Shown: positions 1-64,000 of the stretch, piece by piece | How positions within the stretch are numbered: position 1 is the first letter of the stretch | How the letters are laid out: every line of letters begins with the position of its first letter | Source: Thermotoga caldifontis AZM44c09 | GTDB lineage: Bacteria; Thermotogota; Thermotogae; Thermotogales; DSM-5069 | Assembly: GCF_000828655.1 (NCBI RefSeq) | Contig: NZ_AP014509.1 | Location: 868,001-932,000, forward strand | Reading direction: 5' to 3' | DNA length: 64,000 nt | Notes under the pieces: generated by a model | Database searches by the model: none | The model's input: the letters and a program-made list of their open reading frames with translations, nothing else | What the model was told of the DNA's origin: nothing | Program-made: the position numbers and the translations under genes

Positions 1-624
1 TTCTATTCTCGCTCCGATCTGAAATTCTCCGTCCACATCTCTCAGCAGAATGAAGTGCGATTCTTCAAACATCTTCGGTACTGCCCTTATGTTCAACTTT
101 TCATCGTTTCTGAGGACAGTTAACTCCACCGGAAGCCCTCTTCTTATGATCTGACTCACGGTGTAGTTGTCATAAACCCTTCTGCCGTTGATTTTCAGTA
201 TCACATCCCCATCCCTGAGCCCCGCTTCGTAAGCGGGTTTTCCGGGCTCGACGTAAGCTACCGTCACTGCCGGTACACCCCACAGAGTAACGATGAATAA
301 GAACAGTACATAACCTGCGAGTATCGAAAAAACAGGTCCTGCGAGGAAGATCAGAAGCCTCTGCCATGCGGGCTTCGAGTAGAGACTGCCAGCTTCTCCT
401 GTCGCCTCGGTGGGATCCTCGCCGGCGAGCCGGACGTACCCACCGAGAGGGAACACGTTTATTCTGAAAGTCGTTCTCTTGAACTTCTTCTGGTAGATCT
501 TTGGACCGTACCCGATCGCGAATTCCAGCACGTCCACTTTGAAGAACCTTGCAAACGCGAAGTGTCCCAGTTCGTGCACGACGACCACGGCCATGAATAT
601 GATCAAAAAGTACACGACAGCCAT
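1..624 (-). CDS. rseP: RseP-type site-2 protease (M50), C-terminal part cut by window edge
   Basis: Intramembrane zinc metalloprotease that cleaves membrane-bound substrates such as anti-sigma factors. The visible 208 codons start at an ATG on 624-622 and show the zinc motif HELGH (residues 17-21) in the first membrane helix, an NVFPLGGYV stretch near residue 60, a second hydrophobic segment (about 95-120) and the start of a PDZ domain (about 120-180, with EAGLRDGDVILKING). The rest, including the C-terminal zinc ligand and last helices, lies beyond base 1. The start overlaps the end of dxr by 22 bases, so the two are translated from one message. The pairing of dxr with rseP is common in bacteria. 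The family call is secure; the substrate is unknown, since no anti-sigma factor of the RseA type is seen. Confidence 0.93.
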   Translation of the reverse strand, partial: MAVVYFLIIFMAVVVVHELGHFAFARFFKVDVLEFAIGYGPKIYQKKFKRTTFRINVFPLGGYVRLAGEDPTEATGEAGSLYSKPAWQRLLIFLAGPVFSILAGYVLFLFIVTLWGVPAVTVAYVEPGKPAYEAGLRDGDVILKINGRRVYDNYTVSQIIRRGLPVELTVLRNDEKLNIRAVPKMFEESHFILLRDVDGEFQIGARIE

Positions 625-1694
625 TCGATCACCTCTTCTGCAATCCTTCTACTCGCTTCATCCACGTCCTTCAGATCTGATAGATCCCTCACGTTGCCTT
701 CTACCTTCTCGATCACCCTTTCGATGATCTTCGCGATGTCCGTGAATTTGATCCGACCTTCGAGAAACGCGTCCACGCACACCTCGTCGGCCGCGTTGTA
801 AGCGGTCCTTTTAGCGTAGTCTTTCTCGATTTCGTAAGCGAGATAAAAAGCAGGATATCGGTTTCTATCGACCTGCTCGAACTTCAACTGCGTTTGCCGC
901 AGATCTGGCCAACTTTCCTGCTGGTAAAGTCTTTCTGGGTATGTTAATCCGTAGGCGATCGGAACTCTCATGTCTGGAAAACCGAGGTGCATTTTGATCG
1001 TTCCGTCCCTCAGGAACACCGCCGCATGGACCAGACCCTCTCTGTGGATCAGCACCTCTATCTGACTCGCCCCGAGCTGGAAGAGTTCACAGGCTTCGAG
1101 CACTTCAAAACCTTTGTTGACCATCGTCGCGGAATCGACCGTTATCCTCTTACCCATCTTCCACACCGGATGTTTCAGCACGTCTGACGGTTTTGCACGA
1201 TCGAGTTCCTCCAGTTTCCAGTCTCTCAGAGCGCCGCCGGATGATGTCAAAAGAACCTTCTCGATGGAAGGTTCGTAGAGCTGCATCACGGCGCTGTGTT
1301 CGCTGTCGAGTGGTATGAGCTCGCAGGAAGTTTTTTCTTTCGTCTGCCTGACGAGCCAGCCACCACACACGAGTGCTTCTTTGCTCGCCAGCAAAACTCT
1401 CCTTGAGGTTTCCAGGGCTTTCAGAGTGATGGGGAGACTCACGAAGCCCGGGATGCAAACCAATGTCACATCAGGTTTTTCTCGTTCAAGAAAGCTCTCG
1501 AGTTCCTCGTAACCTTCGGCCGTGCATATCAGCTTTGGAACGTTGTATTTCTTCGCGAGTTTTTGGGCCGATTCCACGTTCGTGTGGTACGTTCCTGCAA
1601 TTATCCGAAAATTTTTGATCTTGTCGATCACCTCGAGCGCCTGGGTGCCTATCGATCCCGTCATGCCCACGATCACGATGGTTCTTTCAGCCAT
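603..1694 (-). CDS. dxr: 1-deoxy-D-xylulose 5-phosphate reductoisomerase
   Basis: NADPH-dependent enzyme that converts DXP into 2-C-methyl-D-erythritol 4-phosphate, the committed step of the non-mevalonate isoprenoid pathway. The N-terminal nucleotide site is GMTGSIGTQ (residues 10-18). The catalytic domain shows SSGGALRDW (about 150-158) and the metal and substrate segment KMGKRITVDSATMVNKG (about 180-196). At 363 residues it is slightly shorter than the usual 380-400 but looks complete. The ATG at 1694 overlaps the end of thiN by 22 bases and its own end overlaps rseP, so it sits in a tightly coupled string. Cytoplasmic. Confidence 0.96.
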   Translation of the reverse strand: MAERTIVIVGMTGSIGTQALEVIDKIKNFRIIAGTYHTNVESAQKLAKKYNVPKLICTAEGYEELESFLEREKPDVTLVCIPGFVSLPITLKALETSRRVLLASKEALVCGGWLVRQTKEKTSCELIPLDSEHSAVMQLYEPSIEKVLLTSSGGALRDWKLEELDRAKPSDVLKHPVWKMGKRITVDSATMVNKGFEVLEACELFQLGASQIEVLIHREGLVHAAVFLRDGTIKMHLGFPDMRVPIAYGLTYPERLYQQESWPDLRQTQLKFEQVDRNRYPAFYLAYEIEKDYAKRTAYNAADEVCVDAFLEGRIKFTDIAKIIERVIEKVEGNVRDLSDLKDVDEASRRIAEEVIEWLSCTF

Positions 1695-2302
1695 CTGAAG
1701 TAGGCCACCTTTCCACGTTCAACGGCTATTCTAACCTTCGATGAGACTGCGACGTTGCTGATCCCGTAAGGATGATCGCACGGCATGTTCTTTCGAGTGA
1801 TCTCGTATTTGAAGCCTCTCAGCGTTACACCCTCCGCGTCTCCTGCGATCGGGACTATGGACCATTTCTCGTTCACGTTTGCCTCCAGTTCGGCTTCGCT
1901 CGAAACCACACCGACGATCAACTGCTCGCTCTTAGCTGTGATCTGGACGTCGAAAGAGCCCATCAGATACATCAGTGCGAGCAGCATGTCCAGTCTGTCT
2001 CCCATCCAGCAGAATATGTCTACGGATTCGGCCCCTCTTTCGACGGCCTTCCTCAGTGCGAGTTCGGTGTCTATCTCGTCTTTCTCCTTCGGAAACAGAA
2101 ACACCTCGCACCCCAGACTCTTCAATTTGTCCAGATCTGATTCTTCCAAAGAGTCTCCATCTCCGACGAACATGTCGGGCACCACACCCGCACTCAAAAG
2201 CCTTTTCGCCCCACCATCCACCGCGATGATCAGATCGTACTCTGCAAGATCTACGCTTCCAAGGTCTTCACAATCGCCGTTTAAGAACATCGCCACTTTC
2301 AC
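1673..2302 (-). CDS. thiN: Thiamine pyrophosphokinase
   Basis: Transfers pyrophosphate from ATP to thiamine, giving thiamine pyrophosphate. The 209-residue product has the family's acidic substrate sites: a conserved AVDGGAKRL (about 28-36) and FVGDGDS (about 45-51), followed by a KDEIDTELA segment. The start used is a GTG at 2302; an in-frame ATG at 2290 is a weaker alternative. It overlaps the sigma-54-like gene by 35 bases and dxr by 22, so it is translationally coupled. It lacks its own TPP riboswitch; the TPP-controlled unit of this window is the importer at 60.5-63.4 kb, whose imported precursor could feed this enzyme. Confidence 0.93.
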   Translation of the reverse strand: MKVAMFLNGDCEDLGSVDLAEYDLIIAVDGGAKRLLSAGVVPDMFVGDGDSLEESDLDKLKSLGCEVFLFPKEKDEIDTELALRKAVERGAESVDIFCWMGDRLDMLLALMYLMGSFDVQITAKSEQLIVGVVSSEAELEANVNEKWSIVPIAGDAEGVTLRGFKYEITRKNMPCDHPYGISNVAVSSKVRIAVERGKVAYFRWLKEPS

Positions 2303-3230
2303 GGGACAGTCCTCCCAGCAGGTTTCTGTACTTGTTCACCGTGCGTCTGCTCACCTCGATACCACGTTCCCGAAGCAAGATTCTCAGCTTTTCATCACTC
2401 GCACGAGGGTTTTCCTTCAAGAGTTCGTACAGCAACGGCAGAAAGAACTTCACCTCGATGTTTCTGCCAAAAAAGGTGTGCATGGGAAAAATTCCAGAGG
2501 GCGTTTTCACGTACTTCTGCGAAACGGCCTTTGAGACGGTTGAAACGTGCAATCCCAATTCTTCCGCGGCATCGACAAACTTCGTCTTGTTTGGATAAAC
2601 TGATCTACCCAGCAGGAAATCCACGTTCTTCCTGACGATCATGTTTCCAAGGCAGAACATGATCTCTTTTCTGTGTTGAAGGAGTTCGTTGATGTACAGA
2701 AAGATTTTCTCCTGCCTCTTATCACTACCACCCGAAGAGACCGCGAGCTCTTTGACGTGCACCGATAGATCTTCTCGGATCACCACATCGGGTTGCACGT
2801 AAGTAGCACTTCTTCCAAAACCAGAAACCGATCCTTCGAACAATCCTTCAGGACCAACGTCCTTGATGGCTTCAAGCAGTTTCTCAAGTTCTTCCAAACT
2901 GATGGAGAACTTCTCACAGATTTCCTTCTCGTCTACCAGCAGATTTCCACGCTCGTCCAGGTTGTAGACGATGTACTCTGCCACCGGCTCCTGCCGTTCG
3001 TCGAGACGGAGCAACGCGATGGCGTCCATGAGCTCTTCCTGAAGAGACTTTTCTCCCGACAGTAGTCTTTCGACGAGTGGTGATTCACTTTCCGTATCTT
3101 CCAGATCGAGGCTGATGTATGGGAAAAAGTCCTGCAAGAACTGCGCGAGCTGTCCGACCGGAAGTTCGACGAACTTGAAAAAGAGCTCCTTGCTCGAAAA
3201 ATCCCTTGTGAGGTCGAGTTTTAGCTTCAT
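2268..3230 (-). CDS. Short sigma-54 (RpoN)-like protein
   Basis: Related to RNA polymerase sigma-54, which binds -24/-12 promoters and waits for an AAA+ activator. The C-terminal half fits the family: a core-binding-like segment (YIVYNLDERGNLL, about 105-117; FGRSATYVQPDVVI, about 140-153), a helix-turn-helix region (AAEELGLHVSTVSKAVSQKYV, about 225-245 in part) and an RpoN box SRRTVNKYRN (about 294-303) that matches the usual ARRTVAKYRE pattern. At 320 residues it is about 100 shorter than typical RpoN, and the N-terminus lacks the glutamine-rich region I that contacts activators. No enhancer-binding activator (GAFTGA motif) is encoded in the window. It could be a genuine but reduced sigma-54 or a repurposed DNA-binding protein. 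Its start sits 33 bases after queA; a TATAGT-like -10 at that junction may give it its own transcription. Confidence 0.8.
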   Translation of the reverse strand: MKLKLDLTRDFSSKELFFKFVELPVGQLAQFLQDFFPYISLDLEDTESESPLVERLLSGEKSLQEELMDAIALLRLDERQEPVAEYIVYNLDERGNLLVDEKEICEKFSISLEELEKLLEAIKDVGPEGLFEGSVSGFGRSATYVQPDVVIREDLSVHVKELAVSSGGSDKRQEKIFLYINELLQHRKEIMFCLGNMIVRKNVDFLLGRSVYPNKTKFVDAAEELGLHVSTVSKAVSQKYVKTPSGIFPMHTFFGRNIEVKFFLPLLYELLKENPRASDEKLRILLRERGIEVSRRTVNKYRNLLGGLSRESGDVLKRRL

Positions 3231-3263
3231 CGCTCATTCCCCAACGTTACTATACACTCTGCG

Positions 3264-4256
3264 TCACAGTATGAACATGGCGTCGCCGAAAGAATAGAAC
3301 CTGTAACGTTGTTTCACCGCTTCCTGGTACGCGTTCATGATGAGCTGATGTCCTGCGAAGGCACAGACCAGCATCAACAGAGTTGAACGTGGCAAATGAA
3401 AGTTCGTGATGAGTGCGTCCACGATCTTGAATTCGAACGGCGGATAGATGAACAGGTCGGTCTCGCCTTCGGTCAGGTTGGTCCTCGCAAAACTTTCGAG
3501 TGTTCGTACCACGGTCGTGCCCACCGCGATGATTCTGTGTCCCTGCGATTTGGCCTGTCTTATGATTTCAACAACCTTAGGAGGTATCGAATACCTTTCG
3601 GCGTGCATCCTGTGCTGTTCTATGTTCTCAACCTTCACCGGTCTGAAGGTCCCAATACCCACGTGCAGTGTCAACTCGACCGTTTGCACGCCCATCGAGC
3701 GGATCTTTTCGAGCAAAGTTTCCGTGAAGTGAAAACCGGCAGTGGGAGCCGCTATCGAACCTGCCACCTTCGCGTAAACGGTCTGGTACCTTTCGAGTGG
3801 TATCTTCGTCTTAACGTACGGTGGAATCGGTGCTTCGCCGACCTTCAGCAGCTCTTCGTCGTCCACGTTGAACTCGATCAACCGCATGCCTTCTTCACAT
3901 CTGTCCAGACATTTCGCCACGATACCGCTGCTCAAATGTGCGAGCACGCCTGGTTTGAACTTCCTGGCCGGTCTCACCAGGCACTTCCAGGTTTTTTCGC
4001 CGACTCTTTGAACCAGCAGAATCTCGATCTGTTTTTCGTCGATGTGACCGAACAACCTTGCCGGGATCACCTTGCTGTTGTTCAGCACCAGCACGTCGCC
4101 CGGCTTCAAATACTCCACGATGTCGCGGAAGATCCGGTGCTCTATCGACCCGGTGTCTCTACGAACTACCATCAGTCTCGAACTGTCCCTCGGTTCTACG
4201 GGAACCTGAGCGATCAACTCTTCCGGCAGATAGTAATCGAAATCCGAGAGCTTCAC
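3264..4256 (-). CDS. queA: S-adenosylmethionine:tRNA ribosyltransferase-isomerase
   Basis: Moves the ribosyl part of SAM onto preQ1-modified tRNA to make epoxyqueuosine. I place the start at the GTG on 4256-4254, because GGGGAGGT lies 6 bases upstream and the protein then begins MKLSDFDYYLPEELIAQ, the family's usual N-terminus; the GTGA overlaps the stop of the NYN-like gene. Family marks include PRDSSRLMVV, VLNNSKVIPARL, GSIAAPTAGFHFT and HVGIGTFRPV, with ITNFHLPRSTLLMLV near the end. The 330-residue length is normal. The next enzyme, QueH, is encoded in this window at 28984-29547, so the last two steps of queuosine synthesis are both visible, in different operons. Confidence 0.96.
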   Translation of the reverse strand: MKLSDFDYYLPEELIAQVPVEPRDSSRLMVVRRDTGSIEHRIFRDIVEYLKPGDVLVLNNSKVIPARLFGHIDEKQIEILLVQRVGEKTWKCLVRPARKFKPGVLAHLSSGIVAKCLDRCEEGMRLIEFNVDDEELLKVGEAPIPPYVKTKIPLERYQTVYAKVAGSIAAPTAGFHFTETLLEKIRSMGVQTVELTLHVGIGTFRPVKVENIEQHRMHAERYSIPPKVVEIIRQAKSQGHRIIAVGTTVVRTLESFARTNLTEGETDLFIYPPFEFKIVDALITNFHLPRSTLLMLVCAFAGHQLIMNAYQEAVKQRYRFYSFGDAMFIL

Positions 4257-5191
4257 TGGAAGAACCTCCCCAGATCTATTCTGTCGATCTTGCTGTTCCA
4301 CTCCTCGAACCTGTCGTTGCTCACCACGATCGCGTTCTTTTCAAGTGCTATGGACAGTATGAGTTCGTCCGCAGGAGAGTGGAAGTACGTTCTTTCTGCG
4401 TAGAACCACTCACTGTCTTCGTTGAAGATGTATCTGATGTTCCTGTCGAAGACCAGATAATAAGGATAATAGAACTCCTCAAAACTCGCAAGTCGCTCAA
4501 GCACGAAATCTATGTCGCTGAGTTTTCCCCTCAACCTCGCGATGTTGCTTCCATCGAGAACCACCGGTCGAACGATCTTTCTAACCAGCACTGCCCTGAC
4601 GTAGGGATGGCACCTCAACTTCGAAAGGATCTCACGCCTCGAGATCTCGTCGAGTTCCCTGAAGAGTTCGGCGAGCACTTCCACATCACCGATGTGCGTC
4701 ACTCGAACCGAGTTGATCTGTTCGATGAGCCATTCGATACCCTCACCGCCACCCTTCATCACCGCCGCCTGAAGCTCGAGGAAATCTTCCAGTTTTGAAT
4801 CCAGAAGTAGCTGTCTCGCTTTTTTCACGAAAGTTTCGACGGCTGTATCTTCGATGAGCTGGATCAGTTCGTCCGATGGCGGAGGATACCTCTTCGGATT
4901 CAACCAGAAGAACGGTTCGAGCCCAGCAATCTCGGGCAAGTTGGTCGACCTTGAAAATCGCTTCAACCTTTCGATCAATGTGCCCCTACCGTAAACGAGC
5001 TGGCGGAGAGAGAGCAACGTATGGTGGCAAGGCTGAGCGGATCTGATTTGACCCAGCGAATTCTGAATGAAAAGAATGCCGGCTCCTTCATCGGTTTCGA
5101 GCCGTCGCAAGTACTGAACCTGGTTCTGTCTTCTGGTCTGCAGAATCTTCAGCCTCGTCAAAAAAGCTGGATCATACACGTCGAATCGCAC
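4253..5191 (-). CDS. NYN/Zc3h12a-like RNase domain protein
   Basis: The C-terminal 100 residues look like a PIN-related NYN ribonuclease of the Zc3h12a type: VVLDGSNIA (about 210-218) gives the first acidic residue, LVFDRNIRYIF follows, then SPADELILSIA (about 272-282) and VVSNDRFEEW (about 289-298) supply the remaining acidic residues of a metal site. That points to a metal-dependent RNase in the cytoplasm. The first 200 residues are helical and unrecognised. Substrate and role are unknown. It lies between a DUF5693-like membrane gene (overlap 20 bases) and queA (overlap 4), so it is co-transcribed with tRNA and rRNA modification genes, which fits RNA processing but does not prove it. Confidence 0.65.
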   Translation of the reverse strand: MRFDVYDPAFLTRLKILQTRRQNQVQYLRRLETDEGAGILFIQNSLGQIRSAQPCHHTLLSLRQLVYGRGTLIERLKRFSRSTNLPEIAGLEPFFWLNPKRYPPPSDELIQLIEDTAVETFVKKARQLLLDSKLEDFLELQAAVMKGGGEGIEWLIEQINSVRVTHIGDVEVLAELFRELDEISRREILSKLRCHPYVRAVLVRKIVRPVVLDGSNIARLRGKLSDIDFVLERLASFEEFYYPYYLVFDRNIRYIFNEDSEWFYAERTYFHSPADELILSIALEKNAIVVSNDRFEEWNSKIDRIDLGRFFQ

Positions 5192-6476
5192 GTTTCCTCA
5201 CCTTTTGAATCACGAACAGAGCAACGTAACCCACCGCGATCGAGAAGATGGACCTGTACAGAGAAACCATCAGAGGAGTTTTTATGTGACAGAACGTGTT
5301 GAAGGTCGAGACGAGCGCGATGCTCGCAAGAATTTCGAAGACGAAGGACCATTTGAATTCTGGGAAAACCAGCCAGAAGGCGAAGGCGGGATAACCCACG
5401 ATCTCCTTGAACCTCGGTCTCACCCAGAGCAGGCCTTCCAGCACATCGCGGAGCTGTCTTTCAAAGTAAGCAACGAAAGCGGTGTTACCGGAGCGGGAAA
5501 TGTAGTAAAATCCTGCAAGTATCAGCAGAACCAGCCCAAACGGCCAATACTTCTTCAGCCATCTCCATTCTTTGATGACGTTCTTCAAGAGCACGAAAGC
5601 CGGCAACAGCGAAAGAGAGAGCTTCACACCCCTGTACAGGCTCAGATCGTTCGCGTGCCAGAAATCACAAAGTGCAGCGTTCGTGAGTAGCCCGAGTAGC
5701 AGGTAAAGCAGGGGTAAGAACTTCTTCTTTTCGTGAGAGTACAGAAGGATCGTCGCGAGTATCGACACGATCGACACGGCCAAAGATTGGTTCCAGAACC
5801 AGAGCGGTGCCGATACGATTCCAAGCAAGGGTTTTCGGGAGAACACCAGAAGGACTAAACACAGGAAGGCCAACCAGCGAAACTGAAAAGCTCCGCTGTT
5901 CGGTGAGGGAACGTCTTTGGGCTTTCCAAACTCACGTTCTATCCTTCCAAGAATTTTTTTCACATCGATTCCTTCAAGTGGCTGGATCCAGATCATGTCG
6001 ATGCTGCGCTCCAGGATAGCCCTTCTGAGCCTGTAATAGATCATCGAATCGGTCAGTTGCATCTTTTCGACTTCTTCCTGCCGAATCGTGTGTATCCTGA
6101 AGAACTTTTCGGGTTGCTCTCTCAACGAAACCACTCTTCTCACGAATTCGGTACTTTCGTTGAACTCGAGCATGCCGATCCAGACCTTGTGAAGATCGGC
6201 CTGTTCCGCGTAAATTTTCGGATCGTACGCGCTGAAATCTCCTCTGAACGTGACGTACAGCATGTAGTTTTCTATGGGTTCACCCGGATCTATCACGTAC
6301 ACGATCTGACCAGATGGAAGCAGTATCCTATCTTCATCGATCGAAACGCCGACGGTGTAGGCCATATCTTTTCTGTCGCTCACGAGCCGACTCGGTACGA
6401 AGATGGCGAGACACAGTAAAGCTGAGATGACAAAGATCAGCTCAGCGGCCCTTTTCAATGCGGAGAGTTTTTTCAT
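5172..6476 (-). CDS. DUF5693-like polytopic membrane protein
   Basis: The 434-residue product has one N-terminal membrane helix (about 12-30), an extracytoplasmic region of about 170 residues, then seven to eight hydrophobic segments from about residue 200 to the end. The pattern YYISRSGN followed by RPRFKEIVGYPAF (about 325-365) resembles DUF5693 proteins, which in other bacteria sit near the wall-polymer gene csaB. No enzymatic motif is evident. It overlaps the secreted-protein gene upstream by 35 bases and the NYN-like gene downstream by 20. A role at the cell envelope is inference only. Confidence 0.6.
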   Translation of the reverse strand: MKKLSALKRAAELIFVISALLCLAIFVPSRLVSDRKDMAYTVGVSIDEDRILLPSGQIVYVIDPGEPIENYMLYVTFRGDFSAYDPKIYAEQADLHKVWIGMLEFNESTEFVRRVVSLREQPEKFFRIHTIRQEEVEKMQLTDSMIYYRLRRAILERSIDMIWIQPLEGIDVKKILGRIEREFGKPKDVPSPNSGAFQFRWLAFLCLVLLVFSRKPLLGIVSAPLWFWNQSLAVSIVSILATILLYSHEKKKFLPLLYLLLGLLTNAALCDFWHANDLSLYRGVKLSLSLLPAFVLLKNVIKEWRWLKKYWPFGLVLLILAGFYYISRSGNTAFVAYFERQLRDVLEGLLWVRPRFKEIVGYPAFAFWLVFPEFKWSFVFEILASIALVSTFNTFCHIKTPLMVSLYRSIFSIAVGYVALFVIQKVRKRAIRRV

Positions 6477-7686
6477 TCACCTTCACCTCGTAGCTGGCTG
6501 AATCGAATATCTGCCACTTCAAGTAGGGTGAGAGGAATTTGAAACCACCAACGCTGATGGTTCTTTCCTCAGTGAACACCAGAAAGTCCTGCATTCTTTC
6601 TAATACGAGTACCCTGTAGGTTACGTTCCCGAAAGCGTCCCGTGCCTCGCCGATCAGAGTGTTCCGGGCTGATTCCAGCTTCAGCACAGCGCTGCGTTCC
6701 ACCGGCAATCTTTCCCCATTCAGATACAGGAACGTCTCGTACGGTGAAGCGTCTTCCACCTGCAGCTGTACGTGACACATGGAATCGATCAGTTTTGTAT
6801 TCATGACGAGCTCTGGGGGCGTTGAGTCTTTCACAGTCAGATCGTGAACGATCAGTTCGTTACTGAGTTGTTCGAGCGCTACGTATCTGCCGGGGTAGGA
6901 AAAAGAACCAGTTGACAACAATCCGGAGAGAAACTTCAACGTTTTTTCGTTTCTTGAACCCAGTTCTATCTGGGCTTGTTCAAAACGCACCGTCTGCTCT
7001 GGAAAATCAAGCTTCAGCTCGGTCGTACTACCGGATGAAACGATCTCGACACTGTGCGTTCCTGGTGGCAACGCCATGCACAGATCCTTCCTCTGAACGC
7101 CGTTGTGAACGAACGTCAATTGAACAGGTTCGCCCTCAAAGATCGCCATGACGACCCCGCCGAGACCTGGAAAGTACGAAACGGCGAGCTGGTAGGAGAT
7201 TTCTTCCTTCAGACTGTATTCTCCCGGACCTGCAACGGGAGGGACTTTCTCGAAGAAGTGGCTGAGGAAAAGTTCGATCTTTCTTTTTTCGACAGGTTCA
7301 AGAACTTTGATCCTGTCTGGGTAAATTTCTATGGGGTATCTGTCGACGGTCAGACTGATCGTTCGACCCGATCTGACAGAGTTGAAGAGCAGTCCGAAGA
7401 CTTCTTCGGGTACCACTATGTCTGCGTTCTTTGTTCCTAAAGTGAGGCCCTTCCTGCTCACGAGGAGCGGTACGTTCGGCAAGGGGATGTAATCGACGAT
7501 CAAACGAACCGGTTCGTACACGTCAATGAATTCGTCCGTCAAGCACATGTTCGAAGGGCACGACACCTTGAACTGCACCCGCTGACCATCCAGGAACAGA
7601 TGAGCCGTCATGTCGTAAGTGTTGATGAGCAACTCCGCCGCCAGACAATGAAGCGGTAAGATGAGAAGAATCAAAATCCATTTCAT
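6442..7686 (-). CDS. Secreted protein of unknown function with Ig-like segments
   Basis: Starts with a clear signal peptide (MKWILILLILPLHCLAAE, cleavage likely near residue 17) and continues as beta-rich sequence with no membrane helix. Segments such as VKDSTPPELVMNTKLIDS (about 285-302), followed by LYLNGERLPV, look like surface-exposed Ig or beta-sandwich repeats. An early pair of cysteines (CPSNMC, about 43-48) could form a disulfide. No catalytic family is recognised. It starts in an ATGA overlap with the RluD-type gene and runs 35 bases into the DUF5693-like gene, so a secreted and a membrane protein of unknown function are translated together. Confidence 0.6.
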   Translation of the reverse strand: MKWILILLILPLHCLAAELLINTYDMTAHLFLDGQRVQFKVSCPSNMCLTDEFIDVYEPVRLIVDYIPLPNVPLLVSRKGLTLGTKNADIVVPEEVFGLLFNSVRSGRTISLTVDRYPIEIYPDRIKVLEPVEKRKIELFLSHFFEKVPPVAGPGEYSLKEEISYQLAVSYFPGLGGVVMAIFEGEPVQLTFVHNGVQRKDLCMALPPGTHSVEIVSSGSTTELKLDFPEQTVRFEQAQIELGSRNEKTLKFLSGLLSTGSFSYPGRYVALEQLSNELIVHDLTVKDSTPPELVMNTKLIDSMCHVQLQVEDASPYETFLYLNGERLPVERSAVLKLESARNTLIGEARDAFGNVTYRVLVLERMQDFLVFTEERTISVGGFKFLSPYLKWQIFDSASYEVKVNEKTLRIEKGR

Positions 7687-8555
7687 GCTCTCAACCTTTC
7701 GAGCACTTCTTCGAGCTCTTCAGGTAGGGGAGCCTTCAGATTCAACCTTTCCGGCTTGGCTGGATGCATGAAACTTATTCTGAGGCAGTGCAAAAACTGT
7801 CTTCTCAATCCGAAGTTATCGCGGAAATAGCGATTGGCAGTTCTATCTCCATAAACTGTATCCCCGACAACGGGATTTCCCAGCGCCGCGAAGTGTTTCC
7901 TGATCTGGTGCGTTCTTCCCGTGTGGAGGATCACACGAACGAGGGTGGCCCGATCGAAGTTCTCCAGGACGATGTATTCGGTGACGGCTTCGAGCCCATC
8001 GATGGGAAGATCGATCTTTCCATGCCCGCGGAGCTGTCCCGCCACGAGGGCGAGATATTCTTTATCGACGAGCCTTTCTCTGAACATGTGACTGAGTATC
8101 CTCGCCGTCCTGGAATTCTTAGCGACCACGAGGACTCCGGAAGTGTCCCTGTCCAGACGGTGCACCAGATGGGGTGTGAAACCTTTCTGTTTGCCGTAGA
8201 ACATGAGACCGTGAATGAGCGTGGTGCCGACGGTTCTGTCTCCAGGATGCAGCGCGATACCGGCTTTTTTGTTCAGAGCGAGCACGTCTTCATCTTCGTA
8301 TATGATGTCCAGCTTGAGGGGCACAGGTTTAACCACCGTGACCTGGCGGGAATATTTGGACAGATCTTCGTCCACTTCGACCGTGTCACCAGGTTCGAGT
8401 TCGTAGGCGGGATCTTTAACGGTTCTTTCGTTCACGCTCACCTTTCCCGTTCTGAGAAGCTTGTATATTTCGGACAACGGGACGTTCTTCAACTGTTTTC
8501 TGAGGAATTTGTCGAGCCTGGTGTAGGCGCTTTCTTTGTCAACGAAAAGCTGCAA
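7683..8555 (-). CDS. RluD-type 23S rRNA pseudouridine synthase
   Basis: Isomerises uridine to pseudouridine in RNA. An S4 RNA-binding domain occupies about residues 10-65 (TRLDKFLRKQLKNVPLSEI, KVSVNERTV), followed by the RluA/RsuA-family catalytic domain with HRLDRDTSGVLVVAK, in which Asp135 is the expected nucleophile, and RTHQIRKHFAALG (about 223-235). The 290-residue size is normal for RluD-type enzymes; sequence by eye does not fix which uridines are modified. It lies 4 bases after smpB. Confidence 0.93.
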   Translation of the reverse strand: MQLFVDKESAYTRLDKFLRKQLKNVPLSEIYKLLRTGKVSVNERTVKDPAYELEPGDTVEVDEDLSKYSRQVTVVKPVPLKLDIIYEDEDVLALNKKAGIALHPGDRTVGTTLIHGLMFYGKQKGFTPHLVHRLDRDTSGVLVVAKNSRTARILSHMFRERLVDKEYLALVAGQLRGHGKIDLPIDGLEAVTEYIVLENFDRATLVRVILHTGRTHQIRKHFAALGNPVVGDTVYGDRTANRYFRDNFGLRRQFLHCLRISFMHPAKPERLNLKAPLPEELEEVLERLRA

Positions 8556-8559
8556 GGGC

Positions 8560-9009
8560 TTATCGCCCCCTGTATTTCATGTATTCCTTTATTTTCCTCT
8601 GGATCTCTCTTTCCTTTATTTCTTCACGCTTGTCATATTTCTTCTTACCTTTTGCGAGCGCTATCTCGACCTTCGCGATACCCTTGTCGTTGAAGTAGAG
8701 TTTCGTGGGTATCAGCGTGAAACCACCCGTGCTCAGTTTTCCGGCGAGCCTTTTTATTTCGCGCTTGTGAAGCAACAGCTTCCTTGGCCTTTCAGGGTCG
8801 TGGTTGAAGTGGCTCGCGTGCCTGTACGGGCTGATGTGCAGGTTCAACAAATAGACTTCCCCATCCTTGATGCGGCAAAAAGAATCTTTGAAGGAAACGT
8901 TCCTCTCCCTCAAAGATTTCACTTCCGTACCTTTCAGTTCTATACCCGCTTCGAAGGTCTCAAGAATTTCATAATCTCTCGCCTTCTTGTTCACGGCTAT
9001 CAGTTCCAC
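8560..9009 (-). CDS. smpB: SsrA-binding protein SmpB
   Basis: Binds the tRNA-like part of tmRNA and delivers it to stalled ribosomes for trans-translation. The protein shows the family's N-terminal [23 protein letters not shown] and the basic tail [19 protein letters not shown] that enters the decoding site. Length 149 is typical. The tmRNA gene itself was not found in this window. It follows yraN by 12 bases. Confidence 0.97.
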
Positions 9010-9021
9010 ACCGAAACCTCC

Positions 9022-9345
9022 TCACAGCTGCACTCCTTCGATGTGCTCGATACCCTTCTCGGTCACTTCGATCACGTCGATACGCAGCGCTTTGAAGCTG
9101 GTCCTGCACTTCATCAAGTATTCGTTGATCGCCAGTTCCATCTTTTTGACTTTCTCTAAATCGACACGCGTTCGAGGAAAATACTCGCTCTTACCGCTCT
9201 TAACTTCAACAAAAACGAGGTACTCACCGTACCTCGCTATTATGTCTATCTCTCCAAAACGTGTCCTGTAGTTTCGATCGATGATTCTGTAGCCTTTCTT
9301 CTTCAAATACCTCGCGGCGTTCTCCTCAGCTTCCTTCCAGTTCAA
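9022..9345 (-). CDS. YraN/UPF0102 family nuclease-like protein
   Basis: Small protein (107 residues) with the restriction-endonuclease-like core of the UPF0102 family: the motif GYRIIDRNYRTRFGEIDIIA carries Glu and Asp, and VFVEVKSGKS gives the E-x-K element. Together these form a PD-(D/E)xK-like site. Biological role in bacteria is uncertain. It overlaps the end of gatC by 4 bases and is followed by smpB. Confidence 0.9.
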   Translation of the reverse strand: MNWKEAEENAARYLKKKGYRIIDRNYRTRFGEIDIIARYGEYLVFVEVKSGKSEYFPRTRVDLEKVKKMELAINEYLMKCRTSFKALRIDVIEVTEKGIEHIEGVQL

Positions 9346-9632
9346 GCGTGTATTCCAGGCACGACGATGTGCCCGTCTCTCCTTTTTGGAAAGTTCGATC
9401 TTATCGCCTCAACGTCCTCGAAAAGTTTGACTTCGTCCGCCCTGAGCTCTGCGTTCGATTCGATCGGCGTGTACATGGGCTCGACCTGACTCACATCCAC
9501 CTCGTTCAGCAGCTCCATGTAGGCGAGTATTTCTTTCATATCTTTCTCGATCGATCTGCGCTGTTCTTCAGTCAGCTGCAGCCTCGCAAGGTTTTCAAGG
9601 TGTCGTATCAGATCCTCGTCTATCTTGATCAA
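9342..9632 (-). CDS. gatC: Asp/Glu-tRNA amidotransferase subunit C
   Basis: Small scaffold subunit of the GatCAB complex that turns Glu-tRNA(Gln) or Asp-tRNA(Asn) into the amidated form. The sequence [17 protein letters not shown] is characteristic, as is VEPMYTPIE. It starts at a TTG (9632) with GAAGGGGG about 9 bases upstream, inside the end of csrA. The partner genes gatA and gatB are not in the window. Length 96 is normal. Confidence 0.93.
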
Positions 9633-9846
9633 TCAGCCTTACCCCCTTCAGCGAGTCGACGCTGGCACCCGAAGCCTTCAAATTCTCCTCCACGATCCTT
9701 TTGTATATCTCCGTCCTGTATATTTTAACATGCTTCGGTGCGGAGATACCTATTTTGACCTCAGAGCCTTCTATCTTGAGTACCACCACCTCGATCTCGT
9801 CACCGATGATGAAACTCTCACCAGCTTTTCTGGAGAAGACGAGCAC
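9595..9846 (-). CDS. csrA: Carbon storage regulator CsrA
   Basis: Dimeric RNA-binding regulator that blocks translation by covering GGA sites in leaders, classically of flagellin mRNA. I place the start at the GTG on 9846 ([12 protein letters not shown]), because AAGGAG lies 8 bases upstream; a GTG at 9855 would overlap the ribosome site. [18 protein letters not shown] and [18 protein letters not shown] are the family core. At 83 residues it has a C-terminal tail of about 20 residues beyond common CsrA lengths, which overlaps gatC by 38 bases. Directly downstream of fliW, whose product is the usual protein antagonist of CsrA. Confidence 0.94.
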
Positions 9847-9851
9847 GAGAA

Positions 9852-10319
9852 TCACTCCTTCTGTGTTCTCTTCAAAATCTCGTTGCTCCTGCTGATTTCT
9901 TCATCGATTCTGTGTTTCAGTTTGTACTCGCTTCCCTCGAGGAGTACCTGCTTGCCGAGGTTCAGCTTCCTGTTTATCACGATCGGTGCGAAGAGGTTCA
10001 CCGTCGCTTCCTGAGGAGCACCGGCAGGTATCGTCACCACGACCCACACTTCTATCTCATCAGGATCTTCGATCTTCAATTCCATCCTGTCGGCCTCGCT
10101 CAGCTCGAAAGAATAATCCACCCTGACGAGCCACGGACTCACGATTGGTAACGCCACGTTGGCATCTTCGAGCGAAACGAGCCAGCGGAAAGGCTTCGTT
10201 TCTGGCAACTCGACTATGGTGAACTTGCGCAGATGTTCGAAACCGGGTATGCCTTTTTCGAACAGCAATATCTTCGATTCACTCACTTCCACTTCTCCGA
10301 CCTTCGTTTCGCACAACAT
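9852..10319 (-). CDS. fliW: Flagellar assembly factor FliW
   Basis: Binds either flagellin or CsrA, coupling flagellin export to flagellin translation. Family segments: a KGIPGFE stretch near residue 23, LPIVSPW (about 62-68) and [22 protein letters not shown] (about 98-119 in part). The ATG at 10319 is chosen because GGTGAGAGG precedes it and it lies 11 bases after the flgL stop; a longer frame reaches 10346 inside flgL. The fliW-csrA order is the common arrangement of this regulatory switch. Flagellin itself is not in the window. Confidence 0.94.
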
Positions 10320-10329
10320 CCTCTCACCT

Positions 10330-11220
10330 CTAAGAGATGTAGTCAACGAGCGTGCTCCTTAGAAGATTCGCGGCCGATTTCAACGCCGCGTTCAGCACCG
10401 CCTGTTTCATCGAAAGTTTTGTCACCGCTTCACTGATGTCCACGTCCCGCTCTTTTGAGATGTGTTCCGTCATGAAACTGTTCAAATCCGTGATCCTGTT
10501 AGCGGCGGCTTCAACGACCCTCTGTACGGCTCCGACCTTCGCGAGGTTCTCCGATACGGACTTTTCAAGATAGTTCACACCTGCGAGTGCCACCTCGCTG
10601 ATGAACCTCTGATCGTTTCTCTCGAGCGCTTTGATGGACATCTCTATCAATTCGAAGACGCTCTGGTTGCCCTCCGTGACGAACAGATCCTTGACACTGA
10701 TGCCGTATTCCAGAGGATAACCGAGTACCACCGTGGTTCTGCCCTTCAGAGCCTCCGGTTTCACCGTTATCTTCCCATCTTCGCTCACCGGAGGTTCACT
10801 GCCGGCGAGACCTGCGAAGATGTAGTCTGAACCAACCTGCGTGTTTGCAATCTGGATCAGCTGCTGTTTGATCTGTTCCACCTCTCGGGCGATGGCGTTT
10901 CTTTGATCAGCTGTGAGCGTTCCGTTCGCGGCCTGAACGAGGAGTTCCCTCAATCTCTGGTAAAGCTCGCTGACCTGCTGGATCGCTGTATCGTAACCTT
11001 TCACCACGCTCTGCACGTAGTTGACGTTGCGTTCGTACTGTTGAAGCTCCCGCAACCTGCTGTCCAAGTTCGAAGATCTGGTGGCCAGCACGGCATCGTC
11101 GCTGGGATACCTCACCTTCGTCCCGGAAGAGATCTGATCGTGCAACTTCGCGATTTCTCCGATCGTCCTCTGAATGTTGTACAGAACCCTGTCGCTGGTC
11201 ATCCTGTCCGTCACTCTCAT
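10330..11220 (-). CDS. flgL: Flagellar hook-associated protein 3 (hook-filament junction)
   Basis: One of the two junction proteins between hook and filament. The N-terminus (MRVTDRMTSDRVLYNIQRT) and the C-terminal helix (ISEAVTKLSMKQAVLNAALKSAANLL) are the flagellin-like coiled ends that pack in the filament core; the middle is a short variable domain. Length 296 is normal. It follows flgK by 4 bases. It has no signal peptide, as expected for export by the flagellar type III system. Confidence 0.94.
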   Translation of the reverse strand: MRVTDRMTSDRVLYNIQRTIGEIAKLHDQISSGTKVRYPSDDAVLATRSSNLDSRLRELQQYERNVNYVQSVVKGYDTAIQQVSELYQRLRELLVQAANGTLTADQRNAIAREVEQIKQQLIQIANTQVGSDYIFAGLAGSEPPVSEDGKITVKPEALKGRTTVVLGYPLEYGISVKDLFVTEGNQSVFELIEMSIKALERNDQRFISEVALAGVNYLEKSVSENLAKVGAVQRVVEAAANRITDLNSFMTEHISKERDVDISEAVTKLSMKQAVLNAALKSAANLLRSTLVDYIS

Positions 11221-11224
11221 GCTA

Positions 11225-13813
11225 TCACCTGCCCACCACTCCGAGCTTGTCTATCACCCTGCCGATCATTTCGTCCACCGCCGTGATCACGCGTGCCGCC
11301 GCGGCGAACGCGTGCTGGTATTTGATCATGTTCGCCATCTCCTCATCGAGCGAAACTCCTTTGACACGTTCACGCTCCTGATCTATTTCCAGTTTGAGAG
11401 TCTCGCTGTTGTCTCTCATCTTCTGAGCCGTCTCCGATTCCACACCGAGCTCTGCGATGACTCCTCCGAAGTACTCGAAGAAGCTTTCTTTTCCATCTGA
11501 GAGCAACTTCGCGTACCTGGCATCCCGTAAGTACCTGATGATGTCCACGTTGTTCGAACCAACAGGCTGGAAAGACAGAGCGTTCCAGTTGTCGTTGAAT
11601 AAAGCCTTCCCACCGTCGATTGCGAGCACCTCGGCGTTGGCTTTCAGTGCGCTCGAAACGTCCCAGCTCGGAACGAAATAGAAAGGCTCGGTACGTTCCC
11701 TCTTGTTGATCGTGAACAGTTCGCTCACGTTCAGTCTCACACGCAGGCTGCTGAAATCATCGCTCCGCGATATGAGCGTGTATTCTTCGTTCCAGTCCGC
11801 ACTGAAGCTCGTTGGATCACCGTCTGTGTCGACGAAGCCCAGTGCTTCGAAGAGTCCCTTCGGACCTGTGATGTTGAAGCTTCTCAAATCGAACTCGAAG
11901 CTTCTTCCCGCGCGCAGAACGAACTCGTTCTTTGGAGTGAGATCGGCGATCACACCCGTACCGGCCTGGTTGATCTTCTCCACCAAGGTTTCCAGCGTGT
12001 CCACGGTGGGATCTATGTGTATCGGCGTGTTACCTATGTACAGTTGATAACCCGTCGATGGGTCGAAGTTCAACGAGCCTCTGAAGATGTTTTCGAGGGT
12101 CGCCGACGGCTTGAGAACATCGAACGTTTTGTTCTCTGCTTTCACCCGTGTCAGAAAGCCGAGCTCGTCCTCGATCTGCACCCTGCTCCAGTCGAACTCC
12201 AAATCCTTCATCGGAACGAGCACGAGCGTGTCGTTCAGAAGCAACGCCTTTATGTTGGTGAGCTGAGAGTTTACCTGGTCTCTTATCGTTTCGAGCGTCG
12301 TACCTGGACCGATCGAGAGATTCAACGTTTCTCTGACCTTCGATCCATCGCTCAGAGTCTCATTGAACGTGAGCGTGTACGTGCCTTCAGACAGTTTGGA
12401 AAGATCGCTGAAGGTCACGAACGTTCTTTGCTGTGTTTCGAAGCCAAGGGTCTTCAAAACGTTCGAGTTCGCATCGATGATCAGCGTTTCGTTCAGATTC
12501 ACATCGCTCTCGAAATACAATCTGTACGCGGAAGAAGACGGCGTCGACTGGTGTGTTCCCACGTTCAACCTCAGCCAGCTTGGCCAACCCATGCCGAGCA
12601 GATCGTCCACCGTCGTTCCAGCGGAGACATCGAGTTGGTCCAGGGAATTTCCGTCGAAGAAGTACAACCTGCCGGCCTGTGTGAGTACGGTGCTTCTTAT
12701 CTCGTCTTCGCTTCGATTGTTCATGCCGGTGGCGGCGTAGATCGGTCCGGCCAGCATTCTTCTGCTTCCAGCGATCCTGAAAATTGCAGGATCGTTGGTC
12801 TCCAAAGCAGGATTCAGAGTGAAGAAATTCAAGTTCGTCGTCTTTCCAGCGGCGTCGAAACCAGAACGGTGTATGAGGTTGAGTTTGTCTGTCAAGTTGA
12901 GTGCGAATTCGTCCAGATAGAGCATGTACTTGACGATTATAGAATCTCTCAGATCTATGAGCGCTTTCACTTTCCCGTCGAGCAGGTTCACCTTCGTCAG
13001 ACCCACGAACAGTTCGTAGAATCCTTTGCCGTAAGGTCGCTCCAAGGCCCTGACAGGATTCTGCACCGATCCAGACAGCACGATCTGATCGCCGAACATC
13101 AATATCGTCTGGCCGTCCTCCGTTTCCCTGTAGCTTATGTTTCCATAACTTGCAAGCTCATCCAGTATTCTGTCCCTTTCGTCGAGCAGATCGTTCGGTG
13201 TGGTCTTCAGAGCGATGGCGATGCGCACCTGCTCGTTTATCTGCCTCAGCCTGGAAACCAGCTGGTTTATCTTGTCCGCAAGGAGGAGGATCTCTTTGTT
13301 TATATCCTCACGCAACTGTTCGAGTCTGCCGTAGAGATCTTTTATCCCGTTGACAAGCTCTTCGGCACGCGACACGATCTGTCTCTTCGCGGCGACGTTC
13401 AGCGGGTCAGTCATGACCTCTTCGAAGGAAAGTGCGAACGCATCGTACAGGTTCCTTATGCCGCTGTTTCCTGGCTCTGCGAGCAGTTGTTCGAAGAAGT
13501 GCAGGTTCGAAAAAACGCTGTTCCAGTAGCTGTACCTGCCCGAGACCTGCCGGAACTGGAGGTCCAGAAACATGTCCCTCACGCGTTCTATGTTCTTCAC
13601 CTGTGAACCTGTCCCGAGCATGAGAGGGATCGATGGTTGTGTCAACGTCGTGAGTGGTATCGGCGGGGTTGGTTCGATCACGGGACGCTGGCGCGAATAG
13701 CCATCGGTGTTGGCGTTGGCTATGTTGTGGCCAACGACGTTCATCGCCAGTTTGTGCGTATAAACACCGAGCAAAGCGGTGTTCAGAGTTCCAAACAGGC
13801 TCAGATTGGCCAT
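11225..13813 (-). CDS. flgK: Flagellar hook-associated protein 1
   Basis: Hook-filament junction protein. The N-terminal rod-type motif (ALLGVYTHKLAMNVVGHNIANANTDGYSRQ in part, residues 12-40) and C-terminal helix (SLDEEMANMIKYQHAFAAAARVI, about 823-845) are diagnostic. At 862 residues it is far longer than the roughly 550 of enteric FlgK; the extra sequence is a large central domain (about 330-750) rich in beta structure, likely exposed on the surface. It has AGGTGATGG just before its ATG. A 73-base gap separates it from the FlgN-like gene and holds no clear promoter. Confidence 0.95.
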   Translation of the reverse strand: MANLSLFGTLNTALLGVYTHKLAMNVVGHNIANANTDGYSRQRPVIEPTPPIPLTTLTQPSIPLMLGTGSQVKNIERVRDMFLDLQFRQVSGRYSYWNSVFSNLHFFEQLLAEPGNSGIRNLYDAFALSFEEVMTDPLNVAAKRQIVSRAEELVNGIKDLYGRLEQLREDINKEILLLADKINQLVSRLRQINEQVRIAIALKTTPNDLLDERDRILDELASYGNISYRETEDGQTILMFGDQIVLSGSVQNPVRALERPYGKGFYELFVGLTKVNLLDGKVKALIDLRDSIIVKYMLYLDEFALNLTDKLNLIHRSGFDAAGKTTNLNFFTLNPALETNDPAIFRIAGSRRMLAGPIYAATGMNNRSEDEIRSTVLTQAGRLYFFDGNSLDQLDVSAGTTVDDLLGMGWPSWLRLNVGTHQSTPSSSAYRLYFESDVNLNETLIIDANSNVLKTLGFETQQRTFVTFSDLSKLSEGTYTLTFNETLSDGSKVRETLNLSIGPGTTLETIRDQVNSQLTNIKALLLNDTLVLVPMKDLEFDWSRVQIEDELGFLTRVKAENKTFDVLKPSATLENIFRGSLNFDPSTGYQLYIGNTPIHIDPTVDTLETLVEKINQAGTGVIADLTPKNEFVLRAGRSFEFDLRSFNITGPKGLFEALGFVDTDGDPTSFSADWNEEYTLISRSDDFSSLRVRLNVSELFTINKRERTEPFYFVPSWDVSSALKANAEVLAIDGGKALFNDNWNALSFQPVGSNNVDIIRYLRDARYAKLLSDGKESFFEYFGGVIAELGVESETAQKMRDNSETLKLEIDQERERVKGVSLDEEMANMIKYQHAFAAAARVITAVDEMIGRVIDKLGVVGR

Positions 13814-13886
13814 TCCATCACCTGCTTAATTTTTCTTTCGAGGTTCGTTCCTCTCCTAAGCTCTTATCGGCAGAAAAGGCTGGTCT

Positions 13887-14345
13887 TCAACCTTCGGCCT
13901 TGAAATTTCTTTGTTGCTGTGTTCCGAGGCGGGCCTTCGAATCGTAGGTGGGGAAGGAAGATGGGCTTAAAAGTTTTCTCAAGAAGTCGAAATAGGCCTG
14001 GTGGAACTCCGATAGACTGCGAAGCCTGTCGATCCTGTGTGAGAGGTCTTTGAGGCGATCGACGACTCTGAACAGCGCTTGCATCAAGGAAGGATCCTGT
14101 TGGCAGAAGTCAAAAAAACTGAGGCTCTCGTTCAGTCCCTTCTCTCTCTTGACTTTCTCGAAAAGGTTACGGCGCTCTTCTTCGAGCCTGTAAAACTGCT
14201 CGAGGAGATCTTCCAGTCGAACGAGCACTTCTTCGATCTGAGAGGTGTCTCTGTTCAGAAAGGAAGCTTCGCACAGCCCGAGCTGGCGATCAATTTCCAG
14301 CAAAAAACTATCCTCTTCTTCGAGGATCGAGAGAAGCTGTTCCAT
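13887..14345 (-). CDS. FlgN-like flagellar export chaperone
   Basis: An all-helical 152-residue protein with long coiled-coil segments (EVLVRLEDLLEQFYRLEEERRNLFEKV, about 40-66 in part) and no signal peptide. By position between flgM and flgK it is the expected chaperone for FlgK and FlgL, holding them unfolded for export. Sequence similarity to FlgN is weak by eye, so the call rests mostly on size, helical character and gene order. It begins 5 bases after the flgM stop. Confidence 0.7.
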   Translation of the reverse strand: MEQLLSILEEEDSFLLEIDRQLGLCEASFLNRDTSQIEEVLVRLEDLLEQFYRLEEERRNLFEKVKREKGLNESLSFFDFCQQDPSLMQALFRVVDRLKDLSHRIDRLRSLSEFHQAYFDFLRKLLSPSSFPTYDSKARLGTQQQRNFKAEG

Positions 14346-14350
14346 TCCTT

Positions 14351-14611
14351 CTACAACTGCCTCATTATGTGCTTGGCAATTCTTTCAGGGTCGATCGTGT
14401 AGATGCCCTGCTCTATCGCCGCTCTCAGTTGCTCGACGAGCTTCTCGCGCACCTCCGGAGATTCCTTCGCCTCTCTGAGCAGTTCTGAAATGTTCAGTTT
14501 TTCTCCTACACTGAGGGATTCGCCCTCAGTGCGGGGCTTTCTTTCCGTTTTTTCGGCCGGAACAGGCTGATGGATCTGAAAGGGCCTTCCCACACCGTTG
14601 ATCTCCTGCAC
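14351..14611 (-). CDS. flgM: Anti-sigma-28 factor FlgM
   Basis: Binds and inhibits the flagellar sigma factor FliA until it is exported through the finished hook. The frame is open to 14722, but the start is placed at the GTG on 14611 because GGGGAG lies 5 bases upstream and the sigma-28 promoter at 14632-14658 lies inside the longer frame. This gives 86 residues beginning MQEINGVGRPFQI, with the family's C-terminal sigma-binding region (LNISELLREAKESPEVREK, VEQLRAAIEQGIYTIDPERIA). First gene of the flagellar run. Confidence 0.92.
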   Translation of the reverse strand: MQEINGVGRPFQIHQPVPAEKTERKPRTEGESLSVGEKLNISELLREAKESPEVREKLVEQLRAAIEQGIYTIDPERIAKHIMRQL

Positions 14612-14631
14612 GTTCTCCCCTCTCCTTTGTA

Positions 14632-14658
14632 TAATCGTCCATGTGAGAAAAAACTTTA
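14632..14658 (-). promoter_or_regulatory. Sigma-28 (FliA) promoter of flgM
   Basis: On the minus strand, TAAAGTTT (14658-14651), then 11 bases, then GACGATTA (14639-14632). The known FliA consensus is TAAAGTTT-N11-GCCGATAA, so the first half and the spacer match exactly and the second half in 6 of 8 positions. The flgM start lies 20 bases downstream. Control of flgM by the factor its product inhibits is the expected feedback. Confidence 0.85.
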
Positions 14659-14677
14659 CACGCGAGTGGTGAATCGC

Positions 14678-15424
14678 TTGAACGGCTTCGGTAAGTACGT
14701 TCACAGAGACTCTGTGGTACATAGGATGAATCCGGTGCTCAAGATCGTGTATCTTGTCGTCGTTCTGTCTTTGGGCTTCGTTTCGGGTTCAACTTTTTAT
14801 TTTATCACATCGTTCGCGAGCGTGTTCATTCTGATGCTTTTATCCAGGATCGGACTGAAGGTCTATCTGCTCGATCTGCTCAAGCTCAAGTGGTTTCTGA
14901 TCACGATTTTCCTCATCCAGATTCTGCCGTTGACGAGAACGAGATTTTCTATTCTTCTGCTCCGTTCGTTGAGTTCGACCTACGTGGTGGCTCTGAGCGT
15001 GCTGGTGACTTTTCTGATCTTCAGAACCACGACCAGCATCACTATCGCGAAGGCTTTCGAGGTCATACTCAAATGTTTGGGCATGAAAAAACTCGCCCGG
15101 AGAGTTTCGCTGCTCCTAACGCTCTCTCTCATCCAAATACCGATCCTTTTCGAACAGATGGAAAAAATAAGAACAGCGCAGACGCTGCGAGGTCAAACGT
15201 GGAAGACGAAGAATCCTCTGAAGGCTCTGAAATCTCTGGAATCTTTAATTGTGCCGCTGCTCTTCTTCACTTTGAGACGGACCGAATCGATCTCTATATC
15301 CCTACAGATGAGAAAGTACGATGTTCACAACCGCCCAACGCTGTACAAACCTCTGAACTTTTCACGCTGTGACTTGCTGTTGATCCTTTTGATAATTTCA
15401 CTGTTTCTCTCACTTGCCAGATAG
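14678..15424 (+). CDS. Energy-coupling factor transporter membrane protein EcfT-like
   Basis: Membrane scaffold of an ECF vitamin importer that couples the two ATPases to a substrate-binding S component. The N-terminus GKYVHRDSVVHRMNPVLKI matches the family, five to six membrane helices follow, and the two cytoplasmic coupling motifs are recognisable as AQTLRGQTW (about 168) and SLQMRKYDVH (about 210). I place the start at TTG 14678 (GGTGA 5 bases upstream); GTG codons at 14666 and 14669 are alternatives. No EcfA ATPase or S component is adjacent, so it probably works with subunits encoded elsewhere. Divergent from flgM. Confidence 0.85.
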   Translation: MNGFGKYVHRDSVVHRMNPVLKIVYLVVVLSLGFVSGSTFYFITSFASVFILMLLSRIGLKVYLLDLLKLKWFLITIFLIQILPLTRTRFSILLLRSLSSTYVVALSVLVTFLIFRTTTSITIAKAFEVILKCLGMKKLARRVSLLLTLSLIQIPILFEQMEKIRTAQTLRGQTWKTKNPLKALKSLESLIVPLLFFTLRRTESISISLQMRKYDVHNRPTLYKPLNFSRCDLLLILLIISLFLSLAR

Positions 15425-15907
15425 ATCTTCGTTTTCAGAAGCATGAAACACAAACGCACCACTCTCAGATGCCTTTCAATTCTGCACAAAGCTCGCTTAA
15501 TCATTATGTAATAGTGAAGCAACATTCAGGGGGAAACCCCCCTATCTTGAAGAACAAATATCTGAAACGCACAAAATTCTCATTGTGAGTTAGAAGAGAC
15601 TAATGCTTGTGAAAAAAGCTTGTATGAGCTTGCATCGTTGTGTGATGATTCACTCTTGGAGAAGATCCATTCACTTTGTGAAAAGTCACAAAGCGACACC
15701 TTCAAATGTTACACACACCCTCGAAAAACGGCACTTTTTGGGGAAACCTCCGATAGCCGAAAAACCCCGGGGGTTTTCCGAAAGATGGTGAATGGAAGAT
15801 AATGCTGAATGTGAGTGCATCTTCGTGCAGTTTGTGGTTCTTTCAACCAGCACTTAGACGATTGCACCCCGATTCCGTTGTGGTACAATCTGAGTGAACA
15901 GTATGGG
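15425..15907 (+). other. CRISPR leader and gene-free region with inverted repeats
   Basis: No credible gene. Visible structure: GGGGG-AAA-CCCCC at 15529-15541; a perfect 8-bp hairpin CTTTGTGA-AAAG-TCACAAAG at 15674-15693; and a near-palindrome around AAAACCCC-G-GGGGTTTT at 15761-15777. The last 300 or so bases up to the first repeat are the likely leader, since the decayed repeats are at the other end of the array. Short open frames around 15603-15802 have no ribosome site or recognisable product. Confidence 0.7.
15862..15889 (+). promoter_or_regulatory. Likely promoter of the CRISPR array
   Basis: TTGCAC (15862-15867), a 16-base spacer, then TACAAT (15884-15889). Transcription would begin near 15896, about 12 bases before the first repeat, giving a precursor that starts almost at repeat 1. 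Orientation agrees with decay of repeats at the far end. Confidence 0.65.
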
Positions 15908-17934
15908 GTTTCAATCGAACCTTAGAGGGATGGAAACTCCAGCTGGGGCGAAAATAACTTTCAGGAAATTTACGGTTTCAATCGAACCTTAGAGGGATGG
16001 AAACCATGATTGCTGCCCTAACGGACTGGTGCGCTCTGTTCGTTTCAATCGAACCTTAGAGGGATGGAAACGGATTATTCATTGAAAGCACTTCTCAAGT
16101 TAGACAAATGTTTCAATCGAACCTTAGAGGGATGGAAACTTGCCCTGTCGTCGATAAACCGATCCGCCTACGAGAAGTTTCAATCGAACCTTAGAGGGAT
16201 GGAAACCGATTTTTTGGGTTGTGTTGTTCATATTCTTGTAACTGTTTCAATCGAACCTTAGAGGGATGGAAACACACCCTCTTCGTATGATGCTCTCTGA
16301 ATACTCGAAAGTTTCAATCGAACCTTAGAGGGATGGAAACTCTGCTGATATCGCCTCTATATGAGCATCCTGAATCTGTTTCAATCGAACCTTAGAGGGA
16401 TGGAAACAATCAAAGGTTTATTCCACATTTGCGCGGCAAACTTTGCGTTTCAATCGAACCTTAGAGGGATGGAAACTCGTTCTAGTTCTTGGAGCAACGC
16501 TTTCACCTCCTTGTTTCAATCGAACCTTAGAGGGATGGAAACGGGATTGATGGAGCTACGGACCCGAGCGGCGGATATTGTTTCAATCGAACCTTAGAGG
16601 GATGGAAACACTTTTGAGCGATCTCTAGCAACAACCAAAGTTCTTGGTTTCAATCGAACCTTAGAGGGATGGAAACGAATTAGCCACAATTCTTCTAAGT
16701 CTTGCTTTCTTGGGTTTCAATCGAACCTTAGAGGGATGGAAACACGCTGTTTTGATCCCCTGTACGATACCGGAGAGTCGTTTCAATCGAACCTTAGAGG
16801 GATGGAAACAGCTGGAGTCATTCAAGGAATCTGGCGGGATCGAGTGTTTCAATCGAACCTTAGAGGGATGGAAACGTGGGTAAGTCTACAAAGAAGATCT
16901 CATCAAATCGTGTTTCAATCGAACCTTAGAGGGATGGAAACGGTTACACACCGCAAAGGTTCGTGGTTGAAGATTCAGTTTCAATCGAACCTTAGAGGGA
17001 TGGAAACAGATGTGGACGGTGGAAGAAATCGCACAGATAGCCAAGTTTCAATCGAACCTTAGAGGGATGGAAACCTGCCGAGCTGATCGAGCAGTGCACT
17101 CTGCTCAACATGTTTCAATCGAACCTTAGAGGGATGGAAACAGTCCTCGAGGTGGTAGTCGAACTTGAGGCCCAGTTTTGTTTCAATCGAACCTTAGAGG
17201 GATGGAAACTCCATAAAGACGTGTGGCAAAAAGAGCAAGAGCCTCGTTTCAATCGAACCTTAGAGGGATGGAAACTCACAAAATTCACCTCCTTTCTGTC
17301 CGCCCGCTACAAGGTTTCAATCGAACCTTAGAGGGATGGAAACCTCAAGCGGTCAATACTCTGCCGCTATGCACGTACAAGTTTCAATCGAACCTTAGAG
17401 GGATGGAAACGCCCTCGAGTTGGAAACTGATCGTAAGGCCTAACAATTGTTTCAATCGAACCTTAGAGGGATGGAAACACAGGCTGCTGGACTCGCTCAA
17501 GCAGCGCGGTACAACGTTTCAATCGAACCTTAGAGGGATGGAAACGGCTCCATCTGTGACAGCACTAATGTTATTAATTTGCGTTTCAATCGAACCTTAG
17601 AGGGATGGCGACAGATCCTGTAAACGTGTAAGTAAGAACCGTCTTGTCAGTTTCAATCGAACCTTAGAGGGATGGAAACACTTTGACTTCTTGGTCACCA
17701 GGCGCCGATGCCCTTTGTTTCAATCGAACCTTAGAGGGATGGAAACCTCTCCCCTATTCACTTCTACTTCCCTACCGATTACCGTTTCAATCGAACCTTA
17801 GAGGGATGGAAACTCGGTTCCTTAATGTAGAAACGTATTCGTGTTCCTTCGGTTTCGATCGAACCTTAGAGGGATGGAAGCACTTTTTCGCTTTCCGGAC
17901 TCCTTCTCCCAAAATAGACGTTTCAATCGAACCT
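15908..17934 (+). CRISPR. CRISPR array, 30 full repeats plus one truncated repeat, 30 spacers
   Basis: The 30-base repeat begins GTTTCAATCGAACC and ends GGATGGAAAC. Starts are at 15908, 15975, 16042, 16110, 16177 and so on every 66-69 bases to 17852, leaving spacers of 36-39 bases. Repeats 1-25 and 27-29 are identical. Repeat 26 (17583) ends GGCGAC in place of GGAAAC; repeat 30 (17852) has two substitutions (TTTCGATCG, GGAAGC). A final half repeat of 15 bases lies at 17920-17934. The decay fixes the leader on the low-coordinate side. The repeat resembles those of Thermotoga arrays. No cas gene is present in the window, so the effector type (subtype I-B and III systems are common in this order) cannot be told. 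Confidence 0.98.
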
Positions 17935-18113
17935 GACAAAAAACTTCGCCCCATGGAGGCGGATTTATTCTCCCTCGGTTGGTCCAGCCTGAGAAAAGCT
18001 GTGAAGTGATATCCCCTCGACTCATATGAAGAGCAGAGTTTCACCGCTTGTCTCCGCTCCACCTGCCCGCTTGGTGAATCCTGAGTGATAGAATTCGGTT
18101 GGGAGGTGCTACG
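17935..18113 (+). other. Gap between CRISPR array and nucleoside importer
   Basis: Short hairpin CGCC...GGCG near 17946-17962 followed by TTTATT is a weak terminator candidate. An extended -10 element TGATAGAAT (18086-18094) lies 20 bases before the importer's first start codon and is the likely promoter; no good -35 is seen. Otherwise nothing recognisable. Confidence 0.5.
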
Positions 18114-19103
18114 ATGAAGAAGTTTGCTCTGCTGGTGATGGTTCTTCTGTCGCTCGTTTTGTTCGCCAAGCCTGCGCGCGTTGCTTACGTCATTAACGGT
18201 TCGCTCGGGGATCAATCGTTCTACGATTCTGGATACGCAGGTATCAAGCAAATCGAACAGGACTTCAAGGTTCAGACGAGGGTCATCGAATGCAACTTCG
18301 ATCCTTCGCTGTACTATCCGAGTCTGATCACAGCTGCACAGTGGGCAGACGTCATATTCGTCATATCGTACGGTTTCGAGGAAGAACTGAAGCAGGTCGC
18401 TATGAAGTTTCCGAACAAGGTATGGGTCAACATCGACACTGTGGTCCAAGATGAAAAAGGGATCATTTCGAGTGTGGATTACCGTGAGGAAGAGGGTGCG
18501 TTCCTGGCAGGTGTCGTCGCCGCGCTGGTCACAACGATGACGGATTTGCCGGGAATCAACCCGCAGAAGATCATCGGTGCGGTTGGTGGAGACGACGACA
18601 TAGTCATAAGGTCTTTCGTCTACGGCTACGAGCAGGGTGCGAAGTACATCGATCCGGAGGTTCAGGTGAAGGTGATCTATGTGGGCACCTGGGACGATCC
18701 TGCAAAGGGTAAGCAGGCCGCGCTGCAGCTTTACGCGGAAGGTGCCGATGTCGTGTTCCAGATAGCGGCGCTCACAGGATTCGGAGTCCTGCAGGCTGCC
18801 AAAGAGGTTGGCAAGTACGCCATAGGTGTGGACAGCAACCAGAATCCGCTGGTTCCTGGACACGTTATAACGAGCGATTTGAAAGAGGTCGGTAAAACGA
18901 TCTACACGATCTTCAAGTGGATCCTGGACGGAACGTTCGAGAAAGGAAAAGTTTACAGCTTCGGTGTGAAGGAAGGCATGGTGGGACTCGCGATCGACGA
19001 GTACACCAGAAAGATTCTGCCCGAGAACGTCGTTCAAAAGATCATCGATATACAGAACAAGGTTGCCAGCGGTGAAATACAGGTACAACCGTACAGGCCT
19101 TGA
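18114..19103 (+). CDS. BMP-family nucleoside-binding protein of ABC importer
   Basis: Extracytoplasmic binding protein of the BMP/PnrA (Med) family, which usually binds purine nucleosides. A signal peptide (MKKFALLVMVLLSLVLFAKP) lacks a lipobox cysteine, as is common in Thermotogales. Family features: GSLGDQSFYDSGYAG (about 30-44), WADVIFVISYGFEE, and GVDSNQNPLVPG (about 243-254) at the ligand site. I start at ATG 18114 behind GGGAGGTG; a longer frame begins at 18099 without a better site. Followed by the ATPase and two permeases of the same system. Confidence 0.92.
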   Translation: MKKFALLVMVLLSLVLFAKPARVAYVINGSLGDQSFYDSGYAGIKQIEQDFKVQTRVIECNFDPSLYYPSLITAAQWADVIFVISYGFEEELKQVAMKFPNKVWVNIDTVVQDEKGIISSVDYREEEGAFLAGVVAALVTTMTDLPGINPQKIIGAVGGDDDIVIRSFVYGYEQGAKYIDPEVQVKVIYVGTWDDPAKGKQAALQLYAEGADVVFQIAALTGFGVLQAAKEVGKYAIGVDSNQNPLVPGHVITSDLKEVGKTIYTIFKWILDGTFEKGKVYSFGVKEGMVGLAIDEYTRKILPENVVQKIIDIQNKVASGEIQVQPYRP

Positions 19104-19124
19104 GGTGAGATTCTGCTCGTAGAA

Positions 19125-20621
19125 ATGATCGACATATGCAAGGTTTATCCACCAAACGTGGTGGCTTTAAAGCATGTCGATTTTTCGCTGGTACGCGGCG
19201 AGGTGCACGCCCTGGTCGGGGAGAACGGTGCTGGAAAATCAACGTTGATGAAGATCCTTTCCGGAATGGTGAGGCCTTCGCACGGTGAGATACGCGTCAA
19301 CGGTAGAAGAGTGCAGATAAGCAATCCTGTCGTTGCCGCGCGTTTGGGAATAGGCATGGTGCACCAGGAACTGGCGCTGGTGGGATCTCTGAAAGCATAC
19401 GAGAACGTGGTGCTCGGTTCCGAGCCGTCACGCTTCGGTTTCCTCAAACCGGAGCTTTCTTTGCAGATCGTGAAAGGGCTGGCGGAAAAGTTCGGTTTGA
19501 AGGTGGATGTGGCCGAGACCACTCAGGAACTTTCGATCGCGGGACGTCAAAAGATAGAGATACTCAAGCAGCTGTACAGGAACGTGGACATTCTGATTCT
19601 GGATGAACCCACGGCTTCTCTCACGCCTCAAGAAACCGAAGAACTCTTCGAGGAGATAGCCAACCTCAAAAGGCAGGGAAAAACCATAGTGTTCGTTGCC
19701 CACAAGCTCGACGAGGTCCTGAAGATCTCCGACAGGATCACCGTGCTGAGGAAAGGAGAAAAGATCGCCACGTTCGAAAACGATGGGACCATCACCGCCG
19801 CACAACTCGCAGAAATGATGGTTGGTAGGAAAGTCGAACTGGTTTCCACAAAGACTTTCCGTGAACGATCTCACCCTGTGTTGGTCATGAACGAACTTTC
19901 ATTGTTCAGCAAGACTGGTGGGAAGAAGTTGCTGGATGAAATAAGCATCGTCGTGCACGCGGGAGAGATCGTAGGTATCGCGGGCGTGGAAGGAAACGGA
20001 CAGAAGGAATTGATCGAAGTTCTGATCGGATTGAGGAAGGCAACGTCGGGCAGGATAGAGATTTCAGGTAAGGACGTGACGGACGCTTCTGTAAGAGAGA
20101 GAAGGTCTCTCCTGGCGTACGTGCCGCAGGATAGAAAAAATGTCGGTCTGGCGTTGAAGGCCACCGTGCTGGAAAATCTGATAATGACCCACCACATGGG
20201 TCCTCCTCTGAAGAAAAAATGGCTCCTCGACAACTCTTCGGCGAAAAATTTGGCCGCCCGGTTGATAGAGGACTTTAACATCGTCTGCAGAAATTCATCC
20301 GAGAGGGTCCAGAACCTTTCGGGTGGTAATCAGCAGAAGGTGATCATCGCCAGGGAGATCTCTTTGAACAGGGACCTGATCGTGCTCGATCAGCCAACCA
20401 GAGGTCTGGACGTGGCCTCGACCCGTTACGTGAGGGACCAGATCCTCGTGCTCAGAAACACCGGTAAGGCCGTGTTGTTGATAAGCTCGGACCTCGATGA
20501 ACTCATGGATCTTTCCGACAGACTGTACGTCATACGCTCGGGGCGCATCGTGGCGGAGCTCGATCCCCGCACCGTCGATAAAACTGTCGTTGGTTACCAC
20601 ATGCTGGGGGTAAGTGCGTGA
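19125..20621 (+). CDS. Nucleoside ABC importer, double ATPase subunit
   Basis: Two fused ABC domains of the sugar/nucleoside class. Domain 1 (about 1-230): Walker A GENGAGKST, signature LSIAGRQKIEI (degenerate), Walker B LILDEPTASLT. Domain 2 (about 250-498): Walker A altered to GVEGNGQKE, signature LSGGNQQKV and Walker B LIVLDQPTRGLD. Such asymmetric sites are normal for the class. The first ATG is 19125, but GAGGTG ends at 19107, 17 bases away; an in-frame CTG at 19113 is better spaced and would add ILLVE-like residues typical of the family (LLVEMIDICKVYP), so the true start may be upstream. Confidence 0.93.
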   Translation: MIDICKVYPPNVVALKHVDFSLVRGEVHALVGENGAGKSTLMKILSGMVRPSHGEIRVNGRRVQISNPVVAARLGIGMVHQELALVGSLKAYENVVLGSEPSRFGFLKPELSLQIVKGLAEKFGLKVDVAETTQELSIAGRQKIEILKQLYRNVDILILDEPTASLTPQETEELFEEIANLKRQGKTIVFVAHKLDEVLKISDRITVLRKGEKIATFENDGTITAAQLAEMMVGRKVELVSTKTFRERSHPVLVMNELSLFSKTGGKKLLDEISIVVHAGEIVGIAGVEGNGQKELIEVLIGLRKATSGRIEISGKDVTDASVRERRSLLAYVPQDRKNVGLALKATVLENLIMTHHMGPPLKKKWLLDNSSAKNLAARLIEDFNIVCRNSSERVQNLSGGNQQKVIIAREISLNRDLIVLDQPTRGLDVASTRYVRDQILVLRNTGKAVLLISSDLDELMDLSDRLYVIRSGRIVAELDPRTVDKTVVGYHMLGVSA

Positions 20622-21664
20622 ACACGGTGAGGTCTGTTCTTCAAACGGCGGTCGCGATATCGCTCGCTTTTCTGGTCGCCGCGCTTTTCATTCTCTTGCA
20701 GCGTAGCTCTCCTTTCGAAGTTTACATGGCACTCTACGAATACGGCTTAGGTTCATGGTTCTCGTTCACCAACACTCTGAACGCGTCTTTCCCACTGATC
20801 CTCACGGGACTCTCCGCCTCGATCGCCTTCTCGTCCGGTGTGGTGAACCTTGGTCAGCACGGTCAGTTCCTCTGGGGTGCGCTCGTGGCCGCGGTGGCTG
20901 GTGTCTATTTGAAGATGCCCGGCTGGTTTGGAACGGCATTTCTCGCTGTACTCGGTGGTCTTGTCGGTGCGGGATGGGCGGCGCTCGCCGCTTTCTTCAA
21001 AAGAAAATACAGGATGGACGAGTTCATCTCGACACTGATGCTCAACTTTCTGGCAGAGTACATGACTCTTTATCTCGCAACTTATCCTTTTCTGGACCCG
21101 AAGGCTTACGTGCCTTCGACAAGGATGATCAGGCGTGAATACTTCCTTGCAAGTTTTTTCGACGTGAATTTAGCCTTCTTCGTGGCAGTTTTCATGGTGT
21201 TCCTGAGCTGGTGGTTCTTGTGGAAGACCTGGCGCGGTTACGAAGCGCGCATGATGGGTTACAACAAGCTCTTCGCCACCGTCGGCGGGTGCGATGTGGA
21301 AACCGACACGAGCCTGATTCTGATCCTTACAGGTTTCCTGTCCGGCTTGGGGGGTGCCTTGCTCATACTCGGCGGCACTCAGCACAGGTTCATGAAAGGC
21401 ATAGGTGCGAACTTCGGATGGGACGGTGTGATGATCGCGATAATGGCGCAGAACAGCGTGGTTCAAACGCTCTTCTACGCTCTCTTCATCGGTTTCTTGA
21501 AGAACGGCGCGGTGGGTATGGAATTCGAAACTTCGGTGCCGTCGGAGTTCGTCATGTTTCTGCAGGCCATAATCGTTTTGACACTCGTTGGGGCACGCTC
21601 CGGTTTCGCCAGTCTCAGTGACTGGTTGAGGGCCAGAAGCGAGCTTCGGAGGTTGATGAAATAA
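20618..21664 (+). CDS. Nucleoside ABC importer permease 1
   Basis: Membrane subunit of the branched-chain/ribose permease family (BPD_transp_2) as used with BMP binding proteins (YufP type). About eight to ten hydrophobic segments; the family region GVVNLGQHGQFLWGALVAA (about 68-86) and the coupling area (FLSGLGGALLILGGTQHRFMKG, about 236-257 in part) are clear. GTG start overlaps the ATPase stop by 4 bases. Confidence 0.92.
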   Translation: MNTVRSVLQTAVAISLAFLVAALFILLQRSSPFEVYMALYEYGLGSWFSFTNTLNASFPLILTGLSASIAFSSGVVNLGQHGQFLWGALVAAVAGVYLKMPGWFGTAFLAVLGGLVGAGWAALAAFFKRKYRMDEFISTLMLNFLAEYMTLYLATYPFLDPKAYVPSTRMIRREYFLASFFDVNLAFFVAVFMVFLSWWFLWKTWRGYEARMMGYNKLFATVGGCDVETDTSLILILTGFLSGLGGALLILGGTQHRFMKGIGANFGWDGVMIAIMAQNSVVQTLFYALFIGFLKNGAVGMEFETSVPSEFVMFLQAIIVLTLVGARSGFASLSDWLRARSELRRLMK

Positions 21665-21666
21665 CC

Positions 21667-22557
21667 ATGGTTCCTGTGCTGACACAACTTTTACACGCGG
21701 CGCTCAGCAGTGCCACACCGATCGCCTTGGCTGCTTTCGGCGGTATGTTCAGCTTCCATGCGAACGTTTTCAACATTGCCATGGAAGGCATGATGCTGAT
21801 GGGGGCTTACTACGCGGTCTACGGTGCGTACAGGTTCGGTCACTGGGCTTACGGTGTGCTCTTCGCGTTGCTGAGCGGTCTCGTGCTGGCCATGATATTT
21901 TCTCTGTTCGCTATAGTTTTGAAGGTCGATGAATTCATCACCGGTATAGGCATCAACATGCTCGCGCTGGGATGGACGACTTACTCTCTGAGGGCCACGT
22001 TCAAAGTCAAGGGTGCGTTCATCTCTCAGGCGATACCACCTGTGCCGAAGCTCAGGTTGTTCTTGATCGAGAAGATCCCGTTCCTCGGAGAGGTTTTGTC
22101 TCTGCATCCTTTTCCCGTCTTTGTCGCGATGATACTGACTTTCGTCTTTCATCTGATTCTCTATCGAACCGCGTTCGGATTGCGTTTGAGGGCTGCGGGA
22201 GAAGAGCCTGTCGCCGTCGCTTCGGTCGGTCTGAGCGTCAGATTGCTGAAATTCTGGAGTGCCGTTCTGTGTGGCATCCTTTCGTCCTTTGCAGGAGTCT
22301 ACCTGTCGCTGGGTTACGTGACGCTGTTTTCGGAAAACATGTCGAACGGTCGAGGCTGGATATCCCTCGCGATCATAATATTAGTTCGCGGTAAGCCTGT
22401 CCCGATCATGTTGATGTCCATAGTCTTTGGGATTTTGGAGAACCTCGGTCTCTTGTTACAGAGATACGCTGTGCCACCACAATTCACGGCGATGTTGCCT
22501 TACATCGCCACGCTGTTCGTCCTTTACAGCTACGCGAGGAGGTCGAGTTCGACATGA
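21667..22557 (+). CDS. Nucleoside ABC importer permease 2
   Basis: Second membrane subunit (YufQ type). The segment HANVFNIAMEGMMLMGAYYA (about 31-50) is the family hallmark, and LRAAGEEPVAVASVGLSVRLLK (about 176-197 in part) is the ATPase-contact loop. Eight or so hydrophobic helices, 296 residues. It starts two bases after permease 1 and ends in an ATGA overlap with the ADP-ribosylglycohydrolase-like gene. Confidence 0.92.
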   Translation: MVPVLTQLLHAALSSATPIALAAFGGMFSFHANVFNIAMEGMMLMGAYYAVYGAYRFGHWAYGVLFALLSGLVLAMIFSLFAIVLKVDEFITGIGINMLALGWTTYSLRATFKVKGAFISQAIPPVPKLRLFLIEKIPFLGEVLSLHPFPVFVAMILTFVFHLILYRTAFGLRLRAAGEEPVAVASVGLSVRLLKFWSAVLCGILSSFAGVYLSLGYVTLFSENMSNGRGWISLAIIILVRGKPVPIMLMSIVFGILENLGLLLQRYAVPPQFTAMLPYIATLFVLYSYARRSSST

Positions 22558-23924
22558 AAGCCTGGCAGTACGAGTACGAATTGAGAAAGAGCGCCAGGAT
22601 CGATCTGAACTGGCGATCGCAGTGGGAATCGATCAAAAATCATGAAATCTTTTCTGACGATCTGGTATCGATGTTCTGGTCGAGCAGAGTTCCAGGTTCC
22701 GGTGCACCGGAGTGCCTCGTGGCTGGCGCCATACAGTCAGTTGAGAACATGGGCAGGGACGTGTCGAGGGCGGAAAAGCTCTTCGAAGAAGGCCTGGAGA
22801 TTTTCAACAGGAAGGATTTTCAAAATCTCAAGGTGGTGACGGCGCTGATCTTCGACGAGCTGGATCGATCACCCATTATGAAGAATCATCCTTATCATTC
22901 CTTCGAAAGGCCTCTGGGTTGGAGGAGAATATCTGATCAGATTTCGAAAGAAAGTTTTCAGCTCGATCCTGAGGATCTGTACGAATCGGTGCTGGGGGGA
23001 TGGTTGGGGCAGATCAGCGGTGCGAGCATGGGCACCAGGTTCGAAGGGTTCTTCGGGGAAGAACTCGAATTCGTTCAGAGGCAGGACCTTCCACGTTATG
23101 TGGAAGAAGAGGGTGGCTACAACGACGATATCGTGTACGAAATCGTGGCGATGGAGGCACTCAAAAACTCGCAGAGGATTTCTTCCAGACTTATCGGTCT
23201 GTCCTGGTTGAAACACATCCCGTTCGGCTGGAGCGCCGAATACGTCGCGCTTGAAAACCTCAAGAGAGGTATCCTTCCGCCCCGTTCGGGCAGCTTCAGA
23301 AATCCTTTCCAGGAATGGATCGGGGCACAGATGAGATGCATGCTTTACGGATTGATCTTTCCCGGTAGGCCATTCGAAGCGGCGCGGCTGGCCCACATGG
23401 ACTCCGTCGTGTCACACAGCGGCAACGGCGTCTACGGAGGGATGCACAGCGCCGTTCTCACGTCTCTCGCTTTCGTGCTGAAAGATCCAAGGAAGATCGT
23501 TTTGAAATCCTTGGATTACGTTCCACCACGGAGCGAGTTTGCCCACGTTTTGAAAAGAACGATCGACTGGTGCAGCAGTTGCAGTTCGTGGAGACAGGTC
23601 AGAAAGCTCGTGGAGGAGGAGTTCAAGAACTACAACTGGATACACCTTTATCCAAACGCGTGCTGCGTCACGACGGCGCTCTGGTTCGGCGAAGGCGATT
23701 TCGACAAAACCATGGAGATCGTCTTGAAGATGGGTTTCGACGTCGATTGCAACGCAGGAGAGGTGGGAACCGTTCTCGGTGTTCTGCTGACCGCCCGTTC
23801 CATCCCGTCCGACTGGTTGAGACCTTTGAAAGGAGCTGTGAAAACGTACATGAAGGGTTTCGAGCGGATCTCGATAGAACACCTCGCTCGACTCAGCCTC
23901 GAACTTTCCAAGAGGTTCTCGTGA
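22554..23924 (+). CDS. ADP-ribosylglycohydrolase-family enzyme
   Basis: Contains the family's metal-site motifs: GGWLGQISGASMGTRFEG (about 146-163), GGYNDDIVYE (about 187-196) and DVDCNAGEVGTVLGVLLTA (about 396-414), corresponding to the usual DxDTN-type segment with Thr replaced by Cys. Known members remove ADP-ribose from proteins or small molecules, or cut related N- and O-glycosides, with two magnesium ions. The first 130 residues are an extra helical region. Its ATGA coupling to a nucleoside importer suggests the substrate is the imported compound, perhaps a ribosyl or ADP-ribosyl molecule; this is inference. Followed by the acpP promoter, so it ends the operon. Confidence 0.83.
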   Translation: MKAWQYEYELRKSARIDLNWRSQWESIKNHEIFSDDLVSMFWSSRVPGSGAPECLVAGAIQSVENMGRDVSRAEKLFEEGLEIFNRKDFQNLKVVTALIFDELDRSPIMKNHPYHSFERPLGWRRISDQISKESFQLDPEDLYESVLGGWLGQISGASMGTRFEGFFGEELEFVQRQDLPRYVEEEGGYNDDIVYEIVAMEALKNSQRISSRLIGLSWLKHIPFGWSAEYVALENLKRGILPPRSGSFRNPFQEWIGAQMRCMLYGLIFPGRPFEAARLAHMDSVVSHSGNGVYGGMHSAVLTSLAFVLKDPRKIVLKSLDYVPPRSEFAHVLKRTIDWCSSCSSWRQVRKLVEEEFKNYNWIHLYPNACCVTTALWFGEGDFDKTMEIVLKMGFDVDCNAGEVGTVLGVLLTARSIPSDWLRPLKGAVKTYMKGFERISIEHLARLSLELSKRFS

Positions 23925-23941
23925 GCCGTATAGGTTCACTC

Positions 23942-23972
23942 TTGACATTCCTCGGGGATGATGCTTTATAAT
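23942..23972 (+). promoter_or_regulatory. Promoter of acpP
   Basis: Perfect TTGACA at 23942-23947 and TATAAT at 23967-23972 with a 19-base spacer; reading TTTATA (23965-23970) as the -10 gives the ideal 17. It lies about 35 bases before the acpP start and is the strongest sigma-A-like promoter in the window. Confidence 0.85.
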
Positions 23973-24006
23973 ATCGTGACTCGAGATCGACGGGAGGGAG
24001 ACAGCA

Positions 24007-24285
24007 GTGAACAAAGAGGAACTTCTGGAAAGGATCAAAGAAATAATTGCCGACAAACTGGGTGTCGATATCGACGAGGTCACTGACGACGCCGATCTCA
24101 TCGATGATCTGGATGCGGATTCGCTCGACCTTGTGGACCTCGCAATGGCGATCGAGGACGAGTTCGGTGTGACGATAGCCGATGAGGAGCTGGAGAAGAT
24201 CCGTACCGTGAGGGACATATTCAGGGAACTCTACGAAAAGATAAGGTTGGCTGAAGAGGAAGAGGAGAACGAGGAGGAAGAATGA
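24007..24285 (+). CDS. acpP: Acyl carrier protein
   Basis: Carries growing acyl chains on a phosphopantetheine arm during fatty acid synthesis. The attachment serine is Ser39 in DADSLDLV; the rest is the acidic four-helix fold (LGVDIDEVTDDADLIDDL). GTG start at 24007 with GGGAGGGAG upstream. At 92 residues it is longer than the usual 77-80 because of a glutamate-rich tail. It stands alone with its own promoter and terminator, away from other fab genes, consistent with high expression. Confidence 0.96.
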   Translation: MNKEELLERIKEIIADKLGVDIDEVTDDADLIDDLDADSLDLVDLAMAIEDEFGVTIADEELEKIRTVRDIFRELYEKIRLAEEEEENEEEE

Positions 24286-24320
24286 ACGTCGCTGGTGCAA
24301 GCCAGCGACGTTTTTATTTT
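24286..24320 (+). terminator. Intrinsic terminator of acpP
   Basis: Stem ACGTCGCTGG (24286-24295) pairs with CCAGCGACGT (24302-24311) around a six-base loop, followed by TTTTATTTT. It begins right after the acpP stop. It overlaps the end of manA on the other strand but has no T-run in that direction. Confidence 0.93.
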
Positions 24321-25126
24321 CCAATCTTTATCAAGAGTGCGTCACCTTCGATGGATTCATCGACCGCGATCAACGTTTCAAAGGCTTTTGTCTTGTATCC
24401 TCCCACCAGCCCGTCTTTCAAAAACACGACGATCCAGAAACCCACCAAGTGAGTGCGGCCCGAGACACGATAGACAGTGAAGTGATCGCATTCGAACTTT
24501 TCGAAGTTTCTGTGCAGCAACGCTTCGAGTTGGAAATCTTTCACGGCTTTCAGTGCTTTCTCAAGGTGCGTTTCTCTCTTTCTGCCCCAATCGTCGATTC
24601 TGTAAGTCAGATCTGATGTTTGTTGAATCTCAACGACCAGACTGCCCGGACCGAGCGTGTGTATCAGGCCCGCCGGAACGAAGAAAAGATCTCCAGGATT
24701 CATGTCTATGTAAGTCAGATGCTCTCTTATCTGTGAAGGATTCGAACAGTCCTTCAAGACTGTGCCGTTCAAAACTACTGCGACCTTCCCGGTTTCAACG
24801 AAGTACCAGCACTCCGTCTTACCCCAGGGTTCGTTCTCCACATTCCTGGCAAGCTCGTCGTCCGGATGCACCTGGATCGATAACCATTGCGCGGGAGAGA
24901 CGAGTTTGATCAGCAGGGGAAACCGTGGAAGATCCACACCGAGCTCTTTGAGAAATTTTCTCAGGTTCGTGTTCGATTCACCGATCACGTTCGTCACGAA
25001 CGGCTCAAGATCGGACAGGAGCCACACTTCACCCACGAACGGTTCCGTCTCGACGCCGAAGAGTTCGTTCAACCTCGGGCTTCCCCACACCATGGGCCTG
25101 AACCGAGGTTCAAGCTTCACTAACAT
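24314..25126 (-). CDS. manA: Mannose-6-phosphate isomerase, type I (short form)
   Basis: Zinc enzyme interconverting mannose 6-phosphate and fructose 6-phosphate. Zinc ligands are visible in IQVHPDDEL (about 93-101), in KTECWY (about 113-118) and in GLIHTLGPGS (about 164-173). The 270-residue size matches the short bacterial form. It overlaps the FapA-like gene by 17 bases and is the last gene of the long minus-strand run. Confidence 0.92.
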   Translation of the reverse strand: MLVKLEPRFRPMVWGSPRLNELFGVETEPFVGEVWLLSDLEPFVTNVIGESNTNLRKFLKELGVDLPRFPLLIKLVSPAQWLSIQVHPDDELARNVENEPWGKTECWYFVETGKVAVVLNGTVLKDCSNPSQIREHLTYIDMNPGDLFFVPAGLIHTLGPGSLVVEIQQTSDLTYRIDDWGRKRETHLEKALKAVKDFQLEALLHRNFEKFECDHFTVYRVSGRTHLVGFWIVVFLKDGLVGGYKTKAFETLIAVDESIEGDALLIKIGK

Positions 25127-26507
25127 CGGAGTAACCTCCGACCCTTATCTGATCGTTCTCTATCACCAGCAACACTTTCTGCAAGGGTTTGTCGTTGTAA
25201 TATCTTTTATCGAAAATGCAGATTTCCACACCCGGATGCATCATTTTTCTCGCCACTATTTTCGCAGACGTGTATTTTTGTTTCATCCTCTGCTGGATTT
25301 CCTCGAGCTCTTTTTCCGCCGTTTCTATGTTGCTTCTCAGATTGATCATGCTCTGACCGACTTTCCTGAACAACTCTATCTTGTCTGGTGGGAGCTTACC
25401 CTGGTTTCTGTCCATGATCTCTTTGAGTGTTTTGTAAACGTTGACGAGCTTGTTCAGATTCTCTCTGTCGAGCTCGATCTGGGCTTTCAGCACTTTCATT
25501 CTTTCCCTTTCTTCTGGTTCCATACCTACTTCTATGTAGGTCCTCACACCGAGCTCTGAACCGATCTCTTCCGCCTCAACGTAATAACCGGCCGAGATCG
25601 TTCCACCGACTATGACGCCTTTATCACCCTTAGCGATCACCTTTTCTCCCGCCTTGATCTGCGAATTCGTTATGGGGCCGTCCACAACGACTCCTTTTCC
25701 AGCCTCCACCACGGCGTTCTCTATGAATTTCGCACGCACCTCTTCCTTCGCCTTGACCAAACCCTTTTCTCTACCCTTTATTCCCAGAGCCGTGATGCTT
25801 CCCTCGAAGGAAACCACTGTAGCCGCTTCTATGACGCCACCCACATGCACGTCAGCCTTCGCTCTGACCGTAAAACCTGGCTTCACATCACCTTTTATCT
25901 GAACTTCGCCCGGAAAATCTATGTTCCCGGTTGAGTAATCCACATCACCCTGTACGTTCAGCACTTCGTTCACGTCTATCGTTCCATCCGCCGTCGCGAC
26001 CAGGATACCGTCCACGGCTGCGACGATTTTCCTACCATCTTCTACGAGCCTCACGTTCTTCCCAAGCTTGAGTTGCGGAGGTTTGCCCGGCTTTGGTTTG
26101 AGGACTCTGCCGAGTACGTTGCGTCCCTCTTCCCCTTCACTCGGTGGAACGATTTCTGCCACGATCTGACCGGCTTTGACGATCGTTCTCATGCGTCTTG
26201 GAAGTTCTCTCAGATCTATTCTTCCTTTATCGCTGGATGACTGTTCGTCGGTTTGTTGTGGCCTCACAATAACGACCTGTCCATCGTTGCCATCGATGGG
26301 TTTCTTACCGACGGCAACGAGCACGGGTCTATCGAAGATCTTCGATTTCAAAATGTTCTCGATCGCATCCTCCAGGATACCGTAAACGACACCGTGCGCC
26401 TTCAGTTGTGAGAGGAGATCATCTTTGCTTATCTCCTCGTTCTGATCGGCAGAAACGATCATGTGAGCCTCCATGGCATCCTGTGAAACTTTCACCTGAA
26501 CCTTCAT
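25110..26507 (-). CDS. FapA (DUF342) family protein
   Basis: A beta-helix-like family of repeated motifs (polymer-forming, bactofilin-like), seen here as IDFPGEVQIKGDVKPGFTV, AKADVHVGGVIEAATV and related repeats (about 200-330), followed by a coiled coil (about 340-420, GMEPEERERMKVLKAQIELD in part). Family members in other bacteria are linked to flagellar placement or cell-surface processes, but no function is certain here. I start at ATG 26507 (MKVQVKVSQDAME); the frame stays open to 26528, overlapping trmFO's end. Confidence 0.8.
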   Translation of the reverse strand: MKVQVKVSQDAMEAHMIVSADQNEEISKDDLLSQLKAHGVVYGILEDAIENILKSKIFDRPVLVAVGKKPIDGNDGQVVIVRPQQTDEQSSSDKGRIDLRELPRRMRTIVKAGQIVAEIVPPSEGEEGRNVLGRVLKPKPGKPPQLKLGKNVRLVEDGRKIVAAVDGILVATADGTIDVNEVLNVQGDVDYSTGNIDFPGEVQIKGDVKPGFTVRAKADVHVGGVIEAATVVSFEGSITALGIKGREKGLVKAKEEVRAKFIENAVVEAGKGVVVDGPITNSQIKAGEKVIAKGDKGVIVGGTISAGYYVEAEEIGSELGVRTYIEVGMEPEERERMKVLKAQIELDRENLNKLVNVYKTLKEIMDRNQGKLPPDKIELFRKVGQSMINLRSNIETAEKELEEIQQRMKQKYTSAKIVARKMMHPGVEICIFDKRYYNDKPLQKVLLVIENDQIRVGGYSDVSEA

Positions 26508-26512
26508 CGGCC

Positions 26513-27802
26513 CTATCCCTCTCTCCACCCCGAAGCGGTCAACAATTTGTTCAGATCGTTCAGGGACCTTTCGGCCGCTTTTATTCTGTCTTTGCTGTCT
26601 TTCAGCAAGCCGTAGTTTGCGTACATGGGTTGAAGGTGATCTGTCACACCGTTACAGACATAGTCGAAGAGCGATCCCATCATCGTCGTTTTCGGAAGTT
26701 CGATCAGGTTTTGACCCTTCAGGTACCTGTAAACGTTCAGAGCCACGTACAAACCGCTCGCCGCCGACTCCAAATATCCTTCGACCCCCGTTATCTGGCC
26801 CGCAAAGAAGATCTTCTCGTTCCCCCTGAGCCTGAAGTAACGATCCAGGACTTTTCGCGAGTTGATGTAGAAGTTTCTGTGCATCACACCGTATCTCAGT
26901 ATTTCGGCGTTCTCGAGGCCCGGGATCAGTCTTATGACCCTTTTCTGTTCGGGCCATTTCAACCTCGTCTGGAAACCCACTATATTGTACATCGTACCTT
27001 CGACGTTTTCCTTTCTGAGCTGCACGACCGCGTACGGTTGCTTTCCCGTTCTGGGGTCGATCAATCCCACAGGTCTCAGCGGACCGAAGAGGAGGGACAT
27101 TTTGCCGGTTCTTGCGATCTCTTCTATGGGTTTGCAACGTTCGAATAGCAGAGAGCTGTCGAAGCCTTCCATGGGGACAACCTCAGCGCTCACGAGTGCT
27201 TCGTAGAATCTGTCGTATTCTTCTTCGTTCATGGGACAATTGATGTAATCTTTCGTCCCAACATTGTAGCGATCACCGAAGAAAACTTTGGAATAATCTA
27301 TGCTTTCGGCTGAAATTATCGGTGCGACCGCATCGAAGAAATAGAGTGCACCGGAAAGCTTCTCGGTCAACCACCTTGCGAGCGGTTCGCTCGTCGCGGG
27401 ACCAGTTGCGATCACCCACACATCCTCATCATTTTCGATCCTGTTGACTTCCTCAATCACCAACTGTACTCCACTTTTGAGGACCTCTTCGGTTATCCTA
27501 AAAGAGAAACGTTCACGATCAACAGCCAACGCCTTGCCAGCTGGTACACGGCATTCTTTCGCGATCCTCACGATCAGAGACCCGAACAGTTCCATTTCCA
27601 GCTTGAGTAATCCGGAGGCGTTCTGAACGTCCTCCGACTTGAGCGAGTTGCTGCAGACAAGTTCAGCGAAAAATCCCGTTCTGTGAACGGGTGTCATCTT
27701 GTACGGACGCATCTCGTGGAGAACGACCTCGATCCCTCGTATGGCGAGTTGATAGGCGACTTCTGAACCTGCGAGTCCCGCACCGACAACGTGAACCTTC
27801 AA
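26513..27802 (-). CDS. trmFO: Methylenetetrahydrofolate-tRNA uracil-5 methyltransferase
   Basis: FAD- and folate-dependent enzyme that makes 5-methyluridine (T54) in tRNA. FAD-binding motif GAGLAGSEVA at residues 7-16; the catalytic cysteine region ELVCSNSLKS places Cys50 as the expected covalent residue; GLYVALNVYRYL near the end is typical. 429 residues, normal. It shares a minus-strand run with mnmG, a related FAD and folate tRNA enzyme, and with queH, so the unit is rich in tRNA modification genes. It starts in a 4-base overlap with the RsbW-like gene. Confidence 0.96.
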   Translation of the reverse strand: MKVHVVGAGLAGSEVAYQLAIRGIEVVLHEMRPYKMTPVHRTGFFAELVCSNSLKSEDVQNASGLLKLEMELFGSLIVRIAKECRVPAGKALAVDRERFSFRITEEVLKSGVQLVIEEVNRIENDEDVWVIATGPATSEPLARWLTEKLSGALYFFDAVAPIISAESIDYSKVFFGDRYNVGTKDYINCPMNEEEYDRFYEALVSAEVVPMEGFDSSLLFERCKPIEEIARTGKMSLLFGPLRPVGLIDPRTGKQPYAVVQLRKENVEGTMYNIVGFQTRLKWPEQKRVIRLIPGLENAEILRYGVMHRNFYINSRKVLDRYFRLRGNEKIFFAGQITGVEGYLESAASGLYVALNVYRYLKGQNLIELPKTTMMGSLFDYVCNGVTDHLQPMYANYGLLKDSKDRIKAAERSLNDLNKLLTASGWREG

Positions 27803-28215
27803 GGCAGCCTACCTCTCAACTTCTTCTTGAGTATCAACAGATTCCCTCTGCACACGTTGAGAAATTGAACGGAGTCGAAGACTTTGTGGATTATGTAGAG
27901 GCCGAATCCTCCCTCACGTTCCGGATCCGGTGGCTTTGGTTGCAAGGATCTGGGATCGACGTGTTCACCGTAGTCTCTGATGAAGATTTCGACTTCTCCT
28001 TCGTTCCAGAAGATGGACAGTTTGATGGTCTTGTCGCGTTCGTTCTTGTAAGTGTGCCTTATGACGTTGGTCAGAGCCTCGTTGACGGCTATCTCGAGGT
28101 CCCAGACATCTTCTTCCGGAACCGCGTGCTGCATGAGAAAACTCTTCACGATCCCGCGCGCCACTTTGGTGTTCAGAGGGTTGGAGCTGAACGTGGCAAT
28201 GAACCAGTCCTTCAT
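27799..28215 (-). CDS. RsbW-like anti-sigma factor serine kinase
   Basis: HATPase domain protein of the RsbW/SpoIIAB class, which bind a sigma factor or phosphorylate an anti-anti-sigma protein. The N box is LEIAVNEALTNVIRHTY (about 41-57), the ATP-binding G1 box FIRDYGEHVD (about 77-86) and G2 box GGFGLYII (about 100-107). I place the start at ATG 28215 (MKDWFIATF), which forms an ATGA overlap with the upstream gene. No sigma factor or anti-anti-sigma (STAS) partner is adjacent. It could target a sigma factor elsewhere or an unrelated partner. Confidence 0.87.
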   Translation of the reverse strand: MKDWFIATFSSNPLNTKVARGIVKSFLMQHAVPEEDVWDLEIAVNEALTNVIRHTYKNERDKTIKLSIFWNEGEVEIFIRDYGEHVDPRSLQPKPPDPEREGGFGLYIIHKVFDSVQFLNVCRGNLLILKKKLRGRLP

Positions 28216-29009
28216 GGTTTTCCACCCTTTCCCTTCTGTGCCAGGGCTGAGGCCAGGACGTGGCATTCCAGGCCGACGTCGAACCGCAGCAAGTACTTTT
28301 CTTCGAGACGTTTCTGGAGCAAGAACGCGTCGTTCAGAGAAGTGTTCAACCGATTCGCGAAATCTTGCAAGTTAGAGGAGAGAAGTCTCTGCCTGACGAT
28401 TTCCACATCTCGATCGTCTATTTCCACACTCAAATCGTACTCGAACAATCTTTCGTAGAAGTGTGTGCCTTCACCCACAACGTACCTCTGTACCACGAGT
28501 GCCTGTCGAACCGCTTCTCGCGGGTCCTCGCACGGACCAGACACGCTCAATCTCGCCCTGTTCACCGTTGGCAACAGGTCTGTTGAGAAGACGTACAGAT
28601 CGTGTTCCCCAACGTTGAGGATCGTGATCGCCAGCGAGCTGAGTTTCTCTCTGTACACGTATCGGTGCGCGAAATCTTCAGCGGACAGCAACCCCACGAG
28701 CCTTCTACCTCGCCAGGGTTCGATCCGTGCAGAGAGTCTCTCGACGGTCTCTGGCCAGCGCCTTTCGTTCAACAGCAACTGGTTGACGTAGCAACGAACG
28801 GTCTCGGTGAGTGGTTCGCCTTTCGTAACACCGAGAACCAGTTTTCCGGCGATGGTCTCCAGAGGGATGAGATCGATGTCGAAGCCGTGTATGCGCACAG
28901 AGACAACTGTGCCTGACTGAAGCACCAGCTGTGCGTAGTTCATCAGTTCTTTGCCCAGACCGAGGTCGTCCCTGAGTATCTTTTCAGCGCTGACTATGAC
29001 GCAACGCAT
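28212..29009 (-). CDS. Unknown protein between queH and RsbW-like kinase
   Basis: 265 residues, no signal peptide, no membrane helix, mixed alpha/beta. I do not recognise a family. Visible features: SAEKILRDDLGLGKELMNYAQL at the start (in part), a basic segment RIEPWRGRRLVGLLSAEDFAHR (about 92-113 in part), and a predicted helical tail LNTSLNDAFLLQKRLEEKYLLRF (in part). It overlaps queH by 26 bases and the RsbW-like gene by 4. Because of the tight coupling, a shared role with the RsbW-like kinase (for example as its regulator) is possible but not shown by sequence. Confidence 0.6.
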   Translation of the reverse strand: MRCVIVSAEKILRDDLGLGKELMNYAQLVLQSGTVVSVRIHGFDIDLIPLETIAGKLVLGVTKGEPLTETVRCYVNQLLLNERRWPETVERLSARIEPWRGRRLVGLLSAEDFAHRYVYREKLSSLAITILNVGEHDLYVFSTDLLPTVNRARLSVSGPCEDPREAVRQALVVQRYVVGEGTHFYERLFEYDLSVEIDDRDVEIVRQRLLSSNLQDFANRLNTSLNDAFLLQKRLEEKYLLRFDVGLECHVLASALAQKGKGGKP

Positions 29010-29547
29010 CTTTTTCCATCCTCTCCTGCAACGACTTCAGACAGCCACAGTAGTTCTGCCTGTACAGTCCAAGCTCCCTGCTCAACTGAACGCTCCTGAG
29101 AAAACCGTTTCTTTTCTTGAAATCACTCGGCATGTACGAAACCCCGAATCGCTTGGCCGTTTCGTCGCCGAGGAAATTTATAAGCTTGGCGTCCTTCTTG
29201 GGACTCGTCGTCAGAGTTGTGGCGAAGGTTTTGAAAGCTTTATCTCGCGCGAACTGGGCGGTGACCATCAGGCGGTGTCTCATACACTCTACACACCTTC
29301 TCGACTTTTCACCGAGATGGAGAAAATCGGAGACGGATCTGAACCACTCTTCTTTGCCTTCTCTCACCACGATGAGTTTCAGATCCCACGATTCGCACAG
29401 CTTCACAACGGCCTGAAGGCGTCTTTCGTACTCTTCTTCGGGCTCGATGTTCGGATTGTAAAAGAACAGGACGGGCTCGATGCCCGTTTCTCTCAAACGT
29501 TCCACCGCCACGGTCGCATCGGGAGCACAGCACACGTGAAGCAGCAT
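28984..29547 (-). CDS. queH: Epoxyqueuosine reductase QueH
   Basis: Metal-dependent enzyme that reduces epoxyqueuosine in tRNA to queuosine, an alternative to QueG. Family cysteines are present as HVCCAPD (residues 4-10), RRCVECMR (about 84-91) and YRQNYCGCLKS (about 162-172), which should bind an iron-sulfur cluster and a metal. 187 residues, complete. Its ATG shares a base with the dtd stop. QueA is at 3264-4256 in this window. Confidence 0.94.
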   Translation of the reverse strand: MLLHVCCAPDATVAVERLRETGIEPVLFFYNPNIEPEEEYERRLQAVVKLCESWDLKLIVVREGKEEWFRSVSDFLHLGEKSRRCVECMRHRLMVTAQFARDKAFKTFATTLTTSPKKDAKLINFLGDETAKRFGVSYMPSDFKKRNGFLRSVQLSRELGLYRQNYCGCLKSLQERMEKDALRHSQR

Positions 29548-29996
29548 CAGAATCTCCTCTCACTGTCGAGGAGGATGGTGACTGGTCCATCGTTGATCGA
29601 TTCGACTTCCATGTGTGCACCGAACACACCCTTTTCGACTTTTCTCAACTGCTGCCTCATCTTTTCTATGAAAAGTTCGTACATCCTTTCTCCAAGTTCA
29701 GCGGGTGCCGCTTCGTCGAAAGAAGGTCGCCTCCCACGTCTGCAGTCACCGTACAGTGTGAACTGCGATATCACGAGCAACTCACCATCGACCTGCAACA
29801 GGCTCAGGTTCATCTTGCCGTTTTCGTCTTCAAAGATTCTCAGATTCGCGATCTTTTCACACATCCAGTCCACATCCTTTTCCGTGTCGTTCTTACCCAC
29901 ACCCAGATAAACCAGCAATCCTCTATCGATGCGTCCCACCAGTTTCCCATCCACCGTCACGCTCGCTCTGTGGACCCTCTGGACGACCGCTCTCAA
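29547..29996 (-). CDS. dtd: D-aminoacyl-tRNA deacylase
   Basis: Removes D-amino acids wrongly attached to tRNA. Characteristic motifs: the start [32 protein letters not shown] (about 76-92), and [11 protein letters not shown] near the C-terminus containing the Gly-cisPro element. 149 residues is normal for the dimeric enzyme. ATGA overlap with the rel gene. Confidence 0.96.
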
Positions 29997-32131
29997 GCGC
30001 TCTTCCCCCTTTCGACGCGCACGACCGCAGGGTTGTTTTCCAGCACCTTCTTAGCTTCTTCAAGTTGCTTCGCGTCGCTCACCATCACGGTCAGGGAAGC
30101 GATCGAGTAGTTCCACTTCGTTGAAACCAGCTCGGCCCTGACCACGCTCGCACCTTTGTTTTCGAGTGATTGAACTAGTTTGCCGATCTCGGTCTTGTCT
30201 CTGAACTCCACCCTGAGGTTGGTCTGGTAGCGTCCCTCGATCCTTCCATTCCAGTGGGCGCTGAACACCTTTTCCGGATCCACGTTCTGCACGTTCCTGC
30301 AGTTCGATGTGTGAACCGTGATGCCTCTTCTGCTCACCACGCCCACGATTTCGTCTCCAGGAACCGGACCACAACATTTGGCAAGGTGGATCTCTATGTT
30401 CTTCAGACCATCGATTTCGACGCCCGCATTGGCACTCAGTTTGTGTTTGGAACGTTTCGAAACTTTCTGCCCGTCTGTTGCCAGGGGGCTGAGGATCTTC
30501 ACGAGTTCTTTTGGACCTATGGTACCTTCGCCGATCCTGCTGAAGAACTCTGTTTCGTCTATCCCCTGAGACTGAAGGTATTTTTTCATCTCCGGTGTCT
30601 TCATGATCTCTTCGATGGGTTTTGAGAACTGTTTGCTCACTTTCCTCAGGACGTCCTTGCCTCTCTCGACCAGCTCGTTCTGCAGCTGTTCTCTGAAAAA
30701 TTTTCTGATCTTGGCTTTTGTGCGTGGTGATCTGGCGTATTTCAGCCAGTCGAGGCTGGGTCTGCCCGACTTGTTCACGATGATCTCAACGATGTCACCG
30801 TTTTTGAGTTCGTAGTCTATTGGAACGATGCGACCGTTCACCTTCGCTCCGGCAAACTTGTGCCCGATTTCCGTGTGCACGGCGTAAGCGAAATCGATCG
30901 GTGTCGCCCCGCGTGGCAGGTGCTTGACTTCACCTTTCGGAGTGAAGACGAACACTTCGTCGATTTCGAGTTCCTTTTTGAGTTCTTCGAGCCCTGCAAG
31001 GTTCTTCGTGAGTTCCTTCTTCCACTCGAGCAGCTGTGTGACCCACTTCTGCATGGTCTTAACGTTGATGCCTTCCTTGTATATCCAGTGGGCTATGAGA
31101 CCGTACTCGGCTTCTGCGTGCATCTCCCAGTCTCTTATCTGCACTTCCAAAGGTTCTCCGTAGCCAGTTATCACCGTCGTGTGTAAAGATCTGTAACCGT
31201 TCGATTTGGGCGCTGCGATGTAGTCTTTGAACCTTCCAGGAAGTGGCTTCCAAAGGTTGTGCACGATACCGAGAACGCTGTAGCACGTGACCACATCCTT
31301 CACGATCGCCCTGATTCCGAACAAATCGTAGATCTCACCGAATTCCTTGCCCTTCTGGTTCAGCTTCTGCCAGATACTGTAGTAGTGCTTGAATCTGCCT
31401 TCAACGTGGGCTTCGATACCGTTTTGCTGTAGGACTTCTTTGAGCGTTTGCACGTACTCGTTTATTCTCTGCTCTCTCTCTTTCTTCTTCTCCGCGACGA
31501 GCATCTTGATCCTGTTGTATTCGTTTCTGTTGAGCGTTTTGAACGCGAGATCTTCGAGTTCCCATTTGATCGTGTATATACCAAGCTTGTGGGCTATAGG
31601 GGCATAGATTTCGAGTGTTTCTTTTGCCTTGTAAATCTTCTTCTGTTCGTCCTTGACAAAATCTATCGTTCTCATGTTGTGGAGCCTGTCCGCGAGTTTC
31701 ACCACTATAACTCTTATGTCCTCCGCCATCGCGAATAACATCTTCTGGATCGTTTCGAGTTTTAAGGCCGAGTCTGCCGAATCTACAGGCGCATTGATTC
31801 TGCTGACCTTCGTGACGCCATCCACAATTCGTGCGATCTGTTTACCGAACATTTGCTCTATATCTTCCAGCTTGACTCGTCCCTGACTGTCTTCGACCGC
31901 ATCGTGCAACATCGCCGCTATCACCGTTTCGATGTCCACGTTCATTGCCGCGAGGATCTTGCACACCTCAACGGGATGGTTCACGAAAGGCTCTTCGGAT
32001 TCTCTGAACATTCCCTCGTGCGCGAACAGGGCCAACTCGTACGCTTTGGCCAGCTTCTTCTTATCTTCCTCTGAAAAATTTCTCGCCGAAAGCTTCAGTA
32101 TTTCTGAAACGATCCTGATCGCCTCATCCAT
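29993..32131 (-). CDS. rel: Bifunctional (p)ppGpp synthetase/hydrolase (Rel)
   Basis: Long RelA/SpoT-homologue that makes and degrades the alarmone ppGpp. Domains: HD hydrolase with [10 protein letters not shown] and [12 protein letters not shown] (about 40-80; the HD pair is intact, so hydrolysis is expected), synthetase with [14 protein letters not shown] and [11 protein letters not shown] (about 265-320), TGS (about 385-450, [11 protein letters not shown]), a zinc-finger-like region ([16 protein letters not shown], about 575-590) and an ACT domain near the C-terminus. 712 residues. Overlaps mnmG by 8 bases and dtd by 4, so a global stress enzyme is co-transcribed with tRNA quality-control genes. 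Confidence 0.95.
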
Positions 32132-34016
32132 CCTCTTCGCTTCCCACTTTGCGTCCCTTGTTCCTCAAGCAGTTGATGAGGGCGGCTATATCCGAAGGTG
32201 TCACACCCGATATCCTGCTCGCTTGCAGTATGGTCTTGGGCCTCTCCCGCGACAGCTTCTCGCGCGCTTCGTAGGAGAGGTTGATCACTTTGGAGTAGTC
32301 GAGGTCTTCGGGAATTTTTATCTCGTCGAGGTCTCTCAGCATCTGCACTTCCTGGATCATCTTCTCGATGTAATCTTCGTATTTCGCCGACAGCTCGACT
32401 TGTTCGATCAGTTCTTTGTCTTCCATCGGAGAAGGATCCAAAAGTTTTATGCTCTCGTAGCTGACGTCCTGTCTTTTCATCAGGTTGAACAGCGATGTGG
32501 GCTGACGCAGCGGTTGTGTTCCAGATCGGACGAGTAAATCGTTCACTCGATCCGTTGGGGTGACGATGAGCTGCTTCAATCTTTTGACTTGTTCCTCGAT
32601 GTTTTGTTTCAATCTTACCACTTTTTCGTAGAACCATTTCGGCACCAGGCCCACTTTGTATCCTTTCTCGACCAATCTCAAATGGGCGTTGTCGTGTCGC
32701 AACAACAGTCTGAATTCGGCCCTCGACGTCAGCAGTCTGTACGGTTCATCGACCCCTCTCGTTACCAGATCGTCTATCATGACGCCTATGTACGCTTCAG
32801 ATCTGTCTATGTAGATCGGTTCCTCGCCCCTGAGTTTCTGAACGGCGTTCATACCTGCGACTATTCCCTGACCCGCGGCTTCTTCGTAACCGCTGGTACC
32901 GTTGATCTGACCCGCGAAGAACAGACCTTCAACGATCTTGCTCTCCAGCGTGTGGTAAAGCTGAGTTGGATCTATGTAATCGTACTCGATCGCGTAGGCA
33001 GGCCTAACGATGTGCGCATTTTCAAGACCTTCGATGCTTCTGATCATCTCTATCTGTGCTTCGTAAGGCAGGCTCGTGCTCAGCCCGTTCAAATAATACT
33101 CGTCGGTGTTCCTACCTTCGGGCTCCACGAAGATCTGGTGAGATGTCTTTTCTGGGAACTTCACCACCTTGTCTTCTATCGAAGGACAGTACCTTGGACC
33201 TTTTCCAGAGATGAGTTTGATCTCGCCGTACAGCGGTGAGAAGGCGAGGTTGGCCTGGATGATCTTCTTCGTCCTCTCGTTCGTGTAGGTCAGCCAGCAG
33301 GGATAATCCTTCGGAAGTATCCTCGGTTCGCTGAAGTAAGAGAAGCAGAGTGGCTCATCCGCGGTATCCTGACGCTTCATCTTCGTGAAATCTATCGTTT
33401 TACCGAGAACGCGTGCGGGCGTGCCGGTTTTGAACCTTCCCGTCTTGAAACCGAGCCTCATCAGGGCTTCGGACAGACCCTTGGCGGGAAAGTCACCCAA
33501 CCTTCCAGCTTCGAAAGTTTGTCGACCTATGAAGATCTTCCCGTTGAGGAAGGTTCCCGTGGTTATGATCGCGGCACGCGTTTCGTAGATGGTTCCAAGC
33601 TTGTCAACGACCGCCTTGATGCGGCCGTTTTCAACGATGAGGTCGCACACTTCCGCCTGTCTCAAAAACAAATTTTGCGTCTGTTCGAGCGCCTGCTTCA
33701 TCGTCTGGCTGTAAGCAACTTTGTCTATCTGCGCGCGCAACGCCCTCACCGAGGCTCCCTTGCTCGTGTTGAGCATTCTCACGTTTATCATCGTCTTGTC
33801 CGTTGTCTTTGCCATCTCACCGCCGAGAGCGTCCACTTCGCGAACGACGATACCTTTCGCGGGGCCACCGATGGCCGGGTTGCACGAGGCCCACGCGACC
33901 CTATCGAGGTTGGATGTTATGAGGAGGGTTTTGAAGCCACTCCTGGCCGTCGCGAGCGCCGCTTCCACTCCCGCGTGACCCGCTCCCACGACGACCACGT
34001 CGTACGATTCTCTCAC
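32124..34016 (-). CDS. mnmG: tRNA uridine 5-carboxymethylaminomethyl modification enzyme
   Basis: With MnmE it modifies U34 of several tRNAs, using FAD. FAD motif [15 protein letters not shown] at residues 7-21; [21 protein letters not shown] (about 51-71 in part), and [18 protein letters not shown] near 350. The frame runs further upstream to 34412, but the start is the GTG at 34016: GAGGTGAG lies just before it and the protein then begins [14 protein letters not shown] with the normal 630 residues. Heads the minus-strand run down to manA. Confidence 0.95.
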
Positions 34017-34045
34017 GTTCTCACCTCGAATTTGTTCGGTATTCA

Positions 34046-34106
34046 ATTTTAACACGCTCTCGCGTCGATCTCCGAAACAGGTCTGCAACGATAATCGTGG
34101 TAGAAT
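34046..34106. promoter_or_regulatory. Divergent extended -10 promoters of mnmG and surE
   Basis: Minus strand: TGTTAAAAT at 34054-34046, 30 bases before the mnmG start. Plus strand: TGGTAGAAT at 34098-34106, 26 bases before the surE start. Both are of the TGnTAnAAT extended -10 type with no good -35. The two start sites would be back to back in a 115-base gap. Confidence 0.6.
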
Positions 34107-34131
34107 TTTGTCACGGCGAGAGGTGATGAGT

Positions 34132-34923
34132 TTGCGCATCCTGCTCACCAACGACGATGGTGTGACGTCCGTCGGTCTTCTGACGCTCGCGGAGGTTCTC
34201 TCTAAAAAACACGAGGTCCTCGTCGTGGCGCCGGAGTCTGAACAGAGTGCCACGGGCCACGCCATAACGGTGAGGATGCCGATCTGGGTGAAGCGCGTGA
34301 AGGTCTTCGAACACATACCGGTGTACGCGACGACGGGTACCCCTGCGGACTGCGTCAAGCTCGGGGTGGAAGTGATAGGTGAGAGGAACATAGACCTCGT
34401 TGTCAGTGGCATAAACGTCGGCTACAATCTCGGAACGGACATCGTCTATTCTGGGACCGTATCCGGTGCGATAGAAGGGGCACTGCTCGGGATAGCCTCA
34501 CTCGCTTTGTCCGCACCGGCAAACGAAGATTTCGATTACAAAAGGGCTGCGGAGTTCACCATGGAATTCATTGAGGAATTCGATTTTTCGTTGCTCGAGA
34601 GGTTCACCGCGTTAAATTTGAACTTCCCCGCGGGAGAGATAAAGGGATGGAAAGTGGCCAGACAGAGTGCGAGGAGGTACGCGGACAGGTTCGAAGCGCG
34701 TGTGGACCCAATGGGCAACACGTACTACTGGATGTACGGTGATGTCATAGAAGACGATGAGAGACCCGATTGTGACTACGTCATCGTGAGGGATGGTTAC
34801 GTCGCCGTTACCCCCATCACGGTCTTCATGACGCACGAGCGTTTGCTCGAAAGGTTGAAGGAGGTAAATGAGCGTGAGAAGGATAAGGTTGCTGGGGGAT
34901 CCGGTGCTCAGAAAGAAGGCTAA
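34132..34923 (+). CDS. surE: 5'/3'-nucleotidase SurE
   Basis: Metal-dependent phosphatase of nucleoside monophosphates. The metal site motif LLTNDDGV (residues 4-11) and [22 protein letters not shown] (about 95-116 in part) are diagnostic. I choose the TTG at 34132, because GAGAGGTG ends 6 bases upstream and the protein then starts [10 protein letters not shown] as in the family; an ATG at 34126 would overlap the ribosome site. 263 residues. Its last 56 bases overlap def. Confidence 0.95.
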
Positions 34924-35371
34924 GGAAGTTTCTCAGATAGATGAGTACGTTCTGAGTCTCATCAAGGACATGTTCGAAGTCATGTACGCGGAAGACGGGG
35001 TTGGTCTGGCTGCCCCACAGGTTGGGGTGTCTCTCAGGATCATAGTGATGGACGATGGAAAACCGAGAACCATGATAAATCCGCAGATCGTCTACAGAAG
35101 CGAAGAGAAGATAGTCGGTGAGGAAGGTTGCTTGAGCGTTCCTGAAATTTTCGAGAACGTGGAACGCAGCAAGGAAGTGATCGTCAAATACAAGGATGAG
35201 AACGGCATCGAGCACGAGGAAAAGTTCACCGATTACAGCGCTCGGATCGTTCAGCACGAATATGACCATCTCGACGGAATACTGTTCATCGATCTCATAC
35301 CACCCGAAAGAAGGGCGGCGATCCGTGGAAAGTTGCTCGAGATCGTCAAACGTTTGGTTCATCAAAGGTGA
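34868..35371 (+). CDS. def: Peptide deformylase
   Basis: Removes the formyl group from nascent proteins. All three motifs are present: GVGLAAPQVG (about 45-54), EGCLSVPE (about 87-94, metal-binding Cys) and QHEYDHLDGILFID (about 129-142, two metal His and catalytic Glu). 167 residues. Next to fmt in the usual order def-fmt, sharing a GTGA overlap. Confidence 0.97.
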   Translation: MSVRRIRLLGDPVLRKKAKEVSQIDEYVLSLIKDMFEVMYAEDGVGLAAPQVGVSLRIIVMDDGKPRTMINPQIVYRSEEKIVGEEGCLSVPEIFENVERSKEVIVKYKDENGIEHEEKFTDYSARIVQHEYDHLDGILFIDLIPPERRAAIRGKLLEIVKRLVHQR

Positions 35372-36276
35372 GTTCGGTGAGAATTCTCTTTCTTGGAACA
35401 CCACATTTCGCCGCGAAGCATCTCGAAGCTCTGCTGAAAAACGGTTTGGAAGTTGTGGCTGTCGTGACACAGCCTGATAAGCCGTGTGGTCGGGGTTTGA
35501 AACCGGCTCCGAGTCCCGTGAAAGTGCTCGCACGTTCGGCAAACATACCCGTTTACGAACAGCTCAAACAGGTTCCGTTCGACACTCTGAAGATCGATGT
35601 TTGCATCGTTGTGGCTTACGGGAAGCTGATTTCGAAGAAATACCTCGACGTGTTGCCGTTCTACAACGTTCATCCATCACTCTTACCCAGATACAGAGGC
35701 GCCGCTCCCATACAGCGTGCCATAGAAAATGGGGAGAAAATCACAGGTGTGACGATCTTCAAATTGACCGAGCAACTCGATGCAGGTCCCATCGCCATGC
35801 AGGAACGTGTGGAGATAGGGGAGTTCGAAACGTTCGACGAGGTGGAAGCGAAACTGTTGAACCTTGGGTGCAGAATGCTGGTCGAATTTCTACAAGATCC
35901 TTTCTCGTATCCGCTCGCACCGCAGGACGAGTCGCTGGCGAGTTATGCACCGAAGATCGAAGAAAAAGATCTGTTTGTGGATTTTACCCAGCCTGCCAGC
36001 AAGGTTAAGGACAAAATAAGGGCTTACGACTCGAAGCCTGGCGCGAGGGCGTTTTTGAACGGTTGTTGTGTTAAGATCTTTGGGGCCAAGGCGCTCGAGC
36101 CTGGCTCAGAAGAAGCGGGAAAGATCGTCCGCATAGACAAAAACGGAGCCCACATAGCGGCTTCTTCAGGTTTTGTTGTCGTTTCGCACATCCAGTTTCC
36201 CGGAAAAAAGAAAATGACGTTCCTTGAAGCTCTCAACGGCAGGTTACTGAAGGTGAGTGATAAATTCAACGCCTGA
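35368..36276 (+). CDS. fmt: Methionyl-tRNA formyltransferase
   Basis: Formylates initiator Met-tRNA with 10-formyltetrahydrofolate. The formyl-transfer motif NVHPSLLPRYRGAAPIQRAI (about 106-125) carries the catalytic His and the folate loop; KPCGRGLKP and a C-terminal tRNA-binding domain follow. The start used is GTG 35368 overlapping the def stop; a second GTG at 35377 (MRILFLGTP) would also fit the family. Ends 4 bases before the RNase P RNA. Confidence 0.96.
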   Translation: MSSVRILFLGTPHFAAKHLEALLKNGLEVVAVVTQPDKPCGRGLKPAPSPVKVLARSANIPVYEQLKQVPFDTLKIDVCIVVAYGKLISKKYLDVLPFYNVHPSLLPRYRGAAPIQRAIENGEKITGVTIFKLTEQLDAGPIAMQERVEIGEFETFDEVEAKLLNLGCRMLVEFLQDPFSYPLAPQDESLASYAPKIEEKDLFVDFTQPASKVKDKIRAYDSKPGARAFLNGCCVKIFGAKALEPGSEEAGKIVRIDKNGAHIAASSGFVVVSHIQFPGKKKMTFLEALNGRLLKVSDKFNA

Positions 36277-36280
36277 AGAC

Positions 36281-36609
36281 ACGGAGAGGGACGGGTGGCC
36301 GCGGGTTCAACACCCGAGGAAAGTCCGGACTCCACAGGGCAGGGTGCTGGGTAATACCCAGGAGGAGCGATCCTCGGAAAGGGCCACAGAAACTTCAAAC
36401 CGCCCGAAAAGGGCAAGGGTGAAAAGGTGAGGTAAGAGCTCACCAGTGCTGGGGTGACCCAGCAGCTCGGTAACCCCCACCTGGAGCAAGGCCGAACAGG
36501 GGTGGGTGGCCCGCCCATAACCCCGGGTAGGCCGCTCGAGGAGGGTGGAAACGCTCTCCCCAGATAGATGGCCACCCTCGACAGAATCCGGCTTACAGTC
36601 CCTCTCCGT
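36281..36609 (+). ncRNA. rnpB: RNase P RNA, bacterial type A-like
   Basis: Catalytic RNA that cuts the 5' leader from pre-tRNA. Universally conserved parts are present: GAGGAAAGTCCGGAC (from about 36318), CACAGAAA, and near the 3' end GATAGATGGCCACC followed by GACAGAATCCGGCTTACAG (to about 36598). The ends pair as helix P1: ACGGAGAGGGA (36281-36291) with TCCCTCTCCGT (36599-36609), giving about 329 nucleotides. It starts 4 bases after fmt and has no terminator of its own before truA, so it is probably processed from the fmt-truA transcript. Confidence 0.96.
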
Positions 36610-36637
36610 GATTTTGATTCTGGAGGTGGTGTCGGTC

Positions 36638-37372
36638 TTGAAGAGGTTCATGGCGGTGGTGTCTTACGATGGCACGAACTTCTTCGGCTTTCAAACACAA
36701 CCCAACGTCAGAACGGTTCAGGGCGTGATCGAGGCTGCCCTGGAAAGGATCTTCAAAATTAGAACCACGGTCTTAGTTTCTGGAAGGACCGACACGGGGG
36801 TACACGCGACAGGTCAGGTGGTGGTCTTCGACAGCCCGATCGACATAGATGAGACGAGTATGAAAAACGCGCTGAACGCGAACCTGCCAAACGACGTCTA
36901 CGTGAGGAAAGTGATCGAGGTCGATAAGGATTTCCATCCACGTTTCGAAGCGAAAAGACGGATATATCATTACTTCATTTACAACGCGACCGAACCAAAC
37001 CTGTTCATAAGGAATTACGCCTGGTGGTTTCCGTACAAACTGGATGTAAAAAAGATGCGCGAGGCTGCGAGGTATCTCGAAGGGGAACATGATTTCAAAA
37101 GTTTTGTGAAAGCAGAAGACAACGAGAGTACCGTGAGGACCATATACAGGATCAGAATACTTCGCTTGAGGAACAAGCTCATTTTGATCCGTGTCGAGGG
37201 TCGTTCCTTCGCACGCAGGATGGTTAGGAACATCGTAGGTGCTCTCGTGAAGGTGGGGACGGGACAATGGGAACCGGAGAAACTGGAAGAAATCCTCGAA
37301 GCGAAGGACAGATCGCTCGCACCTGCTACCGCGCCTGCACATGGCTTGTACTTCTACTCTGTGGAATTCTGA
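36638..37372 (+). CDS. truA: tRNA pseudouridine synthase A
   Basis: Makes pseudouridine at positions 38-40 of tRNA. Catalytic Asp52 lies in [25 protein letters not shown] precedes it and [20 protein letters not shown] is near the end. I use the TTG at 36638 ([12 protein letters not shown]) behind GGAGGTG; the open frame extends to 36545, but that part lies inside the RNase P RNA. 244 residues, normal. 3' end overlaps the next gene by 106 bases. Confidence 0.95.
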
Positions 37373-38685
37373 TCGCGTTCGAAGTTGACAAAATCGACGT
37401 GTTCGGTACTCAACTCTACGTCGTGCAGGAAAAAGGCGTTCTCTATTACATTGGTGAGACGCCTCCCGCGACCGAGGACATACTTTTGGTGGAAAAATGG
37501 ATGAGTCTTCCAACCGTTAGCCTGTTGTACGACGGACCCAGCGAGATGGAACGAGTCGTTAAAAAGTGTTTGAACGAAGCGGGTGTCCTTGCGGGCACCG
37601 GTGATCTTCTCTACGTGAGACTGAGAAAACAACTCGATCTTTGTTACATCAGGTTGATGTACAGAGACGTGGAATGGGACAACTCCGACTCGCTCTGGAA
37701 AGAAGAAGAACTCGAGAAGAATCTGTGTGAAAAGTTGAAGGAGCTGTTCTCCCCGTACGTGCCCGAACGACCGGAGGCGGGTTATTCAGTCCTGTGGGTC
37801 GGTCGAATCATCGTTGAAAGGCGAGAAAACCAGACTGTTCCCGTGAAGATTGAAATTCCTGAAAAGATCGTGTCGATCACTGTAAACGGTGAAGAGAGAC
37901 TCGTTCCAGAAGGTTTTTACAATCTCTACGGCAAGATCGTGTACGTGGACGAAGACGTCTCTCTCTCGAACACCGCGTTCTTTGAGGGGGCCCAGATGGT
38001 TTTCAAAACTCCGGACGGTTACGTCGTTTACAGAGGTGGAACGCTGCTCTTTCCAGACGGGAGGAAGGTCGTTTCCAAAGAACCCTTCGATGTCGTGGAC
38101 GACTCTCCGGTTCCCTGGCGTGTCAACGTCAGGGCAGAAGGTTCCAGTTTCGTCACGACGGTCCTGGGACGTTTCGAGAACATGCTCGTGCTCTCGTGTG
38201 GAATGATATGCCCGCAGGATTTCTCGTGGTTCCTGCGCGTGAGTGGTCCAATCATCGAATGGGCCCGAAGCGAGCAGAGATTGTACGTGCTCGACATAGC
38301 GGGCTACGTCAGAGCCATCGACCTGAAAACGCGCCGCACACTCTGGGAAAGACTGATTCCAGGTGCGTGGGGTATAGCGGTCCAAGGCAATGAGATCTAC
38401 GTTGGTTCGGGAGAAAAACTTTTGAGACTAAGCGAGCGAGGAGAGTTGGTAGAGGAGAGAAGCTGCAAAGATTTCGGTGCTTCTTCAAGGGGTATAATTG
38501 CTTTGACAGAAACCGATGGCGTGTTCGTCAGGGGACAAGGCGTGAGCGTGCTGCTCAGAGGTTCCACTGCTACGGTCTACACCGACCAAACTTTCGAGTT
38601 CAATGGCATCAAGAGCGTTCGCCTGTTCGACTGGGGCACAGTGCTCATCGGTGAAACTGGATGTTGGGTGGTAGAAAAGCGTTGA
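37267..38685 (+). CDS. Membrane-anchored protein of unknown function with propeller-like C-terminus
   Basis: A single hydrophobic segment (about 24-38, [14 protein letters not shown]) follows a basic N-terminus, suggesting an anchor or signal. The rest is extracytoplasmic. The C-terminal 170 residues contain repeats such as [23 protein letters not shown] (in part) and [20 protein letters not shown], which resemble a PQQ-like beta-propeller; no catalytic motif is seen. The start is uncertain: ATG 37267 overlaps truA by 106 bases but has GGTGGGG upstream; no better start lies closer to the anchor. Continues into tlyA with a 25-base overlap. Confidence 0.55.
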
Positions 38686-39467
38686 GGCTGGACGCACTGT
38701 TACTGAAAAAGGGTCTTGCAAGGAGTCGTTCGCAGGCAGCCGATCTGATCAGGCTCGGCAGGGTTCTTGTCAACGGTTCGCTGTGCACGAAACCGGGCAA
38801 GTTCTTTGATGAAAGCGCCGAAGTTTTCATCCTTCAAGAACGGTTCTTCGTGGGCAGGGGTGGCGAAAAACTTGAGAGCGCGTGGAAGGCTTTCAACCTG
38901 GATTTCTCAAACAAGACGGTCTGTGACATCGGAGCCTCGACGGGCGGCTTCACGCATTTTGCTCTGATGAAAGGTGCGGCTAAAGTTTACGCCGTGGACG
39001 TTGGAGAAAACCAGTTGCACGAGTCTTTGAGAAAAGACCCACGAGTCGTCGTTATAGAGAGGTTCAACGCGCGTTATTTGACGGAGGAAGTCCTCGGAGA
39101 GAAGGTCGATATCGTTCTGTGCGATGTTTCTTTCATCTCGATCAGGCTCATACTGCCAGCCATCGACAGGATCCTCAAACCGGACGGTGAAGCTGTAGTA
39201 CTCGTTAAGCCACAGTTCGAGGTTGGCAGGAACGTGAAGCAGACCGAATCAACCCACGTTCAGGCATTGACGAACGTGATTCGCTGTGCCGAGCAGAACG
39301 GCCTGTATCCTGCTGGCCTGATCGACTGCGAAGTGCGGGGAGGAAAAGGGCAGATAGAGTACTTCCTTCACTTGAAGGGGTACAGTGAGAACGAATTCAG
39401 TATCGAAACAGTCTCAAAGATTGTGGAGAAAGCCTGGGACAAATCGCGGGGCAGGGGTAAAGCATGA
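38661..39467 (+). CDS. tlyA: TlyA-type rRNA 2'-O-methyltransferase
   Basis: S4 RNA-binding domain (about 8-70, [18 protein letters not shown]) followed by an FtsJ-like methyltransferase with SAM motif VCDIGASTGGFTHFAL (about 86-101) and DIVLCDVSFISIRLIL. TlyA proteins methylate ribose 2'-O in 16S and/or 23S rRNA. 268 residues. ATGA overlap with the next gene. Confidence 0.92.
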   Translation: MLGGRKALRLDALLLKKGLARSRSQAADLIRLGRVLVNGSLCTKPGKFFDESAEVFILQERFFVGRGGEKLESAWKAFNLDFSNKTVCDIGASTGGFTHFALMKGAAKVYAVDVGENQLHESLRKDPRVVVIERFNARYLTEEVLGEKVDIVLCDVSFISIRLILPAIDRILKPDGEAVVLVKPQFEVGRNVKQTESTHVQALTNVIRCAEQNGLYPAGLIDCEVRGGKGQIEYFLHLKGYSENEFSIETVSKIVEKAWDKSRGRGKA

Positions 39468-40858
39468 GAAAGTTGCATCTGTTGTTCTTGATCTTTCTGT
39501 GCACGATCATCTTCGCCGATGTGACCAGTTTCGTACCGAAAGACTACGATTTCTTCGTGTTGCTCAAGGGAAATTCGCTTTACTACAGCAGGCTGAGCAG
39601 TGTTCCTCTGTTTCGTTTCATACTGAAGGACGATAGGGTCGCCCTCGAGAGTCTCTTCGTTTCCCTGCTCGAAAACACGTGCAACAGCCTTGGCATTCCG
39701 GTGAACTCCGTGTACGAAGCGCTTGAAAACGATATACTTTTCGCCTCTAAGGGTACGGAGTTCTCGCTGGATCAGTTCTTCTCGCTCGATTTGAACTACT
39801 ATTTTCAGGTCCTTCGCAACATAGGCAGTAATTCCATAGTGGTTTTGAAAACCTCGAAGCCGGAACAGTTGCTTCGACTCATGGCGAAGCTGATGGATTT
39901 GAAGATGACCCGGAGCGAAGGAGTGTGGATCCTTCATGACACGGACGTCGCGATCTTCGCCGCCGCACACGAAGGCTATCTTGTGATATCCGGGAGCAGG
40001 ACTGCCCTCTTGAAGGCTGTAGATGCCTACGATGTGGAAGGTTTGCAACTGAAGAACGAAGAGGCGGCAGTGAAAGAGCTGCTGAACCAGTCGGCCTGGC
40101 TGTACGGCTTCTTCAAGAAGGATACGTTGAAAATCAAAGGGCCGTTCGTTTCGACGAACAACCCTGAGACCGATTACGTAACGATTTTAGGCGTTCCCAG
40201 CGGCGAGTCATTGAAGATAGAAGTGCGCCAACAGTTGCGTTCAAATTCGAATATGGAAAAGTACGTCTCCTCTGCTACGCCGATGCTGGGCATGCCTTTC
40301 GTTGGAAATTTCGTCTTTTCTGCCACTGCGGCCGGTCCGATGGATCTTGCGGAATCTCTTTCGCAGTGGTTTCAGGGTGCCCAAGATGAAGTGAAGAAGA
40401 TTTACGACATCGTTTCGCAGATACTCAGGGTGAGCACGGGTCGCGTCTACGTTACAGGTGATCTGTTCGGTGAATCGATCCGTTTGGTCGTGATTTTCGA
40501 GCTGTCGAAAGATCTCGATATGTCGTTTCTCACCAGGTACGGTGCGAGATCCTTCGGAAACGAAATCAGATTGCCGATACTCAACGGCTTCGTCAGCTTT
40601 TTCCAGTCAGACAGGCGACTGATCATGACGAACCTGACGAAGGAGGAATACGATCGATTGGCCAGCAGGAAAAAGCTCAGGGACGACGTTGCTTATCAAT
40701 ACATCTCCCGCAACTATGCCAATCGTGACATATTGAGATTGTTCATCGATCTTGGTTCATTACTGAAGCAAATGCTCGGCATCAACGCAACCGGTAGGTT
40801 CTTTCTAACCCAGCAATTCGAAGGTCAAGCTCTGGTTTACAGAATGGAGGTCATGTGA
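39464..40858 (+). CDS. Secreted protein of unknown function (DUF3352-like)
   Basis: Signal peptide MRKLHLLFLIFLCTIIFADV, then a 445-residue extracytoplasmic protein with no membrane helix. The build (SFVPKDYDFFVLLKGNSL at the start; repeated alpha/beta segments with DVAIFAAAHEGYLVISGSRTALLKAV, in part) resembles DUF3352-type proteins, which have no known function. It sits between tlyA and secA with overlaps or gaps of a few bases, so it is co-expressed with the secretion ATPase. Confidence 0.55.
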   Translation: MRKLHLLFLIFLCTIIFADVTSFVPKDYDFFVLLKGNSLYYSRLSSVPLFRFILKDDRVALESLFVSLLENTCNSLGIPVNSVYEALENDILFASKGTEFSLDQFFSLDLNYYFQVLRNIGSNSIVVLKTSKPEQLLRLMAKLMDLKMTRSEGVWILHDTDVAIFAAAHEGYLVISGSRTALLKAVDAYDVEGLQLKNEEAAVKELLNQSAWLYGFFKKDTLKIKGPFVSTNNPETDYVTILGVPSGESLKIEVRQQLRSNSNMEKYVSSATPMLGMPFVGNFVFSATAAGPMDLAESLSQWFQGAQDEVKKIYDIVSQILRVSTGRVYVTGDLFGESIRLVVIFELSKDLDMSFLTRYGARSFGNEIRLPILNGFVSFFQSDRRLIMTNLTKEEYDRLASRKKLRDDVAYQYISRNYANRDILRLFIDLGSLLKQMLGINATGRFFLTQQFEGQALVYRMEVM

Positions 40859-40861
40859 GAG

Positions 40862-43456
40862 ATGTTTCCATTCATTGACAGGAACAAGATGCTTTTGAAG
40901 CGCTATAGAAAGATGGTTGAAAAGGTCAGGCAGAAGGAGCAGCCACTGCACAGGGCAACGAACTCGGAGCTGAGAAAGCTCGCACTCGAACTGAAAGCGA
41001 ACGGTTACGACGAGTCTTTGATCTACGACGCTTTTGCTCTGGCGAGGGTCATCGCAAAACGTGTGCTCGGAATGTATCCATTCGACGAGCAGTTGATGGG
41101 TGCCTTCGTGCTCCACGAAGGTAAAGTGGCCGAGATGAAAACTGGCGAAGGTAAAACGCTCGTCGCCACGATGCCTCTGTACTTCAACTCCCTGAGTGGA
41201 AAGAACGTACATCTCGTCACTGTGAACGATTACCTCGCGCGACGTGACGCGCTCTGGATGGGACCACTTTACTTGTTCCTTGGACTGCGTGTGGGAGTGA
41301 TAAACCAGCTCGGGAAATCTTACGAGGTGGTCTGGAAGAACCAGCAGCTTTTTGAAGCCGCGATCGAGGAAAATCTCTCCGTTTGGCCCGAAAACTTCGA
41401 TGGCGAATTTCTGAAAGACTCGATGAAAGATCCTCGTGCTGTTCAGGCGTTCGAGGTTCAGCTCGTAGAGATCTCGAGGAAACAGGCTTATGAGTGTGAC
41501 ATCACCTATGGCACGAACAACGAATTCGGTTTTGACTATCTTAGAGACAATCTCGTGTACGATCTGAACGATAAGGTGCAGAGGGGTCATCACTACGCCA
41601 TCGTCGATGAAGTGGACAGCATACTCATCGACGAGGCGCGAACGCCACTCATCATATCTGGACCATCGAAGACTGGGGCTTCCGTTTACAAACAGTTCGC
41701 CTCCATAGCGAAGAAATTCATCAAAGACGTGGACTTCACAGTCGATGAAAAGATCAGAACAGTGGTTCTGACTGAAAAGGGCATAGAGAAAGCTGAAAAG
41801 CTCATAGGTGTGGAGAATCTGTACAACCCGGCGAACGCGAACCAGCTCTACCACCTTTTGAACGCCCTGAAGGCGCTGCACCTTTACAAGAGGGACGTCG
41901 ATTACGTGGTGATGAACGGCGAAGTCATCATCGTGGATGAGTTCACGGGTAGGCTCCTGTTCGGAAGGCGTTACAGCGGGGGCCTGCACCAGGCGATAGA
42001 GGCAAAGGAAGGAGTGCCCATAAAAGAAGAATCGATCACCTACGCGACGATAACCTTCCAGAACTATTTCAGGATGTACGAAAAGCTCGCAGGGATGACC
42101 GGAACGGCGAAGACGGAAGAAGAAGAGTTCAAGCAGATCTACGGTATGGAGGTTGTGGTGATCCCAACCCACAAACCGATGATAAGGGTCGATCACGATG
42201 ACGTGATCTACAGAACTCAGGCCGAGAAGTACGCGGCGATAATCAACGACATCGTCGAGCGTCACAAGAAGGGCCAGCCTGTCCTCGTCGGAACGACTTC
42301 CATAGAAAAGAGCGAACTGCTCAGCAGCATGTTGAAGAAACTTGGCATACCGCACCAGGTACTCAACGCAAAATACCACGAAAAAGAGGCCGAGATCATA
42401 GCGAAAGCAGGGGAAAGGGGTGCTGTCACTATCGCCACGAACATGGCCGGCCGCGGTACAGACATAAAGCTGGGTGAAGGCGTTGCCGAACTCGGCGGCC
42501 TCTACGTCATCGGTACGGAGAGGCACGAGAGCCGGCGCATCGATAACCAGTTGAGGGGCCGTTCCGGCCGGCAGGGTGATCCGGGTGAGTCGAGGTTCTA
42601 TCTGTCTCTCGAAGACGATCTTCTTAGGATCTTTGGAGCTGAACAGCTCGAAAAGGTCATGAACGTGCTCAAGATAAAGCCAGGTGAACCGATAGAGCAC
42701 CCGTTGCTCACACGGCTCGTCGAGATGGTCCAGAAGAAAGTCGAGGGGATCAACTTCTCCATAAGAAAACACCTCATGGAGATGGACACGGTACTCGACG
42801 CGCAGAGAAATCACGTTTACTCCTTGAGGGACTGGATCTTAGAAGGAAAAAGCATGGAAGAACACATCTACAGATTTATTGAAGATTTCGTTGAAAGAAG
42901 GATCGAGAGTTTCTGCAACGGGAAAGAGTGGGACCTCGAGGGATTGAAAAATTCGCTGCTGGTTCTGCCCAAGGGTATAATCAACCTTGACGGAATCAAT
43001 TTCGATACGGCCAGCCAGTTGAAGCAGTACCTGCTCGAGCAGCTCAGGAAGGCGTACTCAACCAAAAAACAGGAGATAGGCGAGGAGTACGATAGATTCC
43101 TCAGATTTTTGGTCTTACGTGTGGTCGACGACAACTGGCGACAGTATCTGGAAGAAGTCGAACGAGTCAAAGAAGCGGTCAATCTGAGGGCATACGGTCA
43201 GAGAGATCCCATCATCGAGTTCAAGAAAGAAACCTACGCCATGTTCGATGAGATGATGGCGCGCGTGACCGACACGGTGATCAGTCTCATGTTCAGAGTG
43301 GTGAAGGTGGACGAAGAAAAGGCTCAGCGTGAAGCAAAAAGAGATCTGGCCAACCTCAGGCTCGTTCATGAAGAGTTCAACATCGTCAACAGAGCCGAGC
43401 GAAGAAAATTGCAAAGGGACGAAAAGGCAAAAAAGAGGTTCAAAATAAAGAGGTGA
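40862..43456 (+). CDS. secA: Protein translocase ATPase SecA
   Basis: Motor that drives preproteins through SecYEG. Walker [12 protein letters not shown] (GEGKT at 95-99), Walker B area [21 protein letters not shown], preprotein cross-linking domain (about 220-380), and helicase motif [15 protein letters not shown] (about 533-547) with [22 protein letters not shown] (in part). 864 residues. The C-terminus ends in a basic tail without the Cys-rich zinc motif found in many SecA proteins. Followed by prfB after 4 bases, a common bacterial pair. Confidence 0.98.
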
Positions 43457-43460
43457 GAGC

Positions 43461-44558
43461 ATGATCGCGTACGAAACGAAGGTCAAGATAGACGAGTTGA
43501 GAGACAAGTTCGAAGGACTTTCGAAGATCGTGGAACCCGAAAGGTTGAAGGAAGAGCTCGAGGAACTCGAGCGGGAACTTTCAAACAACGATGTCTGGAA
43601 AGATCCCAAAAAGGCCGCGGAAATATCTAAAAAGATGCGCCACATCAAGGACCTCCTCTTGGACTTTGAAAAGATCAGGAAAGCCTTTGAAGACATCGAG
43701 GTCGGTATTGAACTCGCCGAAGAGGACAGTGAGATAGCACAGCACGTTGAGCAGATCGTCTCTGAGCTGCAAAAGGATATAAAACGTCTTGAACTCGAAC
43801 TCGTTCTGAACGATCCGCTGGATATCAACAACGCCTATCTTTCCGTACATCCCGGCGCCGGTGGTACGGAATCGCACGACTGGGCCCAGATGCTGCTGAG
43901 GATGTACATGAGGTGGGCTGAGAAAAAGGGCTTCGATGTAGAACTGCTCGATTTTCAGCCGGGCGAAGAGGCCGGAGTGAAGAGTGCGACGATCCTGATC
44001 AAAGGCGAGTACGCTTACGGCTTGCTGAAATACGAGCGGGGTGTCCACAGGCTCGTGAGGATATCTCCTTTCGATGCGTCGCACAGGCGCCATACGTCCT
44101 TCGCCTCGGTGAACGTCATCCCTGAAATAGAGGATGACATAGAGATCGAAATAAGACCGGAAGATTTGAAGATAGAGACTTTCAGGGCATCCGGACACGG
44201 TGGTCAGTACGTGAACAAAACCGATTCTGCGGTCAGAATAACACACATTCCAACGGGTATCGTCGTGAGCTGTCAGAGTGAAAGGTCGCAGCATCAGAAC
44301 AAAGCCACCGCTCTGAAAATGCTCAAGGCAAGGCTGTATCAACTGGAGCTGGCAAAGAGGAGAGAACAGCTCGAGGAGATCCAGGGAGAACTCAAAGACA
44401 TCGCCTGGGGAAACCAGATAAGGTCTTACGTGTTGCACCCGTACAAGATGGTGAAAGACCACAGAACGGAAGTTGAGGTTGGGAACGCCGACGCCGTGCT
44501 CGATGGGGAGCTCGATCCGTTCATAGAAGCAGAGCTTCTATACTTCGCAAAGAAGTGA
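43461..44558 (+). CDS. prfB: Peptide chain release factor 2
   Basis: Recognises UGA and UAA stop codons and triggers release. The peptidyl-hydrolysis motif is [17 protein letters not shown] (GGQ about residue 240) and the stop-codon reading motif SPF is in [17 protein letters not shown]. Length 365 is full. The frame is continuous from the ATG through the N-terminal helical domain: the programmed +1 frameshift at about codon 25, found in most bacterial prfB genes, is absent here. Confidence 0.97.
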
Positions 44559-44603
44559 GAGCCTGTACTCGGTTCTCGAGAAAAACTCAGGTTTTTCACT
44601 ATC

Positions 44604-46268
44604 TCATCTGCCACCAAACGCTGCAACGTCTGAAAAGAAGACGATTTTCAGAGATCTCTTCTTGGCAAAATACATCGCCACGTTCGCCAGCCTGATCAAC
44701 TGATCGAGCTCCTGAGCGTCTGTCGGATAGAGGGCAATTCCTACACTGACGCCCACATTGACTTTCATATCTTCTACACGGATCGGCTCCTCCACCGTTT
44801 GAACGATCCTTTCCGCTATCGTGAGGGCTCTTTCTTTGTCGCAGTCGTAGATCAGCGCGACGAATTCGTCTCCGCCGAACCTCGCCAGAAGATCGCTCTG
44901 CCTGAGAACTTGACTCAACCTCGAACCGATCAACGTGAGTGCGCGATCTCCCAGTCCGTGTCCGTGTTCGTCGTTGATATTTTTGAAATGGTTCAAATCC
45001 ATGAACAGCAGTGCTATGCTCTTGCTCTCCCTCTTCGCCAGCGAGAGCATCTTTTCGCCGTACTCTTCAAAGGCTCTTCTGTTCAAAAGATTCGTTAAAG
45101 GATCTCGGCTCGAAAGGTGTTCCAGAACCTTTTGCTGCTCGAGTAACCTTTCTTCCTGCTTCATCCTGGCGAACACCATGGCGAGATAGTTGGCGAAGAG
45201 CCGGGCGAGTTCCAGACTTTTTTCGTCGAAGGCATCTTCCCTCTCGAAGTTCTCGAGGTTGAAGGCCATGATGGTCTCACCTTCGACGATCACCGGTACC
45301 GTCAAACTGCATTTTATCTCCTCGATCCTCCCGTACTCCTTGAGCTTTTGAAAGGTCTGAGCGTCCAGCTTTCTTTTGTTGAGTTCATTCACATCTCTGG
45401 AATTCTTTATTGGTTTTTCAAACCAGTCCGCTTGATCGGCGAATTCGATCTGTTTGAGCCCTTCAAGGTCGTACCCTACAGCCGCTACGTAGATCCACTT
45501 TCCGTTCCGTTTGACCTCGACCGAACCGGCCTGGGCGTTGGGTACAACCTCGATGGCCTTTTGAAGGATCAGCTGGTACAGTCTGTCTGCCTTCTCACCT
45601 TTCAAGAAAGACTCGGTTATCTCCAGCATCGCTTCACTGAACTTTCTAAGTCTTGACTCATGTTCCAACCTTTGCCAGAGCGTGATCATCCACAACAGCA
45701 GGAAAGTAGCAACACCAGCTGTGGCGGAGAGAATGAAAGCTCTGAGGTTCAAGGCGGAGCAGTTGCTTCTGTATTTGAGACCGAAAACGAATTCTTCTCC
45801 TTCGGGCGAAATGTACAGCTGTGCTTCACCCATGTCTTCGAGAAAGTCCTGAGCATTGACAACAACCCGTACAGCCCTGTCCTTCACGAATTCGCTCAGG
45901 TCGTCGTTGAAGACCTTGAAATCTATCAGCAATTTTTCACCGTGCGAACTGATTTTGAACAGGTCGAGCTCATCCACGCTGAGATCGAGCACTGTTGCTT
46001 CTTCCACAAAATCGAAATGTTTCTTCAAATCTTCAAGCCAGATCCGTGCTTCGTCCAATCTGTTTTCTTTCAGAAGTTCGTACATTGTGGTCCATTGAAA
46101 ATACCCCACACTGATGGATTCGGCGTAGCGCTCAGCGTACCTTGCGTACAGTTTCTTTACGTTTTCTACGTACCATCGAAACTGAATCTTGTTGATGTTA
46201 TAAACACCCACCAGCACCGTCAAGGACACGAGCGCTGAGATCAGAATGAACCGAACGAATCTGCCCAT
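44604..46268 (-). CDS. Membrane GAF-GGDEF diguanylate cyclase
   Basis: Makes cyclic di-GMP. Order: membrane helix (about 6-24), extracytoplasmic sensor (about 25-174), second helix (about 176-197), GAF domain (about 205-375), GGDEF domain (about 385-550). The active motif is an intact RFGGDEF and an inhibitory site RQSD lies five residues before it, so the enzyme should be active and feedback-controlled. Partly overlapping the frame, a palindrome GTATTATAATAC at 46300-46311 contains its likely -10 (TATAAT). No EAL or HD-GYP partner is in the window. Confidence 0.93.
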   Translation of the reverse strand: MGRFVRFILISALVSLTVLVGVYNINKIQFRWYVENVKKLYARYAERYAESISVGYFQWTTMYELLKENRLDEARIWLEDLKKHFDFVEEATVLDLSVDELDLFKISSHGEKLLIDFKVFNDDLSEFVKDRAVRVVVNAQDFLEDMGEAQLYISPEGEEFVFGLKYRSNCSALNLRAFILSATAGVATFLLLWMITLWQRLEHESRLRKFSEAMLEITESFLKGEKADRLYQLILQKAIEVVPNAQAGSVEVKRNGKWIYVAAVGYDLEGLKQIEFADQADWFEKPIKNSRDVNELNKRKLDAQTFQKLKEYGRIEEIKCSLTVPVIVEGETIMAFNLENFEREDAFDEKSLELARLFANYLAMVFARMKQEERLLEQQKVLEHLSSRDPLTNLLNRRAFEEYGEKMLSLAKRESKSIALLFMDLNHFKNINDEHGHGLGDRALTLIGSRLSQVLRQSDLLARFGGDEFVALIYDCDKERALTIAERIVQTVEEPIRVEDMKVNVGVSVGIALYPTDAQELDQLIRLANVAMYFAKKRSLKIVFFSDVAAFGGR

Positions 46269-46487
46269 GGCATCTCACCGCGTCGACTGAACGTAAAAGT
46301 ATTATAATACGAAAGTACGACGCTACGAATAGCTGCTCACAAGCTGAGTGTTCTGCTGGTTCTCTGAAACATCTGAAGCAGGCGAAGTTTCTCTCAGATC
46401 AGGATCGTACACCACATCGTTTCGGCACGATCGTACGCAACAGCTTTTAATCTCAATGGAACGTTCAGTTCAAAGTTGGGGCACGAC
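46269..46487. other. Gap between GGDEF gene and tRNA terminator
   Basis: About 220 bases with no gene. It holds the GGDEF gene's promoter region near 46300-46311 (perfect palindrome GTATTATAATAC including TATAAT on the minus strand). The rest shows nothing recognisable. Confidence 0.5.
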
Positions 46488-46511
46488 AAAAAACCCGGCG
46501 TGCGCCGGGTT
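46488..46511 (-). terminator. Terminator of the tRNA-Val/tRNA-Phe unit
   Basis: On the minus strand AACCCGGCG-CAC-GCCGGGTT is followed directly by a run of T (TTTTTTG). It begins a few bases after the 3' CCA of tRNA-Phe. Confidence 0.9.
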
Positions 46512-46516
46512 GTACC

Positions 46517-46592
46517 TGGTGGCCAGGGGCGGAATCGAACCGCCGACACCTGGATTTTCAGTCCAGTGCTCTACCAACTGAGCTACCTGGCC
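46517..46592 (-). tRNA. tRNA-Phe (GAA)
   Basis: Minus strand, 76 nucleotides with encoded CCA. Acceptor GGCCAGG pairs with CCTGGCC, the anticodon stem CTGGA/TCCAG holds the loop CTGAAAA with anticodon GAA, and the T arm contains GGTTCGATTCC. Eight bases downstream of tRNA-Val and thus in the same transcript. Confidence 0.97.
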
Positions 46593-46600
46593 GCTTTCTT

Positions 46601-46675
46601 TGGTGGGTGCGGCAGGACTCGAACCTACGACCTTCTGCTCGTAAGGCAGACGCTCTCCCTCTGAGCTACGCACCC
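46601..46675 (-). tRNA. tRNA-Val (TAC)
   Basis: Minus strand, 75 nucleotides with encoded CCA. Acceptor GGGTGCG pairs with CGCACCC, the anticodon stem TCTGC/GCAGA holds the loop CTTACGA with anticodon TAC, and the T arm contains GGTTCGAGTCC. First of the two-tRNA unit. Confidence 0.97.
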
Positions 46676-46689
46676 ACCGCTACTTCATA

Positions 46690-46718
46690 AATATACCACA
46701 AAGATTCGCATTTGAGAA
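46690..46718 (-). promoter_or_regulatory. Promoter of the tRNA unit
   Basis: Minus strand TTCTCA (46718-46713), 17-base spacer, TATATT (46695-46690), ending 14 bases before the 5' end of tRNA-Val. Spacing is ideal, hexamers moderate. Confidence 0.55.
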
Positions 46719-46727
46719 GACCCTCGA

Positions 46728-47663
46728 TCAGGGAACAATCCTGGTACCCGTTCGACCTGAGAGCGCTTCTTTGAGTTTCTTCATATCCGTTATCAAACAG
46801 GTTTTCCCAGTCGTCGTGACGAAATCGATGGCTGCTTCTATCTTTGGTCCCATGCTGCCCGATGGGAAGTGACCTTCCTTCAAATATCTGTTGGCTTCTT
46901 CCACCGTGAGTCGATCGAGGTAGACCTGGTTCGGCTTACCGTAGTTCAGTGCGACTTTTTCCACGCCCGTGAGGATTATCAACTCGTCGGCATCTATTTC
47001 TATCGCCAGAAGCGCGCTGGCCCTGTCTTTATCTATCACGGCCTCTACGCCCTTCAATCTGCCATCTTCGTTTATGACGGGTATTCCACCACCGCCAGCG
47101 GCAACGACTATCACGTCATTTTTCAAAAGCAGCTTTATCACTTCTTTTTCGACGATGTCTAACGGTTTCGGTGACGGAACAACCCTTCTCCAGCCGCGTC
47201 CAGCGTCCTCTTTCATGATCCAGCCTTTCTCCGCCATGAGCTTCTTCGCTTCTTCCTCGCTGTAAAAAGGTCCGACGGGTTTTGAAGGCTTCTTGAAAGC
47301 CTCATCGTTTTTGTCGACGATTATCTGAGTGATGAGTGCGGCGACTTCTCTGCGCAGGTTCCTTTTCGAAAGCTGGTTTCGAAGCGATTGAACGATCATG
47401 TAACCCAGGCTTCCCTGCGTCTGCGCGTCGTTCACATCGATGGGGAAGGGGGGTATGATGTCCTTCGCCATCTCCTGCTGGATCAGAATGTTACCTACCT
47501 GTGGCCCGTTACCGTGTGTGATCACGATGTCGTACTCATCCAGCATGTCAACGAGGTACCCCATCGCCTCTTCGACAGCACTGAACATGTTCTCAGCTGT
47601 GGGTTTTTCTCCAGGCCTGTTCACCGCGTTTCCACCGATCGCCACGACTGCGAGCTTCTTCAT
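46728..47663 (-). CDS. arcC: Carbamate kinase
   Basis: Makes ATP from carbamoyl phosphate and ADP, or the reverse. Amino-acid-kinase fold motifs: VVAIGGNAVNRPG (about 5-17), VITHGNGPQVGN (about 47-58), VVAAGGGGIPV and ASALLAIEIDADELIILTGVEKVALNYG (in part). 311 residues, complete. No arginine deiminase genes are nearby, so its pathway (arginine, purine or cyanate breakdown) is not visible here. Confidence 0.95.
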   Translation of the reverse strand: MKKLAVVAIGGNAVNRPGEKPTAENMFSAVEEAMGYLVDMLDEYDIVITHGNGPQVGNILIQQEMAKDIIPPFPIDVNDAQTQGSLGYMIVQSLRNQLSKRNLRREVAALITQIIVDKNDEAFKKPSKPVGPFYSEEEAKKLMAEKGWIMKEDAGRGWRRVVPSPKPLDIVEKEVIKLLLKNDVIVVAAGGGGIPVINEDGRLKGVEAVIDKDRASALLAIEIDADELIILTGVEKVALNYGKPNQVYLDRLTVEEANRYLKEGHFPSGSMGPKIEAAIDFVTTTGKTCLITDMKKLKEALSGRTGTRIVP

Positions 47664-47680
47664 CTTCTTCCCCTCCTGAG

Positions 47681-47708
47681 AACAAACGGAGGGACTTTCG
47701 TCCCTCCG
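47681..47708 (-). terminator. Terminator of the rpsF-ssb-rpsR operon
   Basis: Minus strand CGGAGGGAC-GAAA-GTCCCTCCG followed by TTTGTT; a 9-bp stem with a stable GAAA loop. It separates rpsR from arcC. Confidence 0.88.
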
Positions 47709-47733
47709 CAGGTTTAAAGAGCGATACGATGGT

Positions 47734-47967
47734 TCACATTTTGATGTACGGTAGCAGGGCCATGTGCCTCGCGCGCTTTATGGCGACTTTGATCATCCTC
47801 TGATGCTTCGCGCAGTTTCCTGTGACGCGCTTTGGTATGATCTTGGCCTTTTCGTTCAGATAATCACTTAGGAGTCTGATGTCTTTGTAGTCGACGTACT
47901 CGATCCCCATCTCGCACAATTTACACCTTTTGATTTTCTTCTTCCTTCTCCTCTTCTGCTGGTCCAC
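47734..47967 (-). CDS. rpsR: Ribosomal protein S18
   Basis: Small-subunit protein that pairs with S6 on the platform. A basic N-terminus ([16 protein letters not shown]), the [23 protein letters not shown] core and the C-terminal [20 protein letters not shown] are clear. GTG start at 47967 behind GGAGGTG. 77 residues. Last gene of the S6-SSB-S18 operon. Confidence 0.97.
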
Positions 47968-47979
47968 AGAGACACCTCC

Positions 47980-48447
47980 TCAGAACGGTGGTTCGTCCGG
48001 ATTTTGACCGTAGGAATCTCTTTCAGAACCTATGATATCGTCAAAATCTGTAATCGGCTCATCCACTGGTTTCTCAAATTCTTCCGGTTTCTCAAACTCC
48101 TCGATGCTTTCTTCCACCGCTGCCTTCTTTTCCATGAACCTGATGTCCCGCGCCCAGATCTCGGGTGTGGTTACGTTGGTTCCATCGCGGGACTGCCATT
48201 TGTTTATCCTCAGTTCTCCTTCAACTAAGACGAGTTGACCTTTCTTGAGGTACAGTCTGGCGAAGTCGGCGAGCCTGTTGAACGCGACTATTCTTATAAA
48301 ATCTGCCGTCTTCTGACCGTCTACGGACTTCACGGGCCTATCGACTGCGAGCACGAACGAGGTGACCGCAGCTCCCGTGGTCGTCATGCGTACTTCTGGA
48401 TCCCTTGCGAGTCGACCCACCAGGATCACTCTGTTGTAATACGCCAC
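47980..48447 (-). CDS. ssb: Single-stranded DNA-binding protein
   Basis: OB-fold protein covering single-stranded DNA in replication and repair. N-terminal YYNRVILVGRLARDPEVR and KGQLVLVEGELRINKW are typical; the acidic linker ends in DEPPF, the short tail that recruits partner proteins. 155 residues. Lies between rpsF and rpsR as in many bacteria. Confidence 0.97.
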   Translation of the reverse strand: MAYYNRVILVGRLARDPEVRMTTTGAAVTSFVLAVDRPVKSVDGQKTADFIRIVAFNRLADFARLYLKKGQLVLVEGELRINKWQSRDGTNVTTPEIWARDIRFMEKKAAVEESIEEFEKPEEFEKPVDEPITDFDDIIGSERDSYGQNPDEPPF

Positions 48448-48453
48448 TTTGAA

Positions 48454-48798
48454 TTACTCCTTCTGCTCCACTTCGCTGACTTGTGCGGCTTTTTTCTCTT
48501 TTTTCTCGAGATCTTCCCTTCTGAAGGTCTGCCAGCGAATGATCTGTGGCGTGACACGGTAAAACTCTTCGAGCGAGTTCACCTTAGCAGGGTCCGCCGT
48601 GAAGATCACAACGGTGTAGTCACCTTCGGTCTGGTGCGCGATGGGGTATGCGAGTTTTCTCAAGCCCCATCTGTTCACGTCTCTGATCTGCCCGTTCAAG
48701 CGCTCTGTGATGACACCTTTGACCTTTTCGACGAGTTCTTCGCGTTCCTGCTCGCTCAATCGTGGATCGATGATGAACATCGTCTCGTAGATCCGCAT
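48454..48798 (-). CDS. rpsF: Ribosomal protein S6
   Basis: Small-subunit protein partner of S18. Starts MRIYETMFIIDPRLSEQEREE, with NRWGLRKLAYPI (about 42-53) and RVTPQIIRWQTFRRED (in part). 114 residues with a charged tail. ATG start behind GGAGGAGGTAAG. First gene of the operon, driven by a TATAAT promoter about 95 bases upstream. Confidence 0.97.
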   Translation of the reverse strand: MRIYETMFIIDPRLSEQEREELVEKVKGVITERLNGQIRDVNRWGLRKLAYPIAHQTEGDYTVVIFTADPAKVNSLEEFYRVTPQIIRWQTFRREDLEKKEKKAAQVSEVEQKE

Positions 48799-48898
48799 TC
48801 ACTTACCTCCTCCCTCGGCCTTTTTGGTCTTGCCTGACGGCAAGACGGGAGTGTTCCCACCATAATTTACCACACATCTCCCACGGCTGGACATTATA
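48799..48898 (-). promoter_or_regulatory. Promoter and structured leader of rpsF
   Basis: Minus strand: TATAAT at 48898-48893, then an untranslated leader of about 90 bases with a perfect hairpin GTCTTGCC-GTCA-GGCAAGAC (48846-48827) just upstream of the ribosome site. Many bacteria control this operon through a leader that binds the S6:S18 pair and mimics their 16S site; this hairpin could be that element, but I cannot match its key bases with confidence. The -35 is weak. Confidence 0.5.
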
Positions 48899-49070
48899 CA
48901 CGAAGATATGTTAAATGCTCATGAAGCTTTGGAGTACCTGGTGCTCTTTTGAGATGCCACGTTCCCGTACGGAAACAACCAGGCCTGATCGTGGCTGTTG
49001 CTTGTTTGTTGAAAAAAAGAAAACGAATCATACGCCGAACGAAAAATCGTTTACGTTGAAAAGGGTGATA

Positions 49071-50099
49071 ATGTGGTTGAAGAAAAATTCGGAGGTGGTT
49101 CGTACGAAAGTTGGGTTAGCCTACAACGTTCAGCGTGGTGTGAGGCCGGATGTGGAGGACTGGGAGGCAGAGTACGACTCGATGGAAGTCGTGATGGACA
49201 TCAAGCAATCCATCGAGAGTGGAGGACACGAGGTCGTTTTGATGGAGGCCATCCCTGAGAAGTTCATTCCGACGCTGCTGACCGAAAAGGTTGATATCGT
49301 CTACAACTTTGCGGAAGGTACGTTCGGTAGAGCCAGAGAAGCCCAGGTCCCAGCAATACTCAGCTTCTACGGAATACCTTACACTGGTTCGGACGCCACC
49401 ACGCTCGCCGTGTGCCTCGACAAGGCGCTGACAAAACAGGTGCTCCTCAGCAAAGACATACGCACACCCAGATTCCAGGTGATACGATCGCTCGATGAAA
49501 AGTTGAGAAAGAACATGAGGTTTCCACTCATTCTGAAACTGAACGCTGAAGGTTCTTCGAAGGGTATTTCCGATACCGGACTGGTTCACGATATGGTTGA
49601 GTACAGGAGGGAACTTGAAAGGCTGTTTGAGACGTACAACGAACCCGTACTCGTCGAAGAGTACATAAGAGGTAGGGAATTCACCATCGGGGTGCTTCAG
49701 GAAGGAAACAAGTACAAAGTTTTGCCCATCATGGAGATCCACTTCAAGCACGGAAAAGAGTTTTACAGCTACAAAGTCAAGAAGAATTCGGATTACTACG
49801 TGGACTACACCTGCCCGGCGAAGATAGATCCCGCCCTCGAAAGGAAGCTCACGAACATGGCCATCAAGATATGCAAGAGTCTCGACATAAAAGACGTTGC
49901 AAGGATAGATCTGAGAGTTTCCCAAGAAGATGGGAATCCTTACTTCCTCGAGATCAACCCGCTTCCTGGCATGGTGCGAGGCTTCTCCGATCTGCCCAGG
50001 ATCGCCGAGACAGCCGGTTACACGTACGAAGAGCTCGTGCTCCACATACTCGAAAACGCGATGCAGCGGTACGGACTCAAGACGCCCATCCACGCGTGA
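49071..50099 (+). CDS. D-alanine-D-alanine ligase-like ATP-grasp enzyme
   Basis: ATP-grasp carboxylate-amine ligase fold. Segments: YNFAEGTFGRAREAQVPA (about 79-96), an ATP-binding FPLILKLNAEGSSKGI (about 148-163), VLVEEYIRGREFTIGVLQ and the metal-binding FLEINPLPGM near residue 300. 342 residues. The start is ATG 49071 (MWLKKNSEVV) because GGGTGAT precedes it; the open frame extends to 48915 without support. The family includes true Ddl enzymes, but this divergent type (long HFKHGKEFYSYKVKKNSDYY insert, in part) may have another substrate. Translationally linked to the CoA-binding gene. Confidence 0.85.
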   Translation: MWLKKNSEVVRTKVGLAYNVQRGVRPDVEDWEAEYDSMEVVMDIKQSIESGGHEVVLMEAIPEKFIPTLLTEKVDIVYNFAEGTFGRAREAQVPAILSFYGIPYTGSDATTLAVCLDKALTKQVLLSKDIRTPRFQVIRSLDEKLRKNMRFPLILKLNAEGSSKGISDTGLVHDMVEYRRELERLFETYNEPVLVEEYIRGREFTIGVLQEGNKYKVLPIMEIHFKHGKEFYSYKVKKNSDYYVDYTCPAKIDPALERKLTNMAIKICKSLDIKDVARIDLRVSQEDGNPYFLEINPLPGMVRGFSDLPRIAETAGYTYEELVLHILENAMQRYGLKTPIHA

Positions 50100-50113
50100 T
50101 GGGGGTGGAAGAT

Positions 50114-50494
50114 TTGGAATTAAGCAACGTGAAGAAGATAGCGATCGTAGGAGCAAGCGAGGATAGAAGAAAATACGGCAACAAGATAGTTCGAGATCTC
50201 CTGTCGAAAGGTTTTGAAGTGTACCCAATCAACCCGCGATCTGAGGTGGTAGAAGGCATAAAGTGCTACAGGGACGTTGAAGAGCTTCCGAAAGACATCG
50301 ATCTGATAGTGTTCGTTGTACCCCCTGAGATCGGGATCCAGGTCGCGGAGAAAGCGATAAGGATGGGGTTCAAGCGTCTCTGGTTTCAACCCGGTGCTGG
50401 TTCTAAGCAGATAGAGGATCTCGTGAAAAACAACGGTGTGGAATATTCGATAGGGCGCTGCATAATGATTGAAACGAGCTATCGAAGCTTCTGA
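50114..50494 (+). CDS. CoA-binding (YccU-type) protein
   Basis: Single Rossmann-like CoA-binding domain: VKKIAIVGASEDRRKYGNKI (in part) at the start, VYPINPRSEVVEG in the middle and LWFQPGAGSK near residue 95. Such small proteins resemble the first domain of succinyl-CoA synthetase, but are of unknown role. I favour the TTG at 50114 behind GGGGGTGG; an ATG at 50099 overlaps the previous stop by one base. 126 residues. Confidence 0.85.
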   Translation: MELSNVKKIAIVGASEDRRKYGNKIVRDLLSKGFEVYPINPRSEVVEGIKCYRDVEELPKDIDLIVFVVPPEIGIQVAEKAIRMGFKRLWFQPGAGSKQIEDLVKNNGVEYSIGRCIMIETSYRSF

Positions 50495-50513
50495 TGGGAG
50501 GCTTTTGTACCGG

Positions 50514-50547
50514 ACGGTGCACCGTTCGACTTCAAACCGTTACCGTT
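50514..50547 (+). repeat. ACCGTT repeats and palindrome upstream of an RNA promoter
   Basis: A perfect 12-bp palindrome ACGGTGCACCGT at 50514-50525 is followed by two more ACCGTT copies at 50536 and 50542, the last ending one base before the -35 of the downstream promoter. This looks like a regulator binding cluster; no known regulator is encoded beside it. Confidence 0.45.
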
Positions 50548-50576
50548 TTGTAATGCCTTATCTCCGTATCTAATAA
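50548..50576 (+). promoter_or_regulatory. Promoter of the putative structured RNA
   Basis: TTGTAA (50548-50553), an exact 17-base spacer, TAATAA (50571-50576). Transcription would start near 50583, at the beginning of the 5' helix described for the RNA candidate. Confidence 0.55.
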
Positions 50577-50582
50577 GTGGAG

Positions 50583-50841
50583 CGCTCCAGAAGACGGTTT
50601 GACCCATCAGGCGGTAGGGTCTTAGCTTGGCCTTTGCCTGGTGCGTTGTCTTTCTGGTTGCGCTCCTTCTCGAGTCGAAAAGATAAAAAAATAAGGATTA
50701 AGAGTACCAGCACCGAGTGATTGAGGAGTGTCGCGCGGAGATAGAATCTCCTGTTCGTTCAAAAAGCGAATCAGAATTTTCCGGATCAGGAACGCTGAAT
50801 ATGGAAAGGTTGAGCCCCAGAGATGGGGCTTTTTTATTTTT
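50583..50841 (+). ncRNA. Putative structured noncoding RNA of unknown class
   Basis: A promoter at 50548 and a terminator at 50813 enclose about 255 bases without a credible ORF. Visible folding: a long-range helix pairs GCGC-CCAGA-AGAC (50582-50595) with GTCT-TCTGG-GCGC (50648-50663), with three bulged positions. Inside it GACCC (50601-50605) pairs with GGGTC (50617-50621), and the loop bases CAGGC (50608-50612) can pair with GCCTG (50636-50640), a possible pseudoknot. Downstream GGAGAT-AGA-ATCTCC forms a hairpin near 50744. It does not match RNase P, SRP, tmRNA or any riboswitch I recognise. It could be a small RNA or a leader-type sensor acting on the transporter genes downstream, though those have their own promoter. 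Confidence 0.5.
50813..50841 (+). terminator. Intrinsic terminator of the RNA candidate
   Basis: AGCCCC-AGAGAT-GGGGCT followed by TTTTTTATTTTT. A textbook terminator that ends no coding gene, which is the main evidence for a noncoding transcript upstream. Confidence 0.93.
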
Positions 50842-50869
50842 GATTTTGCCACGTGGCGTCTGGTATAAT
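50840..50869 (+). promoter_or_regulatory. Promoter of the tct operon with palindromic operator
   Basis: TTGATT (50840-50845), an 18-base spacer and an extended -10 TGGTATAAT (50861-50869). The spacer holds a perfect 10-bp palindrome GCCACGTGGC (50848-50857), placed so that a bound protein would block polymerase. Starts about 29 bases before the tctC ribosome site region. Confidence 0.7.
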
Positions 50870-50904
50870 TTTGGTGTGCCAAATCTGTGTGGGGAGGTAA
50901 GAGT

Positions 50905-51846
50905 ATGAAAGGCCGTGTGCTGGTGGCACTCCTTGTTTTACTCACTGTGGTTTCTCTCTTTGCCGAGAAGTTCCCGAGCAAACCCATCACCTACGTCATC
51001 TGTTTCGCACCCGGCGGAGAGTCAGACATAACAGCGCGTCTGCAACAGCCTTATCTGGAGAAGATCCTGGGAGTTCCGATCGTCATAACGTACAAAGAGG
51101 GCGGTGGAGGAGCTGTAGGCTGGACCGAACTCGTCAGCCGTGCCAAACCTGATGGTTACACGATCTACGGCACAAACTTGCCTCATACGATTCTTCAGCC
51201 GTTACAGGGTGGTGTTGGGTACAAGACCGAACAGATAAACAACATCTATTTCTTCCAGTCCACTCCGTGTGTACTCGCTGTCAGTGCCGACAGTCCAATA
51301 AAAACGTTCCAGGATTTTGTCGAGTACGCCAAGAAGAAAGGTATCGTTACCCTGGGCGGGAGCGGTCAACCGTCTGCAAACAGTTTTGCAACCGTGAGGC
51401 TCGCCAAACTCACGGGTTTGAACATCACATACGTTCCGTTCTCGGGTTCCGGCACGGCTGTGCCGGCACTCCTTGGAGGACACGTTGATGGTTTGATGAC
51501 CTACACGACCATGGCAGTGCAATACAAAGATAAAATGAGAGTCATCGCGGTGGCCACCGAAGAGAGAATCCCGCTCTTTCCAGATGTGCCGACGTTCAGA
51601 GAACTTGGAATCGATCTGGTTGAGAAGGCGTACAGGGGAATCGCCGTGCCTCCAGGAACCTCTGAAGATGTCAAAAGGATGCTTGAAGAAGCTTTCAGGC
51701 AGGTCAACAACAATCCAGAATTCGTAGCCAAGATGCAGGAGATGGGATTCGTCATAGAGAATTACGACGAGGCAGCGGCGGCCAAGCTCGTCGCGGAATT
51801 GATACCTTACTACAAGCAACTCTGGGAAGAGACCCAGGGCAAATGA
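50905..51846 (+). CDS. TctC-type solute-binding protein of a tripartite tricarboxylate transporter
   Basis: Extracytoplasmic Bug/TctC receptor that captures carboxylates for the TctAB permease. Signal peptide MKGRVLVALLVLLTVVSLFAE without lipobox (in part); family features KPITYVICFAPGGESDITARL (in part), GGSGQPSANSFATVRL (about 149-164) and the ligand loop PFSGSGTAVPALLGGHVDG. ATG 50905 behind GGGGAGG. 313 residues. Terminator follows before tctA, so the receptor is probably made in excess over the permease. Confidence 0.94.
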   Translation: MKGRVLVALLVLLTVVSLFAEKFPSKPITYVICFAPGGESDITARLQQPYLEKILGVPIVITYKEGGGGAVGWTELVSRAKPDGYTIYGTNLPHTILQPLQGGVGYKTEQINNIYFFQSTPCVLAVSADSPIKTFQDFVEYAKKKGIVTLGGSGQPSANSFATVRLAKLTGLNITYVPFSGSGTAVPALLGGHVDGLMTYTTMAVQYKDKMRVIAVATEERIPLFPDVPTFRELGIDLVEKAYRGIAVPPGTSEDVKRMLEEAFRQVNNNPEFVAKMQEMGFVIENYDEAAAAKLVAELIPYYKQLWEETQGK

Positions 51847-51855
51847 AGATTCCCT

Positions 51856-51884
51856 CCCGCACCCGTGTTGGGTGCGGGTTTTTT
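51856..51884 (+). terminator. Terminator between tctC and tctA
   Basis: CCCGCACCC-GTGTT-GGGTGCGGG followed by TTTTTT. A strong stem inside the operon; partial read-through would give more binding protein than permease, a common device in import operons. Confidence 0.92.
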
Positions 51885-51901
51885 GAAAGGGGGAAAAGTT
51901 C

Positions 51902-53422
51902 TTGGCTGGCCTTCAATATCTTGCCTACGGTTTTGCACACTTTTTTGTCTTCAAGACCGTTCTGTTGATGCTGGGTGGGGTATGCGTAGGCTTGGTTATT
52001 GGAGCTCTTCCAGGTTTGAGTGCTACGATGGGTGTGGCGCTGTTTCTTCCCGTCACTTACTGGCTTTCCCCGTCTGAGAGTCTGGTGTTCTTGGGATCTC
52101 TCTACATGGCAGCGATCTACGGTGGTTCTTTCTCGGCGATTCTGTTGAGAACTCCAGGAACTCCTTCCAACATAGGAACAACGTTCGACGGCTATCCCAT
52201 GGCCAAACAGGGTAGAGGCTGGGAAGCTATCCTGACTGCAACTTTTTCTTCTCTGTATGGTGGATTGTTCGGTTTGATCATGTTTCTCATCTTTGCTCCC
52301 ATGCTCGCGCGGGTCGCATTGAAATTCGGCCCTCCCGAATACTTCTGGCTCGGTATATTCGGTCTGACGGTGATATCTTCACTCTCGCGAGGGAACACTC
52401 TGAAGGGCTTCATAGGCGGTTTGATCGGAGTTCTGTTGAGCACCGTAGGCGTCGCGCCCGTCGGAGGGAACGTGCGCTTCACCTTCAACATCCCCGAACT
52501 CATCGGTGGAGTTGGGTTGATACCAGCGCTGGTGGGACTGTTCTGTATACCTGAAGTCATCGACATGGTCCTGAACAGATCAAAAAAGCAGCTGTACCAG
52601 GAAGCGAGGGTACAGGAAGGAATGATCTGGAAAACGTTCGTCAGCGTCATGAAGAAGCAGGTGGATCTGTTGAGAGCCTCAATTATTGGTTTCATCATAG
52701 GCGTGTTGCCGGGCGCTGGTGGTAACATCGCGAACCTGGTGGCTTACAGTGAGGCTGTCAGGGCTTCGAAACATCCAGAGAAGTTTGGAACGGGTATCCC
52801 TGAAGGTGTGATAGCCACGGAGACCTCGAACAACGCGGTGGTTGGAGGAGGTTTTGTTCCACTCATGACGCTCGGTGTTCCTGGTACACCCGTGGACGCG
52901 ATTCTCTATGGGGCTTTACTCATGCAAGGTCTAAGACCTGGTGCAGAGCTTTTCACAAGAAGAGCCGATGTGGTCTACACCTTCATAGCTGGAGTCATTG
53001 TGGCAACTTTCGTTATGGTCCCGATTGGTCTGGCTTTCGGTAGAGCGATGGCGAAGTTCATCACCAAAATTCCGCTGAGCTTGCTTGCCCCCACGGTACT
53101 CTTCCTGACGATGGTGGGTTCTTACTGCGTGAGTAACAATATATCTGATGTGTACATGATGCTAATACTCGGAGTGTTAGGTTTCGTTTTGAGAAAACTC
53201 GGTTTCGAAGCTGGGCCCATAACGTTGGGTTTGATACTTGGTCCCATCATCGAAACGGGACTCGTTCAGGGACTGCTGATAGGAAGAAAGTTCGCGCGAC
53301 CTTGGTTGATCTTCTTCGCCAGGCCTTTGTGCTGGGTGTTCATAGTACTTTCCGTGTTCTTTTTGTTCTGGCCTGTCATTATGAAAAAGCGCATGATCGT
53401 CTCCGGTGGTGATCAGAGATGA
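51902..53422 (+). CDS. TctA-type large permease subunit
   Basis: Twelve-helix membrane subunit of the tripartite tricarboxylate transporter, driven by an ion gradient. Signature region GLVIGALPGLSATMGVALFLP (about 30-50 in part), AIYGGSFSAILLRTPGTPSNIGTTFDGYP (in part), and the second-half repeat GVLPGAGGNIANLVAYSEA (about 266-284) are clear. TTG start at 51902 with GGGGGA upstream. 506 residues. Confidence 0.95.
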   Translation: MAGLQYLAYGFAHFFVFKTVLLMLGGVCVGLVIGALPGLSATMGVALFLPVTYWLSPSESLVFLGSLYMAAIYGGSFSAILLRTPGTPSNIGTTFDGYPMAKQGRGWEAILTATFSSLYGGLFGLIMFLIFAPMLARVALKFGPPEYFWLGIFGLTVISSLSRGNTLKGFIGGLIGVLLSTVGVAPVGGNVRFTFNIPELIGGVGLIPALVGLFCIPEVIDMVLNRSKKQLYQEARVQEGMIWKTFVSVMKKQVDLLRASIIGFIIGVLPGAGGNIANLVAYSEAVRASKHPEKFGTGIPEGVIATETSNNAVVGGGFVPLMTLGVPGTPVDAILYGALLMQGLRPGAELFTRRADVVYTFIAGVIVATFVMVPIGLAFGRAMAKFITKIPLSLLAPTVLFLTMVGSYCVSNNISDVYMMLILGVLGFVLRKLGFEAGPITLGLILGPIIETGLVQGLLIGRKFARPWLIFFARPLCWVFIVLSVFFLFWPVIMKKRMIVSGGDQR

Positions 53423-53871
53423 TGGTCGATGTCGCAACCGCCACGGTGATTTTGATTCTGAGCGTGGTTCTTTTCAACCAGACAAGGAATTACAATTACC
53501 TGTCCGCCGTGTTCCCACGCTTTGTTCTGGGACTGTTGATGATCCTCTCCATCGTTCTGCTCATCAGGGCGATATTGCTGTTCAGGAAACGTGAGCGGGC
53601 CGAGTCGAGTTTCATTCCCTTGAAGGATCTCTTCTATGTTGCTCTCACGATCGTTCTGAGCCTTTTGTGGATTTATGTGATGGATTGGGTACTCGGTTTT
53701 CTGCTGGGCAGCATCGTTTTTGGCATCGTGATTTTTGCGATCCTGGCTGGGAGGAGTTTGAAGCTGAGAGAATTCTTGCTGTTCTCCCTCGGCTATTCGG
53801 GGATCGTTTTCATCTTCTGGTACTCGCTCGGGAAGCTTCTGCGTGTGCCACTACCCAGAGGACTCTTCTAA
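53419..53871 (+). CDS. TctB-type small permease subunit
   Basis: Small four-helix membrane subunit of the same transporter. 150 residues with hydrophobic segments near 6-22, 35-57, 76-95 and 99-140; sequence conservation is low in this family and the call rests on size, topology and position. ATGA overlap with tctA. Confidence 0.88.
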   Translation: MMVDVATATVILILSVVLFNQTRNYNYLSAVFPRFVLGLLMILSIVLLIRAILLFRKRERAESSFIPLKDLFYVALTIVLSLLWIYVMDWVLGFLLGSIVFGIVIFAILAGRSLKLREFLLFSLGYSGIVFIFWYSLGKLLRVPLPRGLF

Positions 53872-53885
53872 CGGAGGTGTAGAAA

Positions 53886-55217
53886 ATGGATCAAAACAGG
53901 AACGTGGAAGAACTTCTGAAGAAGGCCCAAAAGCCGTCCGAAGAGGCTTTGAAATTGCATTCCTTTTACAAAGGCAAGATTCAAACGGCACCAAAGGTGC
54001 CTGTCAGATCGTACGATGATTTCGCGATCTGGTATACCCCAGGAGTGGCGAGGGTGTGTCAAGAGATCGTGAAGGATCCTTCGAAGGTTTACGAGTACAC
54101 GAACAAAGAGAACACCATCGCTATTGTCACCGACGGAACGAGGATTCTGGGACTTGGAGACATCGGGCCTGAGGCAGGTTTGCCCGTCATGGAGGGCAAA
54201 GCGTTGCTCTTCAAATACCTCGGTGGTGTAGACGCCATACCTCTGTGCGTCGGTACGAAAAACATCGATGAGATCGTTCAGTTCTGCAAATGGTTGTCAC
54301 CGAGCATATCAGGGATAAATCTGGAAGACGTCGAAAAGCCCAAATGTTTCGAGTTGCTCGAAAGACTTCAGGAAGAACTCTCCATCCCGGTGTTCCACGA
54401 CGACCAACAAGGGACTGCGACGATCACCCTTGCAGGACTGATCAACGCGCTGAGGATCGTTGGAAAGAAGATGAACGAAGTGAGGATCACTCTTATAGGT
54501 GCGGGTAGTGCGAACTACGCGTTCGCAAGGCTTCTGGAAAAGATGGGCGTGGATCTGGGTAACGTGATCGTCGTTGATTCGAAGGGAATAATAACGAAGG
54601 ATCGAGCGCAACAGCTCGATCCCACCACGAGCCGTATGTGGATCAAAACCAACGCGCGCAACGTCACCGGGGGGATAGAAGAATCACTGGTAGGAGCAGA
54701 TGTCTGTATCGCTTATTCAAAGAGCGGTCCCGGTGTGATCAAGCCCGAATGGGTGAAGAAGATGAACAGAGATGCGATCGTCTTCGCCGGGGCGAATCCT
54801 GTGCCCGAGATCTGGCCGTGGGAGGCGAAAGAGGCGGGAGCCAGGATCGTTGCGACGGGTCGCAGCGATTTTCCCAACCAGGTGAACAACTCACTCGGGT
54901 TCCCCGCGATCTTCAGAGGTGTGCTGGACGTGCGCGCCACGAAGGTAACCGATGAGATGTGCATCGCTGCGGCTCAGGCGATAGCCGATTTTGCTTACAG
55001 GAAAGGTATCCATGAGGAATACATCGTGCCCACGATGGAGGAAGAGGAAGTTTACGTCGAAGAAGCCTTCGCGGTGGCCAAAAAAGCGATCGAACAGGGT
55101 GTGGCGAGGAACCCACTCCCAGACGATGAACTGCTCAGAAAGATAAGGGAAAGGATCGACATGGGCAGGCAGATGGAAAAGGTATTGGTTCGCTCGGGAT
55201 TGGTAAAACTCCCGTGA
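53886..55217 (+). CDS. Malic enzyme (malate dehydrogenase, decarboxylating)
   Basis: Oxidatively decarboxylates malate to pyruvate with NAD or NADP. Motifs: WYTPGVARVC (about 49-58, catalytic Tyr), VMEGKALLFKYLGGVDAIPL (in part, catalytic Lys), FHDDQQGTATIT (about 171-182, metal site) and the dinucleotide motif LIGAGSANYAFARLL (about 204-218). 443 residues, the short bacterial form. The location directly after a carboxylate transporter suggests it acts on the imported acid or its product, linking it to pyruvate. Confidence 0.94.
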   Translation: MDQNRNVEELLKKAQKPSEEALKLHSFYKGKIQTAPKVPVRSYDDFAIWYTPGVARVCQEIVKDPSKVYEYTNKENTIAIVTDGTRILGLGDIGPEAGLPVMEGKALLFKYLGGVDAIPLCVGTKNIDEIVQFCKWLSPSISGINLEDVEKPKCFELLERLQEELSIPVFHDDQQGTATITLAGLINALRIVGKKMNEVRITLIGAGSANYAFARLLEKMGVDLGNVIVVDSKGIITKDRAQQLDPTTSRMWIKTNARNVTGGIEESLVGADVCIAYSKSGPGVIKPEWVKKMNRDAIVFAGANPVPEIWPWEAKEAGARIVATGRSDFPNQVNNSLGFPAIFRGVLDVRATKVTDEMCIAAAQAIADFAYRKGIHEEYIVPTMEEEEVYVEEAFAVAKKAIEQGVARNPLPDDELLRKIRERIDMGRQMEKVLVRSGLVKLP

Positions 55218-55228
55218 GGTGATCTACG

Positions 55229-55516
55229 ATGGACGCCATAGCCTTTTCGAAGAGGGACAACGTCGCCACGGCGATAAAGGATCTGAAGAAGGGGCAGACA
55301 GTGACGGTGATGCTTGGAGAAGAAAAGATCGTCGTTGAACTTTTGGAGGACGTACCGTTCGGTCACAAATTCGCACTGGTCGATATCCCGCAAAGCACCC
55401 AGATCTTTAAGTACGGTGAACCGATAGGTATCGCGACCAGGGATATAAGGAAGGGCGAGTACGTCCACGTACACAACGTGGCGGGGCAACGCGGTGTGAG
55501 GGGGCATCGATCGTGA
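55229..55516 (+). CDS. UxaA-family dehydratase, small (SAF-domain) subunit
   Basis: A 95-residue SAF domain as found at the N-terminus of altronate dehydratase and as the separate small subunit of sulfolactate sulfo-lyase-like enzymes. DNVATAIKDLKKGQTV and the closing GEYVHVHNVAGQRG are typical. The ATGA/GTGA overlap with the large subunit indicates a two-piece enzyme. The substrate cannot be read from sequence. Confidence 0.88.
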   Translation: MDAIAFSKRDNVATAIKDLKKGQTVTVMLGEEKIVVELLEDVPFGHKFALVDIPQSTQIFKYGEPIGIATRDIRKGEYVHVHNVAGQRGVRGHRS

Positions 55517-56667
55517 AAGTGAAGGGTTTTCTGAGACCGGATGGAAAAGTCGGATTTCGAAACCACTTTCTCGTGATTCCAACGGTGATCTGCGCGACGA
55601 GAACCGCGGAGGAAATTGCGAGCAATTTTCCAAACGTGGTTTATCTTCACAACCAGCACGGCTGTAACCACATGAAAGACGATGAGAGGAAAGTGGTCAA
55701 CGTTTTGAAAGGAATGGCCCTGAACCCAAACGTGGCGGGTGTTCTGTTCGTGGGGCTGGGTTGTGAAACGGTCCCCACAAGGCAGATCTTTGAGTCGGTA
55801 CGTGAATCCGGTAAGCCTGCCGAGTGTTTGATCATACAAGAGGAAGGTGGCACACTCAGAACGATCGAGAAGGGCGTAAGGACGTTGCAGAAGATGATGG
55901 AAGAGTACGAGACCAAGCAGGTGGAAGTCGATCTTTCCGCAGTGACGGTTGCCATCGAATGTGGTGGGTCAGACACGACGTCCGGCATCGCTTCGAATCC
56001 GGTGGTCGGGTACGTGGCGGACAAGCTCGTTGATATGGGAGCGACCGTGGTGTTTTCAGAGACAACCGAGATCATCGGCGCCGAGCACATACTCGCCAGA
56101 CGCGCCGTCAACGAGGAAGTGGCGAAGAAGTTACTCGAACTGGTGAGCAGGTGTGAGAAGAATGCACTCGCAGGTGGTGAAGACATACGCGGTGTTAACC
56201 CAACGCCTGGGAACATTCGTGGTGGGTTGACAACGCTGGAAGAAAAATCTCTTGGAGCCATCTACAAAGCTGGTACGAGACCGATCAAAGGTGTACTCGA
56301 ATACGCTGAATCTATCCCTGCTGGTGGGTTGTATTTCATGGACAGTCCCGGCCACGACGTTGAATCTGTCACAGGCATGGTAGCTGGAGGGGCACAGATC
56401 GTGTTCTTCACAACGGGCCGTGGTACACCGACTGGCTGTCCGATCGCCCCGGTGATAAAGATCACTGCGAACGCGAGGACCTACAGTAAAATGAGTGACA
56501 ATATAGATGTGGACGTGAGCGAAGTGCTCGAAGGAAAGCTCACCATACAGCAGGCTGGGGAAAGATTGTTCGCGAAGTTGATCGAGGTGCTGAACGGCAA
56601 GCTCACAAAGAGCGAGATGCTTAAGCACCATGAGTTCGGAATTTACCTGACTCAACCGACTCTGTGA
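55513..56667 (+). CDS. UxaA-family dehydratase, large subunit
   Basis: Core domain of the altronate/galactarate dehydratase and sulfolactate sulfo-lyase superfamily, iron-dependent enzymes removing water or sulfite from 2-hydroxy acids. Landmarks: GFRNHFLVIPTVICA (about 13-27), NQHGCNHMKDD (about 47-57), GLGCETVP, ECGGSDTTSGIASNPVVG (about 154-171), FFTTGRGTPTGCPIAPVIK (about 299-317). Cysteines in these segments are likely iron ligands. 384 residues. Candidates for the substrate include tartrate, galactarate-type acids or sulfolactate; context with malic enzyme favours a C4 acid, but this is inference. Confidence 0.88.
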   Translation: MKVKGFLRPDGKVGFRNHFLVIPTVICATRTAEEIASNFPNVVYLHNQHGCNHMKDDERKVVNVLKGMALNPNVAGVLFVGLGCETVPTRQIFESVRESGKPAECLIIQEEGGTLRTIEKGVRTLQKMMEEYETKQVEVDLSAVTVAIECGGSDTTSGIASNPVVGYVADKLVDMGATVVFSETTEIIGAEHILARRAVNEEVAKKLLELVSRCEKNALAGGEDIRGVNPTPGNIRGGLTTLEEKSLGAIYKAGTRPIKGVLEYAESIPAGGLYFMDSPGHDVESVTGMVAGGAQIVFFTTGRGTPTGCPIAPVIKITANARTYSKMSDNIDVDVSEVLEGKLTIQQAGERLFAKLIEVLNGKLTKSEMLKHHEFGIYLTQPTL

Positions 56668-56704
56668 TGTGATCGGTCCGCGCGCACGAATGGGGTGTTA
56701 CAAG

Positions 56705-57952
56705 ATGAAAGTTTCTCTGAAGTACGGTGCAAAGCAGTTACAGATCGAGGTTCCAGACCATACGGAAATACTCTCACCAAGAAGCGAACTTCCCAAAGTT
56801 GAAGACCCTTCCGGTGAGATTCTTAGGGCCCTCGAAAATCCCATCGGCAGTCCCACCCTGAGCGAGATCGTTCGTCAGGTCAAGCCCAAAAGGATCGCGA
56901 TACTGGTCAGTGATCTCACCAGACCGAGTCCTTCGCACATCATAGTTCCGCCGATCCTCGAAGAGCTCAAAAGGTCGAGTATGAGGTCCGATCAGATAAG
57001 GATCGTTTTTGGCCTCGGCTTTCACAGGAAGATGAGCGAAGACGAGATGAGGAAAGCCGTTGGAAATGAAGTTTTTGAACAGTACGAATGCCTGAACCAT
57101 GACGTAAACGAGTGTAGCTACATAGGTGAAACGAGTCGGGGTACGCCTGTGGAAGTCTTCAAACCCGTGCTGGAATCTGATCTCATCATCGCGACGGGGA
57201 ACCTCGAACTGCACTGGTTCGTTGGTTACAGCGGCGGCTATAAGGCGCTCTTGCCGGGTGTGTGCAGCAAGAGGAGCATCGAGAAGAATCACTCACTCAT
57301 GTTGTTGGAAGATGCCGTGGCTGGAAACGTGAACAGTCCCGTGAGACTTGACATAGAAGAGGCTGGAGCCATGACGAACGTGAAATTCATCGTGAACGTC
57401 GTTCTGAACAGCAAGAAAGAGATCGTGAAAGCCGTGGCAGGACATCCGATAGCCGCTCACCGTGAAGGCGTCAAATACATAGACCAGATGTACAAGGTGC
57501 CCATCAGAAAGAAATACGACGTGGTGATCGCATCATGCGGTGGATTCCCGAAAGACATAAACCTTTACCAGGCACAAAAAGGGCTGGACAACGCGTCACA
57601 CGCGGTGAAAGAGCATGGAACCATCGTGTTGATCGCTGAGTGCAGGGAAGGTTTTGGTGAAAAAACTTTCGAAGAATGGATGAAGAAGGCCGCAAATCCT
57701 GATGAACCGTTGCAATGGATAAAAACGAACTTCGTGCTGGGTGGTCACAAAGCTGTTGGATTCTGCAAGGTTCTCAAAAAGGCCAGCATTTTCCTTTGCT
57801 CGAACATGGAAGAAGAGGTTGTGAAGGAAATATTCATGACACCTTTCAGTGACCCACAGCGAGCGATAGACGCAGCGATCGCGAGGTACGGAAGGTCTGC
57901 AGACGTTCTGCTCATGCCTTACGCGAACTCCACGTTACCCGTCATCGTATAA
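56705..57952 (+). CDS. LarA-family nickel-pincer racemase/epimerase
   Basis: LarA enzymes racemise 2-hydroxy acids using a covalent nickel-pincer cofactor. The catalytic residues match those of lactate racemase with a constant offset: His107 (GFHRKM), His170 (LELHWF), Lys180 (SGGYKALLPGV, cofactor attachment) and His196 (EKNHSL), plus SDLTRPSPSH (about 69-78). This argues for an active racemase. ATG 56705 (MKVSLKYG) behind GGGGTG; longer frame from 56669 is unsupported. 415 residues. Relatives act on lactate, malate and other acids. The cofactor-making genes larB, larC, larE are not in the window. Confidence 0.91.
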   Translation: MKVSLKYGAKQLQIEVPDHTEILSPRSELPKVEDPSGEILRALENPIGSPTLSEIVRQVKPKRIAILVSDLTRPSPSHIIVPPILEELKRSSMRSDQIRIVFGLGFHRKMSEDEMRKAVGNEVFEQYECLNHDVNECSYIGETSRGTPVEVFKPVLESDLIIATGNLELHWFVGYSGGYKALLPGVCSKRSIEKNHSLMLLEDAVAGNVNSPVRLDIEEAGAMTNVKFIVNVVLNSKKEIVKAVAGHPIAAHREGVKYIDQMYKVPIRKKYDVVIASCGGFPKDINLYQAQKGLDNASHAVKEHGTIVLIAECREGFGEKTFEEWMKKAANPDEPLQWIKTNFVLGGHKAVGFCKVLKKASIFLCSNMEEEVVKEIFMTPFSDPQRAIDAAIARYGRSADVLLMPYANSTLPVIV

Positions 57953-57955
57953 GCC

Positions 57956-59227
57956 TCACTTCGGCAGCGTGAGGACGAACTTGTTCAGTCTTCCTTCGCA
58001 CACGTAATGGACCTGGGCCCTGTGCAGATCGGCTATGGCTTTGACCACGGCCAGACCCAGGCCCAGTCCTTCGTTCTTCGCGTTGCTCGCTCTGAAAAAC
58101 TTGAGAAAGATTTTGTCACGGTCCTGTTCTGGAATGGGTTCACCGTAGTTGCACACTTCGATACGCACACGGTCCTTCTCTTCTTCAACGTGCAGTATCA
58201 CCGGTTTTTCAGGGTCGGAGTATTTGCACGCGTTGTCCAGCAGATTCGCCAGAGCGTGCACAAGAAGCGGGCCGACGCACCTGACCTTTATTTCTAGAAC
58301 TGGGTCGATGACGATCTCTTTGTTGTATCTGTGGATTACCTGATCTATGCTTTCCAGTATCAGACTGGACAGATCCTCTTCTTCGAAACTCTTAGTCGTC
58401 GTATGCTGTGCCCTCGCGATGAGAAGAAGTTGCGAGGTTATCTCAACCATTCTGTCGATGTTGCGCTTGACTTTTTCTATCTCAATCCTCACGGTATCTT
58501 GAAGGTCTTCTTTCAGGAGCACTTCGAGCACGCTCTTGGCACTGGCAAGTGGATTTCTCAGCTGGTGCGATATCGTCGTTGCGAAGTCTCTGAGCTCTTC
58601 CATGGTCCTGTCGAGTCGGTCTATGGCCTCGTTCAACTGAGTTTGCAGTATCTTGGCTTCTTCGCTTGTGGGTTCTATCTGAATTCTTTTCTGCGCACCT
58701 CGGGAAACGAGCTGCATCTGCTCGCCGATCATCTCGATCGGTCTTGTGAGCTTGCGGGTGAGCCTTCGACCGAAGAACAGCACGACAAAGATGAAAGGTA
58801 CCAAGATCGCTGTCAGGATCATCGAGAGTGAAGCCAGCAGTGTGAGATGGTCCTTCAGATTGCGAGTGACCACAACGTCGAAGTCTGCCGTGGTCAATTT
58901 CAAATAGCGATTGGAACGTACCGTGTGGAAACCATCGACCTTTGGTACTTCGAAGTCGTCCGGCAGGTTGTAACTCGCTATCGTTTTTCCTTCTTCTGTG
59001 ATGTAGAAGGCGTAGTTCTTTTTGCCGAATATCGCAACGGGTTGTCCTTCGGGTTTTTCGAGGAATCTCAGCAAATCGTTCGTGAAAACTAACATTTCCT
59101 GGTCAATTCTTTTCATCGTGAGGCTGTGGAACAAAAAGACGAGCACCGCGGACATGACGATCATGGAAACGACGAATATGGAAAGGTAATACTTCTCTAT
59201 GGCATGCCTCAGCGTTGGCACGCTCAC
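57956..59227 (-). CDS. Membrane sensor histidine kinase
   Basis: Two membrane helices (about 14-36 and 127-153) flank an extracytoplasmic sensor of about 90 residues, followed by HAMP (about 153-205), the phospho-acceptor domain with His221 in TISHQLRNPLAS, and the ATPase domain with LANLLDNACKYSD, and GLGLGLAVVKAI. 423 residues. Stop lies 3 bases from the larA stop on the other strand; it starts in a 4-base overlap with the response regulator gene. Confidence 0.95.
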   Translation of the reverse strand: MSVPTLRHAIEKYYLSIFVVSMIVMSAVLVFLFHSLTMKRIDQEMLVFTNDLLRFLEKPEGQPVAIFGKKNYAFYITEEGKTIASYNLPDDFEVPKVDGFHTVRSNRYLKLTTADFDVVVTRNLKDHLTLLASLSMILTAILVPFIFVVLFFGRRLTRKLTRPIEMIGEQMQLVSRGAQKRIQIEPTSEEAKILQTQLNEAIDRLDRTMEELRDFATTISHQLRNPLASAKSVLEVLLKEDLQDTVRIEIEKVKRNIDRMVEITSQLLLIARAQHTTTKSFEEEDLSSLILESIDQVIHRYNKEIVIDPVLEIKVRCVGPLLVHALANLLDNACKYSDPEKPVILHVEEEKDRVRIEVCNYGEPIPEQDRDKIFLKFFRASNAKNEGLGLGLAVVKAIADLHRAQVHYVCEGRLNKFVLTLPK

Positions 59228-59898
59228 GCCTCCACCTTGAGCCTGTAACCGATGCCTGGAACAGTTTCGAGGTATCTGTCATATCCGAAGGGCTTCAGCT
59301 TACTCCTCAAATAGAGCACGTAAACGTCGACGACGTTGCTCCTGGTTTCCTTTTCGTTACCCCAGACGCGTTCGAGGATCTCCTCCCGACTGAAAACGAT
59401 GTTGGGATCGCGCATGAAAAGTTCCAGAAGGTCGAACTCTCTCCTGCTCAACTTCAGCTCTACACCTTTGATCGCGACTTTTCGAGTTTTCGAGTTCAGT
59501 TCCATCTCTTTGAACTTCAGAACTTCGCCCCTGAGAAGATGACTCCGTCTGATCAAGCTCTGAACGCGCGCGAGCAACTCCCTGAAATCGAACGGCTTGG
59601 TCAGATAGTCGTCGGCACCGTTTCTCAAACCTGTTATCTTGTCGTCCACCGAATCGAGTGCGGTCAGCATCAGCACGGGAGTGTGGATGTTGCTGTCTCT
59701 CAACGTTCTCACGAACTCGAAACCATCCACGCCAGGCAGCAGCACATCGAGAACGATGCAATCGTAACTCTCAGTCAACGCCATGTCGAGCCCCGTATCG
59801 CCATCGAACGCCAGTTCAACGGAATAACCTTCTTTTTCGAGCCCTCTTCTTATGGAATTCGCCAGATCTTCGTTGTCCTCAACGATGAGAATCTTCAC
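59224..59898 (-). CDS. OmpR-family response regulator
   Basis: Receiver domain with Asp51 in CIVLDVLLPG and Lys in YLTKPFDF (about 101), followed by a winged-helix DNA-binding domain (KLSRREFDLLELFMRDPNIVFSREEIL in part, YLRSKL). 224 residues. Cognate regulator of the histidine kinase encoded downstream. The target genes and stimulus cannot be inferred; it lies next to both the larA locus and the thiamine importer but is convergent with one and divergent from the other. Confidence 0.96.
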   Translation of the reverse strand: MKILIVEDNEDLANSIRRGLEKEGYSVELAFDGDTGLDMALTESYDCIVLDVLLPGVDGFEFVRTLRDSNIHTPVLMLTALDSVDDKITGLRNGADDYLTKPFDFRELLARVQSLIRRSHLLRGEVLKFKEMELNSKTRKVAIKGVELKLSRREFDLLELFMRDPNIVFSREEILERVWGNEKETRSNVVDVYVLYLRSKLKPFGYDRYLETVPGIGYRLKVEA

Positions 59899-59911
59899 TA
59901 ACTTCCCCCCG

Positions 59912-60424
59912 TTATTGTTGCCTTTTCAGCATCTCCTGCAGGACTTTCTTGAAAACTTCTTTTGTCGGCTCAATTTTCAAAATTGCCGGGGTCTTCATGC
60001 TCACTGTGGCGAGGTTTCTGTTGTTTCCGACTACCCAGCTGTCCGTCTGATAAACACCGAACAGCACGTTTTTTCCTATGGACATGACGGCAAGCGATAT
60101 CGCTTCCCTCAAGCCCACTGCGTAGGCGAAGAATCTGGTCTCGAGTGGTTTTTTCCAGAGTATTTTCGCTTCTTCTACTGAGATTCCATATTCGTGATTG
60201 AATGTGAGAACGACCCAGACGATCCTCTTGTCCACCTGGGCTAAGTAAGCCGCGACGACGTCTTTCTCGTTCGTCAAGTTGATCGCATCGAGGATGGTGA
60301 GTTTCAACTGCGAGAAGTTCACCGTTTCGTACAGTTGTGAGTTGAGTACCACCTTCTCCAAAAGGTTTTCACCGAAAATGAAGATCGAAAGCAACAGCGG
60401 GCAGATCAAAAGGATTCTCCTCAT
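59912..60424 (-). CDS. Small secreted protein of unknown function
   Basis: Signal peptide MRRILLICPLLLSIFIFGEN, then about 150 extracytoplasmic residues, mixed alpha/beta, no cysteines after the signal, no recognised family. Fourteen bases upstream of the response regulator on the same strand, so it is the first gene of the two-component operon. It could be an accessory input protein for the sensor kinase; this is conjecture from position. Confidence 0.6.
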   Translation of the reverse strand: MRRILLICPLLLSIFIFGENLLEKVVLNSQLYETVNFSQLKLTILDAINLTNEKDVVAAYLAQVDKRIVWVVLTFNHEYGISVEEAKILWKKPLETRFFAYAVGLREAISLAVMSIGKNVLFGVYQTDSWVVGNNRNLATVSMKTPAILKIEPTKEVFKKVLQEMLKRQQ

Positions 60425-60515
60425 TCCATCACCAAAACATCTTATCAGCTCGTGGATTAGAAAACCATTAGAACGATCCTCGATCCTATTCTACCCCATA
60501 TGGTTAGCTGTGGTG

Positions 60516-60521
60516 TATAAT
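60516..60521 (+). promoter_or_regulatory. -10 element of the thiamine importer operon
   Basis: TATAAT preceded by GTG, about 25 bases before the riboswitch 5' helix. No convincing -35 is visible. Confidence 0.55.
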
Positions 60522-60545
60522 AAAAGAGGAACCGAAAAGTGAATA

Positions 60546-60645
60546 GTTTCACCTGGGGAGCTCCTAATCCGGGGCTGAGAGGAGGACGGAAGTCCTCGAC
60601 CCATTGAACCTGATCCGGGTAATGCCGGCGCAGGGAGAGTGAAAT
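60546..60645 (+). promoter_or_regulatory. TPP riboswitch (THI element)
   Basis: All core elements are present: GGGGAGC, GGGGCTGAGAGGAG, ACCCATTGAACCTGATCCGGGTAATGCC in pieces between 60555 and 60630, closed by helix P1 (TTTCAC 60547-60552 with GTGAAA 60639-60644). A strong terminator follows directly, so binding of TPP should stop transcription of the importer. Confidence 0.97.
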
Positions 60646-60650
60646 ATCTC

Positions 60651-60675
60651 AACCCGTCGGCGACGGGTTTTTGTT
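60651..60675 (+). terminator. Riboswitch expression-platform terminator
   Basis: AACCCGTC-GGC-GACGGGTT followed by TTTTGTTTT. It lies between the riboswitch and the first gene and is the likely off-switch. Confidence 0.9.
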
Positions 60676-60690
60676 TTGGGAGGTGTTGCC

Positions 60691-60975
60691 ATGATGACAT
60701 GTTCGATCAGGTTTTTACCGTTGAAGGCTCAGAGCAAGGACGAGATCTACAAACTCGTGGACGAAGCGATCAACGTCATTGCCAGCAGCGGTTTGAAGTA
60801 TCTCGTGGGACCTTCAGAAACGACGGTGGAAGGAGAATTTTCCCAGCTCCTCAACCTCATCGAAGAGATCCACAGGAAGATGACGCCGCTGTGTGAACGG
60901 TACGTTCTCGAAGTTGTCTTCGATTGTGCAAGGAACGGTGTGAGCATCGATGAAAAGATCCAGAAGTATCGTTGA
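60691..60975 (+). CDS. Thiamine-binding YkoF/MTH1187-type protein
   Basis: Small (94 residues) ferredoxin-like fold protein of the DUF77 family: SIRFLPLKAQSKDEIYKLVDEAI, SGLKYLVGPSETTVEGEF (in part). Homologues bind thiamine or hydroxymethylpyrimidine and are common partners of TPP-regulated importers. ATG 60691 behind GGGAGGTG. Overlaps the permease gene by 26 bases. Confidence 0.85.
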   Translation: MMTCSIRFLPLKAQSKDEIYKLVDEAINVIASSGLKYLVGPSETTVEGEFSQLLNLIEEIHRKMTPLCERYVLEVVFDCARNGVSIDEKIQKYR

Positions 60976-61699
60976 GATCGTTTCTGTGGCCATCGTCGTG
61001 CTGCTGTGGCAGTTCGTTCCCGTGCCCACGTACCTTTTGCCGAAACCGTCGCAGATCCTGACCGAACTCATCAGAGGTAAGGATATCATCCTGAGGCACA
61101 CCTTCGTCACGCTTTATGAAGCAATACTTGGTTATGCACTCGCGCTGGTTCTGGGTGTTGCGATCGCATCGGTCATGTTCCTTCTCAGGAACGTTGCCAG
61201 GGCCCTTCTTCCCATCATCGTGTTCACCCAGACTATTCCCATCACGGTCGTTGCACCGATCGTAGCCATCTGGTTCGGCTTCGGAATCGGTACGAAAATC
61301 GGAACGGTGGCGTTCCTGTGCTTCTTCCCCATCGTGATGAACACCTACGAGGGCTTCAAAACTGTGGACAGAGAGAAACTGGAGTTTCTCAAAGCGCACG
61401 GTGCGAAATGGCATCACAAACTCAGATACCTCTATCTGCCCCACACGGTGCCTTACACGCTCGCGGGTATGAAGGTCGCCATCACTTACTCTCTGACCGC
61501 CGCGGTCATCGCCGAGTGGATGGGGGCTCAGGCCGGGCTCGGCATCTACATCATAAGGGCGCTGAATTCGTTCAGAGTGGATAGAGTCTTCACCGCGGTC
61601 TTCATCATCGTCATGTTCACACTCGCGCTTTTCTACACGCTTCAGTTCCTTCAAAGAAAACTCTTCCCGTGGGCTACAAGGCTTGAGGGAGGTGGTTGA
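60950..61699 (+). CDS. Thiamine-precursor ABC importer permease
   Basis: Six-helix permease of the BPD_transp_1 family used by nitrate/taurine/HMP-type importers. The ATPase-contact EAA loop reads KAHGAKWHHKLRYLYLPHTVPY (about 145-166 in part). 249 residues. Second gene under TPP control. Confidence 0.9.
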   Translation: MKRSRSIVEIVSVAIVVLLWQFVPVPTYLLPKPSQILTELIRGKDIILRHTFVTLYEAILGYALALVLGVAIASVMFLLRNVARALLPIIVFTQTIPITVVAPIVAIWFGFGIGTKIGTVAFLCFFPIVMNTYEGFKTVDREKLEFLKAHGAKWHHKLRYLYLPHTVPYTLAGMKVAITYSLTAAVIAEWMGAQAGLGIYIIRALNSFRVDRVFTAVFIIVMFTLALFYTLQFLQRKLFPWATRLEGGG

Positions 61700-61700
61700 A

Positions 61701-62642
61701 GTGAGAAAGTTCTGGCTTGCTCTCATCCTGTTCTGCACACTCGCCTTTGCTCAGCAGGTCGTTGTCGTGCTGGACTGGTATCCCAACACTAACCACACGG
61801 GTCTCTACGTGGCGCTCGAGAAAGGCTTCTTTGCGGAGGAAGGATTGAGCGTGTCCATAGTTGAACCGGCGAAGATGAGCGCCGAACAGATGGTGGCGAG
61901 CGGCAACGCACACTTCGGTGTGAGCTTTCAGGAGTTCGTCACCTACGCCCGCGCCGAGGGCCTTCCTGTGGTCTCCATCGCCGCGGTGATCCAGCACAAC
62001 ACGAGTGGATTCACCTGGCTCAAAGCTTCAGGCATCTCCTCACCAAAAGATTGGGAAGGAAAGACGTACGGTGCGTGGGGTACGGAGATCGAGGAAGCCA
62101 TGCTGAGAACGATCGCCAGAAAGTACGGTGTCGACTGGTCGAAGATCAAGATGCAGACTGTTGGACAGCTCGACTTCGTGACGGGTTTGAGGCAGAGAGT
62201 CTTCGACTTTCAGTGGGTCTTCTATGGCTGGGAAGTGATAGCAGCGAAACTCGCGGGACTGGATGTGGAATTTTTAGCCTTGAAAGACATAGACGAAGTT
62301 TTCGATTACTACACGCCCGTCCTCATCACCAGCGAGAAGTTGATCCAGCAATCGCCCGAGCTGGTGAGAAAGTTTTTGAGAGCGGTGAGCAGGGGTTACG
62401 CTTACGCGAAAAACAACCCTGAAGAGTCCGCAAGGATACTGCTCAAGTACGCACCGGAGCTGGATGAGAAACTGGTCATCGAGTCTCAGAAATATCTGTC
62501 TACGAAGTACTGGGAAGATTCACCGAAGTGGGGCTGGCAGGATGAAAAAGTGTGGAGGAGGTTCTACGAGTGGATGAGAGAAAACAACCTGGTGCCAGAG
62601 ATTCAGATAGAAAAAGCGTTCACGAACGAATTTTTGCCCTGA
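61701..62642 (+). CDS. ThiY/NMT1-type substrate-binding protein
   Basis: Binding protein of the THI5/NMT1 family that carries pyrimidine precursors of thiamine. Signal peptide MRKFWLALILFCTLAFAQ; then VVVLDWYPNTNHTGLYVALEKGFF (in part), the family's conserved start of the mature protein, and GASG-like loop AWGTEIEEAML. GTG 61701 behind GGGAGGTGG. 313 residues. The WYPNTNHTG motif is typical of HMP/formylaminopyrimidine binders, which supports a thiamine-precursor role. Confidence 0.92.
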   Translation: MRKFWLALILFCTLAFAQQVVVVLDWYPNTNHTGLYVALEKGFFAEEGLSVSIVEPAKMSAEQMVASGNAHFGVSFQEFVTYARAEGLPVVSIAAVIQHNTSGFTWLKASGISSPKDWEGKTYGAWGTEIEEAMLRTIARKYGVDWSKIKMQTVGQLDFVTGLRQRVFDFQWVFYGWEVIAAKLAGLDVEFLALKDIDEVFDYYTPVLITSEKLIQQSPELVRKFLRAVSRGYAYAKNNPEESARILLKYAPELDEKLVIESQKYLSTKYWEDSPKWGWQDEKVWRRFYEWMRENNLVPEIQIEKAFTNEFLP

Positions 62643-63376
62643 AGGTGAAAGATCTCAGAGTATCGTACGATGAACTTCTGGTCATAGACGGTGTGGATCT
62701 GCAGGTCGAGTACGGCGAGACTGTGGCCGTGCTCGGCCCTTCTGGATGCGGTAAAACTACCTTGCTGAAGGCCCTTTTGAATCTCGTACCCTACAGTGGT
62801 GAAGTGGTTCTGAACGTCGACAAGGTTGGTTACATGCCCCAGCGCGACACGCTGTTCGAATGGATGAACTGCCTCGACAACGTTGCCCTGCCACTTTTTC
62901 TGAACGGTACGAACAGGCAGCAGGCCAGAAGAATGGCGATGGAATATTTGAAAAAAGTCCAGCTCGAGGAGTGGGCCCTGAGATCGGTTCACGAGCTTTC
63001 AGGTGGTATGAGGCAAAGAGTTTCACTCGCGCGCGCACTGGTCACGGGGGCGAAGTTCTTGCTGATGGATGAACCTTTCAGCTCCGTCGACGCCCAGACG
63101 CGGAGAAGTCTGCAGCTGCTTTTTTCCGACCTGGTGGTTAGAGAGGGTATCACCGTGCTGCTGGTGACGCACAGCGTGGAAGAAGCCGTCTTTCTCGCAG
63201 ACAGAGTCGTGTTGCTCTCTCAAAGGCCCGCGAAGGTAAGGAAGATCTTCAATGTGGAACTGAAAAAACCGAGGACCATAGAGGTCCTCGCCGATCCTTT
63301 CTATCAGGAGTTGGTTTCACGCATCTACCAGGAGATTTTCTCAAGCCCGGTTCGATCTTCCCAAAAACAGCTCTAA
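62639..63376 (+). CDS. Thiamine-precursor ABC importer ATPase
   Basis: ABC ATPase with Walker A GPSGCGKTT, signature LSGGMRQRVSLARAL, Walker B FLLMDEPFSSVD and H-loop VTHSVEEAV, so active. The start is unsure: the usual N-terminus KVKDLRVSYDE lies right at 62639, where a CTG overlaps the stop of the preceding gene (CTGA); a GTG at 62645 is the nearest standard codon and an upstream GTG at 62552 lies deep inside the binding-protein gene. Last gene of the TPP-controlled unit. Confidence 0.9.
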   Translation: MKVKDLRVSYDELLVIDGVDLQVEYGETVAVLGPSGCGKTTLLKALLNLVPYSGEVVLNVDKVGYMPQRDTLFEWMNCLDNVALPLFLNGTNRQQARRMAMEYLKKVQLEEWALRSVHELSGGMRQRVSLARALVTGAKFLLMDEPFSSVDAQTRRSLQLLFSDLVVREGITVLLVTHSVEEAVFLADRVVLLSQRPAKVRKIFNVELKKPRTIEVLADPFYQELVSRIYQEIFSSPVRSSQKQL

Positions 63377-64000
63377 AAGCATCGGGACGACGAACAGTGT
63401 GAAGAGTGTCGTCACGCTCAGGCCGAACACGATCGTCCACGCGATGGGCGATTCGAGTTCCGATCCTTCGGCTCTGCTCAGAGCGACTGGTATCAGTGCG
63501 AGGATCGTGGTGAGGCTGGTCATCAAGATGGGTCTGAGCCTGAGCGAAGCCGCTTCTGTCAGAATGGATCTGAACGATGCTTCTTTAGAGCTTCTCATTC
63601 TCTGGAGTACGAAGCTCGCCATGACGATCGCGTTGTTCACAACGGTGCCAACGAGCGTCAGAGTCCCAACGAGCACGGGTAAGTTCAATTCGTAATTGAA
63701 GATGAGCATCACGAGAGCCAGCGCGATCAGAACCACTGGGACGGATGTGAATATGACCAGAGGAACTGTGAGGGATTCAAACTGCGCCGCCAAGAGCATG
63801 TAGACGAGTATCGCGGCGACCACGATGATCGTTCTGAACTCTGAGAAAAGCGTGTCCATCGAATTCTTCTGTCCTGAAAGCTCGTGATCGACCTTCAATC
63901 CCAGTTCGCTCACAGTTTCTTCCACGATCTTCGTCAATCTCGAAACGGGCAAATCCGTCTTCGTCACGTCGACGTAGACCACGCGTTCGCCGTCCAGGTG
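63341..64000 (-). CDS. RND (HAE1/AcrB-type) efflux pump, C-terminal part
   Basis: Right edge cuts the gene; the visible 219 codons are the C-terminal end of an RND transporter, with the helix block LLAAQFESLTVPLVIFTSVPV (in part), VGTVVNNAIVMASFVLQRMR, and the typical LRPILMTSLTTILALIPVAL, ending in LFLGRSNRA. Function: proton-driven export of drugs, lipids or metals; substrate unknown. Its 3' end overlaps the ATPase gene on the other strand by 36 bases. Confidence 0.92.
   Translation of the reverse strand, partial: HLDGERVVYVDVTKTDLPVSRLTKIVEETVSELGLKVDHELSGQKNSMDTLFSEFRTIIVVAAILVYMLLAAQFESLTVPLVIFTSVPVVLIALALVMLIFNYELNLPVLVGTLTLVGTVVNNAIVMASFVLQRMRSSKEASFRSILTEAASLRLRPILMTSLTTILALIPVALSRAEGSELESPIAWTIVFGLSVTTLFTLFVVPMLLELFLGRSNRA

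Follow-up and report, generated by a model that had tools for sequence, protein, structure and literature searches.

The question raised by this locus is whether the roughly 260 nucleotides preceding tricarboxylate transporter genes constitute an RNA gene of their own and, if so, to which class of RNAs it belongs and what directs its transcription. An earlier note on the window (the whole stretch of 64 kb analysed here) had described it as an orphan RNA running from promoter to terminator; conservation, copy number and partial covariation support a stand-alone RNA with a long-range helix, whereas the term orphan has to be abandoned in view of about 11 paralogs in the same genome. Our preferred reading, to which we assign a probability of roughly 0.6, is that of a stand-alone non-coding RNA of about 260 nt, one of about 11 siblings transcribed from a common promoter distinct from that of sigma-A, with a divergent sigma protein as the likely reader and an action in trans.

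The proposed gene extends from 50579 to 50838 on the forward strand, as do all features of the window given below. Blastn searches against 60 related genomes returned a syntenic ortholog with 81% identity in the genome G001 (G000 denotes the genome of the window, G001, G002, G003, G004 etc. related genomes, and L-numbers individual loci); the other matches were short, and their flanks turned out to be further copies of the same family. The textbook terminator recognised earlier is confirmed as the stem-loop GAGCCCCAGAGATGGGGCTT at 50812-50831, with a stem of 8 pairs followed by a T-run. The same GCCCC...GGGGC terminator closes many other copies, and most of the copies checked have terminators, some copies showing no strong one by a simple pattern. 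The downstream TctC gene, identified by Pfam, is preceded by a separate sigma-A-like promoter at 50840-50869 (TTGATT-N18-TATAAT with a TG before the -10, from a promoter scan), suggesting that the RNA is an independent unit and that a cis-acting leader is unlikely. Judged by these sequence features the stretch is a genuine stand-alone non-coding RNA gene with a predicted start near 50579 and its own predicted terminator. In the same direction, positions 50887-55217 following the RNA gene contain the tripartite tricarboxylate transporter genes TctC and TctA (Pfam) as well as an ORF resembling malic enzyme, which was named by eye.

The earlier note had recognised no known RNA class and had proposed a search of Rfam, and indeed none of 4227 families reached its gathering threshold, while a permissive search gave chance-level matches only. 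Neither tmRNA nor tRNA was detected in the window RNA by ARAGORN or Rfam, and 13 other family loci gave no match to an Rfam family, just a tRNA nearby. Like 6S RNA, the predicted transcript is a long hairpin-like RNA of similar size; unlike 6S RNA, it is present in many copies per genome and has no Rfam match up to E = 10, the 6S covariance model included. Within the whole window, Rfam matches are limited to an RNase P RNA (36283-36611), a TPP riboswitch (60544-60654) and two tRNA genes for Phe and Val (46520-46675).

What the copies have in common begins upstream of the transcript. An alignment of 78 promoters shows a conserved -35-like element GTTACC, located at 50539-50544 in the window, and a -10-like element, CGTATCTA at 50565-50572, whose CGTAT is conserved to 97-100%; the family consensus GTTACC-N20-CGTATMTA corresponds to window positions 50539-50572. 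When the 78 promoters are anchored on CGTAT, GTT is found at -25 to -23, AA at -12/-11 and G at both +15 and +16, and the predicted transcripts begin with GG. The pattern GTTACC-N18..21-CGTATMTA occurs once in the 64 kb window, compared with 0 expected occurrences. A profile of the promoter only (R2), trained partly on the sites it retrieves, gave a single match in the window (50535-50580, E=0.0004). In the complete genome it gave ten matches at E < 0.1, corresponding to eight RNA genes and two operons and to nothing else; the other three RNA genes, which the profile R1 described below detects, have poorer scores or escape it, and an additional match with E 0.25 does not rise above chance. As R2 was trained on such sites, this limits the claim that no other gene has this promoter.

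At least 59 intergenic copies of the RNA were listed from Pseudothermotoga and its sister genus g4. The genome of the window holds 11 of them, including the window copy, and each has a counterpart in G001 with 75-96% identity over RNA bases 1-70 and 54-88% over bases 71-230. A scan of 61 genomes for the -10 element followed by a palindrome (see below) yielded 30 sites, all in five Pseudothermotoga genomes, and no site in the other 56. The profile R1, which comprises the promoter and the first ~82 nt of the RNA, detected 13 sites in G000, 14 in G001, 17 each in G002 as well as G004 and just two in G003, with weak matches in g4. Applied to 103 Thermotogota genomes at E < 0.001 it matched only Pseudothermotoga, g4 and the DUF1659 promoters of genus g12; the RNA family is absent from the remaining Thermotogota among these genomes as well as from Rfam, and R1 finds no copy in G006, a single-contig genome of the same taxonomic family. 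In a GTDB-wide pattern scan, sites elsewhere were, among the matches listed, nearly always single and chance-like, several sites being seen in Pseudothermotoga sp. RSWP20 only.

All copies checked in G000 and G008 are intergenic with functionally unrelated neighbours, among which no functional pattern was found, and the genes downstream of most copies checked form separate units. The paralogous copies are strongly diverged from each other. They share a degenerate core motif with the consensus YAUUGG-N5-GGUCUAA-NYCGUUGG, placed at 50624-50650 in the window by our alignment A2 and the family listing. The exact core pattern is confined to family copies in the 61 genomes, where it turned up no trans target; the window copy is a weak and inexact match to it. 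The combination of a shared core motif with variable 3' halves suggests trans-acting sibling RNAs. Several paralogous stand-alone genes per genome under a shared promoter other than that of sigma-A were found, as was a terminator of their own, and on these grounds the window RNA is a predicted member of a family of sibling small RNAs under a promoter distinct from that of sigma-A.

A recurrent structural feature of the RNAs is a long-range helix, P1, in which GGAGCGC at 50579-50585 pairs with GCGCUCC at 50660-50666. It is continued by P1b, formed by CCAGAAGAC (50587-50595) and GUCUUUCUGG (50648-50657) with one bulge, which is kept in the G001 ortholog with one G-C to G-U change. The interrupted helix between 50582-50595 and 50648-50663 postulated in the earlier note is therefore real, although it starts 3 bases earlier, runs to 50666 and comprises 16 pairs in all. 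The folding energy of the window RNA has a z of -3.5, with 1 of 200 dinucleotide shuffles folding as well. In the class of RNAs beginning with GGGAGCGC, the first 7-10 bases are complementary to a segment ~80-180 nt downstream. P1 is found in about 39 copies, reaches p <= 0.05 against shuffles in 36 of the 59, and on 25 distinct rows pairs in 96.5% of the cells, as compared with 33-70% in slid controls; about a third of the copies lack it (L217, L219-L221 and all copies of g4). Compensatory changes, which had been named in advance as the observation that would support the proposed helices, are seen in the outer helix, where two double compensations occur (G-C to A-U in L247 and, at the outermost pair, G-C to U-A in L046). 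Variation in P1 mostly takes the form of G-C to G-U changes in the 3' strand, which one would expect of a helix whose 5' side is held by the promoter or the palindrome, and covariation is thin because the 5' strand is nearly invariant.

The interior of the helix did not stand up to the same comparison. Neither the enclosed hairpin of the earlier note nor the loop pairing that would make its pseudoknot is conserved in the G001 ortholog, and the inner helix of the minimum-energy fold of the window copy is lost there as well. One conserved inner fold for the whole family was considered and rejected, as individual copies fold differently and a P2 hairpin lies weakly above chance (10 of 59 copies at p <= 0.05). 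Folding the window copy and its G001 ortholog to a consensus of the two sequences yields a tentative candidate hairpin, AGGGUC-UUAGCUU-GGCCUU, at 50616-50634.

The very 5' end of the RNA carries a palindrome, TGGAGCGCTCCA at 50578-50589, the start near 50579 being deduced from the fixed spacing to the -10; GGAGCGCTCC occurs nowhere else in the window. Perfect palindromes of at least 8 bases lie within the first 18 nt of 67 of the 74 5' ends of the regulon, compared with 3.6% of downstream control windows. About 13 different palindromes are used, several of them within one genome (e.g. GGAGATCTCC, GGGAACGTTCCC, GGAAGCGCTTCC and GGGAGCTCCC); the 74 ends include related, non-independent copies, whereas the number of different palindromes is unaffected by kinship. 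Since a hairpin alone needs no palindromic loop, the two-fold symmetry itself appears to be selected, and selection seems to act on self-complementarity and not on the sequence of the palindrome.

A DNA operator, too, would be expected to show perfect two-fold symmetry at a constant distance from the -10, and the strongest rival explanation holds that GGAGCGCTCC at the start of the transcript is bound by a LacI-type or similar dimeric regulator, so that a repressor and not a sigma factor defines the regulon and the RNA pairing is secondary. The palindrome does precede protein operons as well, and its invariant GCGCTC exceeds what P1 requires. However, a dimer that binds one specific DNA sequence would keep that sequence constant, whereas the palindromes vary freely within one genome with their palindromy kept; a LacI-type operator would be recognised by one palindrome sequence conserved ahead of several operons, which was not found. 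Away from the promoters, G000 contains two GGAGCGCTCC sites, both inside coding frames, and none at a sugar operon. In addition, the operons of g4 and the extra operons of G001 (see below) carry GGGAG/CUCCC arms that are asymmetric about the centre, which together with the varying sequence favours a role in RNA over binding of a DNA dimer. We regard an operator as unlikely, and favour a palindrome that would act in the RNA, as a paired 5' end or possibly in a self-dimer. As a pairing site shared by small RNAs and operons it was discarded, as the palindromes of g4 RNAs and g4 operons differ. The P2 hairpin, too, is in many cases perfectly palindromic through its tetraloop (CCAGGATCCTGG, GACAGATCTGTC, GGTTCGAACC, CCGTCCGGACGG; seen among L225, L228, L229, L231, L218, L042 and L244), which echoes the palindrome of the 5' end.

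The two operons of G000 that share the promoter of the RNAs point to a candidate for its reader. The first codes for proteins assigned by Pfam to DUF1659 and DUF2922, the second for a holin-like protein, whose match is below the cut-off, and for a protein of ~117 amino acids resembling sigma-70 region 2. Many Thermotogota, G003 among them, have the genes for the DUF1659, DUF2922, holin-like and sigma-like proteins grouped together. Of the 61 genomes, 44 encode the sigma-like protein and 46 a DUF1659 protein. The orthologs of G004, G046 and G052 pass the Pfam Sigma70_r2 cut-off, those of G046 and G052 have a region-4-like C-terminus, and a profile of the family matches FliA at 3e-5 as well as SigA/SigH structures in the PDB. 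The G000 protein alone has no Pfam match and is without region 4, suggesting that it might need a partner or might not be the activator; among the proteins of G000, which encodes four other sigma factors, no dedicated region-4 partner was identified. The -10 of the DUF1659 operon promoter (CGTATACTATATWATGG) is identical in three families (f1, f2 and f8), so that promoter and sigma-like gene are associated well outside the lineages that have the RNAs. From this association, the small divergent sigma-70-family protein is the likely reader of the shared promoter.

Several observations concern the operon itself. It is represented by L178:2233-2918 (G000:C1:1478233-1478918) and L184:5627-6700, and most Thermotogota have conserved it as DUF1659-DUF2922-holin-like-sigma70_r2-like. 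Its neighbours in G003 are genes resembling recT, DnaD and cI (named from sequence by eye), which suggests a phage-derived origin. Sigma-like orthologs in G049, G046 and G052 (L315, L316 and L317) contain an extra C-terminal helix-turn-helix, with a weak region 4 match in G046 and G052, and the short Pseudothermotoga form looks reduced by comparison. Two extra DUF1659-DUF2922-sigma operons of G001 (G001:C4:538 and G001:C1:531721) are of g4 type, with a g4-type promoter and leader, and were possibly acquired horizontally.

Put together, these elements would form a circuit as follows. The divergent sigma protein would read GTTACC-N20-CGTATMTA and so activate its own operon along with a burst of sibling RNAs, each starting with a self-complementary GG... 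element. In the main class, pairing of the 5' end in P1 with a complement ~80-110 nt downstream would hide it and thereby stabilise the RNA, and transcription would stop at the intrinsic terminator. The common core motif (UUGG...GGUCUAA...CGUUGG) would contact a common partner, which could be a protein or an RNA, and each sibling would find targets of its own through its variable 3' half. Evident from the sequences themselves are a family with a common promoter, the helix P1, the 5' palindrome, the intrinsic terminator and the homology to sigma-70; from these we infer the reading of the promoter by the sigma protein, the stabilisation of the RNA, its action in trans, a target and the mechanism. 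A more elaborate version, which we consider rather doubtful, is that of a dedicated sigma regulon consisting of its own operon, one linked small-protein operon and a dozen non-coding RNAs, each of which would recognise itself through its 5' end in a homodimer or switch between a local hairpin and P1, with the DUF1659 and DUF2922 proteins as possible RNA partners.

The statement that the stretch is without an ORF is not literally true, as GTG-started frames of 47 (50577-50720) and 63 amino acids (50717-50908) are present. Another rival reading is that the transcripts are short mRNAs for small peptides, starting at an ATG or GTG near the beginning or using a YIGIGLIR frame over the core. The core is indeed open in some copies (L224, L228), and the pair L021/L032 differs by a 3-base indel and some synonymous-looking changes. 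In the syntenic copy of G001, however, a 1-base indel and a premature stop disrupt the 47-residue frame. Orthologs show in-frame stops in L046 for the window frame, in L024 and L044 (TGA) for the core frame and in L231 (TAA) before the core, L028 and L046 are separated by a 1-base indel, and there is no common start or frame. As frames and stops differ between orthologs, a coding function is improbable.

Very improbable, too, is a dispersed repeat or miniature mobile element with incidental promoter and structure: although the copies are numerous, intergenic and have inverted repeats at one end, every G000 copy has a G001 ortholog in related surroundings, phage and plasmid collections gave no match, and the paralogs are strongly diverged and mostly end in an intrinsic terminator. 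We give equally little credit to the original picture of an orphan, sigma-A-driven RNA with a pseudoknot. Its promoter, TTGTAA-N17-TAATAA, can be read at a 17-base spacing, but it fails a sigma-70 scan, its hexamers are not conserved among family members and the elements that are conserved sit elsewhere; the many paralogs and the loop pairing that is not kept also speak against this picture. A CsrB/RsmZ-type RNA titrating CsrA through many GGA motifs can practically be dismissed, since GGA is not enriched (133 observed against 135 +/- 9 in dinucleotide shuffles), even if the presence of several RNA copies behind one common upstream element recalls the arrangement of rsmX/Y/Z.

The preferred reading, a family of sibling RNAs under one alternative promoter, has counterparts in well-known systems. 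Sibling small RNAs under a single alternative sigma factor or activator include Qrr with sigma-54, RybB/MicA with sigma-E and LhrC in Listeria. Like these, the present RNAs are several diverged paralogous intergenic RNAs per genome with one regulatory promoter and intrinsic terminators; unlike them, they belong to another phylum, share their promoter with a divergent sigma-70 region-2 protein and carry a 5' palindrome of variable sequence, and no other protein regulon was detected here. Group V sigma factors are accompanied by holin partners, as in TcdR/TcdE and UviA/UviB. The similarity lies in a divergent, probably autoregulated sigma gene beside a holin-like gene (with the holin match below cut-off), the difference in the regulon, in which no toxin or bacteriocin gene was found and the other detectable outputs are non-coding RNAs. 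In B. subtilis, a region-2 protein and a region-4 protein, SigO and RsoA, jointly activate their own operons (PMC8103513), and this pair is known to act on oxdC, yvrJ and its own operon but is not known to control RNAs (PMC8103513, PMC10028694). The Thermotogota protein likewise is small, sigma region-2-like and apparently drives its own operon; in contrast to SigO-RsoA, a separate region-4 subunit was not identified here and some Thermotogota orthologs have a region-4-like tail.

Very little is known about regulatory RNAs of the deep-branching Thermotogota. A transcriptome study of Thermotoga maritima lists 12-13 non-coding RNA candidates, by its own account without definable structure (PMC3636130); they come from the same phylum as the window RNA, but G006, a genome of the same family, has no copy. 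No earlier report of the present RNAs was found in the open literature searched. The promoter common to the RNAs and the sigma operon suggests a regulatory circuit, unreported so far, that has RNAs as its main detectable outputs. If this is true, each genome would offer a defined set of about a dozen RNA genes together with their promoter motif and a candidate for the sigma factor, and the widespread but unexplained DUF1659-DUF2922-holin-like-sigma operon, which is present in most Thermotogota genomes searched, would obtain a function.

Finally, two g4 copies, L224 in G009 and L228 in G008, contain C-rich stretches, GCCTCCT and CTCCCCCAACCC, whose complement lies in the Shine-Dalgarno region of the gene that follows downstream, so that these two could also regulate in cis.
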